Positions 1 through 64,000 of a stretch of 64,000 nucleotides of DNA are shown one piece after another. How positions within the stretch are numbered: position 1 is the stretch's first letter; every line of letters begins with the position of its first letter. The position numbers were made by a program, and so were the translations under genes. The stretch is taken from positions 620,001-684,000 of the forward strand of contig JAHBXH010000001.1 in NCBI GenBank assembly GCA_019636555.1, written 5' to 3'. Source of the stretch: Phycisphaeraceae bacterium (GTDB lineage Bacteria > Planctomycetota > Phycisphaerae > Phycisphaerales > UBA1924). The notes under the pieces were generated by a model. The model was not told where the DNA came from and did not search any database. It saw nothing but the letters and a program-made list of their open reading frames with translations.

Positions 1-1620
1 GATCTGCGGGGCGATACCGATTTGCCCGAGAAGCTGGTCGATGTCTCGGGCGATGTCGCGTGGGCCGCGGACGGACGGACGATCTTCTATACGACGCTCG
101 ACGAAGCGCACAGGCCGTACAAGCTCTTTCGGCATCTTGTCGCGACGGACCCCGCGGGGGATGCGCTGATCTATCACGAGAAGGACGACGCGTTTTTTCT
201 CAGCGTCGAACTCTCGCGCAGCCAGAAGTTCATCCTGATCAATTCATCGAGCAAAGACACGAGCGAGTGGCGGTTCTTGAACGCCCGTCTTGCGCAGAAC
301 AAGCCGACGATCATCCAGCCGCGCGAGAAGGGGCACGAATACTCGGTCGATCATCACGAGAATCGGTTCTTGATCCTGACCAACGACGGCGCGCCGAATT
401 TCCGTCTTGTCGAGGCGCCGATTTCTTCGCCGGGAATGGAATCGTGGCGCGAGCTCCTCCCGGGCAAGAGCGATGTCCTGCTCGAAAGCATCGAGGCGTT
501 CAAGTACTACCTTGTCGTCGTCTACCGTCAGGGCGGCTTGCCCCACATCGGAATCCGGAGCTACACCGGATTGAGCAAGGACATCCCGACAACCGAACCC
601 TCATACGTCATCGCCCCGGAACACAACCCGGAATACGACGTCAAGCACTTCCGTTACACGTACACCTCGCCGATCACGCCGTCCTCGATCTACACGATCG
701 ATATGGATTCAGGCGATACCAAGTTGCTCAAGCAGCAGCCCGTCATCGGGTACGATCCCTCGCTCTACGAGGTCGAGCTGCAGCAAGTAAAGGCCGCTGA
801 CGGGCAACTCGTGCCGCTGACGATCGCGTACAAAAAAGGGCTCGTGCGCACCGGAAACAGCCCCGCGCTTCTTTCGGGTTATTCCGCGTACGGGTTCTCC
901 GCCTGGCCGTCGTTCTCGAACGCGGAAGTCTCGTTGCTGGATCGCGGCTTTGTCCTGGCCGAGGCGCATTCACGCGGCGGCAGCGACAAGGGCCGCTCGT
1001 GGTACGAAGACGGCAAGCTCATGCACAAGAAGAACACCTTCAGCGATTTCATCTCATGTGCCGAGTATCTCATCGCAAATCAGTACACCTCGCCCGAGCA
1101 TCTCGCGATCCGCGGCGGATCTGCGGGTGGTCTGCTCATGGGCGCCGTCGCGACCATGCGCCCCGATCTCTTTGAAGTCGTCATCGCGGAAGTCCCGTTT
1201 GTGGATGTGATAAACACGATGCTCGATCGGACGCTGCCGCTGACCGTGACCGAATACGACGAGTGGGGGAATCCGGAAACGGACAAGGCGGCGTTCGACT
1301 ACATTCGCAGTTACTCGCCTTACGACAACACGCGCCCGGCCAAGTATCCGAACATGCTGCTCACCGGCGGGCTCAATGACCCGCGCGTCAGTTATTGGGA
1401 GCCGGCGAAATGGGCACAAAGACTCCGGGAGAACAACTCCGGTTCGAACGAAATTCTCTTCAAGGTCGAACTCGACGCCGGGCACGGCCACATGGCGGAT
1501 CGGTATGCCGCGCTCCACCAGGAAGCATTCGTGCAGGCCTTCATCCTGGATCGGCTGCATGTGCCCGAGCCCCAGGACCTCGTCAAGAAGGTGGAAGATC
1601 GCAAGAAGAAAAAGAAGTGA
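1..1620 (+). CDS. ptrB: Oligopeptidase B (S9 serine peptidase), 5' end outside window
   Basis: Prolyl-oligopeptidase-family serine peptidase that cleaves peptides after basic residues, probably in the cytoplasm. The frame is open from base 1, and the family is usually near 690 residues, so roughly the first 150 residues lie upstream of the window. A beta-propeller-type region is followed by the alpha/beta hydrolase domain. Counting from the TTG at base 22, the nucleophile is Ser367 in GGSAGG, the acid Asp453 in GGLNDPRV and the histidine His488 in DAGHGH. The oligopeptidase B signature SRGGSDKGR lies before the nucleophile. The protein ends in a lysine-rich tail. It faces the pirin gene, with a terminator hairpin between them. 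Confidence 0.93.
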   Translation, partial: DLRGDTDLPEKLVDVSGDVAWAADGRTIFYTTLDEAHRPYKLFRHLVATDPAGDALIYHEKDDAFFLSVELSRSQKFILINSSSKDTSEWRFLNARLAQNKPTIIQPREKGHEYSVDHHENRFLILTNDGAPNFRLVEAPISSPGMESWRELLPGKSDVLLESIEAFKYYLVVVYRQGGLPHIGIRSYTGLSKDIPTTEPSYVIAPEHNPEYDVKHFRYTYTSPITPSSIYTIDMDSGDTKLLKQQPVIGYDPSLYEVELQQVKAADGQLVPLTIAYKKGLVRTGNSPALLSGYSAYGFSAWPSFSNAEVSLLDRGFVLAEAHSRGGSDKGRSWYEDGKLMHKKNTFSDFISCAEYLIANQYTSPEHLAIRGGSAGGLLMGAVATMRPDLFEVVIAEVPFVDVINTMLDRTLPLTVTEYDEWGNPETDKAAFDYIRSYSPYDNTRPAKYPNMLLTGGLNDPRVSYWEPAKWAQRLRENNSGSNEILFKVELDAGHGHMADRYAALHQEAFVQAFILDRLHVPEPQDLVKKVEDRKKKKK

Positions 1621-1630
1621 CAAGGCGCAC

Positions 1631-1656
1631 AAAAAACCCCGTGGGATGCCACGGGG
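1631..1656 (-). terminator. Rho-independent terminator between convergent ptrB and pirin genes
   Basis: An 8-bp perfect stem (CCCCGTGG at 1637-1644, CCACGGGG at 1649-1656) encloses a 4-base loop. Six A residues precede it on the plus strand, which become a U tract on the minus strand. It fits the end of the minus-strand pirin gene best and may also serve the plus-strand peptidase. Confidence 0.8.
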
Positions 1657-1671
1657 TCTTTGCGAACTTGC

Positions 1672-2382
1672 TCAGGCCAGATCAAAGAGCAGAACTTCGG
1701 AAGGTGTCTTGCCGGTCAGGTTGATCTCGCCTTCGTTCTCGATGGATGCGCCGTCGCCCGTTTTCAATTCGTGCCCGTTCAGATCGACCGAGCCGTTGAC
1801 GACCTGCACATACGCGCCGCGTCCGGAAGCAAGTCGGTGCGAAACGCTCTTCCCCGGTGAAAGAAGAGTCGCGTACAGGTTCGCATCCTGATGAATTTTG
1901 AGCGGCGCGCTCCCCGACCGCCCCGAAACCAGGAGCGCGAGCTTGTCGCGTTTTTCTGAGTCGGGAACGTCGCGCTGTGCGTACGAGGGTTTGTGACCTT
2001 CCTTGTCGGGGAAAATCCAGATCTGCAGAAGGCGCATCGCCTCGGTCTTCGACGGATTGAACTCGCTGTGAGTCACGCCGGTTCCAGCGGACATGACCTG
2101 CACGCTGCCAGCGCCGCTCTCGTGGGCGTGTGTCCCGTCGTCACCCATCCAATCTTTGTGGGCGAGCCGCCCGTCCACGATGTAGGAGATGATCTCCATG
2201 TCCTCGTGCGGGTGGGGTTCGAATCCGCCGCCGCCGGCGACGAAGTCGTCGTTGATCACGCGAAGCGTGCGGAAATTGGTATTCGCCCGGTCGATGTAGC
2301 GGCCAAAGCTGAAAGAGTGCCATGAGTCCAGCCAGCCCCACTTCGTGTGGCCGCGTGTGTTTGCTTCTCGAATCCTGATCAT
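1672..2382 (-). CDS. Pirin family protein
   Basis: Bicupin of the pirin/YhhW family; some members are quercetin 2,3-dioxygenases, others are redox or transcription cofactors. The protein has 236 residues, the normal family length. The metal site of the N-terminal cupin is visible: His57 and His59 in PHPHEDME, then His105 and Glu107 in GVTHSE. The N-terminal W-LDSWHSFSFG segment is typical of the family. The ATG is preceded by an AGGA ribosome site. No neighbouring gene points to a specific substrate, so the reaction is left open. Confidence 0.92.
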   Translation of the reverse strand: MIRIREANTRGHTKWGWLDSWHSFSFGRYIDRANTNFRTLRVINDDFVAGGGGFEPHPHEDMEIISYIVDGRLAHKDWMGDDGTHAHESGAGSVQVMSAGTGVTHSEFNPSKTEAMRLLQIWIFPDKEGHKPSYAQRDVPDSEKRDKLALLVSGRSGSAPLKIHQDANLYATLLSPGKSVSHRLASGRGAYVQVVNGSVDLNGHELKTGDGASIENEGEINLTGKTPSEVLLFDLA

Positions 2383-2684
2383 GAATCGTCCTGTCTGGAG
2401 CTTGTTCCTTCCGGCGAATCCGGTTGGCCGGCTCCTGAGGAACTTGGATGAATTGCGGGCGTTATCGATGCGGCTTGGGCAGCCGAAAAAGTCCTATAAC
2501 CACAGATTGACCTTGGGTAGGTTTCCGCTTGATCAGCAGACTTCCGGAATTGTTAGCACACGCAAACAAATCTAAAATCACGTGAAACAAAGAGCGATCC
2601 GCTCCGTAGTATCTCTTGGTGACGCACGACCGAGCCGCGCTCCCTGGAGGGAAACTCGCGGCCAACGGGGTTGTGAGAGCAGCC
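2383..2684. other. Divergent intergenic region
   Basis: About 300 bases between the start of the pirin gene and the exported-protein gene. It should hold both promoters. No convincing conserved -35/-10 pair, RNA or reading frame with coding character was seen; the short open frames here have no recognisable similarity. Confidence 0.4.
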
Positions 2685-3797
2685 ATGAACAGTCAAGTCG
2701 AGTTGTCCCGTTCCGGCGAAAGCACGCGCAAGCCGAGCGGACCTTCCACAGGTCGCGTGCTTCTTGCCTGCGCTGGTATGGCTTTGCTGGCTCCGCTCGC
2801 GCTCGCGGGTGGCAGATCGAGCTGGGGCGTTTCCGTCGGGGTCGCCAGCGGCGGCACGTTTGTCGGTGGCAGCTACAGCAGCGGCTTCTACGGTGGTCGC
2901 GGTTATGGTGGTTCCGGCTGGGCGGGACGCGGATGGGGCGGACCAGGTTACTGCGCGCCAGTCGCGCGGCCTTACTGCGCACCGATTGCCCGCCCGTATT
3001 GCGCGCCGGTCGTCCGGCCGTACTGCGGCCCGAGTTACTACTCGCGCCCTTACTACTACTCGGGCTACCGCCCGTATTGCCCGCCGGTGGTCGCGCCTTG
3101 CGTGCCCGCGTATCTACCCCCGGTCGTCGTCGCGCCGAACACGTATCTTGTGGATCGCCCGGCTGTGAGTGTGGGTGTCGGCGTTGCCGGAAGCAGCGGC
3201 GCGGGCTACTTCTCTTATGCGTCCGCGCCGGTCGTGACGACGGCAGTGACCGAACAGGTTTACGCGGCCCCGGTTGTGCAGCCGGTCGTGTATTCATCCC
3301 CGTCGCAGGTGGTGACTTTTGTGAACCCGAATCCGACGACGGTGATTCAGACCGCGCCGCAGCAAGCTCCTCAGCCCGCGCCCGTGATGCAGCAGTCTCA
3401 GCAGGCGCCGACGATTTTCCAATCCGCCGGCGCATCGGGCGCCATGGACCGCGGCCAAACCGCGACTTCCATCGTCAGCATCGTGAAAGCCGAGCAAGGC
3501 GACGCGCGCGCGAATGCCGCGGAGTCGTTCTTGGGCAAGACCCCCGCGCAAGCGTGGGCAGTCGTTTTTGAAGGTGTGCAGGAAGTCGGCGGCGCCAAGG
3601 AAATTCGTTGCCGCCCGATTGACTCGTTGAGCAGCGGATACAAGCCGACGATTATCGTGCGCGGCGCGGGCGATTCGAACACTCCGCCGCGGCAGAGCCG
3701 GGGCTATGTGACAGGCCGGCTTTCGGCGATCAGTGTGGACGATCCGGCGTATCCGGGCGGGCTGCTGGTGATCGATGACGGCTGGTTGAAGTGGTAA
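2685..3797 (+). CDS. Exported Gly/Tyr/Pro-rich repeat protein of unknown function
   Basis: A 370-residue protein not assigned to a family. The ATG at 2685 is preferred over a TTG at 2616 because it leaves a normal signal peptide: a basic stretch, a hydrophobic run LLACAGMALLAPLALA, then mature protein. The mature part begins with a Gly/Tyr/Ser-rich segment, followed by repeats of the type PYCAP(V/I)xRPYC (about residues 86-130) that place cysteines at regular spacing, then a Tyr/Pro-rich stretch, a Gln-rich linker and a C-terminal domain of about 115 residues ending VIDDGWLKW. The composition suggests an envelope or surface protein. The cysteines could form disulfides outside the cytoplasm; this is inference. 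Confidence 0.75.
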   Translation: MNSQVELSRSGESTRKPSGPSTGRVLLACAGMALLAPLALAGGRSSWGVSVGVASGGTFVGGSYSSGFYGGRGYGGSGWAGRGWGGPGYCAPVARPYCAPIARPYCAPVVRPYCGPSYYSRPYYYSGYRPYCPPVVAPCVPAYLPPVVVAPNTYLVDRPAVSVGVGVAGSSGAGYFSYASAPVVTTAVTEQVYAAPVVQPVVYSSPSQVVTFVNPNPTTVIQTAPQQAPQPAPVMQQSQQAPTIFQSAGASGAMDRGQTATSIVSIVKAEQGDARANAAESFLGKTPAQAWAVVFEGVQEVGGAKEIRCRPIDSLSSGYKPTIIVRGAGDSNTPPRQSRGYVTGRLSAISVDDPAYPGGLLVIDDGWLKW

Positions 3798-3914
3798 TTC
3801 TGTTCGTCACGTTCTCGTGAGGAAAGCTAAATCCAAGGAATGAGATGAAAGCCCGAAGCGCGACGTGACGAACACAAGTTTTCTTCGTGCGTATGTTCGC
3901 GCGAGTTTCTGACA

Positions 3915-3949
3915 CGCCCGGCGGTTCTCTCGACCCGCCGGGCGTTTTT
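3915..3949 (+). terminator. Rho-independent terminator of the exported repeat protein gene
   Basis: A 10-bp perfect GC stem (CGCCCGGCGG at 3915-3924 and its complement at 3935-3944), a 10-base loop and a run of five T at 3945-3949. It ends the plus-strand gene just before the converging glycosyltransferase gene stops at 3954. Confidence 0.88.
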
Positions 3950-3953
3950 GCTG

Positions 3954-5636
3954 TTATTGCGACCGGTGTGCGACGAGCAGATCGCAGAATTCCCGGAGCG
4001 CGCCTTTGCCGCCATCGTGAGAGAGAACGAGCGCGTCCGAACGATTGAGGCGCGGCAGGACGTCCGCGTGGACATCGGCCACGAGAACGGGAAGGCCGAC
4101 CCACGAAAGCGGGCCGAGGTCGTTGGTGTCGTTTCCGATGTACGCGATCTGGCGGGCAGAGAGGCCGCGATCGCCCGCGAGTTTTTGGAGCGCCGGGAGT
4201 TTGTCCTCGATCCCCTGGAGGAAGTCGAGCTTGAGTTTGCGGCAGCGCGCGCCGACAACCGGGTTGATTTCTTTGCTCAGCACGAAGATCGGCATGCCGG
4301 ATTTGCGGAGCATATCAAGCCCCATGCCGTCTCCCCGCGAGCAGAAGACCGCTTCGGATCCGTCTTGATTCGTGAGGACGCGGTTGTCGGTGAAAACGCC
4401 GTCAAAATCGCAGACGAGAAGGCGGATTTCGGAGAGGCGGGAGACCGGATTGGGACGGGCGCGGGCGCTGGCGTGCGCGAGAGAGTGTGCCACGAGATGG
4501 CGCGGCGCGACGTGTTCGATCGTGAGCTGGGAGTGAATAAACCGGGCCGCGCCGGCGCCGAGCGTCTGTCTCCAGTCTTCGTCCTGAAGCAGGCCCTCGA
4601 TCGTCTGCGCGAAGGCTTCGGGCTCGGGCTGCACGCGGATTCCGGTCACGCCGGTCTGCACAAGATCGCGCAAGCCCCGGATATCGGCGACGACAATCGG
4701 CGCGCCGGTGCTCATGGCATCGAGCAGCGCACGCGGCTGATTCTCGAGCGCGGAAGCATCGACATAGAGCGTGCACTTCGACATCGATTCCAGCACGCGC
4801 GCGTGGCTGATCCAACCTTGAAAAATCGCGTTCACGCCCAATTCGCTCGCGAGCCCACGCAGGGCCTGCCCCTGATCGCCCTCGCCGACGATTTCGATCG
4901 TTACCTCGCGGCACAACGGATCGGGGAGCATCGACACCGCGCGAAGCAGAATGTCCACGCGCTTGCGGGAGATCAGCGGGCCGCAATAGAGAATGTGGTT
5001 CTTTGCGCGCGTTACCTCGGTGAGTTCGCGGGGGGTGAGCACATGGCCCGGCACCACGGCGCTGCGCATCGCGTTGAGCGAATTGCGCCAGCACAGGTCG
5101 TCGACCATGGATTCGGTCGTGCCGATAACAAGGTCGCAGCAGCGGAGGAGACGCGATTCCAATGCCGCGGCATCGGAAGCTTCTCTGGAATCGCCACCCG
5201 GATCGTGTGCGAGAAAGCGCGAAGGAATCGACGCGCCGCGTGCGACCAGCGCGGTCTGCACGCCGGCAAGCCGAAGCCGCGCCGCGATCGAGATCGGAGC
5301 CTGGCCGGCCAAGAGGTCGTCGGTCACAACCGTCGCGGAGTTGATTCCGTTCGAGATGCGATCGATGGCCCGAGTCAGGCTCGCACTGTCCGCGGCGTCA
5401 ACCGCGACAATCTCGGCGTTGAACCCGGCGCGATCTGCGAGTTTCTGATCTTCGTCGCCGGTCGCGGTCACGAGAAAAAGCTTGCGGTAACCGGAAGCGA
5501 GCGCCCAGTAGAGCGCGAGTTCGCGATCGAGCGTTCCTGTCTGGGCCCAGTAGCGGAGGGAGTGAGTCCGGCCCATCACAACGACAAGGGCGTCGGCAAT
5601 CAATTGGGTTTCGAGGTTGGAAGGCGCGTGATTCAT
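3954..5636 (-). CDS. GT4 glycosyltransferase fused to KdsC-like HAD phosphatase
   Basis: A 560-residue fusion. The N-terminal half is a glycosyltransferase-B fold with a GT4-type donor-binding region: GPLISRKRVDILLRA, EIVGEGDQG, and the ALENQPRALLDAMSTGAP segment that corresponds to the EExxG(x)P region of the family. The C-terminal about 155 residues form a type C0 HAD phosphatase like KdsC: DFDGVFTD with Asp410 and Asp412, VLSKE, and AYIGNDTNDL. KdsC hydrolyses 3-deoxy-octulosonate 8-phosphate. The combination suggests a surface-glycan step, but the sugar is unknown. The ATG at 5636 was chosen because upstream extension would run into the divergent gene. Confidence 0.85.
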   Translation of the reverse strand: MNHAPSNLETQLIADALVVVMGRTHSLRYWAQTGTLDRELALYWALASGYRKLFLVTATGDEDQKLADRAGFNAEIVAVDAADSASLTRAIDRISNGINSATVVTDDLLAGQAPISIAARLRLAGVQTALVARGASIPSRFLAHDPGGDSREASDAAALESRLLRCCDLVIGTTESMVDDLCWRNSLNAMRSAVVPGHVLTPRELTEVTRAKNHILYCGPLISRKRVDILLRAVSMLPDPLCREVTIEIVGEGDQGQALRGLASELGVNAIFQGWISHARVLESMSKCTLYVDASALENQPRALLDAMSTGAPIVVADIRGLRDLVQTGVTGIRVQPEPEAFAQTIEGLLQDEDWRQTLGAGAARFIHSQLTIEHVAPRHLVAHSLAHASARARPNPVSRLSEIRLLVCDFDGVFTDNRVLTNQDGSEAVFCSRGDGMGLDMLRKSGMPIFVLSKEINPVVGARCRKLKLDFLQGIEDKLPALQKLAGDRGLSARQIAYIGNDTNDLGPLSWVGLPVLVADVHADVLPRLNRSDALVLSHDGGKGALREFCDLLVAHRSQ

Positions 5637-5770
5637 GTCGGACGAATCGCAATCTCTTGGAATATCGGAAGTTGGGGTGGGGGGTGGCAAGCCGGGTTCG
5701 GTGCTTCCCGGCGCTTTCACCAGAGTGGAAAGTTCCTCAGGTGGGGCGTCGAAAGTGCCGATAACCAGAC

Positions 5771-7486
5771 GTGAGCGTAACCGACCCCAGCCGTTTCGGC
5801 CACTTCGCAACACCCCCCGCCGACACCGCTTTCTCGCATGAAGAAAAGAGAGTCTGGCCGTCGTTCGTGCGAGGAATCGTGTCGCGCGAGCAATTGACGA
5901 CTCTGCGCGCGATGCTGCGCGAGGCGGGCCTGCGGCTGGTCCAATGCCACGGCTGCTTCGACATCGTGCATCCAGGCCATATTCGCCACCTTCGTCAGGC
6001 CAAGAGCCTCGGCGATGTGCTGCTGGTGAGCATCACCGGCGACGACACGATGAAGAAGGGAACCGGGCGTCCGCTCATCCCGCAGGAACTCCGCGCCGAC
6101 AACCTCGCGGCACTCGACTTTGTCGACTTTGTGTTCATCGAACCCGGTCCAACGGCGACGGACCTGCTCGACTGGGTACAGCCGGACGTGTACGTCAAGG
6201 GCAAGGAATACGAGTTCAACAACGATCCGCGATTTCAGATTGAGCGCTCGACCGTTGAGCGCCACGGCGGACGCGTTGTGTTCAGTTCCGGCGACGTCGT
6301 GTTCTCGTCGAGTGCGCTGATCGCCGCGATGGAGCAGTCGGTCGATCCGTTCCACGCGCGTCTCGCGCAACTCACGCAGACGCCCGAACTGGAGCTTGGA
6401 GCGCTCGGTGAAGCGCTCGGCCAGATCCGCGGCAAGCGACTCCTCGTTGTGGGCGAGTCGATCGTTGATACCTACACAATGTGCGATCGGCCGGATGTGG
6501 CCGGCGAAAGCCCGGTTATGACTCTTCGCCCGCTCGAACAGCGCCGGTACGACGGTGGCGCCGCGATCATCGCGAGACACGCCGCGGCACTCGGCGCGCA
6601 TCCCGTTCTGGTTACGGCGATCCCCGAGAGCGCAGAGGGGCGCTCCCTGGCGGCGCGGCTGAGCGCGGAGGGAATCGAGGTGCGCTCACTCCCCCTCGGC
6701 GGGCGATTGCCGGAAAAACAGCGATTCCTCGTCGGCACGCAGAAAGTGGTGAAGATCGATCAGGTCGAGCCGTATGTCCTCGACGCGGCGCAGCAGCGCG
6801 CGCTCGCGGCGATTGCCGCGGACGCGGCGCGGCCCGCGTGCGACGTTGCGATCATCGCCGATTTCGGGCTCGGGCTGTTCACGCCGACGCTGACGACCGA
6901 GTTGTGCGAGTTGCTCCGCCCGCTCGCACGCGTAATGAGCGGCGACGTGAGCGGCCGGCGATCGAACCTGCTGGCGATGCGCGGGATGGACCTTCTCTGT
7001 CCGAGCGAGAACGAGCTGCGCGACGCGACGAGACAATTGAGCGAAGGGCTTCCTGCCGCGACATGGACTTTGCTGGAGGCGACACGCTCGAGGAACGCGA
7101 TCGTGACGCTGGGGGGCGATGGGCTCATCGCGTTCGATCATCTCACCGGGACGAACGACGCGAAAACGGAAGACGGTTCGTTTTCGCGGCGGTTGCGCAG
7201 CGAGCACGTGCCCGCGCTTGCGCCGGTGGCGCTCGATGCGCTCGGTTGTGGTGACGCCCTCCTCACGACCGCTTCGCTTGCGCTCACTACGGGCTGCGGG
7301 CTGCTTCCTGCGGCGTTCCTCGGCGCGTGTGCCGCGAGCGTGCAGGTGCAGCGGCTCGGAAACCTCCCGGTCTCGACGAGCGAGATCCGCAAAGTGGCGA
7401 CGCGTGTGCACGGCGCGCACCTGACGTTTGCAACGCCCGAAGCGCTCGAAGCGCGCGGGCTCGGCTCGCGCAGAGCGGTGGGGTGA
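5771..7486 (+). CDS. Bifunctional nucleotidyltransferase / PfkB sugar kinase (HldE-like, reversed order)
   Basis: The N-terminal domain (about residues 50-195) is a RfaE2-type cytidylyltransferase fold with CHGCFDIVHPGH carrying the HxGH motif and a later VKGKEYE. The C-terminal domain (about 215-555) is a PfkB kinase of the heptokinase type: GGAAIIARHAAALG, DFGLGLF and the catalytic LGCGDAL with Asp495. In E. coli HldE the kinase comes first; here the order is swapped. The likely role is phosphorylation and nucleotide activation of a heptose-like sugar for surface glycan. The GTG at 5771 is used; a GTG at 5879 preceded by GAGG is an alternative. A GT2 gene follows after 6 bases. Confidence 0.85.
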   Translation: MSVTDPSRFGHFATPPADTAFSHEEKRVWPSFVRGIVSREQLTTLRAMLREAGLRLVQCHGCFDIVHPGHIRHLRQAKSLGDVLLVSITGDDTMKKGTGRPLIPQELRADNLAALDFVDFVFIEPGPTATDLLDWVQPDVYVKGKEYEFNNDPRFQIERSTVERHGGRVVFSSGDVVFSSSALIAAMEQSVDPFHARLAQLTQTPELELGALGEALGQIRGKRLLVVGESIVDTYTMCDRPDVAGESPVMTLRPLEQRRYDGGAAIIARHAAALGAHPVLVTAIPESAEGRSLAARLSAEGIEVRSLPLGGRLPEKQRFLVGTQKVVKIDQVEPYVLDAAQQRALAAIAADAARPACDVAIIADFGLGLFTPTLTTELCELLRPLARVMSGDVSGRRSNLLAMRGMDLLCPSENELRDATRQLSEGLPAATWTLLEATRSRNAIVTLGGDGLIAFDHLTGTNDAKTEDGSFSRRLRSEHVPALAPVALDALGCGDALLTTASLALTTGCGLLPAAFLGACAASVQVQRLGNLPVSTSEIRKVATRVHGAHLTFATPEALEARGLGSRRAVG

Positions 7487-7492
7487 GGCGAG

Positions 7493-8599
7493 ATGATCAC
7501 GTACGTTCTGCCAACCCGCGATCGCCCCGAGATCCTGCGCGAAACACTTCATGCAATCGAAGCGCTCGGGGCTCATCCGGGCGGAGCGGAGATCATCGTG
7601 GCCGACAACGCATCGGCATCGCCGGTGCGATTGCCGCGAACGCTCGCGAATGGCATTTTGATCGACGTGGTGCGCCGGCCTCACAATGAAGGCGCCGCGG
7701 CACGGAATTTCGCGGCGCTGCACGCCGACCCCGCGAGCGACTGGATCGTCATGCTCGACGATGACTCGCACCCGCTCGACCTTCGGTTCGTCGAGCGTCT
7801 GGCCCATCAGCCTCGCGATGTGGGCGCGATCAGCGCGGATATTTTCCTGGGCTCGAGCGCGACTGCCATCGCCGGGCGTGAGCAGGGCGGCTTACCCGAA
7901 GTCTTCATCGGCTGCGGCGTCGCGTTGCGCCGCTCGCTTTTCTCATCGCTCGGCGGCTACGACCACACATTCAACTACTACGCGGAGGAGTACGACCTTG
8001 CGGCGCGCATGCTTCTGGCGGGCTATCGCGTCGTTTTCGATTCCGCGTTCCGCGTGCTGCACCGGAAAGTGACGGCGGGGCGCGAAATGAACACGATCCT
8101 CGCGCGACTGGTCCGCAACAACGGATGGGTGATGCAGCGGTATGCGCCCGAGGAAATCCGGGGCGGGCAATTGCGGGCGACCTGCCGCAGATATCGTGCG
8201 ATTGCTGAAAACGAAAACGCCCGTCGCGGTTTTCGGGCCGGTTTGCACGAACTGCGTGCAACGATTCGCAACCAGCCGCGCCGCGCGATGAACAACGAAC
8301 TCTGGCGGCGCTTTACGGGTCGTGCCGCGGCGCGCGACGGGCTCGCCTGGAATCTCTCGCTCCGCGGCGTGCGCACCGCGGCGCTCGTTGAAGAGGGAAA
8401 GAACGCGAACGAGATTCGCACGGCGCTTCGCGAATTGGGGATCGCGGAAGTGCAGGACGCCCGGGCGGAGGCGCTGGTGATCGGCACGCTCTCACCGGGG
8501 CCGATGCTGGATGCCGCAGCAAAGCACGCTCACGACCCGCGGGTGGTGATGCCGTGGATATGCGGTAGCGCGGCGGGAGTTTTTTCAAACGCGGCTTGA
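7493..8599 (+). CDS. Glycosyltransferase family 2
   Basis: A GT-A fold transferase of 368 residues. The N-terminal strand VLPTRDRP binds the nucleotide, ADNAS follows, and the metal-binding DDD is at residues 89-91 (VMLDDDSH). The acceptor-side acidic motif is in YAEEYDLAARM. About 100 C-terminal residues after the catalytic domain show no recognised family. The ATG is 6 bases after the stop of the sugar kinase, with a GAGG site overlapping that stop, so the two are probably one operon making and using an activated sugar. Acceptor and donor cannot be read from the sequence. Confidence 0.88.
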   Translation: MITYVLPTRDRPEILRETLHAIEALGAHPGGAEIIVADNASASPVRLPRTLANGILIDVVRRPHNEGAAARNFAALHADPASDWIVMLDDDSHPLDLRFVERLAHQPRDVGAISADIFLGSSATAIAGREQGGLPEVFIGCGVALRRSLFSSLGGYDHTFNYYAEEYDLAARMLLAGYRVVFDSAFRVLHRKVTAGREMNTILARLVRNNGWVMQRYAPEEIRGGQLRATCRRYRAIAENENARRGFRAGLHELRATIRNQPRRAMNNELWRRFTGRAAARDGLAWNLSLRGVRTAALVEEGKNANEIRTALRELGIAEVQDARAEALVIGTLSPGPMLDAAAKHAHDPRVVMPWICGSAAGVFSNAA

Positions 8600-8602
8600 T
8601 TG

Positions 8603-9928
8603 CTATTCGCACAGCATCGCGTCGTACCCAAGAACAAACACTTGGAAATCAAGATCATCAACGACTCCGTCCGCGTTGAGGTCGCTGGGGCAAGGTAGCG
8701 GCATCGCAGCATCGGCGCAATCAAGGATGTCGTACGCAGATGCGAAGCGAGTGAAATCCGCGTCATCGGCGACGCCGTCGAGGTTGATGTCGGCGGGGCA
8801 GTTGGTGTAGATCGCAAGTCCGCGTATTCTGGGTGCGTTGGCCGGCGCAAAGTACGCGCCAAAGTCCGCGACGACGCGCGCGGCGCGCGAAACCGGATCG
8901 AAGGCGACGACGCGCGAAGTGGGATCCCATTCGCCGATCAGGAGCTCGCCTGCCGGAGACTCCTGAAACGCGCAGGGCAGTGCGTGATAATTTGAGAGTC
9001 CGGATGTGGGTTGAGCGCTGACGACCGCGCCATTCGCGTCGAGTGCGTCCCCAAGAACAAGGTGGCGGTTCCCGCTTTGCGAGTCGATTTCGACAATACC
9101 GCCGATGTAGCTCCCGCTCACAAGCGAAATCGCACTGAAATAGATTCTCCCGGCGGCGACGCCGATCGGATGCGAGGTTTGATTGCAGGATTCTCCGCTG
9201 CCAAACTGAGCGAGGGCTATCGGATCGCTGGATATCGCGCCCGAACTGACCACATAACGAGTGAGCGAATTGTTGCCGGGCGTCGTCAGTAGTCGCTGCG
9301 ACGACGCTTGAAGGTCGACTTCAAATGTTGCAAGGCCGCTAAGCGGAGACGTCACGAAATCGGCGACAACAAGTTTGTCACGAGAGCAAAGGGCAAAGCT
9401 CACTGGAGTGGACATTGCAGGGCCGTCAGAGAGCAAGCCGCCCGCCAGAGGAGAAACACCTCCGGAAGCGAGCGAGATGGAATGGAAAGTACCGATTCGA
9501 TTAGACGTTGTGAACTGACCCGAGACGATCGCGATGGTCTGGTCCCTTAGAACGACCGTGGATGCCTCCTTGTAAGGAGATTGCCATGTACCGGAGAGTG
9601 CGGCCCGATTGCCGGTGCCCGGATCGACCCGAATCAACGCCGGCTGTGAGTTGTTCGCACCTCCTGCAAAGATTCTGCCGTCGCGTGTGACCGCCACGGA
9701 GCACCAAGACTGACTCAGCGGAGCGCCGCTGCCTCGCGGGAGCACGGGCCAGCCCGGAGTCCCGGACAGCAGTCCCCGAACCTGGCCGGTGGAGGAATCG
9801 ACGACGTAAATCGCTGAGTTCGTTCCGGTTGTCAGGCCGACCAGCAGGTCCAAATGTCGTGGCGTCTGAGCAAAGGCGACAAAGCCAACCGGAAACGTCA
9901 AGATAGCAGCGGCCACTCCCAAGTTCAT
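8603..9928 (-). CDS. Secreted protein with two C-terminal dockerin-like repeats
   Basis: A 441-residue exported protein. The ATG at 9928 is preceded by GGAG at the right distance and gives a clean signal peptide (AAAILTFPVGFVAFA). The body looks like a beta-propeller: recurring segments such as IYVVDSSTGQVRG, LIRVDPGTGNRAAL and VAFDPVSRAARVV. The C-terminus carries two near-identical units, CPADINLDGVADDADF and CPSDLNADGVVDDLDF, each a dockerin-like calcium loop bounded by cysteines. Such ends are common in Phycisphaerae secreted proteins. The ligand and biological role are unknown. Confidence 0.82.
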   Translation of the reverse strand: MNLGVAAAILTFPVGFVAFAQTPRHLDLLVGLTTGTNSAIYVVDSSTGQVRGLLSGTPGWPVLPRGSGAPLSQSWCSVAVTRDGRIFAGGANNSQPALIRVDPGTGNRAALSGTWQSPYKEASTVVLRDQTIAIVSGQFTTSNRIGTFHSISLASGGVSPLAGGLLSDGPAMSTPVSFALCSRDKLVVADFVTSPLSGLATFEVDLQASSQRLLTTPGNNSLTRYVVSSGAISSDPIALAQFGSGESCNQTSHPIGVAAGRIYFSAISLVSGSYIGGIVEIDSQSGNRHLVLGDALDANGAVVSAQPTSGLSNYHALPCAFQESPAGELLIGEWDPTSRVVAFDPVSRAARVVADFGAYFAPANAPRIRGLAIYTNCPADINLDGVADDADFTRFASAYDILDCADAAMPLPCPSDLNADGVVDDLDFQVFVLGYDAMLCE

Positions 9929-9994
9929 TGCGTTTTCTCCACACCAATACAAAACTTCATGTGCCTGCCCGCAGCCGCACGCGCGACGTGCTGG

Positions 9995-11344
9995 CTATAC
10001 GGAAACATTCGTAAACGGTTCCAATTCCCCGGCTGCGCCATCTCCTGCACGGAAAGCTGCGCGAGGGATTACTTGCCGCAATACTTGGGCCTTCATCAAC
10101 GTTTCCGCCCATTCCCCGTCTGCGTTGCTGTCGGAAACAATTCCCGCTCCCGTGCTGTAGTCCAACGTGCTGCCGGCTGCGGCATGTGAGAGGCACGCCG
10201 TCCGGATCATCACATTCGCTTCCAACTTCCCATCGTCACCAAGCCAAAGCATCGTGCCGCAGTATGGTCCACGTTTTACTGGTTCCAACTCATCGATGAT
10301 CTGCATCGCGCGGATCTTGGGCGCGCCGGTGACGCTACCCGGAGGAAAAGTGGCACGCAGCAGTTCGTTCAGCGTTGTCCCGCGCCGCATCGTCCCTGCC
10401 ACCGTCGCGGTTGACTGCATGACCCCGGAGGCGTGCTTCTCGATGCGGCGCTCCTGTTCCACGCGCACGCTCCCGAGTTCGCACACTCTCCCGAGATCGT
10501 TCCGCATCAGGTCCACAATCATCGCCAGTTCGGCACGGTCCTTCGCGCTCGCATCAAGTTCCGCGCATGCCGCGGCATCCGTTCCGGGCACGAATGCACG
10601 CGTTCCTTTCATCGGTCTCGTACGGACCGCGCCGCTGCGAAAATCCGCCTCGAGAAAGAGTTCCGGGCTCAGACTCGCGAGCGCGTAGCCATCGGCCTCG
10701 AAGTATCCGCCGTGCCAGGGGCTCGCGCGTTCGGCAAGGTCGGCGAAAATGCAGCGCGATGAACCGTTGAATCGGGAGCTCAATCGGTGCGCGAGGTTCA
10801 CCTGATACGCATCGCCGGCGCGGATGTATTCGATGATGCGCTCGACGCCGGCGATGTAGTCTTTTCGGTTCGCCGCGGCATCGAGCGGCTCGATGTGATA
10901 TCGCGGTTCCTCGTTCGGCGCCGAGCCGGCGAGCGCATCAACGAGTTCGGCATCGAGGCATTGATTGATACCGTGCCCTGTCTTCAATTCGAAAGAATTC
11001 TCGATCCGCTGAAATGCCGCGAGTGGCCAGAGCCGATCTGCAATCGCGCCGAGATGCGCGGCACGCGCCGCCGGTTCGAGCAATTGCCCCGCGTCGTAGC
11101 TGATCCATCCGAACCAGCCCGCACCCGCGCTTGGTTCATTGAACCCTGCGGTGCCCACTTCGGCGAGCAGAGCCTCGAGTTCCGGCGCGGTTCGCGCGGT
11201 TCGAGTCGTGATGGGCTCGCCGAAGACCACGCTGCCACCCGAATCTGGCTGGGCATTCCAGCGGATAGCGACGGGGCGGCCCGCCGGCCACCGGCGGAGG
11301 ACCTCCGCACAACCCGGTGTCTCATTTGGAGTCGTCGGAAACAC
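9995..11344 (-). CDS. pabB: Aminodeoxychorismate synthase component I
   Basis: Chorismate-binding enzyme that with a glutaminase makes 4-amino-4-deoxychorismate for folate. The 449 residues cover a full length. Recognisable parts are the RAGDAYQVNLAHR segment, TRPMKGTRAF (the PIKGT-type lysine motif typical of PabB), LIVDLMRNDLGR-like IVDLMRNDLGR, FPPGSVTGAPK and STGAGIVSDSNADGEW near the end. Anthranilate synthase component I is the main alternative; the PMKGT lysine in place of the PIxGT alanine/threonine type favours PabB. The start is a GTG. No glutaminase or pabC is adjacent. It diverges from ppdK. Confidence 0.88.
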   Translation of the reverse strand: MFPTTPNETPGCAEVLRRWPAGRPVAIRWNAQPDSGGSVVFGEPITTRTARTAPELEALLAEVGTAGFNEPSAGAGWFGWISYDAGQLLEPAARAAHLGAIADRLWPLAAFQRIENSFELKTGHGINQCLDAELVDALAGSAPNEEPRYHIEPLDAAANRKDYIAGVERIIEYIRAGDAYQVNLAHRLSSRFNGSSRCIFADLAERASPWHGGYFEADGYALASLSPELFLEADFRSGAVRTRPMKGTRAFVPGTDAAACAELDASAKDRAELAMIVDLMRNDLGRVCELGSVRVEQERRIEKHASGVMQSTATVAGTMRRGTTLNELLRATFPPGSVTGAPKIRAMQIIDELEPVKRGPYCGTMLWLGDDGKLEANVMIRTACLSHAAAGSTLDYSTGAGIVSDSNADGEWAETLMKAQVLRQVIPRAAFRAGDGAAGELEPFTNVSV

Positions 11345-11601
11345 GGCAGAGAGTGTTCGGGGTCAATCGCATCGCCGCACGCGAAAAACAGGGCATTTAT
11401 GACGGCGGCCGGAGTCGTCCGGGAGTCATTTGCGACCTAGAATCTTTGTCCCTGCGCGTCCGGCGGGTGCGCGGCAGAGAACCCCGAGTCGTTCTTTGTT
11501 CGGTGGTGTCTTATGCCTTGCACATGTTGGAGCGCACGTCCCCACACGCACGCCGTCGGGCCCTTGCCCGAACTGCCAAGCAATAAAGCGAGAGCGAAGG
11601 A

Positions 11602-14370
<2,769 letters not shown>

Positions 14371-14394
14371 TCTCCGTATTCTGTTTTGAACAAC

Positions 14395-14426
14395 AAAACC
14401 CCGGGGCTCCGAGCCTCGGGGTTTTT
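14395..14426 (+). terminator. Bidirectional terminator after ppdK
   Basis: A 9-bp stem AAAACCCCG (14395-14403) / CGGGGTTTT (14417-14425) with A-rich and T-rich flanks on both sides. It can stop ppdK on the plus strand and the zinc-ribbon membrane protein gene on the minus strand. Confidence 0.85.
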
Positions 14427-14878
14427 CATTTCGGCGCATCCTTCGACACCTCTCGAACGCGCTCCCACTCGGAAATACGTCCGCACTCCGGACACTGAGC
14501 GCCCCGCAAGAGACCATTCAGGCTGTAGCCGCAGCTCGTGCATGTACCGGAAGCACGAAATCGAAGCGCCGGCATCCAGAGCAGCAACGATGCAACACCG
14601 AGGGACGCCCAACTTGGCCACAAAGGCAACGTGACGGATTCGTATCCGCCTCCGAGACATGTGCTGTTCCAGCCCCAGCGATAGCTTGCAGGCGAGTACA
14701 GAGTCAGAACCTTTACTTGCAGGAGGGTCTTTCCGTCGGGTGTCCGCCAGCACTCGACTTGCCCCTCGGCAACGACCAGATTTGACCCCCCTCGATAGAA
14801 GGCCAATCTCAACCAATGCGATGTGATCACATCGAGGCAAATTGCGAGCACAAGCAATATCAGCGCAAACCAGCGCAT
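14426..14878 (-). CDS. Two-TM membrane protein with C-terminal CxxC zinc ribbon
   Basis: A 150-residue protein of unknown function. It has a TM segment at the very N-terminus (WFALILLVLAICLDVI), an outside domain of about 60 residues, a second TM segment (about 88-104) and a cytoplasmic zinc ribbon with Cys113, Cys116, Cys129 and Cys132 (CTSCGYSL ... CPECG). The start ATG at 14878 was chosen because upstream codons have no coding character. Two other genes here (27569-28075 and 40794-41276) have the same architecture. The CxxCGYxL ribbon is widespread in planctomycetes, with no known role. Confidence 0.75.
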   Translation of the reverse strand: MRWFALILLVLAICLDVITSHWLRLAFYRGGSNLVVAEGQVECWRTPDGKTLLQVKVLTLYSPASYRWGWNSTCLGGGYESVTLPLWPSWASLGVASLLLWMPALRFRASGTCTSCGYSLNGLLRGAQCPECGRISEWERVREVSKDAPK

Positions 14879-15065
14879 GCTTCGTCCTTGGTGAGGCTCG
14901 GAACTACAACGAATCGCGCGCCGTGGAAGTTCCCTATTCTTGCAGCGAACCCGCAGGCTTCCGGCGAGTCCGCCCCCGGATCGATCTAGCAATTCAGTGT
15001 GGGAGACGGATTCCCAACCCCGAAACGCACCCGATTCCGTCAGCGCAGAGCGCTCGGCACGGCAA

Positions 15066-15764
15066 CTACCCCCGAACTGTGGCATCTCCGCTTCCCGAGT
15101 CCGCGACATCGGGCTCTTCTCCCGTTCTTCCTCCCGGCAGCCGGACCGGACGGACGAGCATGCTCGCCGCGATGAGCTTGGTGCCGGGGCGTCGGCGCGC
15201 ATTCGCGAAGACGTCGGCGACCTCGTGCAGCAGCCGGTGCAGCCGTTGCTGCTGCGATTCATCCAACCAGCCGAACATCGAGACCGATGCCTGGTCGCTG
15301 CGCGTGCCGTCCACGTTTTCTGGTTCGTTGCGCCGGGCACGATCGCGGACAACTCCGGCGCTCTCCCGTCCGGCGAAGGTGCCCATCCGCTTGAGGTATC
15401 GGCACAGCGCCGTGAGCGCGGGTCCCGAGCGTGCGGGCGTGATCAGCCGCAGCGCCTCGCCGCGTGCGGAGTAGGTCATCGCGTCGCGTCCGCCGGAGGT
15501 CTGCGCGCCGGTCTCGCGGATCAGCCCCGCTTTCACGAGCGCCTCGAAGTGCCGATACAGCGAACCCGGCTTGCGACCTAGTTGTTCCGCGACCTCGCGG
15601 ATCGAAACGCCTGCTGATTCTTCAGAACCAGGCCGCCAAGGCGCCTGGTTCACGATGACCTGCACGATCTGATCACGCACCGGGGACGCCAGGGCATCGA
15701 ATTGGGCCGCCGTTCGAACATCGGCGTACTGGCGGGGCCGCCCAGGGGAAATTCTTTTTTGCAT
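15066..15764 (-). CDS. Winged-helix transcriptional regulator (ArsR-like)
   Basis: A 232-residue DNA-binding protein. The helix-turn-helix is ISIREVAEQLGR-like: VSIREVAEQLGRKPGSLYRHF followed by EALVKAGLI and the wing GRDAMTYS. After it come about 120 residues with LDESQQQRLHRLLHEV, probably a dimer or effector domain. The ATG at 15764 lies in an A-rich context; the frame continues upstream but without plausible sequence. It is divergent from the PEP-CTERM gene at 15915, which it might control together with its own promoter; that is inferred from position only. Confidence 0.75.
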   Translation of the reverse strand: MQKRISPGRPRQYADVRTAAQFDALASPVRDQIVQVIVNQAPWRPGSEESAGVSIREVAEQLGRKPGSLYRHFEALVKAGLIRETGAQTSGGRDAMTYSARGEALRLITPARSGPALTALCRYLKRMGTFAGRESAGVVRDRARRNEPENVDGTRSDQASVSMFGWLDESQQQRLHRLLHEVADVFANARRRPGTKLIAASMLVRPVRLPGGRTGEEPDVADSGSGDATVRG

Positions 15765-15903
15765 TTTTGTGCATCCGCAGAAAAGGCAATCCGTAAACAC
15801 TACCGGATTGTTCGGGCACACCCGGTGTGTCCATGCTATTCGCGATCGCCAGCGTTGCGCGACGGCCCGTCGCCCGCGCTTGCAGTGCGCTCGCACTTTG
15901 CCC

Positions 15904-15917
15904 GGAGGTTCGCCGTG
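15904..15917 (+). promoter_or_regulatory. Ribosome binding site fixing a GTG start
   Basis: GGAGG at 15904-15908, six bases before a GTG at 15915. It decides the start of the following exported protein, whose reading frame is open for more than 200 bases further upstream. Confidence 0.75.
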
Positions 15918-16787
15918 GGAACATGCCGCTCGATTGCAATCTCGGCACTAGTCGGTGCGCTCGCTCCCGCCGCGACGGCGGCGGTGGACCCCGCCGGGCT
16001 TTATTTCCACACGTTCACGGGCGCCGCCAGCGGTTCGGAATGGTCGACGATGGCATCGCTCGGCACACCGGGCCGGTTTGAATTCGCCGACCTCCCCGCC
16101 GCGGGGGCCTATCCCGGGGCGCTTGATGACGATGGCAAGTTCACGCTCGACCGCCACCAGGGAACGGGCAGTTTCGGGAGCGACGGAACCGGCTCGATCG
16201 AGTTCACACTCGGGGGGAGCGTGAACTTTCATTCAAAGCTGAAGCGCGCGCCCTTTACCGATTCGCGTTTCCCGATCTTCGTGACCTCGACGCGCAACGG
16301 CGACTCATCGTTTCAGGGCGAGTGGAAGGCGGTCGTCCGTTCGATCGATCCGAAGACCGGCGAATCAAAGATCGTCGATCCGAGTCGTCACATCGACGTC
16401 GCGATCGTCGGAAAGACGATCCGTCTCAGTTCAGCCTCGGGCTGGTATGCACAAGGGGTCTGGGTTGCGGAAGATCAGGCGGCGTTCCGGGTCATCGTGC
16501 CGACTCCGACAAACTCGCGCTACCGCACGTTCGATGGATGCGAAGTCAGTGAGAAGCTCGATTGTGTCGGTGAATTACGGGTCACTGGGAAAGATTCGCT
16601 GACGCTGGCTCTTTTCTATCAGTCGCGCGACCCGTTCGGTTCGCAGGTTCAAACCGGTGAGTATCTCGAAATCAGCCGCGTGCCGGCTCCCGGCACCGGA
16701 TTGTCGTTCGCGCTCGGCGGATTGCTTGTGTGCAGGCGCCGACGCGGGGAATCGTGTGTGTCTCAGGAGAAAGAGAGGGCTTTGTGA
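15915..16787 (+). CDS. Exported protein with PEP-CTERM-like anchor
   Basis: A 290-residue protein of unknown function. The GTG start leaves a signal peptide ending ALAPAATAA. The mature part begins DPAGLYFHTF and looks like a beta-rich extracellular domain. The C-terminus has the PEP-CTERM layout: VPAPGTG, a hydrophobic stretch LSFALGGLLV, then CRRRRG. Unusually, the tail continues for about 14 residues after the arginines. Such proteins are cut and anchored by an exosortase, none of which is encoded here. Its stop overlaps the GTG of the next gene by four bases, so the two are translationally coupled. Confidence 0.75.
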   Translation: MGTCRSIAISALVGALAPAATAAVDPAGLYFHTFTGAASGSEWSTMASLGTPGRFEFADLPAAGAYPGALDDDGKFTLDRHQGTGSFGSDGTGSIEFTLGGSVNFHSKLKRAPFTDSRFPIFVTSTRNGDSSFQGEWKAVVRSIDPKTGESKIVDPSRHIDVAIVGKTIRLSSASGWYAQGVWVAEDQAAFRVIVPTPTNSRYRTFDGCEVSEKLDCVGELRVTGKDSLTLALFYQSRDPFGSQVQTGEYLEISRVPAPGTGLSFALGGLLVCRRRRGESCVSQEKERAL

Positions 16788-17584
16788 AAACGATTTGGGC
16801 ATCCGTGTTCATCGTGTCGTTCTCGATGGTGGGGCAGGCGACCGCCGGCTGGTCGGAGAACTTCGAGAGTTTTCCGGTTGGCTCATTCCCGGGCGGCCGC
16901 TGGCGCGATATCGGCACGTCGGCGCTGCCTCATCCGGCGATGCCCACGGGGCAGGTGATCGACACCATCGGTCGGAGCGGCCAGGAGACGCGCGCGTTCC
17001 AGGTATTTCAGACACGCACCACCAGCCAGGGCCTGATCACCGAGATCGCGCTCGCCGATACGCACAAGGTCGAGGCCGACCTGCGCGTCGATATTCATCC
17101 GACGCCGGTTCGGTTCGGCAACTGGACCGCTGCGATGGGGTTCTTCGATGAGTCCGGCCCGGCCACGGACATCAACAACGAGCCTCAGGGGGTGGTGTAC
17201 GTCTACCAGCAGCGCTGGTATTTCTACGGCTACACGGGAGTAGGGAATCCCGTGAATCTCTCGCTGGGCACGGCCGACGTCGTCGCGGGCACGTGGTATC
17301 ACGTCGCGCTGGGTGTGGACACGCGAACCGGCGCGTTCGATATCAAGGTCTTCGGCGAAGCCGATCAGCTTCTGATCGATCGGCAAGTCACGCTTTCCGG
17401 CTATTCGCCTTCGCTCGGCCGGTACAACCGCGTCGCGGTGTTCGACGGCGAGTACGCGCCGCAGTCCGCGACCGCGGGGCAGTTCTCTGTTGACAACATT
17501 CAGTACGTCCCGACACCGTGGTCGATCGTGCCGCTGATCGGGCTGATAGGGCGGCGGCGCCGCTCCACATGCTGCGCCGTTTGA
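16784..17584 (+). CDS. PEP-CTERM-like exported protein, paralogue 1
   Basis: A 266-residue exported protein. The GTG at 16784 overlaps the previous stop (GTGA) and follows a GAGGG site. The signal peptide ends GQATA. The mature part (WSENFESFPVGSFP ... TWYHVALGVDTRTGAF ... FSVDNIQYVPTP) resembles a concanavalin-like jellyroll domain. The C-terminal sorting signal is VPTPWSIVPLIGLIGRRRR plus a short STCCAV tail with two cysteines. It is clearly paralogous to the gene at 17759. Function unknown; the lectin-like fold suggests carbohydrate binding, which is inference. Confidence 0.78.
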   Translation: MKTIWASVFIVSFSMVGQATAGWSENFESFPVGSFPGGRWRDIGTSALPHPAMPTGQVIDTIGRSGQETRAFQVFQTRTTSQGLITEIALADTHKVEADLRVDIHPTPVRFGNWTAAMGFFDESGPATDINNEPQGVVYVYQQRWYFYGYTGVGNPVNLSLGTADVVAGTWYHVALGVDTRTGAFDIKVFGEADQLLIDRQVTLSGYSPSLGRYNRVAVFDGEYAPQSATAGQFSVDNIQYVPTPWSIVPLIGLIGRRRRSTCCAV

Positions 17585-17610
17585 CGGTCCGCAGCGTTTT
17601 CTTTCTTCCA

Positions 17611-17651
17611 GGATCGCGCTCCGACGCGGATTCGGAGCGCGATCCATTTTT
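17611..17651 (+). terminator. Strong Rho-independent terminator
   Basis: A 14-bp perfect stem (17611-17624 with 17632-17645), 7-base loop, then A and five T. It separates the two-gene PEP-CTERM unit from the paralogue at 17759, which therefore needs its own promoter. Confidence 0.92.
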
Positions 17652-17745
17652 CTCTCCGCTCGGAAAATCCCGTGTTATCGGGCGAAAAGGGGCTTGCATC
17701 CGATTGCGTCATGCATTACGCTAACAGGCACGAAAATGCATCCGC

Positions 17746-17761
17746 GAGGAGGTGTTCCTTG
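17746..17761 (+). promoter_or_regulatory. Strong Shine-Dalgarno selecting a TTG start
   Basis: GAGGAGGTG at 17746-17754 lies four bases before a TTG at 17759 (six from AGGAGG). In-frame ATG codons further upstream lack such a site, so the TTG is taken as the real start. Confidence 0.75.
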
Positions 17762-18571
17762 ATCGGAAGAAACGTGCTGATGGGCCTTGCGATTGTGGCG
17801 GCACCGACGGTGTCCCACGCAGCGTTCGTCGACGACTTTGAGAGCTACGTTGTTTCGGCGTTCCCAAGCCCCAAATGGCTCGATGCGCGAACGCTGATTC
17901 CGTCCCCGAACACGCCCAATCCCAGCGGCAGAATCATCAACACGCTCGGGCCCGGCGGCACGTTGACCAAAGCCTTTCGGACACAGCGTTCCGTCGGCAC
18001 AAGCCAGGGGATTTACGCCCGATTTGCGCCCACTCGCCATCTTTCGATCAGCGCCGATGTGCGATTCGATTTCTGGGACAACTCCACCAACGGAAACGGG
18101 GGCGGGTGGCCATTGGCGCTCGGATTCTTCAACGCGACACCCGGCAACGACCCGAACTTCGCTCCGCAAGTGATGATCGTCGCCGACAGCACCAACAAAA
18201 CCTGGACGATCTATACCCAGACCGGGCCTGCGTTTTCGACGGCGCAGTTCATCCCGCTCTCCGTTGTCGCGCCGGGGCTCAACACGTGGTACAACCTCGC
18301 GCTCGACGTCGACACCGAGACCGGACTGGTTTCCGCGAGAGTTCGGCTCTCTTCGAGTGCGGGATTTATCGTCAACACATCGTTCTTCATTCCGAATTGG
18401 GATTCCGCCTCGGCGCAGTACAACGTCGGAGCCGCTCTCGATGGCGAGTACGGCACCAACGCCACTCTGGGCGGCCAGGCCACAGTGGACAACATCTTGC
18501 TCATTCCTTCGCCCGCGGCATTGGTGCCGATGACACTCGGGGTGGTCGCCCTGCGGCGGAGAAAGCGCTGA
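17759..18571 (+). CDS. PEP-CTERM exported protein, paralogue 2
   Basis: A 270-residue exported protein starting at TTG. The signal peptide ends TVSHA. It aligns along its length with the product of 16784-17584: DDFESYVVSAFPSPKW against ENFESFPVGSFPGGRW, TSQGIYARFAP against TSQGLITEIAL, TWYNLALDVDTETG against TWYHVALGVDTRTG, and a shared VDNI-x-x-x-P segment before the anchor. The anchor is IPSPAALVPMTLGVVALRRRKR, a standard PEP-CTERM end without extra tail. The domain is probably a jellyroll. Function unknown. Confidence 0.82.
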   Translation: MIGRNVLMGLAIVAAPTVSHAAFVDDFESYVVSAFPSPKWLDARTLIPSPNTPNPSGRIINTLGPGGTLTKAFRTQRSVGTSQGIYARFAPTRHLSISADVRFDFWDNSTNGNGGGWPLALGFFNATPGNDPNFAPQVMIVADSTNKTWTIYTQTGPAFSTAQFIPLSVVAPGLNTWYNLALDVDTETGLVSARVRLSSSAGFIVNTSFFIPNWDSASAQYNVGAALDGEYGTNATLGGQATVDNILLIPSPAALVPMTLGVVALRRRKR

Positions 18572-18584
18572 GGCGGGTCGCTGC

Positions 18585-19625
18585 TTACCAGTTCGGCACC
18601 GGCCACGGGTTGCGATCTTTGAAGAACGTCTGATGCCAGTACGGGTACGCCTTGGGTAGGGCGCTCGCCGCGTCCAGCTTCGCCACTTGCTCGGCCGACA
18701 GGTTCCAACCGATCGCGCCGAGATTCTGTTTGAGCTGCCCCTCGTTGCGCGCGCCGATCACGATGTTGCTCACAGTCGGGCGCTGCATGAGCCAATTCAG
18801 CGCGATCTGCGGCACGGTCTTTCCGGTTTCCTTTGCGACTTCGTCGATCGCGTCGACGACCTTGTGCAGATAGTCGTCGGCGACCTGCGGGCCGGCTTCT
18901 GCCGCGGCCTTCGAAGTCAATCGCGTGTTCGGCGGCAGCGGATGCCCGCGCCGGATCTTGCCCGTCAATCGCCCCCATCCGAGCGGGCTCCACACGATGC
19001 AGCCAACTCGCTGATCAAGACCCAGCGGCATCAATTCCCATTCGAAGTCGCGACCCACCAGCGAGTAATACGACTGCTGCGCGACGTACCGCGGCCAGCC
19101 GTAGCGATCGGAGGTCGCCAGCGATTTCATGAGATGCCAGCCCGAGAAATTCGAACAGGCGATGTAGCGGATCTTCCCCGTGCGAACAAGGTCGTTGAGC
19201 GTCGAGAGCGTCTCCTCCACCGGCGCGATGGCATCAAATCCGTGCATGTGGTAGATGTCGATGTGATCGACGCCCAGGCGTTTCAGACTGGCGTCAACCG
19301 CGCTCAGCAGATGGAATCGCGATGAGCCGACGTCGTTCGAGCCGTCACCCATCCTGAAAGTTGCTTTCGTCGAGATCAGCACACGATCGCGCTTTCCCTT
19401 GATCGCGGCGCCCAAGATTTCTTCGGATGCTCCTTTCGAATACACATCCGCCGTGTCGAACATGTTGAGCCCGGCATCGAGGCAAATATCGACGATGCGG
19501 GTCGCCTCCGCCACGTCGCTCGAACCAAAGCCCTTAAACAGATCTGTTGTGCCGCCAAAGGTGGCGGTGCCGAGACTGAAGACCGGAACCTTGAGACCCG
19601 AGCCACCGAGTTGACGGAATTCCAT
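18585..19625 (-). CDS. Aldo/keto reductase
   Basis: A 346-residue NADPH-dependent oxidoreductase of the AKR superfamily (yeast-beta-subunit/YajO-like group). The tetrad is present: Asp57 and Tyr62 in FDTADVY, Lys87 in ISTKATF and His128 in YHMHG. The nucleotide-binding end is IVIGARNEGQL. The start ATG at 19625 gives the typical MEFRQLGGSGLKV opening. Single gene on the minus strand, converging with the PEP-CTERM gene. Substrate cannot be predicted; the family acts on aldehydes and sugars. Confidence 0.93.
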   Translation of the reverse strand: MEFRQLGGSGLKVPVFSLGTATFGGTTDLFKGFGSSDVAEATRIVDICLDAGLNMFDTADVYSKGASEEILGAAIKGKRDRVLISTKATFRMGDGSNDVGSSRFHLLSAVDASLKRLGVDHIDIYHMHGFDAIAPVEETLSTLNDLVRTGKIRYIACSNFSGWHLMKSLATSDRYGWPRYVAQQSYYSLVGRDFEWELMPLGLDQRVGCIVWSPLGWGRLTGKIRRGHPLPPNTRLTSKAAAEAGPQVADDYLHKVVDAIDEVAKETGKTVPQIALNWLMQRPTVSNIVIGARNEGQLKQNLGAIGWNLSAEQVAKLDAASALPKAYPYWHQTFFKDRNPWPVPNW

Positions 19626-19743
19626 GAGTGCTCCAAGCGGGCGGAAGATTGAGGGCGCGCTTTGTGCCCCTTGCACGATCGCGCTTCATCCGATCCGATG
19701 CCCCCCGAGCGTGGGGGATACGCGCGTCGCAGAAAGCCGTTTC

Positions 19744-21087
19744 TCAGGCCGCGAGGCCCTCCTTCATGATGTGTTGAACAGCGCTGAGAAAGCGTTCGAG
19801 TTCCTGCGGCAACGTATAGACGCTCGGCGAAACGCGGACGCCCTCGAACTCGTCATGCTTGATCGCCGTCACGAGGATTTTGTGTCGATCCCAAAGTTCG
19901 GAGGCGATCTTCAGACTTTCGATGCCGCGGAGTTGAAACGTGGCGATGCCGCAGGAGAATCGCGGGTCGAGACTGGTGTGCAGGATCAACGGGTGGGCGA
20001 CGTCTCCGGAACTGCTGCGAAGGCGTTCAACCCAGTAGTTCCGCAGGTATCGCATCCGCGCTTCCTTTCGTGCGCCTCCGATGGCCTGATGAAACGCGAG
20101 CGCTTCGGCAACGGCGAGCACCGGCGCCGCCGGGTGCGTCCCGATTTCCTCGAATTTGCGGATGTCCTCGTCTTGCTCTGGCTTGGCTGCCATCATCGGC
20201 CAGAGGTTCTTGATCTTGTCGCGCCGAACGTAGAGCAGCCCGGTTCCGTGCGGCGCGAACAGCCACTTGTGCAGGCTGACGCCGTAGTAATCGCAGCCAA
20301 GATCGGACAACTTGAAGTCGACATGGGCGAACGCGTGCGCGCCGTCCACGACGACAGGGATGCCGCCGTTTCTGCTCCGTGCCATCTCGACGATTCGCTT
20401 GACGGGCATGATCTGACCCGTGATGTTGATCATGTGGCTGACCAGGATCAGCTTGGTCCGGGGCGTGATGGCCTCTGAATACCGGGTGACCGCGGCATCT
20501 TCATCCTCGCACGGAATCGGCAGCTTTACGAACACGAGCCGGATTCCCTTGCGCCGCTCGAGTTGTCGAAAAGTCGCGAGCATGCGCGGATAATCCTGCG
20601 TCGATGCCACCACTTCGTCACCGGGCTGGAGGTCGAAGCCGGTCTGGCAGATCTGCAGACTCTCCGATGCATTCCGCGTGAACGCGATTTCTCTCGCATC
20701 GACCCCCCATTGCCGCGCGACCGCCTCACGCACACTCTCACGCTGCGGTTCCTGCAAGCTCCACAACACGTGCGCTGGAGCGGTGTTGGCGTGCTCCGTG
20801 TAGCGACGCTGGGCGTCCAGCACCACCCGCGGCGATGGGCTCACACCCCCGTTGTTCAGGTTGATGACGCTGCGATCGAGCGCGAAAGCCTGCTGCGAGG
20901 CCGCCCAGAATGACTCGTCCGATGCCGCGGCAGCCGGCTCAACGGAAGAATCCGCGAGGTCGCTCATCGCATCCCGCCAGGCATCGAGATCGAACGCCTC
21001 CACGCGCTGCGCCCCGCGTGCAAGTGAAGTCAGTGCCGCGGCACTTGGTAATGCGATTGCTCCCAAAAACCCGCGTCGGTTCAGCAT
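19744..21087 (-). CDS. Tat-exported class V aminotransferase-fold PLP enzyme
   Basis: A 447-residue PLP enzyme similar to isopenicillin N epimerase / cysteine desulfurase-like proteins. PLP lysine is Lys274 in SLHKWLFAPHGTG, the PLP-contact aspartate is in VVVDGAHAF, and GGVSPSP and TRNASESLQ form the cofactor phosphate region. The N-terminus MLNRRGFLGAIALPSAAAL has a twin-arginine motif, so it is probably exported folded. GGAGG eight bases before the ATG fixes the start. It lies 24 bases downstream of the flagellin-like gene on the same strand. The reaction is unknown; exported members of this group are typical of planctomycetes. Confidence 0.87.
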   Translation of the reverse strand: MLNRRGFLGAIALPSAAALTSLARGAQRVEAFDLDAWRDAMSDLADSSVEPAAAASDESFWAASQQAFALDRSVINLNNGGVSPSPRVVLDAQRRYTEHANTAPAHVLWSLQEPQRESVREAVARQWGVDAREIAFTRNASESLQICQTGFDLQPGDEVVASTQDYPRMLATFRQLERRKGIRLVFVKLPIPCEDEDAAVTRYSEAITPRTKLILVSHMINITGQIMPVKRIVEMARSRNGGIPVVVDGAHAFAHVDFKLSDLGCDYYGVSLHKWLFAPHGTGLLYVRRDKIKNLWPMMAAKPEQDEDIRKFEEIGTHPAAPVLAVAEALAFHQAIGGARKEARMRYLRNYWVERLRSSSGDVAHPLILHTSLDPRFSCGIATFQLRGIESLKIASELWDRHKILVTAIKHDEFEGVRVSPSVYTLPQELERFLSAVQHIMKEGLAA

Positions 21088-21111
21088 GGCGGGCACCTCC
21101 CGCCAACCAGT

Positions 21112-21969
21112 TTACCGGATGTTCGGATGACCGCCGATAAGCGTCGTCAGCTGCTTCATCTGCTGCATCGCCGTCTGCATCACGAATGCCGCGGCCTGCT
21201 GTAGTACCTGATTCTTCACGAGATTCGAAACCTCGCTTGCGTAGTCGGTGTCCTCGATCTGGCTCTTTGCTCCGCTCACGCCCTCAATCTGCTGCTGAAG
21301 CAGGCGTTCCTGGCTCTCGAGTTCCTTGGTCTTTGCGCCGATGGCCGCGCGGTCGGCGCTGTTCTGGCCGATCGCGCCGTCGATCACCTGCTGGGCTTTT
21401 TCGAGATCGCCATCGACCAGGTTGAGTGCGCCGCCGCTCTTGAGGCTCACCAGATTCAGAGTTTTCTCGACGAGTTTCGTCTTCGTCGGGTCGCTCTGGT
21501 CTTTCTGGTATTCGGCTTGAAGGGTCGCTCCGAGCGACGACGCGAGCGCGTTCGCGAAGACGCGCTGCCCGTTGAAGGTGTAGGTGTTCGACACAAAGTC
21601 GATCGCATCGACGATGCTGTTCACCCGATCCTGGATCGCCCGTTTCTCGGTATCGCCCAGAGCGCCCTGGTTCGCCGCGGTCACGATGTGGCCGCGCAGT
21701 TCAAGCAAGAGATCGCCAATCGCGGCGTTCCCTCCGTCGCGTGCCGCGCCATACTTCTGATCAAATCGATTGGCTTCGAGCTTCTTGTTCAGGCTCGCGA
21801 GGTCCGCGTTGAATTGATCGACCGCCATGCTGCCGGCCGGGTCATCGCTGGCGCGATTGATCCGCTTCCCGGTTGCGATGCGCTCCATCGAGCGCTCCAC
21901 GTGGCGCGTGTGCGATTGCCACGCGTTGACCGCGGTGTTGAGCATCGAATTGGGGAAGCCCAATGGCAC
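21112..21969 (-). CDS. Flagellin-like protein
   Basis: A 285-residue protein with both conserved flagellin ends. The N-terminal helix reads SMERIATGKRINRASDDPAG, close to the D0/D1 consensus. The C-terminal helix is IEDTDYASEVSNLVKNQVLQ followed by AAAFVMQTAMQQ. The variable central region is almost absent, so this is a minimal flagellin. No other flagellar gene is nearby. The start is uncertain: the open frame begins at a GTG at 21969, and an ATG eight codons later lacks a ribosome site. It could be a minor filament or junction-type protein; flagellin is the simplest reading. Confidence 0.85.
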   Translation of the reverse strand: MPLGFPNSMLNTAVNAWQSHTRHVERSMERIATGKRINRASDDPAGSMAVDQFNADLASLNKKLEANRFDQKYGAARDGGNAAIGDLLLELRGHIVTAANQGALGDTEKRAIQDRVNSIVDAIDFVSNTYTFNGQRVFANALASSLGATLQAEYQKDQSDPTKTKLVEKTLNLVSLKSGGALNLVDGDLEKAQQVIDGAIGQNSADRAAIGAKTKELESQERLLQQQIEGVSGAKSQIEDTDYASEVSNLVKNQVLQQAAAFVMQTAMQQMKQLTTLIGGHPNIR

Positions 21970-22107
21970 ATCGGGCCATCGGCGGAGAATCGGGTCGGGT
22001 TCTGTGAAGGTGCCCGGATTCGAGCATGCCGGTCAATCGGGCGTGCAAGAACCGACTTGAAAGTCCTAGAAACACCCCGTCCGCTATTCTCAAGTGGAGG
22101 AATCCCT

Positions 22108-23130
22108 GTGCGCCCAACCGTTGCTCTGTTGCTTGTGACGCTGATTGCGGGTTCGAGCTTTGCCGTGACGGATCAGGGCGCCGCGGTCGAAAGCGCGATT
22201 TCCCAGATCCGAGCCGGCAAGCCTCTCGCGCCCGCAGACCTTTCGGTGCTTCAGGCCGGCGTTGACGAGGCCCTGGCTTCGAGCCCGGGCAACGAGCGGG
22301 CCTTGTACGCCAAGGCGCTGCTGGATCGCGCAAAGGGGGATCGCAGGCAGGCCAAGGCCGTCATGGAAGGACTTGTAAAGTCGTCGCCGGCCGTCGCCGA
22401 ATACCACGCGACGTACGGCACGCTTTGCTTCGAGGTGATCAACACCGCCGGCACGTTTGAACAAATGTCCCTGGCATCGACCGGTCGCGCCGAATACGAA
22501 AAGGCAATCCAGCTGGATTCGTCGCTGATCGAGCCGCGGGTCGGGCTCGGTCGTTTCTTTCTGATGGCGCCGGGCTACGCCGGGGGCAGCTACCGAAAGG
22601 CCGAGGAGCAGGCCAACGCATTGATCGCCCTTCCCGACGGCAAGGGCGAAGTGTTCGGAAGGTCGTTGCTCGGGGATATCTACGCCGACAAGGGCGACTG
22701 GGCGAAAATGGAGGAGCAGTACAACCTCGCCGAAAGCGCCAAAGGCCCAAATGCGAGTCCGTCGATCGCGATGCGCGGTTACGCACAAGCTCTCCTCACG
22801 AAGAAAAAGGACCCTGCGGCGGCGCTTGTTGTTCTCGAGCGATATCGTGCCGTCGCTTCGGCCGATGATGCCGGACCGTGGTACCTGACCGGCGAAGCCA
22901 AAAAGGCTCTCGGCGACGATGAAGGCGCCATCGCCGCGTATCTCAAAGCGGTCGAGATTGCGCCTTCTGCGGCGAACAGTCGCTACGCGATCGCGCAGTT
23001 GCTCGAAAAGAAGAGGCGATTTGCCGAAGCCGCCGCTCAGTACAGGGAATTTGCATCGAGATTTCCGGCCGATTCGCGGGCCGCGAAAGCCGCCGAAGCC
23101 GCAGGGCGTTGTGAAGCAATGGGCAAGTAA
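22108..23130 (+). CDS. Exported tetratricopeptide-repeat protein
   Basis: A 340-residue protein. GGAGG at 22096-22100 is seven bases before the GTG at 22108, giving a signal peptide (VALLLVTLIAGSSFA). The rest is helical with TPR-like units: NERALYAKALLDRAKGD, RGYAQALL, GPWYLTGEAKKALGDDEGAI, then YAIAQLLEKKRRFAEAAAQY. The central part with TAGTFEQMSLASTGRAEYEK resembles TPR proteins that track accumulated structures. Probably periplasmic scaffold; no partner is evident from the neighbours. Confidence 0.8.
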   Translation: MRPTVALLLVTLIAGSSFAVTDQGAAVESAISQIRAGKPLAPADLSVLQAGVDEALASSPGNERALYAKALLDRAKGDRRQAKAVMEGLVKSSPAVAEYHATYGTLCFEVINTAGTFEQMSLASTGRAEYEKAIQLDSSLIEPRVGLGRFFLMAPGYAGGSYRKAEEQANALIALPDGKGEVFGRSLLGDIYADKGDWAKMEEQYNLAESAKGPNASPSIAMRGYAQALLTKKKDPAAALVVLERYRAVASADDAGPWYLTGEAKKALGDDEGAIAAYLKAVEIAPSAANSRYAIAQLLEKKRRFAEAAAQYREFASRFPADSRAAKAAEAAGRCEAMGK

Positions 23131-23224
23131 GAGCGTGCCGACGGTCGGTACCCGTACGAGCCGCTCGCCGTCCCGCGGACTGCCGGTCAATGAAGGCGCC
23201 CGCGGAAATCCGGCGGCTTTCCCA

Positions 23225-23252
23225 AAAAAAGAGCCCGACTTTCGCCGGGCCC
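23225..23252 (-). terminator. Rho-independent terminator with GNRA-type loop
   Basis: On the minus strand GCCCGGC and GTCGGGC pair (7 bp with one G-U) around a GAAA tetraloop, followed by TC and seven T. It lies about 80 bases after the PEP-CTERM gene that ends at 23333. Confidence 0.85.
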
Positions 23253-23332
23253 TTCTCATATTCGTGTGCGGATCGCGATGCTTACGGATGATCTGGCCGA
23301 TCGGCCATCGCGACCCGACTTGGTTTTCAGTT

Positions 23333-24007
23333 TCAGCGACGGCGACGCGAAGCGACCAACCCGCCGAGACCGAGAAGCGCGAGGCTGCCCGGAGCCGGGG
23401 TGAAGATCTGATCCTGCCAGTCATCGCTCGAAAGGGCGAGCAGGCCGGACATGCGGGGGCCGGTGCCGTCGACAGCGGCAATCCAAGCATTGGCTTGGGC
23501 CATCGCGGCGCCGAAGCCTTGAGCCTGGAATACGCCGTTGCTCACGCCATCGCCTCCGTCATAAACAAAGTCCCAGACCGAGAGCTGGAACGCGGCGTAG
23601 TCGTCATTCGACACGAGCCCGCCGAAGAACCGGCCGTACAGCTCGGCGATCTTGTCGGCCTTCACGGCGCCCATCGGGGTGCCGAAAAGCACGTTGATCG
23701 GAAGCGGAGCATTCGCAACCGTGTTCACTTCGTACGTGTAGTTGTTGCCCGGAAAAATGTCCTGGTGCACTTCAAGGCAGAACGTGGCGAACGTCCCGGT
23801 CAGGCCGGTGTACGATCCGCCCGTGCGCTGCCAATTGAACTGGCCAGCCTTCACAGGACCAGCGAACGAGCCGCCACTGTTCACCGAAACCATGCCCCAA
23901 ACGCCGGGGTTCGTATCAATGTACGTGGCTTCAACAGTGAAGGCGGCGAAAGCCAGCGAACACACGCCGGCAAGTCCTGCAACTGCTGCGATCGTCGAAA
24001 TCTTCAT
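23333..24007 (-). CDS. PEP-CTERM exported protein
   Basis: A 224-residue exported protein with a textbook anchor: TPAPGSLALLGLGGLVASRRRR at the C-terminus. GGAGG five bases before the ATG at 24007 fixes the start; the signal peptide is MKISTIAAVAGLAGVCSLAFA. The mature region includes FATFCLEVHQDIFPGNNYTYEV and DYAAFQLSVWDFVYDG, features of PEP-CTERM proteins with a Cys-containing beta domain. Expected to be anchored in the outer envelope by an exosortase encoded elsewhere. Function unknown. Confidence 0.85.
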   Translation of the reverse strand: MKISTIAAVAGLAGVCSLAFAAFTVEATYIDTNPGVWGMVSVNSGGSFAGPVKAGQFNWQRTGGSYTGLTGTFATFCLEVHQDIFPGNNYTYEVNTVANAPLPINVLFGTPMGAVKADKIAELYGRFFGGLVSNDDYAAFQLSVWDFVYDGGDGVSNGVFQAQGFGAAMAQANAWIAAVDGTGPRMSGLLALSSDDWQDQIFTPAPGSLALLGLGGLVASRRRR

Positions 24008-24653
24008 ATCCCCTCCTGCGGTCCCAATTCGGGTTCTCTCTCTCATCACACCGGTCGCTCACGCACAGTGCGTGACCTCTTCCCTCCCGGACGCACCACC
24101 GATCGTGCGGAAACGCACGGAAACGGCGGATAGGAGCAAAACCGCTCCAATCTCGTCGAGAGAGAAACACCTGCGATCTCTTTTGCTGCCCCGGTTTGCA
24201 GCGGTCTCTCTCGACTCTCCCAACCATCGCATACTAAGCGGACTCAGATGTCGCGCCAAGAAGAATTTCGTGTTCCGACCCCAACTTTTGTTGGCATTTC
24301 CAAAAACCTTCGTCCGAAAGTAAGCGCAAATATAATCCAAACATGTCGTAAAATTCTTCAAAAAATGGGTTTATGAACCATGCAGCCCGGGCTCATTTCA
24401 ATCCAAAGGATCGGCAAAAATATTCACTCCCGCAGTGGCTCTGCCACTTCCCTTGGTTAAGGCCGGAGTCCGCAGCGTGCCTTTCCGCCGCGCACCTCAG
24501 GTAAAACATGCTTTCAGATTCCTGCTGCTCGCTCAATGCCGCCGCGGCAAGATATCGTGCACCGGGGCATCGCAACGAGCGTTCGATGAACGGATCGCGC
24601 GCCGAACCGCCTCTCTGCGGAGCCGGCGTCGGTCGCTACCATGCGGACGAGCC
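24008..24653. other. Long intergenic region with an AT-rich patch
   Basis: About 650 bases between divergent genes. The middle (roughly 24240-24430) is clearly richer in A and T than the surroundings, as expected of promoters. Open frames here have no recognisable similarity or ribosome sites. No tRNA, riboswitch or strong hairpin was recognised. Confidence 0.4.
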
Positions 24654-26417
24654 ATGCCGACCATCACTATCAACGGGAAGAAGTGCGACTTCACGCCCGG
24701 ACAGACCATCCTGCAAGTCGCCAATGCCCACGGCGTCAATATTCCGCAGTACTGCTACCACGACGGGCTTTCCATCGTGGCGAGCTGCCGTATCTGCCTC
24801 GGCGAGATTTGGTCGCCCGACGCCAAGACAGGGCAACTGACGGCGCAGATGGGCGGCAAGTTGCAGCCGACTTGCCAGACGCCGGCGTCGGACGGTGCGG
24901 TCGTCTACACCGACAGCCCCAAGAGCGTCGCGAATCAAAAAGCGGTGATGGAGTACCTGCTCATCAATCACCCGCTCGATTGCCCGGTGTGCGATCAGGC
25001 GGGCGAGTGTTTTCTTCAGGACTACTCGTACGAATACGGGAGGGGTGTCTCGCGCTTTGAAGAACAGAAGGTCAAGCAGCCCAAGAAAGATCTTGGTCCG
25101 CACGTCTATCTCTACAGCGACCGGTGCATCATGTGCACGCGCTGCGTGCGCTTTACACGCGAGGTGACGGGAACCGCCGAGCTCAGCGTCCAGGGCCGCG
25201 GCAACAAGGAAGAGATCGACCTCTTCCCCGGCGTCGCCCTCGAGAACGAACTGGCGAGCAACGTCATCGACCTTTGCCCCGTCGGTGCGCTGCTCGACAA
25301 GGATTTTCTGTTCGCCCAGCGTGTCTGGTTCCTCAAGAACACGCCCAGCATCGACGGCATCACGGCCAGCGGCGACAACATCAACATCGAGCACAACGAG
25401 GGCAAGATCTACCGCATCAAGCCCCGCGAGAACATGTCCATCAATAAGTGGTGGATCACCGACGAGGTGCGCTATGGCTGGAAGTTCGTGCACAGCGAGA
25501 AACGCCTGCGATCGCCTCTGCGGCGTCAGTTCGGCACGCTGGTCGAGAGCGACTACACCCGGGCCTACGAAGTGGCGGTGGACGGGATGAAGAGGGCAAT
25601 CGAAGGCGGCAAGCGTCTCGCGCTCCTGGCGAGCCCGATGCTTTCGTGCGAAGATGCGTATCTGCTCGCGCGTCTCGCTCGCCTGATCGATCCCAGGGCG
25701 CTGCTCGGCGTCGGGCCCGTGCCGCGCAAGGGCGAAGACAAGGTTTACCCGATCGGCGCGAAAGCGGGCGACAAGAACGCGTTCGTGATCTCCGCGGAAA
25801 AGGCTCCCAACGCGCGGGGCGTTCGCCGCGTGCTCGGCGCATTCGGCTCGGAAATTCTCGAATTTGCCGATTTTCTCCGCGCGCTCGGTCACGGAAGCGG
25901 CACGAGCGACGTCGGTGCCGTCATCGTGACGGGCAACTACCCGAGCGACTGGATCACGCCGGATCTCGAGTCATCGCTGGCGGGCAAGTACACCGTCTTG
26001 ATCGACACGCTGCACACCTCGCTCGTCGAATCGTGCGACGTGCTGATTCCCGGCGCGACATGGGCGGAAAAATCGGGGACATTCGAGAACTGGCAGAATG
26101 TTCTTCAGGCCTTCGAGCAGGCGATTCCGGTGATTGAACTCGCCAAGACCGAAGCGCAGATCGCCCTCGATCTCGAAGCGGAGTTCAACCGCGTGCCGCT
26201 TGAGGTGCGCGATCTCGAGACGGTGATCGTGAACACCACGCCCGGCCAGGTCGCCGCCGGCGTGACGATTGCCCCGCCCCGTGCACGAGCGTTTAACGCG
26301 GCGGACACCCGCACCGAGATGGCGCGCAACTATCCGGCGCTCTCGGTGTTCAACGACGTTCGTGCTCCCGTCGCCGCTGCTCCGGTCCGTTCCGACATGC
26401 AGATGGTCGAGCTGTGA
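24654..26417 (+). CDS. nuoG: NADH-quinone oxidoreductase subunit G
   Basis: Iron-sulfur subunit of respiratory complex I, 587 residues. The 2Fe-2S site is Cys34, Cys45, Cys48, Cys74; the histidine-ligated 4Fe-4S site is His106, Cys110, Cys113, Cys119; a second 4Fe-4S site is Cys158, Cys161, Cys164, Cys208. The extra N7 cluster of E. coli NuoG is absent: the segment after WFLKNTPSIDG has no cysteines. The C-terminal molybdopterin-oxidoreductase-like domain is short. The ATG at 24654 starts the MPTITINGKKC opening; no clear Shine-Dalgarno. No other nuo gene is in the window. Confidence 0.92.
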   Translation: MPTITINGKKCDFTPGQTILQVANAHGVNIPQYCYHDGLSIVASCRICLGEIWSPDAKTGQLTAQMGGKLQPTCQTPASDGAVVYTDSPKSVANQKAVMEYLLINHPLDCPVCDQAGECFLQDYSYEYGRGVSRFEEQKVKQPKKDLGPHVYLYSDRCIMCTRCVRFTREVTGTAELSVQGRGNKEEIDLFPGVALENELASNVIDLCPVGALLDKDFLFAQRVWFLKNTPSIDGITASGDNINIEHNEGKIYRIKPRENMSINKWWITDEVRYGWKFVHSEKRLRSPLRRQFGTLVESDYTRAYEVAVDGMKRAIEGGKRLALLASPMLSCEDAYLLARLARLIDPRALLGVGPVPRKGEDKVYPIGAKAGDKNAFVISAEKAPNARGVRRVLGAFGSEILEFADFLRALGHGSGTSDVGAVIVTGNYPSDWITPDLESSLAGKYTVLIDTLHTSLVESCDVLIPGATWAEKSGTFENWQNVLQAFEQAIPVIELAKTEAQIALDLEAEFNRVPLEVRDLETVIVNTTPGQVAAGVTIAPPRARAFNAADTRTEMARNYPALSVFNDVRAPVAAAPVRSDMQMVEL

Positions 26418-26424
26418 GTCCCCG

Positions 26425-26589
26425 ATGTCCGCGATGTGGGTCATCATGATCGGAACGGCGATCCTCGGACCGCTCTTTGTGCTGTGGTGGTGGAAGTTCG
26501 CCGACAACTGGGCCGATGCCGAGCACAAGCGCTTCAAAGGCAAGACGAACGGACCGACCGAGCGCGTCGTGGTACGCAAGAAAGATTGA
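26425..26589 (+). CDS. Small single-TM protein downstream of nuoG
   Basis: A 54-residue protein with one N-terminal transmembrane helix (WVIMIGTAILGPLFVLWWW) and a charged tail ending VVVRKKD. The ATG is seven bases after the nuoG stop, suggesting co-transcription and coupling. No family recognised. It could be a complex I-associated small subunit or an unrelated membrane peptide; only position supports the link. Confidence 0.6.
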   Translation: MSAMWVIMIGTAILGPLFVLWWWKFADNWADAEHKRFKGKTNGPTERVVVRKKD

Positions 26590-26711
26590 TTTGTGAGCAC
26601 CAGCCAACCACAAGCGGTCGCTGTTTCGGTGCACGCATCGTTGAGAATCTGTCATGCTTGGGCGCGAATGAATCTCGCGCTCACCGCCGTGCGGCGCGAT
26701 AGTCTTGGAGA

Positions 26712-27572
26712 GTGCCGCGCTATAAGCTCACCATCGCCTATGACGGGACCGATTTCTGCGGCTGGCAGAAACAGGAACCGACGCTCGAGCATTCAGAAAA
26801 AACCGGCTCGCAGAAGTACATCGATCCGGCGCTCGTGCCGGGCGAAGTGGGACGCGTCGCACTGCGCACGGTGCAGGGCATCGTGGAGCGCACGGTGCGC
26901 GAGATCGTCCGGGAGATGGTGGAAGTCAGGGGCGCGAGCCGCACCGACAGCGGCGTGCACGCGCGCGGGCAGGTCGCCGCGTTCACGTGCGGCGGCGAAG
27001 AGGACGGTCCGACCGGATGGCCGGAGTCGCGCGGCGCCGAAGCGCTGATGCGCGCGCTCAACGGGAAGCTTCCGGAGGATGTTGTGGTGAGGAGCGCGGA
27101 GCTCGTGGACAACGAGTTCGATCCGATCGGCGATTGCACGAGCAAGGGCTATTCGTACTCGATCCACAACGCGCGCACGCGCGAGCTGTTCGATCGCCGA
27201 TTCGTGCATCACGTGTGGGACGCGCTCGATGTGGAGGCGATGCAGCGCGCGGCGACGGTGCTGGTGGGGGAGCACGATTTCGCCGGCTTTGCCGCGGCGG
27301 GGCACGGGAGGCAAACGACCGTGCGCGCCATTCATCGGCTCGAAGTTCTGAAAGTGCGTGAGGATCGTGTGCGGATCGAGATCGAGGGGAACGGGTTTTT
27401 GTGGAACATGGTGCGGATCATCGCGGGGACGCTGATCGAGGTGGGGCGGGGGATGAAGAAAGCCGAGGGCATGCCGGCAATTCTGGAATCGAAGGATCGA
27501 TCGAAGGCGGGGCCAACACTGCCGCCGACGGGGTTGTGCTTGGAGTGGGTGCGGTACGGGGAGCGGGCGTGA
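26712..27572 (+). CDS. truA: tRNA pseudouridine(38-40) synthase
   Basis: Isomerises uridine to pseudouridine in the anticodon arm of tRNAs. The catalytic Asp79 is in GASRTDSGVHARGQ; YDGTDFCGWQKQ opens the protein and GFLWNMVRIIAGTL closes the second half. The 286 residues include an insertion of about 28 residues (22-50) between GWQKQ and RTVQG, compared with E. coli TruA. The GTG at 26712 starts MPRYKLTIAY; a GGAG lies very close before it, so the exact start is a little uncertain. The stop overlaps the next start. Confidence 0.93.
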   Translation: MPRYKLTIAYDGTDFCGWQKQEPTLEHSEKTGSQKYIDPALVPGEVGRVALRTVQGIVERTVREIVREMVEVRGASRTDSGVHARGQVAAFTCGGEEDGPTGWPESRGAEALMRALNGKLPEDVVVRSAELVDNEFDPIGDCTSKGYSYSIHNARTRELFDRRFVHHVWDALDVEAMQRAATVLVGEHDFAGFAAAGHGRQTTVRAIHRLEVLKVREDRVRIEIEGNGFLWNMVRIIAGTLIEVGRGMKKAEGMPAILESKDRSKAGPTLPPTGLCLEWVRYGERA

Positions 27573-28075
27573 AACGGCTGAATTGGCGAAGTGCTTGGAC
27601 ACGAGTTGGCCTGGGCTGCGGCATCGTCGTCTTTGGCGTCATCATCGCAAACAGATGGTGGTCGGTTTCGTACACGCGTACGACAGCCACCGAGTTGAAA
27701 GTTGAACTCTGGCAAGGCGCTTTTCGCTGGTCGCGTCATGACAATCCGGCATTTCGATTAACCCCGAAACCATCAGAGCTTCTGATAAGCCGTTGGAATC
27801 CTTCGCTGATGAACCCGTCGTTCAAGCAGTTTTTGTGGGTTCCGACAATTCAATTCGAGCGTGCGTATTTTGAAGTTGCGTTTCCGCTGTGGTGGCTTGT
27901 CATGGTTTGCGCGGGGGTCGCGTCTTGGGGTGCGATGCGCGGCAGGCCAAATCCTCAGAAGTGCGCCGCCTGCGGATACAACATCTCAAATCTGACGTCG
28001 TCAATCTGTCCCGAGTGCGGTTCACCCATCAACAATCCGCCCGCATGCGCATCCTCCACATCTCCACACGTTTGA
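27569..28075 (+). CDS. Two-TM membrane protein with C-terminal zinc ribbon
   Basis: A 168-residue protein of the same architecture as the genes at 14426-14878 and 40794-41276: TM1 near residues 13-30, an outside region of about 70 residues, TM2 (about 105-122), then Cys132, Cys135, Cys147 and Cys150 (CAACGYNI ... CPECG). The GTG overlaps the truA stop by four bases. Its 3' end overlaps the next gene by 31 bases. Function unknown. Confidence 0.75.
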   Translation: MKRLNWRSAWTRVGLGCGIVVFGVIIANRWWSVSYTRTTATELKVELWQGAFRWSRHDNPAFRLTPKPSELLISRWNPSLMNPSFKQFLWVPTIQFERAYFEVAFPLWWLVMVCAGVASWGAMRGRPNPQKCAACGYNISNLTSSICPECGSPINNPPACASSTSPHV

Positions 28076-29271
28076 TTCTCGGAGGATCGCAGGAGAACAC
28101 GGTTCTCTCGTGCGAGGGGCAGTCACGCCTTGGCCACGACGTGCATCTGGCGTTCGGCCCGATCTTCGGGCCCGAGGGGTCGCTGTTCGAGCGGGCGAGC
28201 AACTTCCGCTGCCGCGACCCCAAGAGCAACGAAGAACTGCGCATCGGCATGCACGAAGTGAAGAGCATGGTGCGCGAGATCAATCCGATCAAGGACCTGC
28301 GCTGCTATTTCGCGCTGCGTTCGCTCATCCGTGATCTGAAACCCGACATCGTGCACACGCACAGCAGCAAGGCGGGCGTGCTCGGGCGTGCCGCGGCATG
28401 GACGGAGATGAAGCGATTCGCCAAATCGGGGCACCGGCTCGGCGTCGTTCACACGATCCACGGACCGCCCTTTCACAAGTTCCTGCCCAAGCGCACCAAT
28501 GCGATCTACATCGCCAGCGAGAAGTTCGCGGCACGGCGCTGCCACCGCATCGTCTCGGTCGCCGACGCGATGACCGAGCAGTTTCTCGCCGAGAAGATCG
28601 GCACGCCGGATCAGTACAGCACTGTCTACAGCGGCATGGAGGCCGAGCGCTATCTCGACGCACGCGACGCCGACGGAGAGTCCTTCACATCCGATCGCGT
28701 GCGCGAATCGCTCGGGCTTTCGCCGATGGACTTTGTCATCGGCACGGTCGCGCGTCTCGCGGAACTTAAGGGCCACGACGATTTGCTCGACGCGCTCGGG
28801 AGCGAGCTCAAGGCCAATCCGAACTGGAAACTCTTGTGGGTGGGGGACGGCTGGTGGCGCGATCGGCTCCTGAAGCGCGTTGCGGAGATGGGGCTTTCGG
28901 GTCAGATCGTGACGACGGGTCTGGTCCCGAGCGAGCGCGTGCCGGAGATGATGCGGGCGATGGACGTGCTGGTGCATCCGAGTTATCGCGAGGGATTGCC
29001 GCGAACGGTGCCGCAGGCGCTGCTCTGCGGTATTCCGGTGATCGCGTACGACGTGGACGGAACGAAAGAAATCTGTCTGGACGGGAAGACGGGATACTTG
29101 ATTCAGCCCCGCGACCTGGAAGGACTTCGGAAAGCGGTCAAACGGTTGTACGATGCACCGGATGAGCGAGCGCGGATGGCGAACACCGGACGGGAACTCT
29201 GCCGCGTGCGGTTCAGCGCCGAGACGATGGTGGATGAATTGGAGAAGATGTACGCCCGGGCGCTGGCGTAG
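28045..29271 (+). CDS. GT4 glycosyltransferase
   Basis: A 408-residue GT-B transferase. The N-terminal domain begins MRILHISTRLILGGSQENT, the usual glycine-rich acceptor loop, and has DIVHTHSSKAGVLGR. The C-terminal domain has TVARLAELKGHDDLL, LWVGDGWWRD and the donor site PSYREGLPRTVPQALLCGIP. It resembles the WbpH/PglA-like group that builds polysaccharide from a nucleotide sugar at the inner membrane. The start lies inside the preceding gene; the following gene in turn starts inside this one, so the three are one operon. Confidence 0.9.
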   Translation: MRILHISTRLILGGSQENTVLSCEGQSRLGHDVHLAFGPIFGPEGSLFERASNFRCRDPKSNEELRIGMHEVKSMVREINPIKDLRCYFALRSLIRDLKPDIVHTHSSKAGVLGRAAAWTEMKRFAKSGHRLGVVHTIHGPPFHKFLPKRTNAIYIASEKFAARRCHRIVSVADAMTEQFLAEKIGTPDQYSTVYSGMEAERYLDARDADGESFTSDRVRESLGLSPMDFVIGTVARLAELKGHDDLLDALGSELKANPNWKLLWVGDGWWRDRLLKRVAEMGLSGQIVTTGLVPSERVPEMMRAMDVLVHPSYREGLPRTVPQALLCGIPVIAYDVDGTKEICLDGKTGYLIQPRDLEGLRKAVKRLYDAPDERARMANTGRELCRVRFSAETMVDELEKMYARALA

Positions 29272-31279
29272 CGCGGCGGTGCTTTCGCTGATCTTGCTGT
29301 GCACACACGGAGCATTCGCTCAGCGGCTGCACTTCACAACCGACGAGCCCAAGCCGGGGACCGGCAAGGTTGCGATCGAGCTCGCCGCGGAAGCACGCGA
29401 GAAATTCGATGCAATGCGCGAGCGGGGCGCCGCGACACCGGCGGCTCAGGCGAAGCAGGCGTTCCTTGCCGCGGCGGGGGTGTTGCTCGAGGCTGGCGAA
29501 GCCAGGGGCGTGAGCGGAACATTTCTCGTCGCTTCGGGAACCGCGATGATGCGGAGCTCGAGCGGCGTGTTCGCCCTGCTCGATGCGGGCAAGCTCGACG
29601 ACAACGCGGCGCGGCTGCTCGCTTCGGACCTGTCGAAGATCTTGCAATCGCCGCCGCAGAATGCGGCGTCGCTGGATCGCCTGCTCCGCGATGTGTTTGC
29701 CAATGTGCTGCAGGCGGGCGAGCTGAATGCGGGCAAGAGCCTTTGGCCGTGGCCGGAAATGCCGGGTGAGCCCGCACCCTCCTGGACCGATTTCACTCGC
29801 TTCGGGGACGACGCGGGCGCGCTGGAGGTGCTGCGCGATCGGTGCGCGCTCGGCGAGAACTGGCTTGCGTTCCGGTCCGGGGCAAGGGCGATGATGAGGC
29901 TCGTGACCGATGCATCGTGGCTGCTCGGTCGCGAGGCGCAGATCTCTTCGGGGGTGTACAAGCGCTGGAAGGCGGAACTGGTCCGGGGCGCGCTCGAAGT
30001 CGTTCAGGCCGAAACGGGAGAGACCGGGCTCGCGCGGCTGAATCGTCTGGCGATTCTCGGTCGAATCTTCTCGATGCTCGATGCGTTTGCGCCCGATCCG
30101 GGCGCGAAGCAGCTCGAAAGGGCGCTCGCGGCGCGCGTCGAATTCATGCCCGATGAACCCGAGGCGGGCAATATCGCCGGGCTGCGCCGGCTCGAACAGT
30201 GGCTGGACCAAGCTTCCGCTCGGGGCGCGCTGATCGACGAGAAAAAGGTGGTCCGGCAACTGCGCCCGGCGGTGCGCTCGCTCGCCGATCTTGCGAAGCG
30301 GACGCAGTCGGAGTTGTTCGACTCGCTGGCGCGCGTCGCGAGCGACCCGCAAGATGCGGGAGACCCGGGCGTGATGGCCTCGGTGAATCTGTTTTCGGAG
30401 AACATTGAGTTGCTCCGGCTTCTGCAGCGCGCCAGCGACGCGATCGAGGAACCGGGCAGCGGCGACGCCGTCGCGAGAGAGAACGCCAAGCCGTTCACCG
30501 ATGCGCTGCTGAAGATCTCAAAGGATGTGGCCGATGTGCGCAAGCGCGATCGCGCGATCGCCGGCCTGCGCAGACTCGCGGCGGACGTCGCGGACCTGCA
30601 GGAGCTGCCGGGCGAGCAAAGTCTCGCTTCCAAGGATCCATCGATGGAGACCCTGCTCGGCGACAGGTGTGCCGCGCTCCTAGAGCTGATCGAGCGTGAG
30701 CGTGCGGCATGGCGCCGAGAAGTGGGGGCCAAGGCGGGTGCGGCGCCGGGGGGAGAGGGGCACGCGCAGAAGCTCCGAGCCATCGCGATCGTGCTCGGCC
30801 TCGCGGTGGATGCGATCGAATGCGGAGCGATCGCGTCGGATTCCAACAGTTCGCTCTTTCGCTGGGGCGGCTGGTGGCTGGAGCGTGGAGCGCTGCGGCG
30901 CCAGGCATCCGACGCGGCGGGGGATGTGCTGAAAGTCCTGGATGAGATCGAGGCGGCTGATCCGGCGGCGGCGCTCGGTGCCGCGGAGCGCGGCGTTCGC
31001 GGACACGGCGTCGTCATGCTCGCGGCAAAGATTTCGCACGAACTCGCGTCCGCGGGGCGCGACGGGGCGAACGCGGATCAACTCTTCGAACTCCGCGCGA
31101 TCGCGGGCGGAACGCCAAATTCGCAGTGGGTGCTGCTCGCTTCGTGGCGCGATCCCTTGTCCATCGTCTGCCGCTATGCGCAAGAAGGAGCCGCCGGCAA
31201 CGCGGAGGCCGGGGACTTTGCTTCGAAGCGGGCGAATGATTTGCTCGGGGCGATGATTCGAATGGGGAGCCACCGATGA
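29234..31279 (+). CDS. Large exported helical protein of unknown function
   Basis: A 681-residue protein with no recognised family. The ATG at 29234 is preferred because the signal peptide (AAVLSLILLCTHGAFA) sits close behind it; it overlaps the glycosyltransferase gene by 38 bases. The mature part is almost entirely Ala/Leu/Arg/Glu-rich helix with no cysteine-based motif, and the Ala-rich N-terminal part (about residues 40-150) may form a coiled coil. The following cupin ATG overlaps the stop by four bases (ATGA). The operon context is a glycosyltransferase, but no role can be assigned. Confidence 0.7.
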   Translation: MNWRRCTPGRWRSAAVLSLILLCTHGAFAQRLHFTTDEPKPGTGKVAIELAAEAREKFDAMRERGAATPAAQAKQAFLAAAGVLLEAGEARGVSGTFLVASGTAMMRSSSGVFALLDAGKLDDNAARLLASDLSKILQSPPQNAASLDRLLRDVFANVLQAGELNAGKSLWPWPEMPGEPAPSWTDFTRFGDDAGALEVLRDRCALGENWLAFRSGARAMMRLVTDASWLLGREAQISSGVYKRWKAELVRGALEVVQAETGETGLARLNRLAILGRIFSMLDAFAPDPGAKQLERALAARVEFMPDEPEAGNIAGLRRLEQWLDQASARGALIDEKKVVRQLRPAVRSLADLAKRTQSELFDSLARVASDPQDAGDPGVMASVNLFSENIELLRLLQRASDAIEEPGSGDAVARENAKPFTDALLKISKDVADVRKRDRAIAGLRRLAADVADLQELPGEQSLASKDPSMETLLGDRCAALLELIERERAAWRREVGAKAGAAPGGEGHAQKLRAIAIVLGLAVDAIECGAIASDSNSSLFRWGGWWLERGALRRQASDAAGDVLKVLDEIEAADPAAALGAAERGVRGHGVVMLAAKISHELASAGRDGANADQLFELRAIAGGTPNSQWVLLASWRDPLSIVCRYAQEGAAGNAEAGDFASKRANDLLGAMIRMGSHR

Positions 31280-31787
31280 CGAACACAGGACTGAAACCGT
31301 TGTTCCTGGCGCCGGAAGCGGGACCGAAGCAGTATGCGCCGGGCGGCGACCTGATCGTCACGAAATTGCTCAGCACACAGACAGGCGGTTTTCAGTGGAT
31401 CGAGACGGAGGTGTATCCCGCGGCGGGCCGCCCCTCCATATGCACGAGCGCGAGGACGAGGCATTTTATGTGCTCGAAGGCGAGGTTACCTTCTGCATCG
31501 GGGAGTCGGGAGACAGAACAGGCAAGAGCGGCAAGCGGGTCGTCGCGCGCGAGGGCTCGGTCGTCTTTGGGCCGCGGGGCACAGCGCACACGTTCAAGAA
31601 TTGCTCTCAGGCTCCGGCGCGGATGCTCGTGATGGTGAACCCCGGCGCCAACTTCGAGGCGTTCTTCGCGAAGATCGGGGCGCCGGATGCCGGAGGCGAC
31701 GCGCCGTCGGCGCAGGTGCTGATCGAGCGCACGATGAAGCATGCATCGGAGTTCGGACTCATGATCCTCGGGCCGAATCCGCTCTGA
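31276..31787 (+). pseudogene. Cupin-domain protein, frameshifted
   Basis: A small cupin whose coding sequence is split over two frames. The first frame runs MTNTGLKPLFLAPEAGPK to EVYPAAG; the second continues with PPLHMHEREDEAFYVLEGEV through the cupin metal site (His, His, Glu) and GTAHTF to the stop at 31787. Adding one G in the GGG run near 31425 restores a continuous protein of about 170 residues. This is either a true 1-base deletion or a sequencing error in a G run. Cupin families of this layout include sugar-isomerase-like and dioxygenase-like proteins. The start overlaps the previous stop. Confidence 0.8.
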
Positions 31788-31796
31788 AGCAGATTC

Positions 31797-31827
31797 ACCA
31801 CGGAGAACACGGAGATCACGGAGAGAG
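31797..31827 (+). repeat. CACGGAGA short tandem repeat
   Basis: Three exact copies of CACGGAGA at 31800, 31809 and 31818, period 9, directly after the cupin gene. Repeats of this kind are dispersed between genes in many bacterial genomes with unknown role. Confidence 0.85.
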
Positions 31828-31953
31828 ATGCAAGAAATTGAATTGGCGATCTCTCACACGAGCGGCACGTTCGATGCTGATTCTCCACTGCTTCTCACAA
31901 ACTCTTTGAATTGTTTCGTGCTCTCTGTACAACTGTGCGGCGAGAATCTTTTC

Positions 31954-32784
31954 TCATCCGCGATTGGGTGTGAGACCTGGACCGGCGCGCGCGAGGATCA
32001 CTTTGGTGTACGCGGTTTGGAAACCCATGCGCCGGACGTTGCGTTCGGTTCCGGCGCCCGGGCGCGAGCCGATGGTGGCGACGAGCACGCCGCGGTCCGC
32101 GGCATGGTTCAGGCGTGCGGCGATGAGCGATTGCTGCACGCCCCGGCGCCGGAACGCGGGCAGAGTCGAAAGCCCGAAGAGGCAACCGAGTTCGCTGTGG
32201 AGTTCGAGCGAGCCCGCTCCGGCGTCGCGGGTTTGGTTCGCGTCGCGGATGCTCGCGATGAACGATTCGGTGCGCGGGTGCTTGACGATGCGCGACCAGA
32301 GCGCGAAATCGGACTCGGGCATCTCGCGATCGGGCTCTTTCGAGCCGGTCATCGCGATGCGCGAGAACGTGCGGATTTCGGATTCGTCGTTCTTGTCCAC
32401 GATCCGGATCGCGATCGTCGGGTCGGCCGGCTGCGCGGGCGCGACGCGTTCTTCCTTTGAGATTTCACGGTAGAGCACATTGTCGAAATCGCGCACACGG
32501 AAGTTGAGCGCTTCGCAGCAGCGGATCACCGACACATCCGCCAGCGGGCAGACCTCGATGCGCGGCTCGATGCCGGCCTCTTCGTAGAACGCGATGATCG
32601 ATTCAATCTCTTCACGCGCGACCGGGCCGTTCATGCCCAGGCCGACGGCGAGGTTGTTCCACGCGCCCGGTGTGCCGCGGCAGGCAACGCCTCCGGACTT
32701 GATCTCCAGCACGGCATCGGAAATCTCCGCGCAGCCGACCGCGAGGCGGGATTCTTCGAGGCGGGCGATGGAGGGGATGTCCAT
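31954..32784 (-). CDS. GNAT-family N-acetyltransferase
   Basis: A 276-residue protein with a C-terminal GNAT acetyltransferase fold: GCLFGLSTLPAFRRRGVQQS carries the acetyl-CoA pyrophosphate loop, followed by ATIGSRPGAGTERNVRRMGF. The N-terminal half contains a second region with AWNNLAVGLGMNGP and CCEALNFRVRDF, found in GNAT proteins of the tandem type. The ATG at 32784 was chosen over a TTG at 32808; neither has a clear ribosome site. It diverges from the three-Cys-motif gene, with about 70 bases between starts. Substrate unknown. Confidence 0.82.
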   Translation of the reverse strand: MDIPSIARLEESRLAVGCAEISDAVLEIKSGGVACRGTPGAWNNLAVGLGMNGPVAREEIESIIAFYEEAGIEPRIEVCPLADVSVIRCCEALNFRVRDFDNVLYREISKEERVAPAQPADPTIAIRIVDKNDESEIRTFSRIAMTGSKEPDREMPESDFALWSRIVKHPRTESFIASIRDANQTRDAGAGSLELHSELGCLFGLSTLPAFRRRGVQQSLIAARLNHAADRGVLVATIGSRPGAGTERNVRRMGFQTAYTKVILARAGPGLTPNRG

Positions 32785-32819
32785 TGAGGCGTGCAGAATA
32801 GCCTGCAAAATATGCGGTC

Positions 32820-32857
32820 TTGACAGTTCGTATTTTGTTCACTAGGCTGTTCACATG
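32820..32857 (+). promoter_or_regulatory. Putative leaderless promoter of the TcmP gene pair
   Basis: A perfect -35 box TTGACA (32820-32825), a 17-base spacer and a weak -10 box TAGGCT (32843-32848) end six bases before the ATG at 32855. Transcription would start at or next to the start codon. There is no Shine-Dalgarno before the ATG, which fits a leaderless message. Confidence 0.5.
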
Positions 32858-33646
32858 GCGCAAGGAAGCGGCATTGAGTGGACGGAAGCGACCTGGAATC
32901 CGGTTGCTGGTTGCACTCCAATTTCACCGGGCTGTTTGAACTGTTATGCCGCGCGGATGGCGCTGCGGCTTGAACGAATCAGCGAGGGTGGCTGCGCGAA
33001 ATATAAGGGCACTGCAAAGCGCGCAAAGAACGGCCGTCCGGTATTCACGGGCCGCATCAATCTCGACTATGACGCGCTCGATCTGCCGCGAAGGTGGCGC
33101 AAGGGCCGACGCATCTTTGTGAATTCGATGAGCGACCTCTTTCATGAAAACGTGCCTGAGTCATTTATCGAGGATGTCTTTGCGGTGATGAACGAATGCC
33201 CGCAACATCAGTTTCAGGTGCTGACGAAGCGGCCGGAGCGCGCTCTTAAGCTGTCACCACGCGTGCAATGGACAAGGAACATTTGGCTCGGTACGTCCGT
33301 CGAGAATGCGATGTACACCCATCGCATCGAGACACTGCGGCTAGTGCCAGCACAGATTCGGTTCCTGTCGTGCGAGCCACTGATCGGGCCGATGCCGAAA
33401 TTGCCACTCAAGGGGATTCACTGGGTGATCGTCGGTGGAGAGAGCGGGCCAGGATCAAGGTCGATGGAGCCGCGGTGGGTGGAGCAGATTCGCGATCGAT
33501 GCCTCGCAAGCGAGGTTGCGTTTTTCTTTAAGCAATGGGGCGGCGTACGGAAGCACGAGACCGGGCGAGAGCTTGACGGTCGTTTCTGGAATGAAATGCC
33601 CGAGGAATCAAAGGAATGCCCATCGTCGCAGCTGATGACGGCCTAG
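32855..33646 (+). CDS. Three-Cys-motif protein, phage Gp37/Gp68-like (DUF5131)
   Basis: A 263-residue member of the Gp37/Gp68 family. The defining cluster is Cys20, Cys27 and Cys30 in [15 protein letters not shown], a C-x6-C-x2-C pattern like a radical SAM iron-sulfur site. Other family marks are [33 protein letters not shown] and [13 protein letters not shown]. The family is found in phages and in bacterial accessory regions, and its regular partner is TcmP, which follows here with a 31-base overlap. Catalytic role is unproved; iron-sulfur and radical chemistry is predicted from the motif. Confidence 0.9.
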
Positions 33647-34443
33647 CCCTTCCAGAGGTTGGGCCGTGGTCAAAGCGAAAGTATCATTTCTTGAGCCGGT
33701 ACATTTCCGCCTTTACAGTTGCGATGCGCAATAAATGGCCCGAGCTTCACTACATCGATTTGTTTGCCGGCGCGGGATTCGCTCGTATTCGCGACACTTC
33801 GGAAATTGTTCTGGGAAGCCCAATGTTGGCTGCAGCGACTTTGACACCGTTCACTCGGATTCATGTTTGCGAACGCGACGCCGCGAACCTAAAGGCGCTG
33901 AAGACAAGACTGGGGCGAGCGCAGTTGACGAATCCTGCTCGGATAGTTCCAGGAGACGCGAACGCCGTCATCCACGATTTGGTGGCACAGGTGCCACAAC
34001 AAGGCGCCCTTTGTTTGACATTCGCCGATCCTTTCGGTCTTCATCTCGATTTCGCGACCGTTGAAGTGATTGCCAATCTCAACGGCGATCTAGTTTTGCT
34101 ATTCGCGGACAACATGGATGCACTCAGGAATTGGGCGGCGTACTACAAATCAAATCCCCAGTCAAATTTGGACAGGTTCATGGGCGAAGGCGGCTGGCGA
34201 GACTTGCTTGAGAAGTCTCCCTCCGATCAAGCAGCGGACAAGCTAAAGAAGCGGTATGAGCAACAACTTCGCGCTCGATGCGGATACAAGCACTTCGCCT
34301 ACCAAAGGGTTCGAAATAGCCACGATCGCGACATCTACACGCTCGTGTACGCCACAAAACACAAGATTGGGATCACCATTTGGAACAAAGTCTCGGGAAT
34401 CGACGAGAAAGGGCAGCGTAGTTTTATTTTCCCGGAGGACTAG
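33616..34443 (+). CDS. tcmP: Three-Cys-motif partner protein TcmP
   Basis: A 275-residue protein recognised as TcmP, the usual partner of the preceding gene. It looks like a class I SAM-dependent methyltransferase: [10 protein letters not shown] is a motif I glycine loop, IHVCERDA a motif II acidic end, and [13 protein letters not shown] stands where DNA methyltransferases carry DPPY. The N-terminal [15 protein letters not shown] is the family signature. The start ATG lies within the 3' end of the partner gene, with AAGGA directly before it and GAGG ten bases upstream. Base composition is less GC-rich than in neighbouring genes. Function of the pair is not established. Confidence 0.88.
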
Positions 34444-35525
34444 CTCAGCACGCGCTTGCCAAAATCCAGCTTCATCGCCTTCTTCGCCAGATACAACGTC
34501 TCTTCCGCGACGGCATTCGCGCGTTTCACGCCGTCCTTGATGATGTCGATGACGACATCATCGCCGCCGGGCTTTTCGTACTCCGCGCGGCGTGCACGCA
34601 TCGGCGTCAGGAGCGTGTTGATTGCCGCGGCAAGCTCTTGCTTGATGTGTCCATCGCCGATGTTGTCGCCCCGCTTGTAGCGATCTTTGAGTTCCGCGAC
34701 GCGGGCTTCGTCTGTGATGAACGCTTCGACGAATTTGAAGAGGATGTTGTCCGGATCGCCGGGCTCGGTCGGGCTCTGGCGACCGGTCGTGATCTTGTTG
34801 ATCTTCTTTTGAACTTCCTTCTCGTTATCGGAGAGGAAGATCGCGTTGCCGAGGCTCTTGCTCATCTTCTGCTTGCCGTCGCCAACCCCCGGCAGCCGCC
34901 CCACGCGCCCGATCAGCGCCTCGGGAATCGGGAAGACGCCCCCGGCCTGCACGTAGTCCTTGTCTTCCGTGCGGTTGGGCACGTTGCAGTAGAGCTGATC
35001 GAATTTGCGTGCCGCCTTGCGGCACATCTCGATGTGCGGGGCCTGATCTTCGCCCACAGGCACGTACACCGGGCGGAACGCCAGAATGTCCGCGCACTGG
35101 CCGACGGTGTACATCGGGAAACCGAAACTGTGCGAATCGCCCAGGCCCTTGGTTTCGAGTTCGTGGATGAGCGTCGGATTGCCCATCACGTCGTTGAAGC
35201 TGAGCAGCATCGCGAAGAACCACGTGAGTTCCGCGATCGCGGGGATCTCGGTCTGGAGAACGATTGTGGATTTCTTCGGGTCGATGCCCGCCGCGAGCCA
35301 GTCCTTGACGATCTCGATGGTGTCCTGGCGGATGTCGGCGGGCTTGTCGAAACGCGTGGTGAACGCGTGCATGTTGGCGAGCAGGAAGTAACAGTCGTAC
35401 TTGTCCTGGAGCGCGACGCGGCGTTCAACGCTGCCGACCCAGTGGCCAAGGTGCAGACGGCCGGTGGGGGTATCGCCGGTGAGGATGCGGGGTTTGGAAG
35501 AATTGCTGCTCGGGCTTGAGGTCAT
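34440..35525 (-). CDS. trpS: Tryptophanyl-tRNA synthetase
   Basis: Class I aminoacyl-tRNA synthetase charging tRNA-Trp in the cytoplasm. The 361 residues contain the HIGH-type motif LHLGHW (residues 24-29) and KMSKS at 220-224, the normal spacing for a bacterial TrpRS. VPVGEDQAPHIEMCR is the tryptophan/ATP pocket segment. The ATG at 35525 gives a short Ser-rich leader before RILTGDTPTG. Its stop overlaps that of tcmP by four bases in the converging direction. Confidence 0.96.
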   Translation of the reverse strand: MTSSPSSNSSKPRILTGDTPTGRLHLGHWVGSVERRVALQDKYDCYFLLANMHAFTTRFDKPADIRQDTIEIVKDWLAAGIDPKKSTIVLQTEIPAIAELTWFFAMLLSFNDVMGNPTLIHELETKGLGDSHSFGFPMYTVGQCADILAFRPVYVPVGEDQAPHIEMCRKAARKFDQLYCNVPNRTEDKDYVQAGGVFPIPEALIGRVGRLPGVGDGKQKMSKSLGNAIFLSDNEKEVQKKINKITTGRQSPTEPGDPDNILFKFVEAFITDEARVAELKDRYKRGDNIGDGHIKQELAAAINTLLTPMRARRAEYEKPGGDDVVIDIIKDGVKRANAVAEETLYLAKKAMKLDFGKRVLS

Positions 35526-35624
35526 GGGCCCAAGCGTAGGAATCGGCAAGTCGGATTGCGGGCAAGTTGGTTTTCACGCACAAGAGGAATCGCGCAGATC
35601 GAATGCAAACGTTCCGGCGCGTTC

Positions 35625-36770
35625 TCACTTGTTCAGCCAGATCGTCATCGCGACATTGACCGCATTGAACATCGCGTGCATGACGATCGGGACCGAGAGC
35701 TTGCCGGTGCGCTGCATCGCGATGCCGAGGGCAAGGCCGAGCACGAACAGCACCGGGAGCACGGTCGAGAGTGTTTCGGATGGAACAGCCCCGATGTGTG
35801 CCGCGGCAAAGAGCGCGGCAGTCACGAGCACGCCGAGCCAGGCGCGTTTGAACGCACGGACCAGCGCGGACTGCAGGAAATAGCGGTAGATGAGTTCCTC
35901 GACGATCGGCGTGATGAGAATTGCCGCGGCCGCCTGTGTCCACGCCCACGGATCGCTCCGGCTGTCGGAAATCGTCTGAAGTGTGTTGTGCCCGATCGTG
36001 GGGGGGCTGGATTCTTTGAACGCGCGATAGATCTCGAGCGCGACGAGGCCGGTTGCGTTGACGACGGGGAGCGCCACGACGATGGCAAGCAAGCCGATGC
36101 CGAGGTCTTTCCAGGTCGGGCGCTTGAGCCCGCCGCTGGCGAGCGCGAGCATCGCGAAGCCGGCGATAAGGCCGGCGAATCCCTGGCCGAGCATCGCGAT
36201 GGAGTTGCCCTTGGTGCTGCCCGCTGTCACTCCGCCGAGCCAACTCGCGTTGAGGCGGATCTGTGAATTGATCGCTTCGGCGCCGACCCCCATCGCAAGA
36301 TAAATGACGACCGCGGCAAAGAGGAAAGCCCACCACGGCCGGTCCGAACCGCCTGCTCCATCTCCGCCCTTGCCGCCACCCTTGCCTCCGGATTGACCGA
36401 GCGATGAAGGCTTGATGACATTTCCGAACCAGAGACAGCCGACAACGGCCGCGCCGAGCGCGATCTGCAACCAGACCCACTGCTTCGAACTCACGCGGGG
36501 CGGATCGGTGCTCGGCTTCCCGACTTCGGGCGCGCGGGGCTTCGGCGTCGGGACCTGCTGCGCCCCGAGCGTGGTTTCATCGGCTTTGGTGGAACCGCTC
36601 GCTAGAGCGGTGGCGCTTCCATCACCGGTTAGGAAACCAGCGGTACCAAATGGTTCAGCATCTGCCGCACCTGCCCCAAGCCCTGCAAGAATCAGGCCGA
36701 AGAAGAGAATGAGGACCGGCCACCGGGAGTTCTGCTTGCCCAGCGTGTTAACCGAAATCGTCGAGCACAA
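35625..36770 (-). CDS. CPBP-family intramembrane metalloprotease
   Basis: Polytopic membrane protein of the CPBP/CAAX protease family. The active-site set is present: EELIYRYFLQ (EExxxR), AAAHIGA and VMHAMFNAVN. Before the core are an apparent signal peptide (WPVLILFFGLILAGLGAGA), a Ser/Thr/Pro-rich linker, and a Gly/Lys-rich loop (QSGGKGGGKGGDG) between TM segments. The start is unclear: no ATG or GTG lies near the signal peptide and the TTG at 36770 is only a guess, which overlaps the divergent trpC start. Substrate unknown. Confidence 0.75.
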   Translation of the reverse strand: MCSTISVNTLGKQNSRWPVLILFFGLILAGLGAGAADAEPFGTAGFLTGDGSATALASGSTKADETTLGAQQVPTPKPRAPEVGKPSTDPPRVSSKQWVWLQIALGAAVVGCLWFGNVIKPSSLGQSGGKGGGKGGDGAGGSDRPWWAFLFAAVVIYLAMGVGAEAINSQIRLNASWLGGVTAGSTKGNSIAMLGQGFAGLIAGFAMLALASGGLKRPTWKDLGIGLLAIVVALPVVNATGLVALEIYRAFKESSPPTIGHNTLQTISDSRSDPWAWTQAAAAILITPIVEELIYRYFLQSALVRAFKRAWLGVLVTAALFAAAHIGAVPSETLSTVLPVLFVLGLALGIAMQRTGKLSVPIVMHAMFNAVNVAMTIWLNK

Positions 36771-37581
36771 GCGCGCCGAACTCGTGAAAGCCAAAGAAGC
36801 GCTGCCGTTGTCCGAGTTGGAGGCGATGGTCGCGCAGGAAGAAAGTCCGCGCAACTTCTTTGCCGCCGTGACGCACCGGCAGAACAACCCGTTCGATACC
36901 GCGATCATCGCGGAAGTGAAGAGGCGCAGCCCGAGCGCGGGGCTGATCCGGCGGGAGTTTGAAGGCGATTCCTTTCGCCCGGAAGACATCGCCAGAAAGT
37001 ATCACGCCGCCGGGGCGGCCGCGATTTCGTGCCTGACCGATCGGGAGTACTTTGGGGGCGATCTTTCATTTATCCAGCGGATCAAGGCGGCGGTTCCGTT
37101 GCCGGTCCTGCGGAAGGATTTCATCATCGATCCGTATCAGTTGTGGGAGGCCCGGGCCTTCGGGGCGGACGCGGTTCTGCTCATCGCCGAGTGCCTCGCC
37201 GAGGGCGAGATGCTGGACCTGATGATTCTGGCTCAGCAGCTCCAATTGACGGTACTTCTCGAGGTGCACGATATGGAAAACCTGCTCCGGGTACGCCCAC
37301 ATGTGGGGTTTCCGCACCGGGGGTATGGGCTTTTGGGAATCAATAACCGCAATCTGGCCACGATGGAGGTGGACCTGAACCACACCCTCCGTTTGGCCGA
37401 TCTGGTGGAGGACCGGAGCATTCTGGTCAGCGAGTCGGGAATCCGAACCTCGGCCGACCTGGCGCGCTTCAGGAGTCAGGGAATCCGGATCGTTCTGGTC
37501 GGGGAGCATCTCATGCGCCAGCCAGACCCCGGAGAGGCCCTTTCGAACATGCTCAACCCCGAATCCGGCCCGAACTTCTGA
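36745..37581 (+). CDS. trpC: Indole-3-glycerol phosphate synthase
   Basis: Closes the indole ring in tryptophan synthesis. The 278-residue TIM barrel has the catalytic Lys59 in IIAEVKRRSPSAG, Lys124 in VLRKDFIID, LLGINNRNL and ILVSESGIR, and the phosphate site VLVGEHLMR. The GTG at 36745 is used because family members begin at LTEI; an ATG at 36709 with a purine-rich upstream is an alternative. No other trp genes are adjacent, so tryptophan genes are dispersed, as often in planctomycetes; trpS lies nearby on the opposite strand. Confidence 0.95.
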   Translation: MLTEIVEHKRAELVKAKEALPLSELEAMVAQEESPRNFFAAVTHRQNNPFDTAIIAEVKRRSPSAGLIRREFEGDSFRPEDIARKYHAAGAAAISCLTDREYFGGDLSFIQRIKAAVPLPVLRKDFIIDPYQLWEARAFGADAVLLIAECLAEGEMLDLMILAQQLQLTVLLEVHDMENLLRVRPHVGFPHRGYGLLGINNRNLATMEVDLNHTLRLADLVEDRSILVSESGIRTSADLARFRSQGIRIVLVGEHLMRQPDPGEALSNMLNPESGPNF

Positions 37582-37654
37582 TTTGACTACCCTTCGGGGC
37601 GATTCCCGATTCAACCCGCCGCCGCGTTTTCGTGCGGCATGGAGACTTTCAGAA

Positions 37655-39043
37655 ATGAACAGCAGGCATCTCTTCCTGACCCGACTCAGTGCCGCGTGCG
37701 TCGTTGCCCTTGCCGGCGCCGCCTTCGCCCAGGAACACCAGCCCGCGCAGGAGTCGACGGTTCAAGCCCGGAATCCGCAGCGTGCTCAGGCCCAGCACCA
37801 GCAGCAGTCGGAGGTCGCCCAGAACAATGTTCAGCAGCCCGAAGCCAAAGAGCTGCTCGAAAAATCGCGAGATGCCATCGCCGCCGCGAAGACGCTCGAA
37901 TTCGACCTGTTCGCACCGCAGATCGGTCTGATGGGTGGAGAGCGCAGCCCCAAGAACGTGAAGGCGCACATGGCGCTGACCCGGTCGGACACCGGCGGCT
38001 GGATCATGCACATGACGGGCAGCGGCACCGTCGCTCGCGATTCAACTCCGAGCGAGTTCGATGTCGTGTGGGATCGCCAGTCGATCACGTGGGTGGATAA
38101 CCAGGCAAAGACCGTGTACACACGCCCGTTCGGGCAGGCGCGCGGATTCAAAGGCCTTCAGATGATCAACGGCCTGCGCATTCCGGCGATTTCCGGCGAT
38201 CGTCCGCTGGGCGAGGAATTGGCGCAGCCGGTGATGCAGCTCCAGGGAGTTGAAGAAATCGCAGGGGTTCCGTGCGATGTCGTGCTGACGGGAACTTCGC
38301 TCGAGGGCAACGGCAACCGCAAGAAGGTCTGGGTCGCCAAGAGCGATCTGATCCCGCGCAAGCTCGAGAACATCATCGACAGCAAACTGATCAACGCGAG
38401 CACATCGGTGGAGCTTTCGAACGTCCGCGTGAACGAAACCATCCCGCCGGATCGCGCCGGGATTGTGCCGCCGGAGGGATACGCGGTTGACAAGAGCGAG
38501 CCGGTCGTGAACAAGCCGATCAAGCTCGACAAGCTGGCCGTGCCGGACTTCGAACTCTCGACGCCCGAAGGCACCAAGGTGAGCAAGGCCTCGCTCGCGG
38601 GGAACGTCGCCGTGATCCAGTTCTGGGGAACGTGGTCGAACCCGTCCAAGCGCAGCCACGAGGAACTCCAGCAGCTCGCCGACAGCTACAAGGAAAAGGG
38701 AGTCAAGTTCTTCATCGCATCGGTGCGTGAGAAGGACGCCGAGGGAGTCATCGGCTACGTGAAGGAGTCGAACATCGGCATTCCGGTGCTGCTCGAGGGC
38801 GATTCGCTCGCCGAGCGGCTCGATGTGCAGAGCGTGCCGACGGCGGTGGTCATCGGCGCCGACGGCGCGAACGTGCGTGTCGTCTCCAACTACCTGAAAG
38901 AGACGACGATGAAGGAAATCGCGGACGGCATCGAGACGGCGCTGAAGGACGCGGCAGAGAAGAAAGATGCCGCGGAACACCCGGCCGATATGCCCAAGCA
39001 CGAGTTGCCGCAGACCGGCGACACCAAGCCAGCCGACAAATAA
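37655..39043 (+). CDS. Exported thioredoxin-fold protein lacking the redox cysteines
   Basis: A 462-residue protein. GGAG ten bases before the ATG and a signal peptide (AACVVALAGAAFA) place it outside the cytoplasm. A Gln-rich linker leads to an N-terminal domain of about 200 residues (EKSRDAIAAAKTLEFDL ... VWVAKSDLIPRKLE) like LolA/DUF2092 carrier domains. The C-terminal AhpC/TlpA thioredoxin-like domain has FWGTWSNPSKRSHEEL where TlpA has WCxxC: Ser328 and Ser331 replace both cysteines. It therefore cannot do disulfide exchange and may bind a partner instead. It follows trpC by 73 bases; a terminator follows it. Confidence 0.82.
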   Translation: MNSRHLFLTRLSAACVVALAGAAFAQEHQPAQESTVQARNPQRAQAQHQQQSEVAQNNVQQPEAKELLEKSRDAIAAAKTLEFDLFAPQIGLMGGERSPKNVKAHMALTRSDTGGWIMHMTGSGTVARDSTPSEFDVVWDRQSITWVDNQAKTVYTRPFGQARGFKGLQMINGLRIPAISGDRPLGEELAQPVMQLQGVEEIAGVPCDVVLTGTSLEGNGNRKKVWVAKSDLIPRKLENIIDSKLINASTSVELSNVRVNETIPPDRAGIVPPEGYAVDKSEPVVNKPIKLDKLAVPDFELSTPEGTKVSKASLAGNVAVIQFWGTWSNPSKRSHEELQQLADSYKEKGVKFFIASVREKDAEGVIGYVKESNIGIPVLLEGDSLAERLDVQSVPTAVVIGADGANVRVVSNYLKETTMKEIADGIETALKDAAEKKDAAEHPADMPKHELPQTGDTKPADK

Positions 39044-39072
39044 GGTTTCGGCGCGATCGTGAGTTCACTTTG

Positions 39073-39103
39073 AGCAGCCCCGAGCGGGGCTGCTTTTCTT
39101 TTT
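39073..39103 (+). terminator. Rho-independent terminator before hisS
   Basis: A 9-bp stem AGCAGCCCC (39073-39081) / GGGGCTGCT (39086-39094) with a GAGC loop and a TTTTCTTTTT tail. It ends the upstream gene and leaves hisS to its own promoter, which must then lie in the 30 bases before 39137 or upstream of the terminator. Confidence 0.88.
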
Positions 39104-39136
39104 GCACGCGCCGCCCGCCTCTCTACCCTTGTCGCC

Positions 39137-40501
39137 ATGTCCGACTTTCAGGCCCCCAAAGGAACGCGCGATTTCTACCCGGCCGACGCGGCGCGCCGTC
39201 GCTTCATCACCGAAGCCTGGCGGTTTGCGTCGATTCGGCACGGCTTCGAGGAGATCGATGGCCCGATCTTCGAGCATCTCGATCTCTACACCGTGAAGAG
39301 CGGCGAGGGAATCGTCAGCGAGCTGTTCTCGTTCCAGCGCGCGGGCGGCGAAAAGGACTACGCGCTGCGTCCGGAGTTCACGCCGACTTTGGCGCGCTTG
39401 TACGCGGCACGCGCGGGCAGCCTTCCCAAGCCGACAAGATGGTTCACCGCCGGGCCGTTTTTTCGTGCCGAGAAGCCGCAGCGCGGCAGGCTCCGCGAGT
39501 TTCTCCAGTGGAACGCCGACATCCTGGGCGATGCGTCGCCTGCCGCGGACGCCGAGATCATCGCGACCTGTGTTTCGCTTCTCTCTTCGCTCGGGCTGAC
39601 GAGCAAAGACGTCCGCGTCAAGGTGAATCACCGCGCGGCACTCGGCGCGTGGCTGCTCAGCCGGGGCGTTCAGCCCGAGGCGCAGGCCGAACTCTTCAAG
39701 TTGCTCGATGCCAAGGGCAAAATGCCGGCGCCTGAATTCGCGCAGAAGATCGGAGACTTCGGTTTCAGTCCGCAGCAGGCTGAAGTCTTCCAGAAGGGGC
39801 TCGTGCGCATCACGGTCCCGGCGGCGGTCGACCCGAGCAAGGAAGCCGTCGATCCGTTCCAGCCTCCGGCGCTCGACCCCGCGGTCCGCGATGTGCTCGA
39901 CCTGACTTATTTTTCCGATGCGGTCATGCCGCTCGCGAAGGAACTCGTCGCGGCGGGGATCATCGATTGGATCGACTTCGACCTGAGCGTCGTACGCGGA
40001 CTCGCCTACTACACAGGCATGGTCTTCGAAGTGCACGAGGCAACGGGCGCCGAGCGAGCGATCGCGGGGGGCGGGCGCTACGACAATCTTGTGGAACTCT
40101 TTGATGGTCCGCCGACCCCGGCGGTGGGTTTCGGCATGGGCGACGTCGTCCTCGGGCTCGTGCTCGAGGACCGGGGCCTCATGCCCAAAGACGTCGACCT
40201 GCTCCGGCGAATCGGCGCGACGCCGGAAGTGTTCGTGATTCCCGGGCCGGCGCCGGAGGCGGAGCTTCTTGTCAAGCCGCTGCTCGCGCGCCTGCGTGCC
40301 GCGGGACGCCACGCGCGGGCGTCATCGAAGTCCACGCGGAACGTCGGCAAGCTGCTAAAGGATGCGAACGACCAGGGCGCGCGGATCGCCATGATCATCG
40401 AAACCAAAGAGACCGTCGCGCTCAAGGACCTCACCACCGGCGAGCAGTCACAGCCGATGCTGGTCGCCGAGGCGTTCGCGCGGCTCGGCATAGTGCTATG
40501 A
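39137..40501 (+). CDS. hisS: Histidyl-tRNA synthetase
   Basis: Class II synthetase, 454 residues. PKGTRDFYP opens the protein; motif 2 is GPFFRAEKPQRGRLREF; the two histidine-specific signatures are RGLAYYTGMVFE and AIAGGGRYDNL; motif 3 is TPAVGFGMGDVVL. The anticodon-binding domain follows (EVFVIPGP ... AMIIETKETV). Everything expected is present, and there is no sign of the HisZ paralogue, which lacks catalytic residues. Confidence 0.96.
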   Translation: MSDFQAPKGTRDFYPADAARRRFITEAWRFASIRHGFEEIDGPIFEHLDLYTVKSGEGIVSELFSFQRAGGEKDYALRPEFTPTLARLYAARAGSLPKPTRWFTAGPFFRAEKPQRGRLREFLQWNADILGDASPAADAEIIATCVSLLSSLGLTSKDVRVKVNHRAALGAWLLSRGVQPEAQAELFKLLDAKGKMPAPEFAQKIGDFGFSPQQAEVFQKGLVRITVPAAVDPSKEAVDPFQPPALDPAVRDVLDLTYFSDAVMPLAKELVAAGIIDWIDFDLSVVRGLAYYTGMVFEVHEATGAERAIAGGGRYDNLVELFDGPPTPAVGFGMGDVVLGLVLEDRGLMPKDVDLLRRIGATPEVFVIPGPAPEAELLVKPLLARLRAAGRHARASSKSTRNVGKLLKDANDQGARIAMIIETKETVALKDLTTGEQSQPMLVAEAFARLGIVL

Positions 40502-40790
40502 AAGGCATTCACCACACAGCGACTGTGTTTGATTTCAAGATTGAGGGTGAGATTTTGAGCGGATTTTTGACCCCACAGAACATCCCGTATGAGCGCGTCG
40601 GCGATGGTCGGGAGCTTGCGGCATGCCGGCGGTCATCGCCACCTTGTGCGGTTTGTTGTTGGCGATCATCCGTTCGAAGTCTTCAGGGATGACCGGGTTG
40701 CAGCGGGCCGCGGTGAGAGGTGCCATGTAGAGCGCGTTGCGGACCTCCATTCGGCCGCCTCGGACGTGCCGCGGTTCCCGACCGTGCAGG
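40500..40790 (-). pseudogene. IS110-family transposase remnant (C-terminal part)
   Basis: On the minus strand, RGGRMEVRNALYMAPL then AARCNPVIPEDFERMIANNK and PHKVAMTAGM match the C-terminal Transposase_20-type region of IS110 enzymes. A one-base insertion near 40621 then shifts the frame, and RKLPTIADALIRDVLWGQKS continues in another frame. Only about 290 bases of a gene that is normally about 1 kb remain, with no intact ends, so it is an inactive fossil. It abuts the zinc-ribbon membrane protein gene. Confidence 0.65.
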
Positions 40791-40793
40791 TTT

Positions 40794-41276
40794 TCACGGA
40801 TCGATCGGAGGTCGTGGCGTGTTGATCGCCGACACATCGTCATACAAGTTAAGCGACTGCGACCAAAGGAACTGTGCCATTTCGGGGTCTTCGAATGCGC
40901 CACATTCCGGACACCTCTTAGTTGCTAGTTCAAGAGAGTACGGATATGCACAATTTGTACAAGCGACGCCATTGTGGGCACGGACCAAATTCAGTTGTAC
41001 TGAATTCTTCTTATTTAGATAGTGTACCAGTGCAAGCGACGCAATTGGTATAACAGGAAACGCCCATTTCCAATTCGAATTAATATTGCCGACATAAAGC
41101 ACCAGGACGCCAGTAAGAACTAAAAGCAATGCGAGCGCATAGATGGCAATAACCCGTCTTTCGATGCGATGAAGGAACGCCGGGATGGTATACTGCGGCC
41201 ACCGGTAGGGGTTATTGCGGTATGTGGTGGTCATCCTTGCATTTCTGAACATCTCGGCGATATTCTCCCATAGCAT
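40794..41276 (-). CDS. Two-TM membrane protein with C-terminal zinc ribbon
   Basis: A 160-residue protein of unknown function. TM1 spans about residues 42-62 (IAIYALALLLVLTGVLVLYV), TM2 about 70-87, and the ribbon is Cys106, Cys109, Cys122, Cys125 (CTNCAYPYS ... CPECG). It has the same elements as 14426-14878 and 27569-28075, but TM1 and TM2 are close and the ribbon is followed by about 35 more residues. Codons in the middle of the gene are markedly richer in A and T than in its neighbours. Start uncertain (ATG at 41276 or later ATGs). It sits beside an IS110 remnant, which may indicate transfer. Confidence 0.7.
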   Translation of the reverse strand: MLWENIAEMFRNARMTTTYRNNPYRWPQYTIPAFLHRIERRVIAIYALALLLVLTGVLVLYVGNINSNWKWAFPVIPIASLALVHYLNKKNSVQLNLVRAHNGVACTNCAYPYSLELATKRCPECGAFEDPEMAQFLWSQSLNLYDDVSAINTPRPPIDP

Positions 41277-41330
41277 GGTCGGGCAGACTAAGCTGGAGCG
41301 TGCGCTCTGTGTCTCTGCCGTGAACTCTCA

Positions 41331-42953
41331 TCACCAGATCCAGCGCACATTTCCAAAGTCCGGAATCGGGATCAAGCCCCACTTGCGCGAAAGTGCCGGG
41401 AAGAAGACGCAGAACGCTTTGCCCACGATCAGATCCCGCGGCACGACGCCCGGGCGATCATCGATCAGTTCCGCCACCCACGGATCGGGCTCGCCCCAGA
41501 GCCGCGCATCAAGGCTCGCCGGGCTGTTGTCGCCCATCATGAAAAACTCGTTGGCGTGTTGGATCGCGAGCGTCGTCGGGTGGCTGCCGCGGCAGGGCGT
41601 ATCGCGCCACTGGGGCATCACGTGCTGCGCCGGCTGGTAAAAGAGATCGCGGTCCAGCCGCACGCGGTGCAGTTCCGCCGGACCCGAGACGTCGATCTTG
41701 ACTTCCGGCTTCGTGTAGTTAAACGGTTCCGAAAGCGGGACGGGGCGCACCGCGAGCGAGAGCATCGCCTCAAGCGGTTTGCCGGTGGAATACTCGACGC
41801 GCTGCGCAGGTGTCCAGTCGTAGAAACCCTCGCACACGAGTTCGCCATCGATGAAGAGCTGGAGCGCCTGATCGACATGGCGGAAATCGAGGTTGGTCAC
41901 GCGATCCGGGCCGAGTGGCCGGATGCCTTCTTTGCTTGCGAGCACTTTCCACGGCGCATTCGCATCACCGATCGGGCGCATTTCGACCAGCGCCTTTGTT
42001 CCTTCAACGCGCCCGCGGAATTCGTGTGAGTTGACTTTGATCGTCGCGCCGGCGCTCGCGCTGGCGCTCGCGGGCTTGATGCCGTAGCTCACGCGCAGGT
42101 CCGGAACCGGGTAGCGCTGCACGGGCATGTTCTTTCGAGCGTTGAGCTGGGGCGTGTCGTTGTAGTGATTGAGATCCGTGATCGGGCGAAACTTGGTATC
42201 CCATGTCAGGCTGCCGGGGCCGGCGCCGTCGTACCTGTACACGGTCGTGTCGTTGACCGTCCACTTGTCGCCGCCCGGCACCCACGGCGAAGTAAACCAG
42301 CGCTTGCCGTCGCGCACGGGATTCAGCGGCTCGTAGGTACTGTCGAAAATCAGCTGCCAGGTCGCGTTCTGGGCGCGGAGCGGCTTGCGCGCGATCTTCC
42401 ACTCGGAGTTCTCCCAGCACTCGGCCGGGGTTTCCTTCCGGTCCGGCCTGAACGGGCGGACGAACACATCGCCGTCGACAATCGAAAGCTCCTCGTTTTC
42501 AAGACCGACGAGACGCTTGATGTAGTAGACCTGCGGGTTGGTCGGGTTGCGGAAGACGACAACATCCCAGCGGGCCGGATCGCCGTAGGGGTAGTCGTAC
42601 TTCATGACGAAGATGCGGTCGCCGCTGCTCGAGTCTTTGGTGAACGGGGGGAGCAGCCGGTCGGTGTTGGGCTCGTGCGCCGTCGTGATCTGCTGACGGG
42701 GCTGCGCGTTCTCCATGTTTCCGTCCACAAAGTCGGACGGGCTGATCGGCCACTGGTAGCCGTTGTCTTTGTCGCGGATGCGCACGTGCGCGCCGAGCAG
42801 GGTGGGGGCCATCGATCCGGTGGGAATCTGGAACGGCTCGAGCACGATGCCGCGGAAGATGAGCGCGATCGTGAACGCGATCAGAAGCGAGATGACTGTT
42901 TCTTTCACCGAGGTCGGTTGCTGGCCCGGCTTTGCAACATTGGCTTCTGTCAT
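41331..42953 (-). CDS. lepB: Signal peptidase I with large insertion
   Basis: Membrane-bound serine/lysine peptidase (S26) that removes signal peptides. A TM segment (VISLLIAFTIALIFRGIVL) is followed by the nucleophile in IPTGSMAPTLLG (Ser47 from the ATG used) and the general base lysine in VYYIKRLVGL (Lys146). The last box, FFMMGDNSPASLDARLWG, comes only after about 250 inserted residues; the usual protein is 250-320 residues, this one 540. The insertion contains LQLFIDGELV and other beta strands suggestive of a lectin-like jellyroll. AGGTG five bases before the ATG at 42953 fixes the start. It follows ricT by 66 bases. Confidence 0.9.
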   Translation of the reverse strand: MTEANVAKPGQQPTSVKETVISLLIAFTIALIFRGIVLEPFQIPTGSMAPTLLGAHVRIRDKDNGYQWPISPSDFVDGNMENAQPRQQITTAHEPNTDRLLPPFTKDSSSGDRIFVMKYDYPYGDPARWDVVVFRNPTNPQVYYIKRLVGLENEELSIVDGDVFVRPFRPDRKETPAECWENSEWKIARKPLRAQNATWQLIFDSTYEPLNPVRDGKRWFTSPWVPGGDKWTVNDTTVYRYDGAGPGSLTWDTKFRPITDLNHYNDTPQLNARKNMPVQRYPVPDLRVSYGIKPASASASAGATIKVNSHEFRGRVEGTKALVEMRPIGDANAPWKVLASKEGIRPLGPDRVTNLDFRHVDQALQLFIDGELVCEGFYDWTPAQRVEYSTGKPLEAMLSLAVRPVPLSEPFNYTKPEVKIDVSGPAELHRVRLDRDLFYQPAQHVMPQWRDTPCRGSHPTTLAIQHANEFFMMGDNSPASLDARLWGEPDPWVAELIDDRPGVVPRDLIVGKAFCVFFPALSRKWGLIPIPDFGNVRWIW

Positions 42954-43019
42954 GATCACCTTTGCTATCGGTTCACCGGCGCTGCTTCCTCGCCGGGACC
43001 ATCGAACTCAATTCGTTCA

Positions 43020-44486
43020 TTACGCGCCCGAAGGACCTCCGCCCCCGTTTCGCGGAGCGCTCGGACCCTGAGGCCCGCGGCCCCCCGATTGTCCACCCGG
43101 GCCGGCCTGCCCACCCTGCTGTCCACTCGATCCGCCACCCCGCCGTCTGCGCCGGCGTCTGCCGCGGCGAGGTCCGCCTTCCTGGCGCTCTTCACGAGGG
43201 GCATCGTCCATCGTGCCGTCGTCGGTCGGAATGTCGTCAAGGTCCAGTGGCTGGTCAGAAGCGGGGCGGGGAGGCTGCTGAGGTGCGCGCTGCGGCGGGC
43301 CGCCACCCTGCGGTCTTGGTCCTGCGGGTCTTGGTGCTGAGGGTCTTGGTCCTGAAGGTTTGGTGCCCGGAGCTTGTTGGCCTTCGGTCGGCGGGCGCGC
43401 TGGTTTGCCCGCGTGGGGAGTTCCTTCCCGCGCCGGACCTTGACGCGCATCGGGGCGACGAGGTCCGGCGCCTCGGGCCTGAACCTCTCCCGGCGGCGGC
43501 CGCGGCGGCGCTGAAGCGCTCTTGGGCGGCGCGAGATTCTCAACCGGGATCGCGACCTGCTTCGGCCTTCCGAGTTCATCGAGCGCATCGAGCTCGATCA
43601 GCACGAGCTGCGTAAGGATTTGCCCATCGATCACGATACCGTCGCCCTCTGGCGTGCCGACGCGCGTGCGCTTGTGCGGCAGGCGCTTGCGGAGATCTTC
43701 GTAGGTCTGATCTTCGTAGCGCAGGCAGCACATCAGTCGCCCGCATCGGCCCGAAATTTTCAGCGGGTCGAGCGTCGCCTTCTGCACCTTGGCGCTTTTC
43801 ATGCTCACGGGCTTGAGCACCTTGAGGAAGTTCTTGCAGCAGCAGTACTGGCCGCATTTCTCGTAGTCGGCTGTGAGTCGGGCCTCGTCGCGCGCGCCGA
43901 CGGGGTGAAAATCGACGCGCCCGCGGAACTCGCGCGCGAGCGTCGGGCCGAGATCGCGGAACTCGACGCGTTCTTCGCTGAGGAAGTGAACGATCACGCG
44001 TTCGCCCCCGAGCAGCGGCTCGACATCGACGATTTTGATGTGACCAAAGCCGGCGCGCTCGGCGCTCGAACGCGCGCGGAGCTTGAGCTCGTGCTTGCTC
44101 TGTTCGATCTGCGATTGGCGATTCAGGTCATCGACGGTCGCGACGCGGAGCACACGCCCGTCGGTGAAGAACGGGTAGTCGCGTCCGCCCGAGTTGTCGA
44201 TGTACTCGAGCATCTCCTTGCGGCTCACGCTCTTGGAGCAGCCCGAATTCGGGCAGGTGCTCGTGAGCATCTCGCCGAGTTCCGTGCCGCGGTGGGTACG
44301 CACGACGAGCTTGCTGCCGCAGCCCGGCTTGGCCGAGCCGTCGTACGGGTATTCGCCGACGAGTTTCATCGCACCGAAGCGCACGACGATGGTCTTCGGC
44401 GGCGCGAGCGCGCCGTACGCCTCACGATCGGACTGCTCCTTGAGATGGGCGTCTGCCTCGAACTGTGGGAGCGGAACGATCGGCAT
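43020..44486 (-). CDS. ricT: PSP1 domain protein (RicT/YaaT-like) with long disordered tail
   Basis: A 488-residue protein. Residues about 25-330 form the PSP1/RicT domain: VVRFGAMKLVGEYPYDG, RVIVHFLSEERVEFRDL, and the cysteine clusters KCGQYCCCKNFLK and GRCGRLMCCLRYE that bind iron-sulfur in Bacillus RicT, where the protein helps RNase Y process mRNAs. The remaining about 155 residues are Pro/Gly/Arg-rich, with an arginine run (GPRRGRRRRRRRGGG) and Gly/Gln repeats, probably disordered and RNA-binding. This tail is not in the Firmicutes protein. lepB follows on the same strand. Confidence 0.88.
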   Translation of the reverse strand: MPIVPLPQFEADAHLKEQSDREAYGALAPPKTIVVRFGAMKLVGEYPYDGSAKPGCGSKLVVRTHRGTELGEMLTSTCPNSGCSKSVSRKEMLEYIDNSGGRDYPFFTDGRVLRVATVDDLNRQSQIEQSKHELKLRARSSAERAGFGHIKIVDVEPLLGGERVIVHFLSEERVEFRDLGPTLAREFRGRVDFHPVGARDEARLTADYEKCGQYCCCKNFLKVLKPVSMKSAKVQKATLDPLKISGRCGRLMCCLRYEDQTYEDLRKRLPHKRTRVGTPEGDGIVIDGQILTQLVLIELDALDELGRPKQVAIPVENLAPPKSASAPPRPPPGEVQARGAGPRRPDARQGPAREGTPHAGKPARPPTEGQQAPGTKPSGPRPSAPRPAGPRPQGGGPPQRAPQQPPRPASDQPLDLDDIPTDDGTMDDAPREERQEGGPRRGRRRRRRRGGGSSGQQGGQAGPGGQSGGRGPQGPSAPRNGGGGPSGA

Positions 44487-44524
44487 GAAGTCTCACAGAA
44501 AGACGGGCAGAACCCGCCGCGGGT

Positions 44525-44896
44525 TCAGGGATTCGGGCCGAATCGGGCCCGACCCTCGACAAAGGCGTTCTGCAGGTGGATCCGCTGCGACAGTTGCAAC
44601 GCACCCTGCGAGTCCGACCGATAAACCACGACCTCTTCGTTGCGGGCGTCATGGACGAGTACATACGCCTCGCCACCGGTCACGGTCGAGAGGATGCTGT
44701 ATCCGTTGCCGCTCGCCACCATCTGGCTCGCGGCGAGCTGCGCCTGCGCGACCGATTCGAACGGCAAAGCCCGCATGCCGGAAGAACCGCCCAGAACCGA
44801 GGCGAGCCTTGTGATAATCAGGAACGCCATAAACCCGGCGGAGATGCAAAGCCCCGCGCGCAACAGGTGTCCGGTTCGTTGACGAGAGACACTCAT
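44525..44896 (-). CDS. Small membrane-anchored protein of unknown function
   Basis: A 123-residue protein with one N-terminal TM helix (GLCISAGFMAFLIITRLASVL) and an outside domain with EAYVLVHDARNEEVVVYRSD. Its ATG overlaps the stop of the gene upstream by one base (TGATG), so the two are coupled. The two proteins share a layout: helix, then a short strand-rich domain with a DxxNxE(L/V)V(T/V)(F/Y)R segment. No family recognised. Confidence 0.6.
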   Translation of the reverse strand: MSVSRQRTGHLLRAGLCISAGFMAFLIITRLASVLGGSSGMRALPFESVAQAQLAASQMVASGNGYSILSTVTGGEAYVLVHDARNEEVVVYRSDSQGALQLSQRIHLQNAFVEGRARFGPNP

Positions 44897-45198
44897 CACC
44901 GGCCTCCCTGCATGTTGCGGTCGGCGCCGAGGCTTCGGTACCCGGCGACGATGTACGCGCGCCGGCCCTGATCAAACCGGAACGTCACCAATTCTTGATT
45001 CGACACATCGAGCACCTGCACGTTGTTGGCGTTCGAGCCGGGAATCCCGCTGGCGATCATCAGGTATTCGCCTCTGCCGCGCCCGATGGCGGGGTTGGTT
45101 GGCTGAGCCCCGGCGGGCGAAAGCAGCCAGAACGAGGCGAGCGCCCCGGCGAGCACCAGATTGAGCCCGATGAGTTGTTTCAGTCGGATTCGAACCAT
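44896..45198 (-). CDS. Small exported protein of unknown function
   Basis: A 100-residue protein. The N-terminal hydrophobic stretch (LIGLNLVLAGALASFWLLS) ends PAGAQ, a signal-peptide-like end. The mature part has YLMIASGIPGSNANNVQVLD and DVSNQELVTFRFDQGRRAY. The DVSNQELVTFR segment resembles DARNEEVVVYR of the next gene, so the two may be diverged duplicates. Unknown function; first gene of a small minus-strand operon. Confidence 0.6.
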   Translation of the reverse strand: MVRIRLKQLIGLNLVLAGALASFWLLSPAGAQPTNPAIGRGRGEYLMIASGIPGSNANNVQVLDVSNQELVTFRFDQGRRAYIVAGYRSLGADRNMQGGR

Positions 45199-45249
45199 GG
45201 AATGACGCCTTTCGAACGTTTCAGCGGCCCATTCAGAAACATCTGCGCG

Positions 45250-45501
45250 TCAGTCGAGGTGTCCCCGCTTGGCAGGGATCAGGCAGGTGCCGACGACGAG
45301 CCCGATCAGGATGACCCCGATCAAGATCATCAGCACACCGTGCCCGGTCATCAATTGCTCCGCCGCCTTGGGGATCGGAGGGCGGGGCCGCTCGGATAGA
45401 TCCGCGGTCGAGACCTGCGCGACAGCGCTCGAAGCCAAGGCCAGCGCGAATCCGCCGGCGAAGCTTGAGGCACGATTCAGAGCCGAGAGAGGGCGGTTCA
45501 T
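45250..45501 (-). CDS. Small membrane protein with signal peptide
   Basis: An 83-residue protein starting at the ATG at 45501. A signal-peptide-like N-terminus (FAGGFALALASSAVAQ) is followed by a short outside segment and one TM helix near the C-terminus (VLMILIGVILIGLVVGTCLI) with a basic end. Too short to assign. It lies 51 bases before the start of the small exported protein on the same strand. Confidence 0.55.
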   Translation of the reverse strand: MNRPLSALNRASSFAGGFALALASSAVAQVSTADLSERPRPPIPKAAEQLMTGHGVLMILIGVILIGLVVGTCLIPAKRGHLD

Positions 45502-45560
45502 ACCCGTACTGTACCGCCCCGGCGCGGCTCCGGTTCTGCCCGGCCGAACCGCTTCGGTGT

Positions 45561-46274
45561 TCAAAGCAAGGTGCCCGCCCGATGCGGGATAAGGACCGCG
45601 TCGTCGGGGACGTCGAAGACCGGGCCTCGGTAAGGCGGGGCGTCGGTGTGTCCATCCGGTTGACCGCTCGCGCCGTGTCCGGGTGCCGCGAAGGGGCGGC
45701 TGATTTGCTCGAAGGTTCCGGACGGCACATGCACCGTCCGCCATTTTTCGCTTCGCGTGCGCATGGCCCGCGCGTACTCGCCGACGACGACGGTCCGAAG
45801 GGCGTACCACTTGCCCCGGTTCTCAAATACCTCTTGAAAGAGCGCATCCGGCGGCTGATCGTCGCACCAGTAGACAAAGACGAAGACCGCTTCAAACCCC
45901 GAGCCGAAGAGACGCTCCCAGGTCAGCAGACTGTTCACGTCGTCGCGCGTGACCCAATTCTGCAGCGACGAGCGACTAGGCGGGCGGTGAAGACGGAGTC
46001 CTTCGGAGACGCGCCGGCTCCTCGGCGCCGAAGCCGCTCGAATTGGGATCCGCCTTCCTTTGATTTCGACCAGCAGATTGGTCGACTCACCGTAAAGCAC
46101 AAAGTCGAATGACTTCACGGCCGGAGCAGCGCCCGATTCCGCCGCGGCGAGCGCGAGCCGCGCGCCGCCCGGCAAGAGCGCTTTCTTCGCCTCATCGACC
46201 GCGACGTACGGGATGCGGTGACTCCGGAGGTAGTCCTCGAACGCGACCTCGTAATGGTGCCGGCGCTGAGTCAA
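45561..46274 (-). CDS. HYExO-type protein, PD-(D/E)XK-like
   Basis: A 237-residue protein of a planctomycete family named after its HYE motif, here RRHHYEVAFEDYLRSHRI at the N-terminus. A Rossmann-like core follows with FDFVLYGESTNLLVEIKGRR, where FDF plus EIKG match the PD-(D/E)XK nuclease site (Asp then Glu-x-Lys). The C-terminus is Pro/Gly-rich. DNA or RNA cleavage is inferred from the motif only. It is followed on the same strand, after about 60 bases, by the small membrane protein at 45250-45501, and the MCE gene lies 43 bases before its start. Confidence 0.7.
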   Translation of the reverse strand: MTQRRHHYEVAFEDYLRSHRIPYVAVDEAKKALLPGGARLALAAAESGAAPAVKSFDFVLYGESTNLLVEIKGRRIPIRAASAPRSRRVSEGLRLHRPPSRSSLQNWVTRDDVNSLLTWERLFGSGFEAVFVFVYWCDDQPPDALFQEVFENRGKWYALRTVVVGEYARAMRTRSEKWRTVHVPSGTFEQISRPFAAPGHGASGQPDGHTDAPPYRGPVFDVPDDAVLIPHRAGTLL

Positions 46275-46317
46275 CCCGATTCCGCTCCCCGCGCCATCGC
46301 CGCGGCGCGATCGTTTC

Positions 46318-47589
46318 CTACTTCGCGGTCTTCGAACTGCCCGGAGGCGTCGCCGATTGCGAGGGGCCGCTCGGCTTGTTCCCGGCCCGAAGAATCAGAA
46401 CGTCGAGAAGATCCTGCTCCGCCTTTTTGTAGACCTGCATCGAATCCTGAAGCAGCTTGTACTGCGCTTCGAGCAGCGCGGCAGACGGGCCCGTGCCGAC
46501 CGGCGCGGTCTTCGCGAGCGCCAGCGTCTGCTGCATTCCTTCCGAGGCGGCGCGCAGATCGCTGACGGCGTCGGCGTAGGCGTTTGCGGCCCAGAAGAGC
46601 ACGTCGGTCTCGAGTTCTTTCTTGCTGGGCTGGAAGAAGAGCCGCCACGGCTGCGCGCGGATCTCGACGACGGCGCGTTTCGCCTGTTCGGTCATGAGTC
46701 GCAGATTCGCGACCGAGCGGCGGAGCTCCGGCAGCTCCGTCACGCACCAGTTCTCGACGCTCTTGGCGATGTTGTCGACCGACGGAATGGTGTCGTTCCG
46801 CAAAGACGAGGCGATCGCGCTCGCATCGGTTGTGATCTGCTTGATGTTGGGGCGGTTCTCGTCGATGACGTCGTTGACGTTGCCGAGCAGCTTGCCGAAC
46901 GACTCCACCTTGGCGTTGAAGTTGTCCGCCATCGGACTGAGATGCTTGCTGAAGTCGGTCACGTTGGTGATGGTGACATCAAAGTCCTCTGTCCACTTCG
47001 GCCAGCGCTCGCGCGTCGACTTGGTAATGACGCTGACGTCATCGACGATCCCGTCGATCTTCGGACGGTTGGCCTTCACAAGCTCGTTGACCGATGTGAT
47101 GGTGTCCTGGGCGGAATCAAAGATCTTGCGCACGTCGTCCTGCGTCAGGCCGAATTGCGCGAGGAACCCGCCGGCCGGACGGCCGTCGATGATCGCGCCC
47201 GATTCCAGCATCTTCTCGCCCGTACCGACCGACGAGATGTTGATCCAGCTCTGGCTGCCCAGAAGCGGGCGCTCAAGGCCGATGATCGCGTTGGGGTGGA
47301 TCGGGTGTGCCGCGGCAACGCGGATCCCGACCAGAACATGCGTCGCGTCATCATCGAATCCGACGCTTGTGACTGTTCCGATCTTCTGCCCGCCCAGCGT
47401 GACCTGGCTGTCGGGCTTGAGACCCGGCGCGCCCTCGCTCATCTTGAACCGGACCGTGAACTTCTTGCTCGGGATAAAGCGATCGAGGATATTCGTCAGC
47501 GAGAAGGCAACGGCGATGGCAAGCGCCACGCTCCCGACGAGGAACAAGCCGGCGAGGATCGAGTATTTCGAGGGGCTCCGCAAAGACAT
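46318..47589 (-). CDS. MCE (MlaD-like) lipid-transport protein
   Basis: A 423-residue protein with an N-terminal TM helix (ILAGLFLVGSVALAIAVAF) and one MCE domain (VRFKMSEGAPGLKPDSQVTL then IGTVTSVGFDDD). MCE proteins bridge membranes as lipid-binding rings. The rest, about 250 residues, is helical coiled coil with heptad-like ANRPKIDGIVDDVSVI and ENRPNIKQITTDASAI, as in long needle-type MCE proteins. It is downstream of the ABC ATPase by about 45 bases, so both belong to one transporter. No MlaE-type permease is in the window. Confidence 0.9.
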   Translation of the reverse strand: MSLRSPSKYSILAGLFLVGSVALAIAVAFSLTNILDRFIPSKKFTVRFKMSEGAPGLKPDSQVTLGGQKIGTVTSVGFDDDATHVLVGIRVAAAHPIHPNAIIGLERPLLGSQSWINISSVGTGEKMLESGAIIDGRPAGGFLAQFGLTQDDVRKIFDSAQDTITSVNELVKANRPKIDGIVDDVSVITKSTRERWPKWTEDFDVTITNVTDFSKHLSPMADNFNAKVESFGKLLGNVNDVIDENRPNIKQITTDASAIASSLRNDTIPSVDNIAKSVENWCVTELPELRRSVANLRLMTEQAKRAVVEIRAQPWRLFFQPSKKELETDVLFWAANAYADAVSDLRAASEGMQQTLALAKTAPVGTGPSAALLEAQYKLLQDSMQVYKKAEQDLLDVLILRAGNKPSGPSQSATPPGSSKTAK

Positions 47590-47634
47590 GCTTCCTGAGA
47601 GTAGCCGAAATGGAACGACGATTCAGGGTTGAGA

Positions 47635-48606
47635 TCAACCCTTCGAGCGTCGGAACATGGATGTGCCGGAACCCGATCCGCCCGATCGCGTCGGCTCGAC
47701 GCTCGGCGTAGGCAGGATCTGGTCGATGGAAACGCCGAGCAGATCGGCCTCGAACGCCGCTTCCGACCTCCGCTCTGTGATCGGTCCCTCGGCGTCGCCC
47801 CGCAGGAATTGCCGGATCAGCCGCTCGGTCTGGGGAAGAGCCTTCGCTTCGGACTCCGGCAGTTTTCGCAGGTTGTCGTACCACTCCCGCGTTTCGACCT
47901 TGAGCATCCGTCCGCGGTCGAGCATCGCCATCCGATCGGCGATCGTGAAGGCAGAGTCCATCTCGTGCGTGACCACCACGCTGGTGACTCCAAGTTGCTT
48001 GGAGAGATCCATGATCAGCCGGTCGATCTGCGCGCTGGTGACGGGGTCGAGCCCGGCGGAAGGTTCGTCGTAGAACAGAATCTCGGGGTCGAGCGCGAGC
48101 GCCCGCGCCAGGCCGGCGCGCTTCTTCATGCCGCCCGAAATCTGCGAGGGATACTTGTTCGCGTGCTCACGCAGGCCGACGAGCTCAAGCTTGATCTTGA
48201 CCTGGATGTCGATGATTTCCTGCGAGATATCCGTGTGCTCTTTCATCGGGAGAGCCACGTTCTCGGCGATCGTCATCGAGTTGAAGAGCGCGCCGGATTG
48301 GAACAGGATGCCGAAGCGCTTGCGCACATCGGCCAGTTTGTCCTCGTCGCCGCCGCCCTCATCCGTGCCGACCAGTGGGCCCATGTCCTGCCCGAAGAGC
48401 ACGACCCGGCCGCGATCGGCCGGGAAGCTCCCGATGATCACGCGGAGGAGCGTGGATTTTCCCGATCCCGAGCCGCCCATGATGATCATCGTCTCGCCGG
48501 GGTAGACGTCGAGATCGATCGATTCGAGGACGGCGCGTCCGTCGAAGATCTTGGCGACCTGCTGACAGGAGATCAACGGAGGTTTGCTGGAAGGACTTTC
48601 CGCCAC
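47635..48606 (-). CDS. ABC transporter ATPase (MlaF-like)
   Basis: A 323-residue ATPase with Walker A GGSGSGKST, the ABC signature ISGGMKKR, Walker B ILFYDEPSAGLD and the switch VVVTHEMD. SGGMKKR and the short MlaF-like loop are typical of the MCE lipid importer/exporter group. An unusual Gly/Glu-rich loop (GTDEGGGDEDK) is inserted before the Q-loop, and the C-terminal about 70 residues are a family-specific extension. Works with the downstream MCE gene; the permease must be elsewhere. Confidence 0.9.
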   Translation of the reverse strand: MAESPSSKPPLISCQQVAKIFDGRAVLESIDLDVYPGETMIIMGGSGSGKSTLLRVIIGSFPADRGRVVLFGQDMGPLVGTDEGGGDEDKLADVRKRFGILFQSGALFNSMTIAENVALPMKEHTDISQEIIDIQVKIKLELVGLREHANKYPSQISGGMKKRAGLARALALDPEILFYDEPSAGLDPVTSAQIDRLIMDLSKQLGVTSVVVTHEMDSAFTIADRMAMLDRGRMLKVETREWYDNLRKLPESEAKALPQTERLIRQFLRGDAEGPITERRSEAAFEADLLGVSIDQILPTPSVEPTRSGGSGSGTSMFRRSKG

Positions 48607-48624
48607 GGCACGAGAGGATACAGG

Positions 48625-49485
48625 TTACGACGGCTTCTTGGGCGCGGGGGGTGCGGCTTCCGCGCCGGGTGGGATCGCCGGTTCGGGAGTTTCACTCTGG
48701 GAATCGGTCGAGGTCTTGATGCGGATGTTGTCTCCCTTGAGCTCGATGACGGTATTGCTCGGGAGAATCTCAGGATCGATCAATGTGATCACGACGTCGT
48801 TTTCGCCGAGGATGCTCAGGTTTCGGACCGGCAAGACGCTGAGCACGTCTTTCCCGTTGCCGCCCTTGGTCGGCTTCGATTTGTTCGAGGGATCGATTTC
48901 CATCATCAGCAGCGCCGGTCCTTTGGCAAAGTACAGAGGCAGCGGGATGATGTTGTTGGGCGGATTCTTGAGGCTCTTCATGAGCGGGCCGATTCGCTTA
49001 TAGAGGTCCCACATTTCACCCAATCCCTTGGGTCCGCCCTGAAACTCGCCGAGTTTTTCGCGGTAATCGGTCCGGAACTGCTCGAACATTTCCGGCGTCA
49101 GTTTTTGGGCTGCGACGGGCACGAAGCGGCCCTTGGCCTTGTCCCATTCGCCGTCCTTGATCTCGTTCATCAGGACCGCCGTTGAGCCGACGATCTGCTT
49201 GTCGAAAAAGTTGACGGCCTGCCACGCTCCGTATCCGAGCGCGGTCCAGAGGGCGGTGCTGAAAAGACCCAGCACAAGCGCGGCGATCGCGAGCCCGGTC
49301 CCGCCGACCCGGCCTTTGCTGCTGGCGATCCCCACCAGGGCGAACACCGCCAGCAGCGAGGCGATGATGCCGAAAAGAGGAATGAAGCAGGGCAGCGCAA
49401 AGACGAGCGCGATAATCGCGAGAATGCTCGTGCGCTCCGGTCCCCAGTTGATATCCCGCTCGACGGGCGCGTTGAAACTCGTCAT
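48625..49485 (-). CDS. Membrane protein with DUF4190-like N-terminus
   Basis: A 286-residue protein. Two to three TM helices occupy residues 20-95: SILAIIALVFALPCFIPLFG then IIASLLAVFALVGI and GLAIAALVLGLFSTALW, the DUF4190-type glycine-rich hairpin. The remaining part is soluble and Lys/Pro-rich with a C-terminal Pro/Ala tail. It is the first gene of the minus-strand run ending with the MCE gene, 18 bases before the ATPase, so possibly tied to lipid transport. Function unknown. Confidence 0.75.
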   Translation of the reverse strand: MTSFNAPVERDINWGPERTSILAIIALVFALPCFIPLFGIIASLLAVFALVGIASSKGRVGGTGLAIAALVLGLFSTALWTALGYGAWQAVNFFDKQIVGSTAVLMNEIKDGEWDKAKGRFVPVAAQKLTPEMFEQFRTDYREKLGEFQGGPKGLGEMWDLYKRIGPLMKSLKNPPNNIIPLPLYFAKGPALLMMEIDPSNKSKPTKGGNGKDVLSVLPVRNLSILGENDVVITLIDPEILPSNTVIELKGDNIRIKTSTDSQSETPEPAIPPGAEAAPPAPKKPS

Positions 49486-49595
49486 GCAGGAACAGTATGG
49501 CTTGTGGTCCGGTGTCCTCTGGTCTTGTGTCCCGGGTCAAGGCCCGCACGACTTTGGACACATGGCCCATGATTCAAGACCCAGCCGCCCGTCTT

Positions 49596-50765
49596 TCACA
49601 CCGCCGTCCCGGTCGAGGCGCGCAGCGAACCGACGCAGCGCACGACGATCTCCGCGGCACGCGTGATTTCGTCGGGCTTCGACTCGCGAGACAGGCTGAA
49701 GCGCACGGTTCCATGCGCGATCGGCGCCGGTACTCCCATCGCAAGGAGCACCGGTGAAGGATCGAGCGAACCCGAGGCGCACGCGGCGCCCGCGCTCGCG
49801 CAGACGCCGCTCTCCGAGAGCGCGAGCAGCACCGCTTCGGCCTCGAGCTTGGGAAACCCGATGCTGGTCGTATTCCAGATGCGGGCCGCGCCCGCACCGT
49901 TCACCCGGGCGCCCGGGCAGCCGGCGAGCACACGTTCTTCAAATTCATTCCGGAGTTCATCGAGCGCAGCGCGCGATGAGTCTTCGGCAAGCCACGTTCG
50001 CGCCTCCTCCGCCGCAGCGCCGGCGGCGAGAATCCCCGGGACGTTCTCGGTGCCCCCGCGCCTGCCCAATTCCTGGCTACCGGGATTCTGCGGGCGCAGG
50101 CGCACGCCCGGCCGCACGTAGAGACATCCAACACCCTTCAATCCGTGAAACTTGTGCGCCGAAAGACTGAGCAGGGCGCAGTTGAGCCCGCCGGCGCCGA
50201 TGCGAGTGGTCTCTTTTCCGACCCACTGCACGCCGTCGCAGTGAAAGAGCACGTTCGCGCTGTTGCACAGCGCCGCGGTCTGCGCGACCGGCTGGATGAC
50301 GCCAGTCTCGTTGTTCACCCACTGCACGCTCACGAGCGCGGGGCGCGATGCGAGCGATTCCGCCACCGAATCCAGTTTCACAACACCGTTCTCATCCACT
50401 TCGAGCCAGCGCACCCGCGCCTCTCCCCGCGCCTCCATCTCGGTCAGCAGTTCGCGAACCGCAGAGTGCTCCACCCGTGTCGAAACCACCAGCGGCGGAT
50501 CGTCGTGCCTCGGCTGCGCCTGCACCACGCCCCGGATCGCCAGTTGGATCGATTCGGTTCCGCTCGAGACAAACGTCAGCTCGCGCGGCTTGCAACCAAC
50601 GAGATCGGCAATCGACTTGCGCGCCATTTCGATGCGGGCCCGCGCGTTCTGCCCGGCTCGGTGCACGCTCGACGGATTCTGCCATGCCTCGCGCATGGCG
50701 AAGTCCGCGGCCTGAATCGCGGCCTCGCACGGACGGGTGGTGGCGTTGTTGTCGAGGTAAATCAC
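49596..50765 (-). CDS. Cysteine desulfurase (NifS/IscS family)
   Basis: PLP enzyme that takes sulfur from cysteine for iron-sulfur clusters or thiolation. From the GTG at 50765 it has 389 residues: IYLDNNATT, His100 in VEHSAV, His204/Lys205 in SAHKFHG (PLP lysine), GGTENVP, and the persulfide Cys329 in GAACASGS. The start is uncertain because a pyrimidine-rich stretch precedes it without a Shine-Dalgarno; the frame is open to 50825. No iscU or scaffold gene is adjacent; the TetR gene lies upstream. Confidence 0.92.
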   Translation of the reverse strand: MIYLDNNATTRPCEAAIQAADFAMREAWQNPSSVHRAGQNARARIEMARKSIADLVGCKPRELTFVSSGTESIQLAIRGVVQAQPRHDDPPLVVSTRVEHSAVRELLTEMEARGEARVRWLEVDENGVVKLDSVAESLASRPALVSVQWVNNETGVIQPVAQTAALCNSANVLFHCDGVQWVGKETTRIGAGGLNCALLSLSAHKFHGLKGVGCLYVRPGVRLRPQNPGSQELGRRGGTENVPGILAAGAAAEEARTWLAEDSSRAALDELRNEFEERVLAGCPGARVNGAGAARIWNTTSIGFPKLEAEAVLLALSESGVCASAGAACASGSLDPSPVLLAMGVPAPIAHGTVRFSLSRESKPDEITRAAEIVVRCVGSLRASTGTAV

Positions 50766-50825
50766 GAAAGAAGAGGCAAGAAGAGGCAAGAAGAGATGAG
50801 AGACAAAGAGAATAGAAAGAGCCAA
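50766..50825. repeat. Polypurine tract with tandem AAGAGGCAAG units
   Basis: An almost pure A/G stretch on the plus strand, about 55 bases, containing AAGAGGCAAG twice in tandem (50771-50780 and 50781-50790). It lies just upstream of the cysteine desulfurase start on the minus strand. Confidence 0.7.
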
Positions 50826-50894
50826 AACGGGAACCAGAGTGCAGCGCCGCGGCCGCTCGCCCGGTTCGCCGCCCGACCCGAATTGTTCGCAATC

Positions 50895-51503
50895 TCACCC
50901 TTTTTCGGCCGCCCTGCCCACCAGAATCCTCGCGACGACATCCTGCGGGTGCACGCCGTGCGAATCGGCGCCGTGATCGCCATAGCCCATCGCGGCAACG
51001 ACGCCATAGCCCATCCCGATGTGGATGAGCAGCCACGCGATGACCTCGGCGCTGAATCGGCCGGTGACTTTGTGCTCGTCCTGCGCCCGCTTGATTTCCT
51101 TCGCGATGAACTCGTGCAGGTTGTCCATGTGGCGCTTGATCGCCGCCTCGATCCCCTCGTCATCCACTTCGGTGATCGCCTGGAGAAGCACACGATAGTC
51201 GTCGCGCCCGCTCCGGCTCACCATCGGGTTGTCGCCGAGCAATCGGAGCAGGCGCTCCGCCGGGTCCTTCGCGCCCGCGAGGTGTTTTTCCCACGTCGCG
51301 ATGGTCCGTTCACTCGAACGATCGATCAGCGCGATGAAGAGATCGCGCTTGGAATCGAAGTGGCGGTAGATGATCGGCTCGGTGACGCCGGCCGCCTTGG
51401 CGAGTTCGGCCGTCGTTGTTCGCGCATATCCGACCTTCGCAAACAGAACCGCGGCGTGATCCAGAAGTTGCGACCGACGCTGTTGGGCAGGCAACCGGCT
51501 CAT
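50895..51503 (-). CDS. TetR-family transcriptional regulator
   Basis: A 202-residue regulator. The N-terminal helix-turn-helix is RRSQLLDHAAVLFAKVGY, then TTTAELAKAAGVTEPIIYR and HFDSKRDLF. The C-terminal ligand domain has no recognised subfamily but includes LLIHIGMGYGVVAAM. The ATG at 51503 was chosen because the extension upstream is Arg/Gly-rich without a ribosome site. Target and inducer unknown; it lies upstream of a cysteine desulfurase on the same strand. Confidence 0.9.
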   Translation of the reverse strand: MSRLPAQQRRSQLLDHAAVLFAKVGYARTTTAELAKAAGVTEPIIYRHFDSKRDLFIALIDRSSERTIATWEKHLAGAKDPAERLLRLLGDNPMVSRSGRDDYRVLLQAITEVDDEGIEAAIKRHMDNLHEFIAKEIKRAQDEHKVTGRFSAEVIAWLLIHIGMGYGVVAAMGYGDHGADSHGVHPQDVVARILVGRAAEKG

Positions 51504-51612
51504 GCTCGCAGACGTCCCTCCTGCTGCTCCGCGACGGGGTGATCGGGCGGGTGGTGCCCCGCCTCGCGATTGCCGCTTATCGGCCAGCGGCAATCAATAG
51601 GTTAGTAAGGGA

Positions 51613-51888
51613 TCACAACGGAAGGGAATTCTCGGGTGGCGGCACCGGGTCGTATCCCCCCTTCGCAAACGGGTGGCAGCGCAGCAGCCGTTTCAACGTG
51701 AGCCAACCACCTTTGAATCCCCCGTGCGTCTTGAGAGCTTCGACGCCATAGTGCGAGCAGGTCGGCCAATAGCGGCACTGCCCGCCAAGAAACGGAGAAA
51801 GAGTCCATTGGTACAGACGAATGAGCACCAGCAACGGAACCGCCGCGAGCCTCGAAACCAGCGGAATGTCGCTTGCCGGCGGGTTCAT
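51613..51888 (-). CDS. yidD: Membrane protein insertion efficiency factor YidD
   Basis: A 91-residue YidD protein: [15 protein letters not shown] then [31 protein letters not shown] and GGYDPVP are near consensus. The ATG at 51888 overlaps the rnpA stop by four bases (ATGA), the usual arrangement; an in-frame start at 51915 is less likely. Helps insert membrane proteins with YidC. No yidC or rpmH is nearby. Confidence 0.93.
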
Positions 51889-52283
51889 CCCGATCGTGCC
51901 TCTCGTTTGCGCCACTCGCGATCGAGGCGTGAGATCGCATCAGAAAGCCAAGTGGAATACTTCGCGAGCCCTGAGTCTTCGTGGCGCCGGGCCGTCACGA
52001 GCAGATCGTAACTCCCGAATTCTTCAGAACTTGGCACGTCATGCTGCATGAGGCGAAACGCCTCGCGCAGGCAGCGCTTCAGTCGATTGCGCTCCACGGC
52101 GCCCCCAAAGGCCCGTCCGATCGACATGCCCAAGCGCGGGTGGGGCAAGCCATTCCGTCGCGAATGCACGACAAGCGGTCCGCTCGGAGTCTTCATCCGA
52201 GCGGCGTGCACGGCCTCGAACTGGCGGCGATGCGTCAGCCGGTGCTTGGGCCGAAAGAGAAGTTTCGCCGCGCCGGCTGCCAT
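51885..52283 (-). CDS. rnpA: Ribonuclease P protein component
   Basis: Protein subunit of RNase P, 132 residues. [16 protein letters not shown] opens the protein and the RNR-type motif is [18 protein letters not shown]. The ATG at 52283 is used; upstream extension would overlap the preceding gene. It overlaps yidD, but rpmH, its usual upstream partner, is not here. Confidence 0.93.
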
Positions 52284-52306
52284 GCGGGATTTTAGTGGCG
52301 AAAGGC

Positions 52307-52831
52307 TTATGTGCGCCGGCGACTGGCAGGCAAAAGCCCGACCAGGATGAGCACGGCGCCAACGAGAAGCACCCACGGGCGGGCTTTTTCGTCGGTCACC
52401 ATCCGGCTGAGGGTGGTGTCAAACTTCTGAAACTCGGGCAGTTCGATGGGGTCGGGCTCGAGATTCGGGAAGACACTGGCGCTCCCCGCCTTGATATCGG
52501 TGTAGCCCCCGCTCGTCGAACCGACGCCGATCGGCACGCGGTCGAGCGGAATCTGGTTGAGCTGGCTCGCGGCGAGCGCAAGCACCAGCGGCTTCTCACC
52601 GTTTTCAAGCGCCGAAGCGAATTCCTGATAGCGCTGCATCCGTTCCTGGCGGTGTTTTTCCACGAGGAGCGCCCGGTCGCGCTGCCAGCGGGCCTCGCGA
52701 ACCTGCTCCGCCGCCGGAATGAGCGCGCTGGCGAGCAGCAGCGTGAGCCCGGCAATGACAAAGAGCCAGCCGGGGTCAAGCAGCGCCGGAGCCCTGGAAG
52801 GCTCGGACTGAATTGGGGCTTCTGCCGCCAT
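52307..52831 (-). CDS. Two-TM protein with central coiled coil
   Basis: A 174-residue protein. The ATG at 52831 is preceded by GGGTGATT. TM1 (WLFVIAGLTLLLASALI) is followed by a charged coiled-coil-like region (VREARWQRDRALLVEKHRQE), a soluble segment of about 70 residues, and TM2 near the end (WVLLVGAVLILVGLL) with a basic tail SRRRT. No family recognised. It lies 23 bases upstream of rnpA on the same strand. Confidence 0.65.
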   Translation of the reverse strand: MAAEAPIQSEPSRAPALLDPGWLFVIAGLTLLLASALIPAAEQVREARWQRDRALLVEKHRQERMQRYQEFASALENGEKPLVLALAASQLNQIPLDRVPIGVGSTSGGYTDIKAGSASVFPNLEPDPIELPEFQKFDTTLSRMVTDEKARPWVLLVGAVLILVGLLPASRRRT

Positions 52832-53015
52832 AATCACCCGAACGGTATCGGATAGCGCGGGCATTGGGCGAAAATAACCAGCTCGTTTGTCTCCGGCGGC
52901 GTCGGACCGCCCATTCCATCGAATGCCCGAAGGGATTCCCGGTTTCGGATATCCGTCCGGCGATTGTCCGGTTGGACGCGGTATCCCTCCGGCGGCTTCT
53001 ACCATCTGACCGTTC

Positions 53016-54380
53016 ATGTCGCGCCGGGTTGTCATCACTGGAATCGGTGTCGTGAGTCCTCTGGGGGTCGGGCAAGACGCCCTTTGGAAGGGGCTCTGTT
53101 CCGGCCGCACGGGAATCGCCAAGCCGACCCTCTTCGACCCGTCCGGGTTTCAGACCAAATTGGCCGGGCAACTGCCCGCCGAGTTTTCGGCGAAAGACTT
53201 TGTTCCAAAGAGCTACCGCAAGGCCGTCAAGGTGATGGCCCGCGACAGCGAGATCGCGGTTGCCGCGGCAAAGCTTGCCGTCGAAGACGCCGGATTGACC
53301 ACCCGCGGCTCGCTCGACGGGGCTCCCGGCTCATCCACTTACCCGAGTGAGCGGATGGGTTGTCAGATCGGCGCCGGTCTCATCAACGCCGAGACCGATG
53401 AACTGACCTCCGCGCTCGCGACGTCGACGGACGAAAAGGGCGAATTCGACTATCGCAAGTGGGGCGCGGCAGACGGGGGCGGCGGCGGGATGAACAACCT
53501 CCAGCCGCTCTGGATGCTCAAGTACCTCCCCAACATGCTCGCGTGCCACGTCACGATCATCCATGGCTGCGAAGGTCCGAGCAACACGATCACCTGTGCC
53601 GAGGCGAGCGCTTTGCTCTGCGTCGGTGAGGGTGTGCGCGTGATCCAGCGCGACGCCGCGGATGTCTGCTTCGCGGGCGGATGCGAGAGCAAGGTGAATC
53701 TGATGGGCACGCTGCGCTGGAGCCTGCTCAACCGGCTCGCGCCGTGCGCGGATTCGGATGCGCCCGAAACTCTGGTGCGTCCGTTCGATCCAAAGGCGAG
53801 CGGCACAATTCTGGGCGAGGGAGGCGGACTCCTTGTTCTCGAAGAGCGAGAGAAGGCGCTCGCGCGCGGCGCGAACATCTACGCCGAGGTCGCGGGCTTC
53901 GGCGCTGCACACTCGCCGCCGCCCGCGTACGAGGCGATCCAGTCGAAGCAGCGCGCAAGCGCCGAAGATCGACCCGGCGACGGAGTGAAGTTCGCGATCG
54001 AAGCGGCGCTCTCCGATGCGAGATTGGGCGCCGGCGAGATCGACGCGATCGTTCCGACCGCATCCGGAGTACGCGAGCAGGATGAAGAAGAAGCGATCGG
54101 GCTTCGCGCGGTCTTCGGCGATCGCCTCGACGAGATTCCGTTGATCACCGTCACGCCTTCCGTCGGCCAGACCGTTGCCGGGCACGGCGGCATCCAGCTC
54201 GCCGCAGGCGCGCTCGCCCTCAAGCATCAGAAACTCCCGGCCCGCATCAACTCCGGCTCGCCCGCGCGCGGCCTGCAAGCGGGCGCGACCGGCGAGCGCA
54301 GCGCGGGTTTGCGCAACGTGCTTGTGGTGACCACTGCGCTGGGCGGCCAGAATGCCGCGGCGGTGCTGCGACAGTCTTAA
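53016..54380 (+). CDS. FabF-like ketosynthase with altered active site
   Basis: A 454-residue beta-ketoacyl-ACP synthase fold. The nucleophile Cys194 is present (NTITCAEASAL), and GH at 389-390 corresponds to the second histidine. The first histidine motif (NAHGT) is replaced by PTASGVREQD, with Ser350, and the lysine of KSxxGH is Gln385. KS domains need both histidines or the lysine for decarboxylation, so this protein resembles chain-length-factor partners more than a normal FabF. A full KS gene lies 0.8 kb downstream. The ATG follows MSRRVVITG, the usual start. Role unknown. Confidence 0.82.
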   Translation: MSRRVVITGIGVVSPLGVGQDALWKGLCSGRTGIAKPTLFDPSGFQTKLAGQLPAEFSAKDFVPKSYRKAVKVMARDSEIAVAAAKLAVEDAGLTTRGSLDGAPGSSTYPSERMGCQIGAGLINAETDELTSALATSTDEKGEFDYRKWGAADGGGGGMNNLQPLWMLKYLPNMLACHVTIIHGCEGPSNTITCAEASALLCVGEGVRVIQRDAADVCFAGGCESKVNLMGTLRWSLLNRLAPCADSDAPETLVRPFDPKASGTILGEGGGLLVLEEREKALARGANIYAEVAGFGAAHSPPPAYEAIQSKQRASAEDRPGDGVKFAIEAALSDARLGAGEIDAIVPTASGVREQDEEEAIGLRAVFGDRLDEIPLITVTPSVGQTVAGHGGIQLAAGALALKHQKLPARINSGSPARGLQAGATGERSAGLRNVLVVTTALGGQNAAAVLRQS

Positions 54381-54446
54381 CTTTCGACGGGAACGCCGGT
54401 TCCTACACTGTGTGTGCGGCGATCGCCGGGACTACGGAGCGCAACC

Positions 54447-55067
54447 ATGAGCGACTACAGAAACGACGGACGGGGTGAATCGCGCGGCTACGGCGGTCGC
54501 GGCCGAAGCGGACATGGCGGAGGACATTCCGGACATGGTGGCGGGCGCGACGGCGGGCAACGCCGCGGCATCCCGCTCTCGGAACTCGATCCGACCCTGA
54601 CTTCGATCAGCCACAAGGTGATCGGCTGCGCCCGCGACGTGCACATCGCGCTCGGCGGCGGCTACGACGAATCGACGTACATGACCGCGCTGCAGCAGGA
54701 GATGCGGGCGCAGGGCGTGAACTTCAAACACAATCACTCGATCGCTGTGAAGTACAAGGACCAGGTGGTCGGCCACTCGATCTGCGATCTGTTCATCGAA
54801 GATCGATTCATCGTCGATGTGATGGCGCGCTACGGCGAAGTGTCGGGCGCCGAGCGGTCGGTGCTCCGAGCGCAACTCAAGGCGGCGGATCTCGAACTCG
54901 GGCTGATCATCAACTTCGCGGGCCGGTTGCTGAAAGACGGGCTCGTGCGCGTGCTCAATGTGGACAAGATCAACGCCGCGAAGGGGATCGCGCCGGGCAC
55001 GTACGAGGGCGGCGAAGGCGGTCACGGCGATGATTCGCAGATGTACGACTTCGATGAAAAGGCTTAG
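54447..55067 (+). CDS. GxxExxY protein
   Basis: A 206-residue protein. GGAG seven bases before the ATG supports the start. The first 35 residues are a Gly/His/Arg-rich low-complexity tail (RGYGGRGRSGHGGGHSGHGG). Then comes the GxxExxY domain: GGGYDESTYMTALQQEMRAQ, then HSIAVKYKDQVVGHSICDLF and IEDRFIVDV. The family is a predicted PD-(D/E)XK nuclease, but the place of Glu-x-Lys is IVDVMAR here, so the catalytic lysine seems lost. It lies between two ketosynthase genes. Function unknown. Confidence 0.82.
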   Translation: MSDYRNDGRGESRGYGGRGRSGHGGGHSGHGGGRDGGQRRGIPLSELDPTLTSISHKVIGCARDVHIALGGGYDESTYMTALQQEMRAQGVNFKHNHSIAVKYKDQVVGHSICDLFIEDRFIVDVMARYGEVSGAERSVLRAQLKAADLELGLIINFAGRLLKDGLVRVLNVDKINAAKGIAPGTYEGGEGGHGDDSQMYDFDEKA

Positions 55068-55171
55068 AAGGCACTGGGCACTAGGGACTAGGCACTAGTG
55101 GATCAGAGGTTTCGCGAGAAAGTTCGGTGCTTTGGCTTTCCTAGTGCCGAGTGCCCAATGCCAAGTGCCTT
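55068..55171. repeat. Imperfect inverted repeat between GxxExxY gene and fabF
   Basis: Two 31-base arms (55068-55098 and 55141-55171) pair at 26 of 31 positions around a 42-base spacer. The arms are built from GGCACT(A/G)G-type units. In RNA this would be a long hairpin just before the fabF start codon at 55177. Confidence 0.8.
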
Positions 55172-55176
55172 CCGTT

Positions 55177-56502
55177 ATGAGCAAGCGTGTTGTCATCACC
55201 GGGATGGGTTGGGTCACGCCGCTGGGAAGCGATGTGGATTCGGTCTGGTCGCGCCTGCTCAAAGGCGACAGCGGCATCGGCCGCGTTTCGCACTTTGATG
55301 CGAGCACCTGCGCGACCAACTTCGCTTCGGAAGTGAAGGACTTCGAGCTCGCGCGGTTCGTCGAAGACGTTGCGCCGCACGAGATGGCGAGCATCGGCAC
55401 GCACTACGCGCTCGGCGCCGCGTCGCAGGCGTGGAAGCAATCGGGCCTTGCGGGCGCGGGCGTCAACCGCCGGCGCTTCGGCATCTATCTCGGTTCGGGT
55501 GAGGGCCAGCTCGACTACGACAATTTTCTTGCGTCCAATCTCGCGGGGTGGAGGGTCGATGCGCGAACGGTCGACGGCGGCGATTGGGCCAAGCGCGCTC
55601 TCTCGTCGATGACGGCCGTGCGCGAGACGGAGCAGGAGCCGAACCTGGCGATGAGCCACGTCGCGGCAGAATTCGGCTGCCGGGGCCCGGCGTTCAACTG
55701 CATGACCGCGTGTGCCGCGAGCACGCAGGCGATCGGCGAAGCGTTCGAGATCATCCGGCACGGCGACGCCGACGTGATGTTCGCGGGCGGCAGCCACTCA
55801 ATGATCCACCTGCTCGGGATGACGGGCTTCATCCGCCTCACTGCGATGAGCCAGCGCCGCGACAACCCCCAGAGCGCCGCTCGCCCGTTCGATCAGACGC
55901 GCGACGGTTTCGTGATGGGCGAGGGCGCGGGGATGATCATCCTCGAATCGCTTGAACACGCCAGGAAGCGCGGCGCGAAGATCATCGCCGAACTCGCCGG
56001 TTACGGCAGCACGGCGGACGCTTTTCGGATCACCGATATCCAGCCCGACGGACGCGGCGCGACGGGCGCGATGGCGCAGGCGCTCAAGCAGGCGGGCGTT
56101 TCGCCCCGCGAAACCGGCGCCGACGGCCGGCCACCGGTGCACTACATCTCGGCGCACGGCACCGGCACGAAAGAAAACGACAAGATCGAGACCGCGGCGG
56201 TGAAAACCCTCTTCGGCCCGCTCGCGCCGAAGATCCCGTTCAGCAGCGTCAAGAGCATGCTGGGGCATCTCATCCAGGCCGCGGGCGCGGTCGAACTCAT
56301 CACCTGCATCAAGGCGATCGAAACCGGGATTGTGCCCCCGACGATGAATCTCAAAACGCCCGATCCCGCGTGCGATCTCGATTACGTGCCCAACGCGGCA
56401 CGCGACCTGAACGATCAGGGCGGCGTCGATCTGTGCCTGAGCAATTCGTTCGGCTTCGGCGGGCAGAACGACACGGTGGCGGTGCGGAAGTTCCGCGACT
56501 GA
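55177..56502 (+). CDS. fabF: 3-oxoacyl-ACP synthase II (FabF-type)
   Basis: Condensing enzyme of fatty-acid elongation, 441 residues. All active-site groups are present: Cys179 in MTACAAST, His327 in SAHGTGT, Lys359 and His364 in VKSMLGHLIQAAG. FGFGGQND closes the fold. The ATG begins MSKRVVITGMG. It could equally serve a dedicated lipid or polyketide pathway, since a KS-like partner with altered active site is encoded upstream; no ACP, KR or other fab gene is next to it. The ABC-F gene follows after five bases. Confidence 0.93.
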   Translation: MSKRVVITGMGWVTPLGSDVDSVWSRLLKGDSGIGRVSHFDASTCATNFASEVKDFELARFVEDVAPHEMASIGTHYALGAASQAWKQSGLAGAGVNRRRFGIYLGSGEGQLDYDNFLASNLAGWRVDARTVDGGDWAKRALSSMTAVRETEQEPNLAMSHVAAEFGCRGPAFNCMTACAASTQAIGEAFEIIRHGDADVMFAGGSHSMIHLLGMTGFIRLTAMSQRRDNPQSAARPFDQTRDGFVMGEGAGMIILESLEHARKRGAKIIAELAGYGSTADAFRITDIQPDGRGATGAMAQALKQAGVSPRETGADGRPPVHYISAHGTGTKENDKIETAAVKTLFGPLAPKIPFSSVKSMLGHLIQAAGAVELITCIKAIETGIVPPTMNLKTPDPACDLDYVPNAARDLNDQGGVDLCLSNSFGFGGQNDTVAVRKFRD

Positions 56503-56507
56503 TCGTC

Positions 56508-58427
56508 ATGGCCGTTCTTCTCACCGCACAGAATCTCGCCAAGACCTTCGGAGCCAAGACGCTCTTCGAGGGCATCGGCCTTTCGGTGCACGAGCGCGAG
56601 CGGCTCGCCCTGATCGGGCCCAACGGTTCCGGTAAGTCCACGCTGCTGCGGATTCTCGCGGGCGACAACATCGCGGATGAAGGCGCGGTCACGGTCCGCA
56701 AGGGAGTGCGTGCCGCGTATGTGCCGCAGCGGGATAATTTCAGCGAAGGCGCGACGGTCCACTCCGCCGTCGCCGATGCGCTCAAGGCGGACATGGCCGC
56801 CGGAACACTCGCGCACCTGCACGATGACCACGAAGCCGATCTCGCGGCAGACCTCGTTCTCGATCGCGCCGGTTTCATCGATCTCTCGCAGCCAGTCTCT
56901 TCGCTCTCCGGCGGGCAGCGCAAGCGCCTCGCGATCTCGCGCGAGATCGCGAAAGAGCCCGATATTCTCCTCCTCGATGAACCGACCAACCACCTCGATG
57001 TCGAGGGGATCGAGTGGCTCGAGGGCGTCTTGCGAAGCGGGTCGTTCGCCAGTATCGTCGTCACGCACGACCGCGAGTTTCTCGAAACCATCGCGACGCG
57101 GATCGCCGAATTGTCGCGTCAATATCCGCAAGGCCTCTTCACGATCAATGGGAACTACAGCGAGTTTCTCCGGCGCAAGCAGGAGTTTCTCGACGGACAG
57201 GCGAGACAGGAACAGGCGCTCGCGAATCAGGTGCGTGAAGACCTGCGCTGGCTTGGGCGCGGCGCGCAGGCCCGAAGAACCAAGTCCAAAAGCCGCATCG
57301 ACGCGTCGTACCAGCGGATGGATGAACTCGCCGATCTGCGCGCCCGCAACGCCGCCCCGCGCGCAACCGCGATCGACTGGGAATCGACCGGGCGGATGAC
57401 GCAGAAACTGGTCGTCGCCCGCGCGATCACGAAATCGCTGGGGGGCAAGCGCCTCTTCACCGATCTCGATCTGATTCTGTCGCCAGAGAACGTGCTCGGC
57501 CTGCTCGGCCCCAACGGCTCGGGGAAATCCACGCTCATCAGAGTTCTCACGGGCGAACTCGAGCCCGATCCGCCGACGCCCGAAGCGATCAGGGCCGACG
57601 CGGATGCCGTAAATCTGCCTCCCGGCCTCCCCGCGCCCGGGACGATCAAGCGCGCCGACAAGTTGCGGACGGTCATCTTTTCGCAGCATCGAACCGAGAT
57701 CGACCTCGGCATCACGCTCGCCGAGGCGCTCAGCCCGCACGCCGACGCGGTGATCTATCGCGGCGCCTCGCTCCACATCAACACCTGGGCGCGCAAGTTC
57801 CTCTTCACGACGCAGCAACTCAAACAGCCCGTTCGTGCACTTTCGGGCGGAGAACAGGCACGCATCCACATCGCGCGCCTGATGCTCGAACCGGCCGACG
57901 TGCTCGTGCTCGACGAACCGACCAACGACCTCGATATTCCTTCCCTGGAAGTGCTCGAAGAAAGCCTCGAAGATTTCCCGGGCGCAGTCGTGCTCGTGAC
58001 GCACGATCGCGCCATGCTCGCGCGCCTCTCGACGCACATCGTCGCGCTCGACGGGAAGGGCAACGCCCGCCACTTCACCGAGTATTCGCAGTGGGAGCGG
58101 GCGCACGCCGCGGAAAGAACGGCAATCAAAGCCGAAGCACGGGCCGCGGCGACTCAGAACGCCACTGTTGAAGCAGCCGCAACTTCCGCTCCGGCCGTGC
58201 CCTCAAAGAAAAAACTCAGCTACAAAGAACAGCGCGAGCTTGCGGAGATCGAACCCGAAATCCAGCGCACCGAACAACTCGCGGCCGACCTCGAAAAGCA
58301 GATGAACGACCCGGCCGTCATCGCCGACTACAAGAAATTCGAAGATGTCTCGCGCGCGTTCGCGGCGGCGCAAGCGAAGGTGACGACGCTTTTCGAACGC
58401 TGGCAGGAACTGGACTCACGCCAGTAG
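56508..58427 (+). CDS. ABC-F family ATPase (Uup/EttA-like)
   Basis: A 639-residue protein with two ABC domains and no TM segments, acting on ribosomes or DNA. Domain 1: Walker A GPNGSGKST, signature LSGGQRKR, LLLDEPTNHLD. Domain 2: GPNGSGKST, LSGGEQAR, LVLDEPTNDLD. A linker region (about 240-300) is helical with many Arg/Lys, the P-site contact of ABC-F factors. The C-terminal about 90 residues (KKLSYKEQRELAEIEPEI) form the Uup-type coiled coil. The ATG at 56508 is five bases after the fabF stop. Confidence 0.95.
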   Translation: MAVLLTAQNLAKTFGAKTLFEGIGLSVHERERLALIGPNGSGKSTLLRILAGDNIADEGAVTVRKGVRAAYVPQRDNFSEGATVHSAVADALKADMAAGTLAHLHDDHEADLAADLVLDRAGFIDLSQPVSSLSGGQRKRLAISREIAKEPDILLLDEPTNHLDVEGIEWLEGVLRSGSFASIVVTHDREFLETIATRIAELSRQYPQGLFTINGNYSEFLRRKQEFLDGQARQEQALANQVREDLRWLGRGAQARRTKSKSRIDASYQRMDELADLRARNAAPRATAIDWESTGRMTQKLVVARAITKSLGGKRLFTDLDLILSPENVLGLLGPNGSGKSTLIRVLTGELEPDPPTPEAIRADADAVNLPPGLPAPGTIKRADKLRTVIFSQHRTEIDLGITLAEALSPHADAVIYRGASLHINTWARKFLFTTQQLKQPVRALSGGEQARIHIARLMLEPADVLVLDEPTNDLDIPSLEVLEESLEDFPGAVVLVTHDRAMLARLSTHIVALDGKGNARHFTEYSQWERAHAAERTAIKAEARAAATQNATVEAAATSAPAVPSKKKLSYKEQRELAEIEPEIQRTEQLAADLEKQMNDPAVIADYKKFEDVSRAFAAAQAKVTTLFERWQELDSRQ

Positions 58428-58430
58428 CGC

Positions 58431-59560
58431 CTACCACGTTCCCGTCGCCGGGCTCGTATTCACCTCGTTTTCAACAACTGCCAGGCTCGGCAGCTTGCCC
58501 ACCATGTCCGCCCGACGTGGCACGTCCCATCCGAAGAGCCCGCCCCGCGTCCAGCGGTACCAGCCCGCGGCGTACGTCGCGCTCTTGGCGCCGTTGCCGA
58601 GCGCGCCGAACACATCCGCCTGCTTGGTGTGTGCAAACCGCGTCGTCATGCCGTTCCGCGTCGTCCGCGACTTGGCGAACCAGCCGGGATTGGTCGAATC
58701 GGTTCGGTAGTAACGCACCGAGCCGTCGTGAAAAAGCAGATCCTGACCTGCGGTCGGATCGGCGTAGTAGCGGGTCTGCCCGTTGTGTCTCGCGTAGTCA
58801 TCGGACAGGAAGACCTTGTTCGCAGGAAACTTCACGTCCGTTGCGAGCTTCGGGCCAAACGAGTCGCGGATGGTCAAGTCACCATCAACGCTCCAGAGAT
58901 CGGCGTTGTCGGGTGTCTGCGAGGGAACAGGCGCCCATTGCATCTGCCCGTTGAGATTCATTGCTCTGTACGTTCGGCTGGGACTCCATTGATACACATC
59001 CCAGCGATACGAACTAGAAAAAATCCATCGCCAGAATGTGGGGGAACCGTCGCCGCCGTTGGCTGGAAGCGGACTGTAAATGCCGTTGAGATATTGCTGG
59101 CGTGTCCAATCTTCCGGGCAAACAAGAAAACTCGCAGGAACTCACACGGTGCCGCTCTTGAGCGGAACATTGAGGTAGTCGAGCAACGCGGCGTGCGCGT
59201 TCAGAATCTGCGGTATCCAGTTTTGCGGAATGGGAGCCTCTACGGGCGTCAGGTTGGCCAGTCGCCGGTAGATGAGGACAGCTTGGTACGACTGAGCGTC
59301 AGAGTCGGTCTTCAAATACGAGCCGGGCTGCTCTGGATTGGGTATCCCCCCTTCCATTCGAGTGCCCACATCCGTCCCGCATGATCGTTGATGTAGCTTC
59401 CGCTCACCGCCGAGATGTACCGGTAGTTCCCGATGCAGACTTGGCGCCCGGAGTCCATCCGCACCTGAGAAAGCGCGGGGACCGCGATCGCGCCCAGCAG
59501 CGCCACCGCCGCGGTCGCAAAGACAACATCACGCAGAGCAAAGCCGTTGCACTTCTTCAT
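58431..59560 (-). pseudogene. Prepilin-like exported protein, degraded copy
   Basis: A broken copy of the gene at 59839-60933. The start MKKCNGFALRDVVFATAAVA is a prepilin-type N-terminus. Near 59346 a run of six G (seven needed) shifts the frame inside WALEWKGGIPNPE. Further on, an in-frame TGA at about 59142 follows YLNVPLKSGTV. Beyond it the frame is open and aligns with the intact copy to the end (FLVCPEDW ... GWYRWTRGGLFGWDVP ... NEVNTSPATGTW). Two separate lesions argue for a pseudogene rather than one sequencing error. Confidence 0.8.
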
Positions 59561-59838
59561 ACACGATACCCCATGGCCCACGAATTCGAATCTCGACCCG
59601 CCGCAATCCCGTTCGAGCCGACGAGCGGAAATGGTTCCTCGAACTCTCTTCGCACGCACAAAATTATCGCGAATACTTGGCGCGTTCTTCGCACGCGCAC
59701 GCGCGACAAGCTTCGTCGAGCCGAAGCCGCGGCGATCGCGTCGTGGCAGCCCTCAAAAGCCCAATGCGTCATAACCCGGCTCAGACCTTGGAGCAATCCG
59801 GAGAATTTGCAATCAATTCTTCCTGACTCCCGGACGAG

Positions 59839-60933
59839 TCACCAGGCACCCGTCGCGGCGCTCGTGTCCACCTCGTTCTCAACGACGCTCGCGCTCGGCA
59901 ACTTGCCGACCGTGCTCGAAAGCCGCGGCACATCCCAGCCGTAGAGCCCGCCCCGCGTCCAGCGGTACCAGCCGGCCTGGAACTGAGCTTGCGAAGCTCC
60001 GTTGTCCAGTCCGCCCCAGAAGTCGGCTTTTTTGCTGTGAAAAAAACGAGATGTCATGCTGCCGCGGCGACTTGCGGACGACGGATCCCATCCCGGATTG
60101 GTGCTGTCAGTTCGAAAGTACCGAACGGAACTGTCGTAGAAAAGCAAATCTTGCCCTGCAGTCTGATACGCGTAGTAGCGGGGCTTACCGTTGTGGCGCG
60201 CGTAATCGTCAGACATGAATACCTTGCTCGCGGGAAAACGAACCTCGCTCGTCTGTTTCGGTCCGTTCACATTTCTGACGGTCGAATCTCCGTTGACCAT
60301 CCATGTAGAGATGTCAGCAGCGTTCGGATACCACATGGGCGTCTTCACTGATTGTCCGAGCGGGTTTGTCGCCGTTGTCTGTCGGCTGGGTCCCCAGTGA
60401 TACGTGCTCTGCACATACGAAGTCGTGAAGAGTGATCGCCAACTTAGCGATGCGGCCTGAAGTTTGGTGTAATCCCCGTCGAGGATGCGTTGGCGAGGAC
60501 CATCTTCGGGACAAACATAGAAACCCGCTGGCAATCCAAGATTGACGTAGTCGAGAAGCGCGACATGCGAAAACAGGAGGGAGGCCACCCACCCCGACGG
60601 AACAGGAGATTCTTGAGCGCTCAACTTCGCCAAACGACGAAGCACAATCACGGCTTCGTAGTTTTGTGCTTCGGTATCCGAAGCAAAGTAGTTTGTTGGC
60701 ATCAACGGATTCTGCATCCCCGCCTTCCAACTCAGCGCCCACATGTTTCCGGCATGATCGTTCTCATAGCTGGACGAAGCTTCAGCGATGAACCGGTAAT
60801 TCCCGATGCACGCCTGGCGCGCCGAATCCATCCGCACCTGCGAGAGCGTCGGCACCGCGAGCACGCACAGAGTCCCGACGACCGCGACACCGACAAGCAC
60901 ATCCCGGATGGCAAAGCCCGCACGATTGATCAA
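59839..60933 (-). CDS. Prepilin-like exported protein (planctomycete H-X9-DG related)
   Basis: A 364-residue protein. GGAGG (60939-60943 on the other strand) is five bases before a TTG start at 60933. The N-terminus INRAGFAIRDVLVGVAVVGT looks like a type IV prepilin: basic leader, Gly-Phe cleavage point and a long hydrophobic helix, with Asp instead of Glu at mature position 5. The rest has the family's C-terminal block QDLLFYDSSVRYFRTDS and GWDVP. Planctomycetes carry many such proteins, secreted by type II-like systems; the role is unknown. The paralogue downstream is degraded. Confidence 0.82.
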   Translation of the reverse strand: MINRAGFAIRDVLVGVAVVGTLCVLAVPTLSQVRMDSARQACIGNYRFIAEASSSYENDHAGNMWALSWKAGMQNPLMPTNYFASDTEAQNYEAVIVLRRLAKLSAQESPVPSGWVASLLFSHVALLDYVNLGLPAGFYVCPEDGPRQRILDGDYTKLQAASLSWRSLFTTSYVQSTYHWGPSRQTTATNPLGQSVKTPMWYPNAADISTWMVNGDSTVRNVNGPKQTSEVRFPASKVFMSDDYARHNGKPRYYAYQTAGQDLLFYDSSVRYFRTDSTNPGWDPSSASRRGSMTSRFFHSKKADFWGGLDNGASQAQFQAGWYRWTRGGLYGWDVPRLSSTVGKLPSASVVENEVDTSAATGAW

Positions 60934-60943
60934 CTAGTCCTCC
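60934..60943 (-). promoter_or_regulatory. Shine-Dalgarno selecting a TTG start
   Basis: On the minus strand GGAGG (60943-60939) is five bases before the TTG at 60933. It supports TTG as the start of the prepilin-like gene. Confidence 0.65.
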
Positions 60944-61028
60944 CAGCCCGCGCACTCTGAATCGGTGCGGCAGGCCATTCTACAAAAACGCCCTCCCAAC
61001 TGCAATGCGCGATTACTTCGCACAGACC

Positions 61029-61463
61029 CTAGTGCAATTGTGCACTTCCGAGCAGGCCGTAGATCAGCACGCTCAGCACGATGACCGTCACCACGACGTA
61101 CATCCAATCGCGCCGAAATAAAAACGCCACCAGCGTGAAGAACACCCGCGCCACCGGAGTCAGAATCAGCAGCACGACGCCGAGCTGCATGAGTGCCGCG
61201 CCGTCAAGCCGGAAAGCGCTTTGGAACACCGAGAAAACGCTGCCGTGCGCCGACGGCTCGAACGTGCGGAAGTCCAGTTTCTTCCCGTAGTCCGCGCTCA
61301 GATAGACCGCCCCGCCGATGCAGAGCACGACCGCCGCGAGCGCAGTTCCGGCTGTGAGCAGCGTCGCGAGCGAGGCCTCGAGATCGTGCTTGTGCAGCGG
61401 TGCGCCGCCGCTCGCCGGTTTCTGCGCGGCCGATCCTGCAGCGTTGTTCGTCGCATCCGTCAT
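61029..61463 (-). CDS. DUF1634 membrane protein
   Basis: A 144-residue membrane protein with three TM helices: LLTAGTALAAVVLCIGGAVY, MQLGVVLLILTPVARVFFTL and WMYVVVTVIVLSVLIYGLL. DUF1634 proteins are regularly encoded next to TauE/SafE exporters, as here, with seven bases between the exporter stop and this ATG. Probably an accessory subunit of the exporter; no direct functional evidence. Confidence 0.9.
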   Translation of the reverse strand: MTDATNNAAGSAAQKPASGGAPLHKHDLEASLATLLTAGTALAAVVLCIGGAVYLSADYGKKLDFRTFEPSAHGSVFSVFQSAFRLDGAALMQLGVVLLILTPVARVFFTLVAFLFRRDWMYVVVTVIVLSVLIYGLLGSAQLH

Positions 61464-61470
61464 CGTTTCA

Positions 61471-62337
61471 CTACAGAGAATTGCTCAACACCCGCCGCAA
61501 CAACTCGATCCCCGCGAACACGACCACGCCCGCAAAGACATACCGCAGCGCCTTCGTTTGAATATGGGGCAGCACGCGCGCGCCCGCGAGCGAGCCGATC
61601 AACGCGCCGAGTGCCACCGGCGCCGCGATCGCCGGTTGAATCTGCCCGCGCTGCAGATAGATCCCCGCGCTTGCCGCGGCCGTCACGCCGATCATGAAAT
61701 TGCTCGTCGTCGTGCTCACCTTGAACGGAAGGCGCATCAGCCGATCCATCGCGAAGACCTTGACGATGCCGCTGCCGATCCCGACGAGCGCGCTCAGCAG
61801 CCCCGCGAAAAACATGATCACGCCCCCCGCCGGCACGTGATGCACCCGGTACGCGACCATGCCCTCCTTCGTCGGGTACGTCGAATCCAAACGGAACTTC
61901 CGCGAGATCGCGTCGGGTTCGGCATCCGGAGGCAAAGGCTTCGGCGGACGCAGGGTCGAATACGCGCTCCAGAACAGCGCCACCACAAAGACGCTCGCGA
62001 TCGTGTTCTTGCTGACGACCTGCGCGATGATCGCCCCGACAATCGCGCCCGTCACCGTCGCGACCTCCAGCAGAATCCCCACGCGGATATTCGTGTATCC
62101 CTCGCGAACGTACGCCGCGGCAGCGCCAGAGCTCGTCGCGATCACCGCCACCAGCGACGCACCGACCGCGAAACGCAGATCAACCCCGAACAGCAGCACC
62201 AGGATCGGCACGATCACCACGCCCCCGCCCAGGCCCGTGAGCGCGCCGAGAAAGCCGGCGCCCAGCGACGAGCAAAGCAGGAGCAGGATGAACGAGAGCG
62301 CGGTCACAAGGAGCGAGCATACGAAAGTTTTCTTCAA
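61471..62337 (-). CDS. TauE/SafE-family sulfite or organosulfonate exporter
   Basis: A polytopic inner-membrane transporter with two repeated halves, the TauE/SafE architecture: GAGFLGALTGLGGGVVIVPI in the first and FAGLLSALVGIGSGIVKVFA in the second carry the paired G-x-G loops. Members export sulfite, sulfoacetate or thiosulfate-type anions. The start is unclear: TTG at 62337 leaves room for the divergent promoter; the frame is open to a TTG at 62391. The DUF1634 partner follows. Substrate here is not known. Confidence 0.87.
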   Translation of the reverse strand: MKKTFVCSLLVTALSFILLLLCSSLGAGFLGALTGLGGGVVIVPILVLLFGVDLRFAVGASLVAVIATSSGAAAAYVREGYTNIRVGILLEVATVTGAIVGAIIAQVVSKNTIASVFVVALFWSAYSTLRPPKPLPPDAEPDAISRKFRLDSTYPTKEGMVAYRVHHVPAGGVIMFFAGLLSALVGIGSGIVKVFAMDRLMRLPFKVSTTTSNFMIGVTAAASAGIYLQRGQIQPAIAAPVALGALIGSLAGARVLPHIQTKALRYVFAGVVVFAGIELLRRVLSNSL

Positions 62338-62402
62338 ACTTCCCGCTCGATCTCCCGCTGCATCGGCTCTTGCCCTTGCCGGTAGGCTCAATGGAAAGCT
62401 GC

Positions 62403-62414
62403 GGAGGATCTATG
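62403..62414 (+). promoter_or_regulatory. Ribosome binding site of the Tat aldo/keto reductase
   Basis: GGAGG at 62403-62407 is four bases before the ATG at 62412 and excludes the upstream in-frame start at 62370. Confidence 0.65.
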
Positions 62415-63470
62415 CGCGAACTCTCACGCCGTACTCTGTTGGCCGCCGCCGGTGGTTTGGCGGCAGGGCTTGTCCAAAGCCGCGGTTGGGCCGCGAGGGG
62501 CGAGCCTCAAGCGCCGAAAGAGGAGAGTTCCGAAATGAAGCCAGTCAAAATCGAGCACCGCGCGTTCGGCAACACGGGGTTGAACGTTGCCGTGCTCGGA
62601 TTCGGCGGCAGCGAGATCGGCTACGAGCGCACCGACGAGGCCGTCGTCACACGATTGCTCAACGCGGCGCTCGACGCGGGCCTCAACGTCGTGGACACCG
62701 CCGAGTGCTACATCAACTCGGAAGAGCAGATCGCGCGGGCGATCGGCCACCGGCGCAAGGACTTCTACCTCTTCACCAAGTGCGGGCACTGGGTCGAAGA
62801 CGGAAGAGACAAAGAGTGGGGCTGGACCAAGGATGGCGTGCTCGCTTCCATCGAGCGAAGCCTTCGCCGCCTGAAAACCGACTACGTCGAACTCGTTCAG
62901 CTCCACTCGTGTCCGAAGGAAGTGCTGCAGAAGAGCAACTGCATCGAAGGACTCGAGGCAGCGAAGAAAGCCGGGAAGACGCGATTCATCGGCTATTCCG
63001 GCGATCGCCAGGATGCGCTCTACGCCGTTGAATGCGGGCGCTTCGACACGCTGCAGACATCGGTGAACATCGCCGATCAGGAATGCATCGAACTCTTTTT
63101 GCCGCAAGCGAAAGAACGCAACATGGGCGTGATCGCCAAGCGCCCGATCGCCAATGCCGCGTGGCGACACGACCAGGATCCGCACGACTACGGCTCGGTC
63201 TATTGGCAGCGCCTCCAGAAACTGCAATACCCGTTCGCGACCGGCGACGCACGCAGCAAGCAAGGGCCTGATGGCCCGGTCGGCGTCGCGCTGCGGTTTA
63301 CCTTGCAGCAGCCGGGTGTGCACGTCGCGATCGTCGGAACCAGCAAGCCCGAGCGCTGGTCGCAGAACGCGGCACTCACGCAGCCCGGCCCGCTCTCGCC
63401 CGATCAACTCAAGGCGATCCGAGATCGATGGAAAGCCGTCGCGCTCGCCGACTGGGGCGGCATGACCTGA
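62412..63470 (+). CDS. Tat-exported aldo/keto reductase
   Basis: A 352-residue AKR. The N-terminus MRELSRRTLLAAAGGLAAGL is a twin-arginine signal, so the enzyme is exported folded with its cofactor. The tetrad is recognisable: VVDTAECYINSEEQ (Asp, Tyr), LFTKCGHW (Lys) and LVQLHSC (His). It differs from the cytoplasmic AKR at 18585-19625. Exported AKRs are frequent in planctomycetes; substrate unknown. The following DNA-polymerase gene is on the opposite strand. Confidence 0.92.
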   Translation: MRELSRRTLLAAAGGLAAGLVQSRGWAARGEPQAPKEESSEMKPVKIEHRAFGNTGLNVAVLGFGGSEIGYERTDEAVVTRLLNAALDAGLNVVDTAECYINSEEQIARAIGHRRKDFYLFTKCGHWVEDGRDKEWGWTKDGVLASIERSLRRLKTDYVELVQLHSCPKEVLQKSNCIEGLEAAKKAGKTRFIGYSGDRQDALYAVECGRFDTLQTSVNIADQECIELFLPQAKERNMGVIAKRPIANAAWRHDQDPHDYGSVYWQRLQKLQYPFATGDARSKQGPDGPVGVALRFTLQQPGVHVAIVGTSKPERWSQNAALTQPGPLSPDQLKAIRDRWKAVALADWGGMT

Positions 63471-63550
63471 AGAGGTCGTGTGTCCGCGCATCCTGCGTCA
63501 GATACTCTCTATCGACTCAGGACTCAGGACCAAGCACACAGGATTCTTCC

Positions 63551-64000
63551 TCAACTCCCGCACACTTCCGCAAACTTGAGCGCGAGGATTTCCGCCGAGC
63601 GCTCCGGCTCGCCGAGTCCCGTTTTCTGGCGCACATCCGCCTTCACGCACGCATCGAGCAGGTCCGCCGCCGAATTCGGATCAACCTTCCCCGCCGCGTG
63701 CAGGATGATCTCCTTGCTCGGCCCCCAGAGTTTCAGCGCTCCCGCCAGCGCAAAAGGATTGACGCCCGCGCGGATGCCGCGGGCCGCGCCGTGCAACTTG
63801 CGGGCAAGGTCGGTCATCGCCCAGAAGATCATGATCGTCGGTTGGCGCGAAACCTGGATGAGATCGCGCACGTGCGCCACCGCTTGCTGGGAGTCGCCCG
63901 AAACCAGCGTGGACTGAATTCCCCAGACCTCTTCTTCGCGCGACTTGCCCACAAACTGTGAAACCAGCTCCACCGAAATCACGCCGGGCTTGCTCCCGGC
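63551..64000 (-). CDS. holA: DNA polymerase III subunit delta (5' end outside window)
   Basis: C-terminal part of the clamp-loader delta subunit; the frame is open to the window edge. The visible 149 residues show the conserved VSQFVGKSREEEVWGI start of domain III and the helical collar (HVRDLIQVSRQPTIMIFWAM then ARKLHGAARGI, FALAGALKLWGPSKEI). Delta opens the beta clamp for loading onto primed DNA. Full length would be about 340 residues, so about 190 lie outside. Confidence 0.8.
   Translation of the reverse strand, partial: AGSKPGVISVELVSQFVGKSREEEVWGIQSTLVSGDSQQAVAHVRDLIQVSRQPTIMIFWAMTDLARKLHGAARGIRAGVNPFALAGALKLWGPSKEIILHAAGKVDPNSAADLLDACVKADVRQKTGLGEPERSAEILALKFAEVCGS

Follow-up and report, generated by a model that had tools for sequence, protein, structure and literature searches.

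Two overlapping genes that stand between a GNAT gene and trpS raise the question of what a predicted iron-sulfur protein and a methyltransferase-like protein might do together. They lie in the window analysed here, a stretch of 64,000 nucleotides from a Phycisphaeraceae bacterium, and encode a protein of the DUF5131 (Gp37/Gp68) family and a TcmP protein. A preliminary description of the sequence had placed them on a possible accessory island and had proposed a nucleic-acid-modifying or phage-defence module. The features concerned, in window positions, are the following.

31954-32808, minus strand: GNAT gene, divergent, 5′ of the pair
32820..32848, plus strand: candidate promoter, TTGACA (32820-32825), 17 bp, TAGGCT (32843-32848), then 6 bp and ATG
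32855..33646, plus strand: DUF5131 (Gp37/Gp68) gene; product of 263 aa for which a radical-SAM fold is predicted (PF07505 match, AlphaFold2 model)
32912..32944, plus strand: C20-x6-C27-x2-C30 cluster of DUF5131, presumed [4Fe-4S] ligands
33560..34446, plus strand: exchanged segment, the last ~85 bp of DUF5131 and the whole of TcmP
33616..33646, plus strand: overlap of the DUF5131 and TcmP reading frames, 31 bp
33616..34443, plus strand: TcmP gene; product of 275 aa, predicted to be a class I methyltransferase of Trm1/RlmJ type (TIGR04474 match, AlphaFold2 model)
33679..33681, plus strand: TcmP K22, candidate counterpart of the catalytic K18 of RlmJ
33757..33777, plus strand: TcmP motif I DLFAGAG (SAM-binding loop), residues 48-54
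34027..34038, plus strand: TcmP motif IV DPFG, residues 138-141
34440-35549, minus strand: trpS, convergent, 3′ of the pair

The pair, its promoter and the gap beside trpS

Both genes are real and stand where the preliminary description had put them, each product scoring above the curated cut-off of its family. DUF5131 matches PF07505 over model positions 2-243 of 243 (E 3.9e-95, 318.4 bits, gathering cut-off 28.9), and TcmP matches the NCBIfam model TIGR04474 over positions 1-258 of 263 (146.8 bits, cut-off 53). The conserved DDGL...EVG.WS of TcmP agrees with a start at the ATG at 33616, and translational coupling of the two genes via the 31-bp overlap is likely. The pair indeed stands between the GNAT gene and trpS, the stop codon of TcmP overlapping that of trpS at 34440-34443. 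Its GC content is lower than that of its neighbours, as had been claimed, with 52.9% in TcmP and 57.6% in DUF5131 against 65.6% in the GNAT gene, 61.0% in trpS and 62.6% in the whole window; the AT content of TcmP is matched by just 2 of 632 segments of 828 bp.

A promoter that leaves no leader had also been proposed. A consensus promoter scan missed the TTGACA-17-TAGGCT element because its −10 hexamer, TAGGCT, is poor. Nevertheless, footprinting among the three congeners with the pair supports the promoter, since of the 29 bases that span both hexamers 28 are the same in every one of them, whereas the 6 bp between this element and the ATG differ. The transcript from this promoter is likely leaderless.

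The description of the pair as accessory is borne out, and the proposed island shrinks to these two genes only. The space from trpS to the nearest conserved gene beyond it is a hot spot whose content varies between congeners, and the pair occupies it in three of the eight genomes of the genus (G000, G006 and G007). A glycosyltransferase is found there in G003 and other genes in G001 and G005. In G004 (L052:8590-9558), the spot of the pair holds a DUF6602 protein that is matched by PADLOC models of NucC-like nucleases. In G002 (L050:10494-10601), the last ~36 codons of trpS are duplicated 1 kb downstream of trpS; a 337-aa gene of no assigned family lies between trpS and the copy of its tail, and the GNAT gene is missing. 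This duplication is a footprint of DNA exchange at the 3′ end of trpS. No such duplication occurs in the window, and a search for direct repeats flanking the pair, as a sign of mobile-element insertion, gave nothing beyond chance-like matches. In G007 (L055:13213-15468), a 751-aa gene without a confident family lies beside the pair, between the GNAT gene and a cupin gene. A genome from another family of the same order, G056 (L059:9662-12508), carries the pair convergent with trpS as in the window, although its DUF5131 is only 55% identical; either both families have a hot spot here or the pair has occupied this place since long ago.

The two genes belong together well beyond this genus. Of the 80 best genome loci, which come from many phyla, 68 have TcmP no more than 500 bp from DUF5131: TcmP is upstream at 50 of them, downstream at 12 and on the opposite strand at 6. 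As adjacency is kept while gene order changes, a functional link rather than an inherited neighbourhood is indicated. The same distance holds, again in either order or orientation, for 40 of 80 viral loci, taken from a collection in which host flanks are possibly included. Among 61 genomes (that of the window and 60 relatives), both genes occur in 12, DUF5131 only in 4, TcmP only in 1 and neither in 44 (Fisher p 1.3e-8). G023 (L065:8836-9639) has an in-frame TGA in TcmP next to an intact DUF5131, and in G021 (L066:8108-10327) DUF5131 stands without TcmP beside a 335-aa protein that matched no model of Pfam or PADLOC and resembled none of the other open frames fetched.

That the two families go together was already known, as the preliminary description had said, and the pair is indeed catalogued, both in NCBIfam (TIGR04474) and as the PADLOC candidates PDC-M41/M30; the listing as a candidate defence system had been missed. 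The window proteins, which are adjacent, match PDC-M41B with 352.7 bits and PDC-M41A with 71.8 bits over 186 residues (raw scores). The statement that the pair has no established function agrees with a literature search for DUF5131, TcmP and the PDC names, which found no functional study or phage test.

Predicted folds and candidate active sites

The AlphaFold2 model of DUF5131, built from an alignment of 67 sequences, has a mean pLDDT of 92.7 and displays the partial TIM barrel of the radical-SAM fold. Its best fold match is spore photoproduct lyase (4k9r; Z 13.5, rmsd 3.0, 196 aligned residues), followed by viperin (Z 11.5, rmsd 3.5, 193 aligned), RlmN (Z 11.3) and lipoyl synthase (Z 11.2). 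The protein was placed by fold comparison only: no radical-SAM model of Pfam matched, and searches against solved structures with the single sequence or a profile gave nothing meaningful. The cysteine cluster that had been noticed in the Gp37/Gp68-like protein consists of C20, C27 and C30, which are invariant in the 67 relatives. Because its spacing is C-x6-C-x2-C and not the canonical CX3CX2C, DUF5131 is termed radical-SAM-like here. The modelled fold nevertheless supports the idea of an iron-sulfur type partner, and DUF5131 may bind a [4Fe-4S] cluster and SAM in the manner of radical-SAM enzymes.

TcmP was modelled in the same way from 84 sequences (mean pLDDT 95.1). Trm1 is the best fold match (3axs; Z 16.5, rmsd 3.7, 228 aligned residues), and RlmJ (7p8q) is matched with Z 15.3, rmsd 3.9 and 216 aligned. 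RlmJ is also found among solved structures by the TcmP sequence profile alone (E 3e-5), whereas the single sequence gave nothing useful; against Pfam, TcmP had no match at E 0.1, and hence none to TRM (PF02005). In motif I, D48, G52 and G54 are each conserved in 98% of the 84 relatives, and in motif IV, D138 is conserved in 100% and P139 in 95%. Both K18 and D164 of RlmJ are essential (PMC3814359). D138 of TcmP aligns with D164 by sequence; K22, a lysine in 99% of the relatives, probably corresponds to K18, judging by its position within the range of the structural alignment (TcmP 9-271, RlmJ 2-268).

The preliminary description had noted ADPFG in place of DPPY. The motif is present and is no defect when Trm1 is taken as the reference: the window TcmP departs from the DPP(Y/F) of the RlmJ family, and DPFG is motif IV in all eight Trm1 proteins compared. 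A literature search found no paper on Trm1 with DPFG, so that Trm1 sequences were compared instead; one archaeal genome searched yielded no Trm1. In the TcmP family, DPYG/DPFG is the commonest form of motif IV (53 of 84 relatives); a small number of members carry D-Q or different residues at this place. Some members may thus be inactive binders, as the second proline and the tyrosine of the RlmJ DPPY are missing and motif IV is in some cases aberrant. Even so, owing to the Trm1/RlmJ fold, the DPFG motif IV and the conserved candidate counterparts K22/D138, TcmP is likely a working N-methyltransferase, which would modify an exocyclic amine, most probably of an RNA. The earlier impression of a methyltransferase-like product therefore finds support in the modelled fold and in the presence of DLFAGAG and DPFG. 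Lack of a SAM pocket had been named as a point against the proposal; judged from the predicted fold and the conserved motifs only, nothing speaks against such a pocket.

Exchange of TcmP and the mobile and defence settings

The two genes have had different histories within the genus, a feature of the locus that the preliminary description did not contain. The comparison draws on three genomes, of which two are in pieces (~40 and ~230 contigs). The window DUF5131 is 92% identical to that of G006 and 87% to that of G007 in the best BLAST segments, whereas TcmP is 34% identical to both. At the DNA level, identity to G006/G007 is 67-92% up to ~33560, 30-60% over TcmP and 85-92% from 34460. The DUF5131 tree unites the three congeners at 99/98. 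For TcmP, the tree places the window protein with G038, L074 and L081 but G006 and G007 with G011, the source also of the nearest DUF5131 outside the genus, and a single TcmP clade of the three congeners is rejected (AU p 5.3e-7). Given these trees, the TcmP of the window is most simply read as the newcomer and DUF5131 as the resident. Such exchange appears to recur outside this genus as well, judging from sequence clusters: of the 13 DUF5131 clusters at 80% identity, five, including that of the window, hold at least two TcmP types with less than 40% identity. Outside the clean case of the genus, fast TcmP evolution can mimic exchange. It is insufficient on its own here because of the sharp DNA borders and the shifted position in the tree.

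A link of the pair to mobile and defence genes, the absence of which had likewise been named as a point against the proposal, was found in phages, in plasmids and beside Hma and hna genes. Phage records with a DUF5131 relative number 161 and plasmid records 406, and plasmid copies of the pair adjoin integrases. Gordonia phage Jablanski carries the pair as convergent genes 42 (DUF5131) and 43 (TcmP) between the integrase and the immunity repressor. In a prophage of G039 (L061) the pair lies between terminase-like and portal-like genes, which were assigned by reading the sequence and not by searching, and in G026 it lies 48 bp 3′ of an HmaC gene. On pSymA of S. meliloti 1021 (L277:4221-7266), a single DUF5131 gene and two TcmP genes, a short and a long one, stand beside an 845-aa gene that fits the proven anti-phage gene hna; these identities were taken from profiles made here, PADLOC matches and a published table (PMC12445080). 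In that study, hna (SMa2245) and TcmP (SMa2243) are listed as one putative transcription unit, and hna alone restores resistance (PMC12445080, 2025), so that TcmP is dispensable for Hna. On a broader scale, 192 PADLOC models were matched by the two nearest genes on each side (146 proteins) and 55 by the fifth and sixth (137 proteins), a rough count, as one protein can match many models. The defence neighbours are an association only.

Possible functions and comparison with known systems

The reading preferred here, tentatively and with a chance somewhat short of even, is that the pair forms a two-enzyme nucleic-acid-modifying module, probably anti-phage, in which a fixed radical enzyme works with an interchangeable targeting methyltransferase. 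It would be a small accessory module of bacteria and phages, most likely serving in phage conflict. DUF5131, with its predicted radical-SAM fold and its relation to spore photoproduct lyase, would be the constant part. TcmP would be a SAM-dependent N-methyltransferase that picks the nucleic-acid target, probably RNA (tRNA or rRNA), and could be exchanged while DUF5131 stays. It would bind and methylate, or at least position, an exocyclic base amine, and DUF5131 would act on that target by radical chemistry. Once modified, the target would block phage growth, or, when the pair is carried by a phage, protect that phage or exclude its rivals; death of the infected cell, a block of phage translation and self marking are the outcomes considered. 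Half of the viral DUF5131 loci have no detectable TcmP nearby, which counts against this reading.

Self marking might also be the whole purpose of the pair, which would then modify the DNA or RNA of its own element so that a phage or plasmid escapes restriction, the chromosomal copies being relics. Its frequency in phages and plasmids, and its place beside the terminase and portal genes of the G039 prophage, fit this counter-defence role. We consider it rather unlikely, as the pair lies between integrase and immunity repressor in Jablanski and is joined to Hma and hna on other replicons, as the window copy, with its conserved promoter, is isolated between core genes, and as the closest structures to the TcmP model are RNA and not DNA methyltransferases. 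Alternatively, DUF5131 might act on the TcmP protein itself, activating or restraining it as in a toxin-antitoxin system, and the exchange of partners would be an exchange of effectors. Tight adjacency with coupled translation, a radical enzyme as the constant gene next to a variable one, and the stop codon in the TcmP of G023 beside an intact DUF5131 would all suit a maturase. Against this unlikely arrangement, the nearest fold to the DUF5131 model is that of a DNA-repair radical enzyme, and an enzyme acting on a protein substrate would be expected to co-evolve with it and not to have partners of less than 35% identity.

The pair might instead serve in RNA modification or nucleic-acid repair apart from defence and be moved with mobile elements by chance. 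The two folds, those of RNA-modifying and DNA-repair enzymes, would fit this, and the pair can stand between core genes. Its patchy presence (3 of 8 congeners), the recurrent exchange of one gene and its occurrence in phages, plasmids and defence loci make this improbable. Viperin is antiviral, and as the second-best structural match to DUF5131 (Z 11.5) it suggests that DUF5131 might make a modified nucleotide that stops phage polymerases, with TcmP trimming or completing the nucleotide. This is highly improbable, since spore photoproduct lyase scores 2 Z units higher, DUF5131 is without the canonical cysteine spacing and TcmP resembles methyltransferases of polynucleotides.

If the nucleic-acid-modifying module is taken further, the pair might represent modification-based immunity, in which one radical-SAM-like enzyme works with many divergent Trm1/RlmJ-like methyltransferases swapped as cassettes, and the product would be a new radical-made modification starting from a methylated or positioned RNA base; we regard this bolder form as doubtful. 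Should the preferred reading hold, radical-SAM chemistry would be tied to phage defence by modification, with a specificity that can be swapped. Now that each protein has a predicted fold, a candidate active site and a proposed role, a vague candidate narrows to a few mutants and a single mass-spectrometry experiment, and the DUF5131 and two TcmPs beside hna in the laboratory strain S. meliloti 1021 offer a ready test system.

Target-recognition subunits are exchanged in restriction systems under phage pressure, and the pattern of TcmP exchange resembles, by analogy, that of such subunits. Among catalogued entries, PDC-M41 and PDC-M30 of PADLOC-DB v2.0.0 comprise the same two families as the pair of the window, though its TcmP is distant from the model proteins. 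The names of TIGR04474 and PF07505 carry no function; the fold assignments and the partner exchange are what is new here beyond them. Trm1, the tRNA G26 N2-dimethyltransferase, is closest to TcmP in predicted fold and shares its DPFG motif IV, but has ~380 aa against 275, with a C-terminal part that has no counterpart in TcmP, and TcmP has no match to its Pfam family. RlmJ, the 23S rRNA m6A2030 methyltransferase, has in common with TcmP the predicted fold and the GSP motif, and its catalytic lysine and aspartate have candidate counterparts there; it differs in DPPY against DPFG/DPYG and in an insert between motif I and GSP that is missing from TcmP. For DUF5131, the best fold likeness is to spore photoproduct lyase, a radical-SAM DNA repair enzyme, at ~10% identity and with cysteines spaced CX3CX2C instead of CX6CX2C. 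A weak sequence relation (E 4.2e-19) connects DUF5131 to TIGR04471, radical SAM mobile pair protein A; DUF5131 is not a member of that family (68.9 bits against a cut-off of 355), which by its name is likewise part of a mobile radical-SAM pair.
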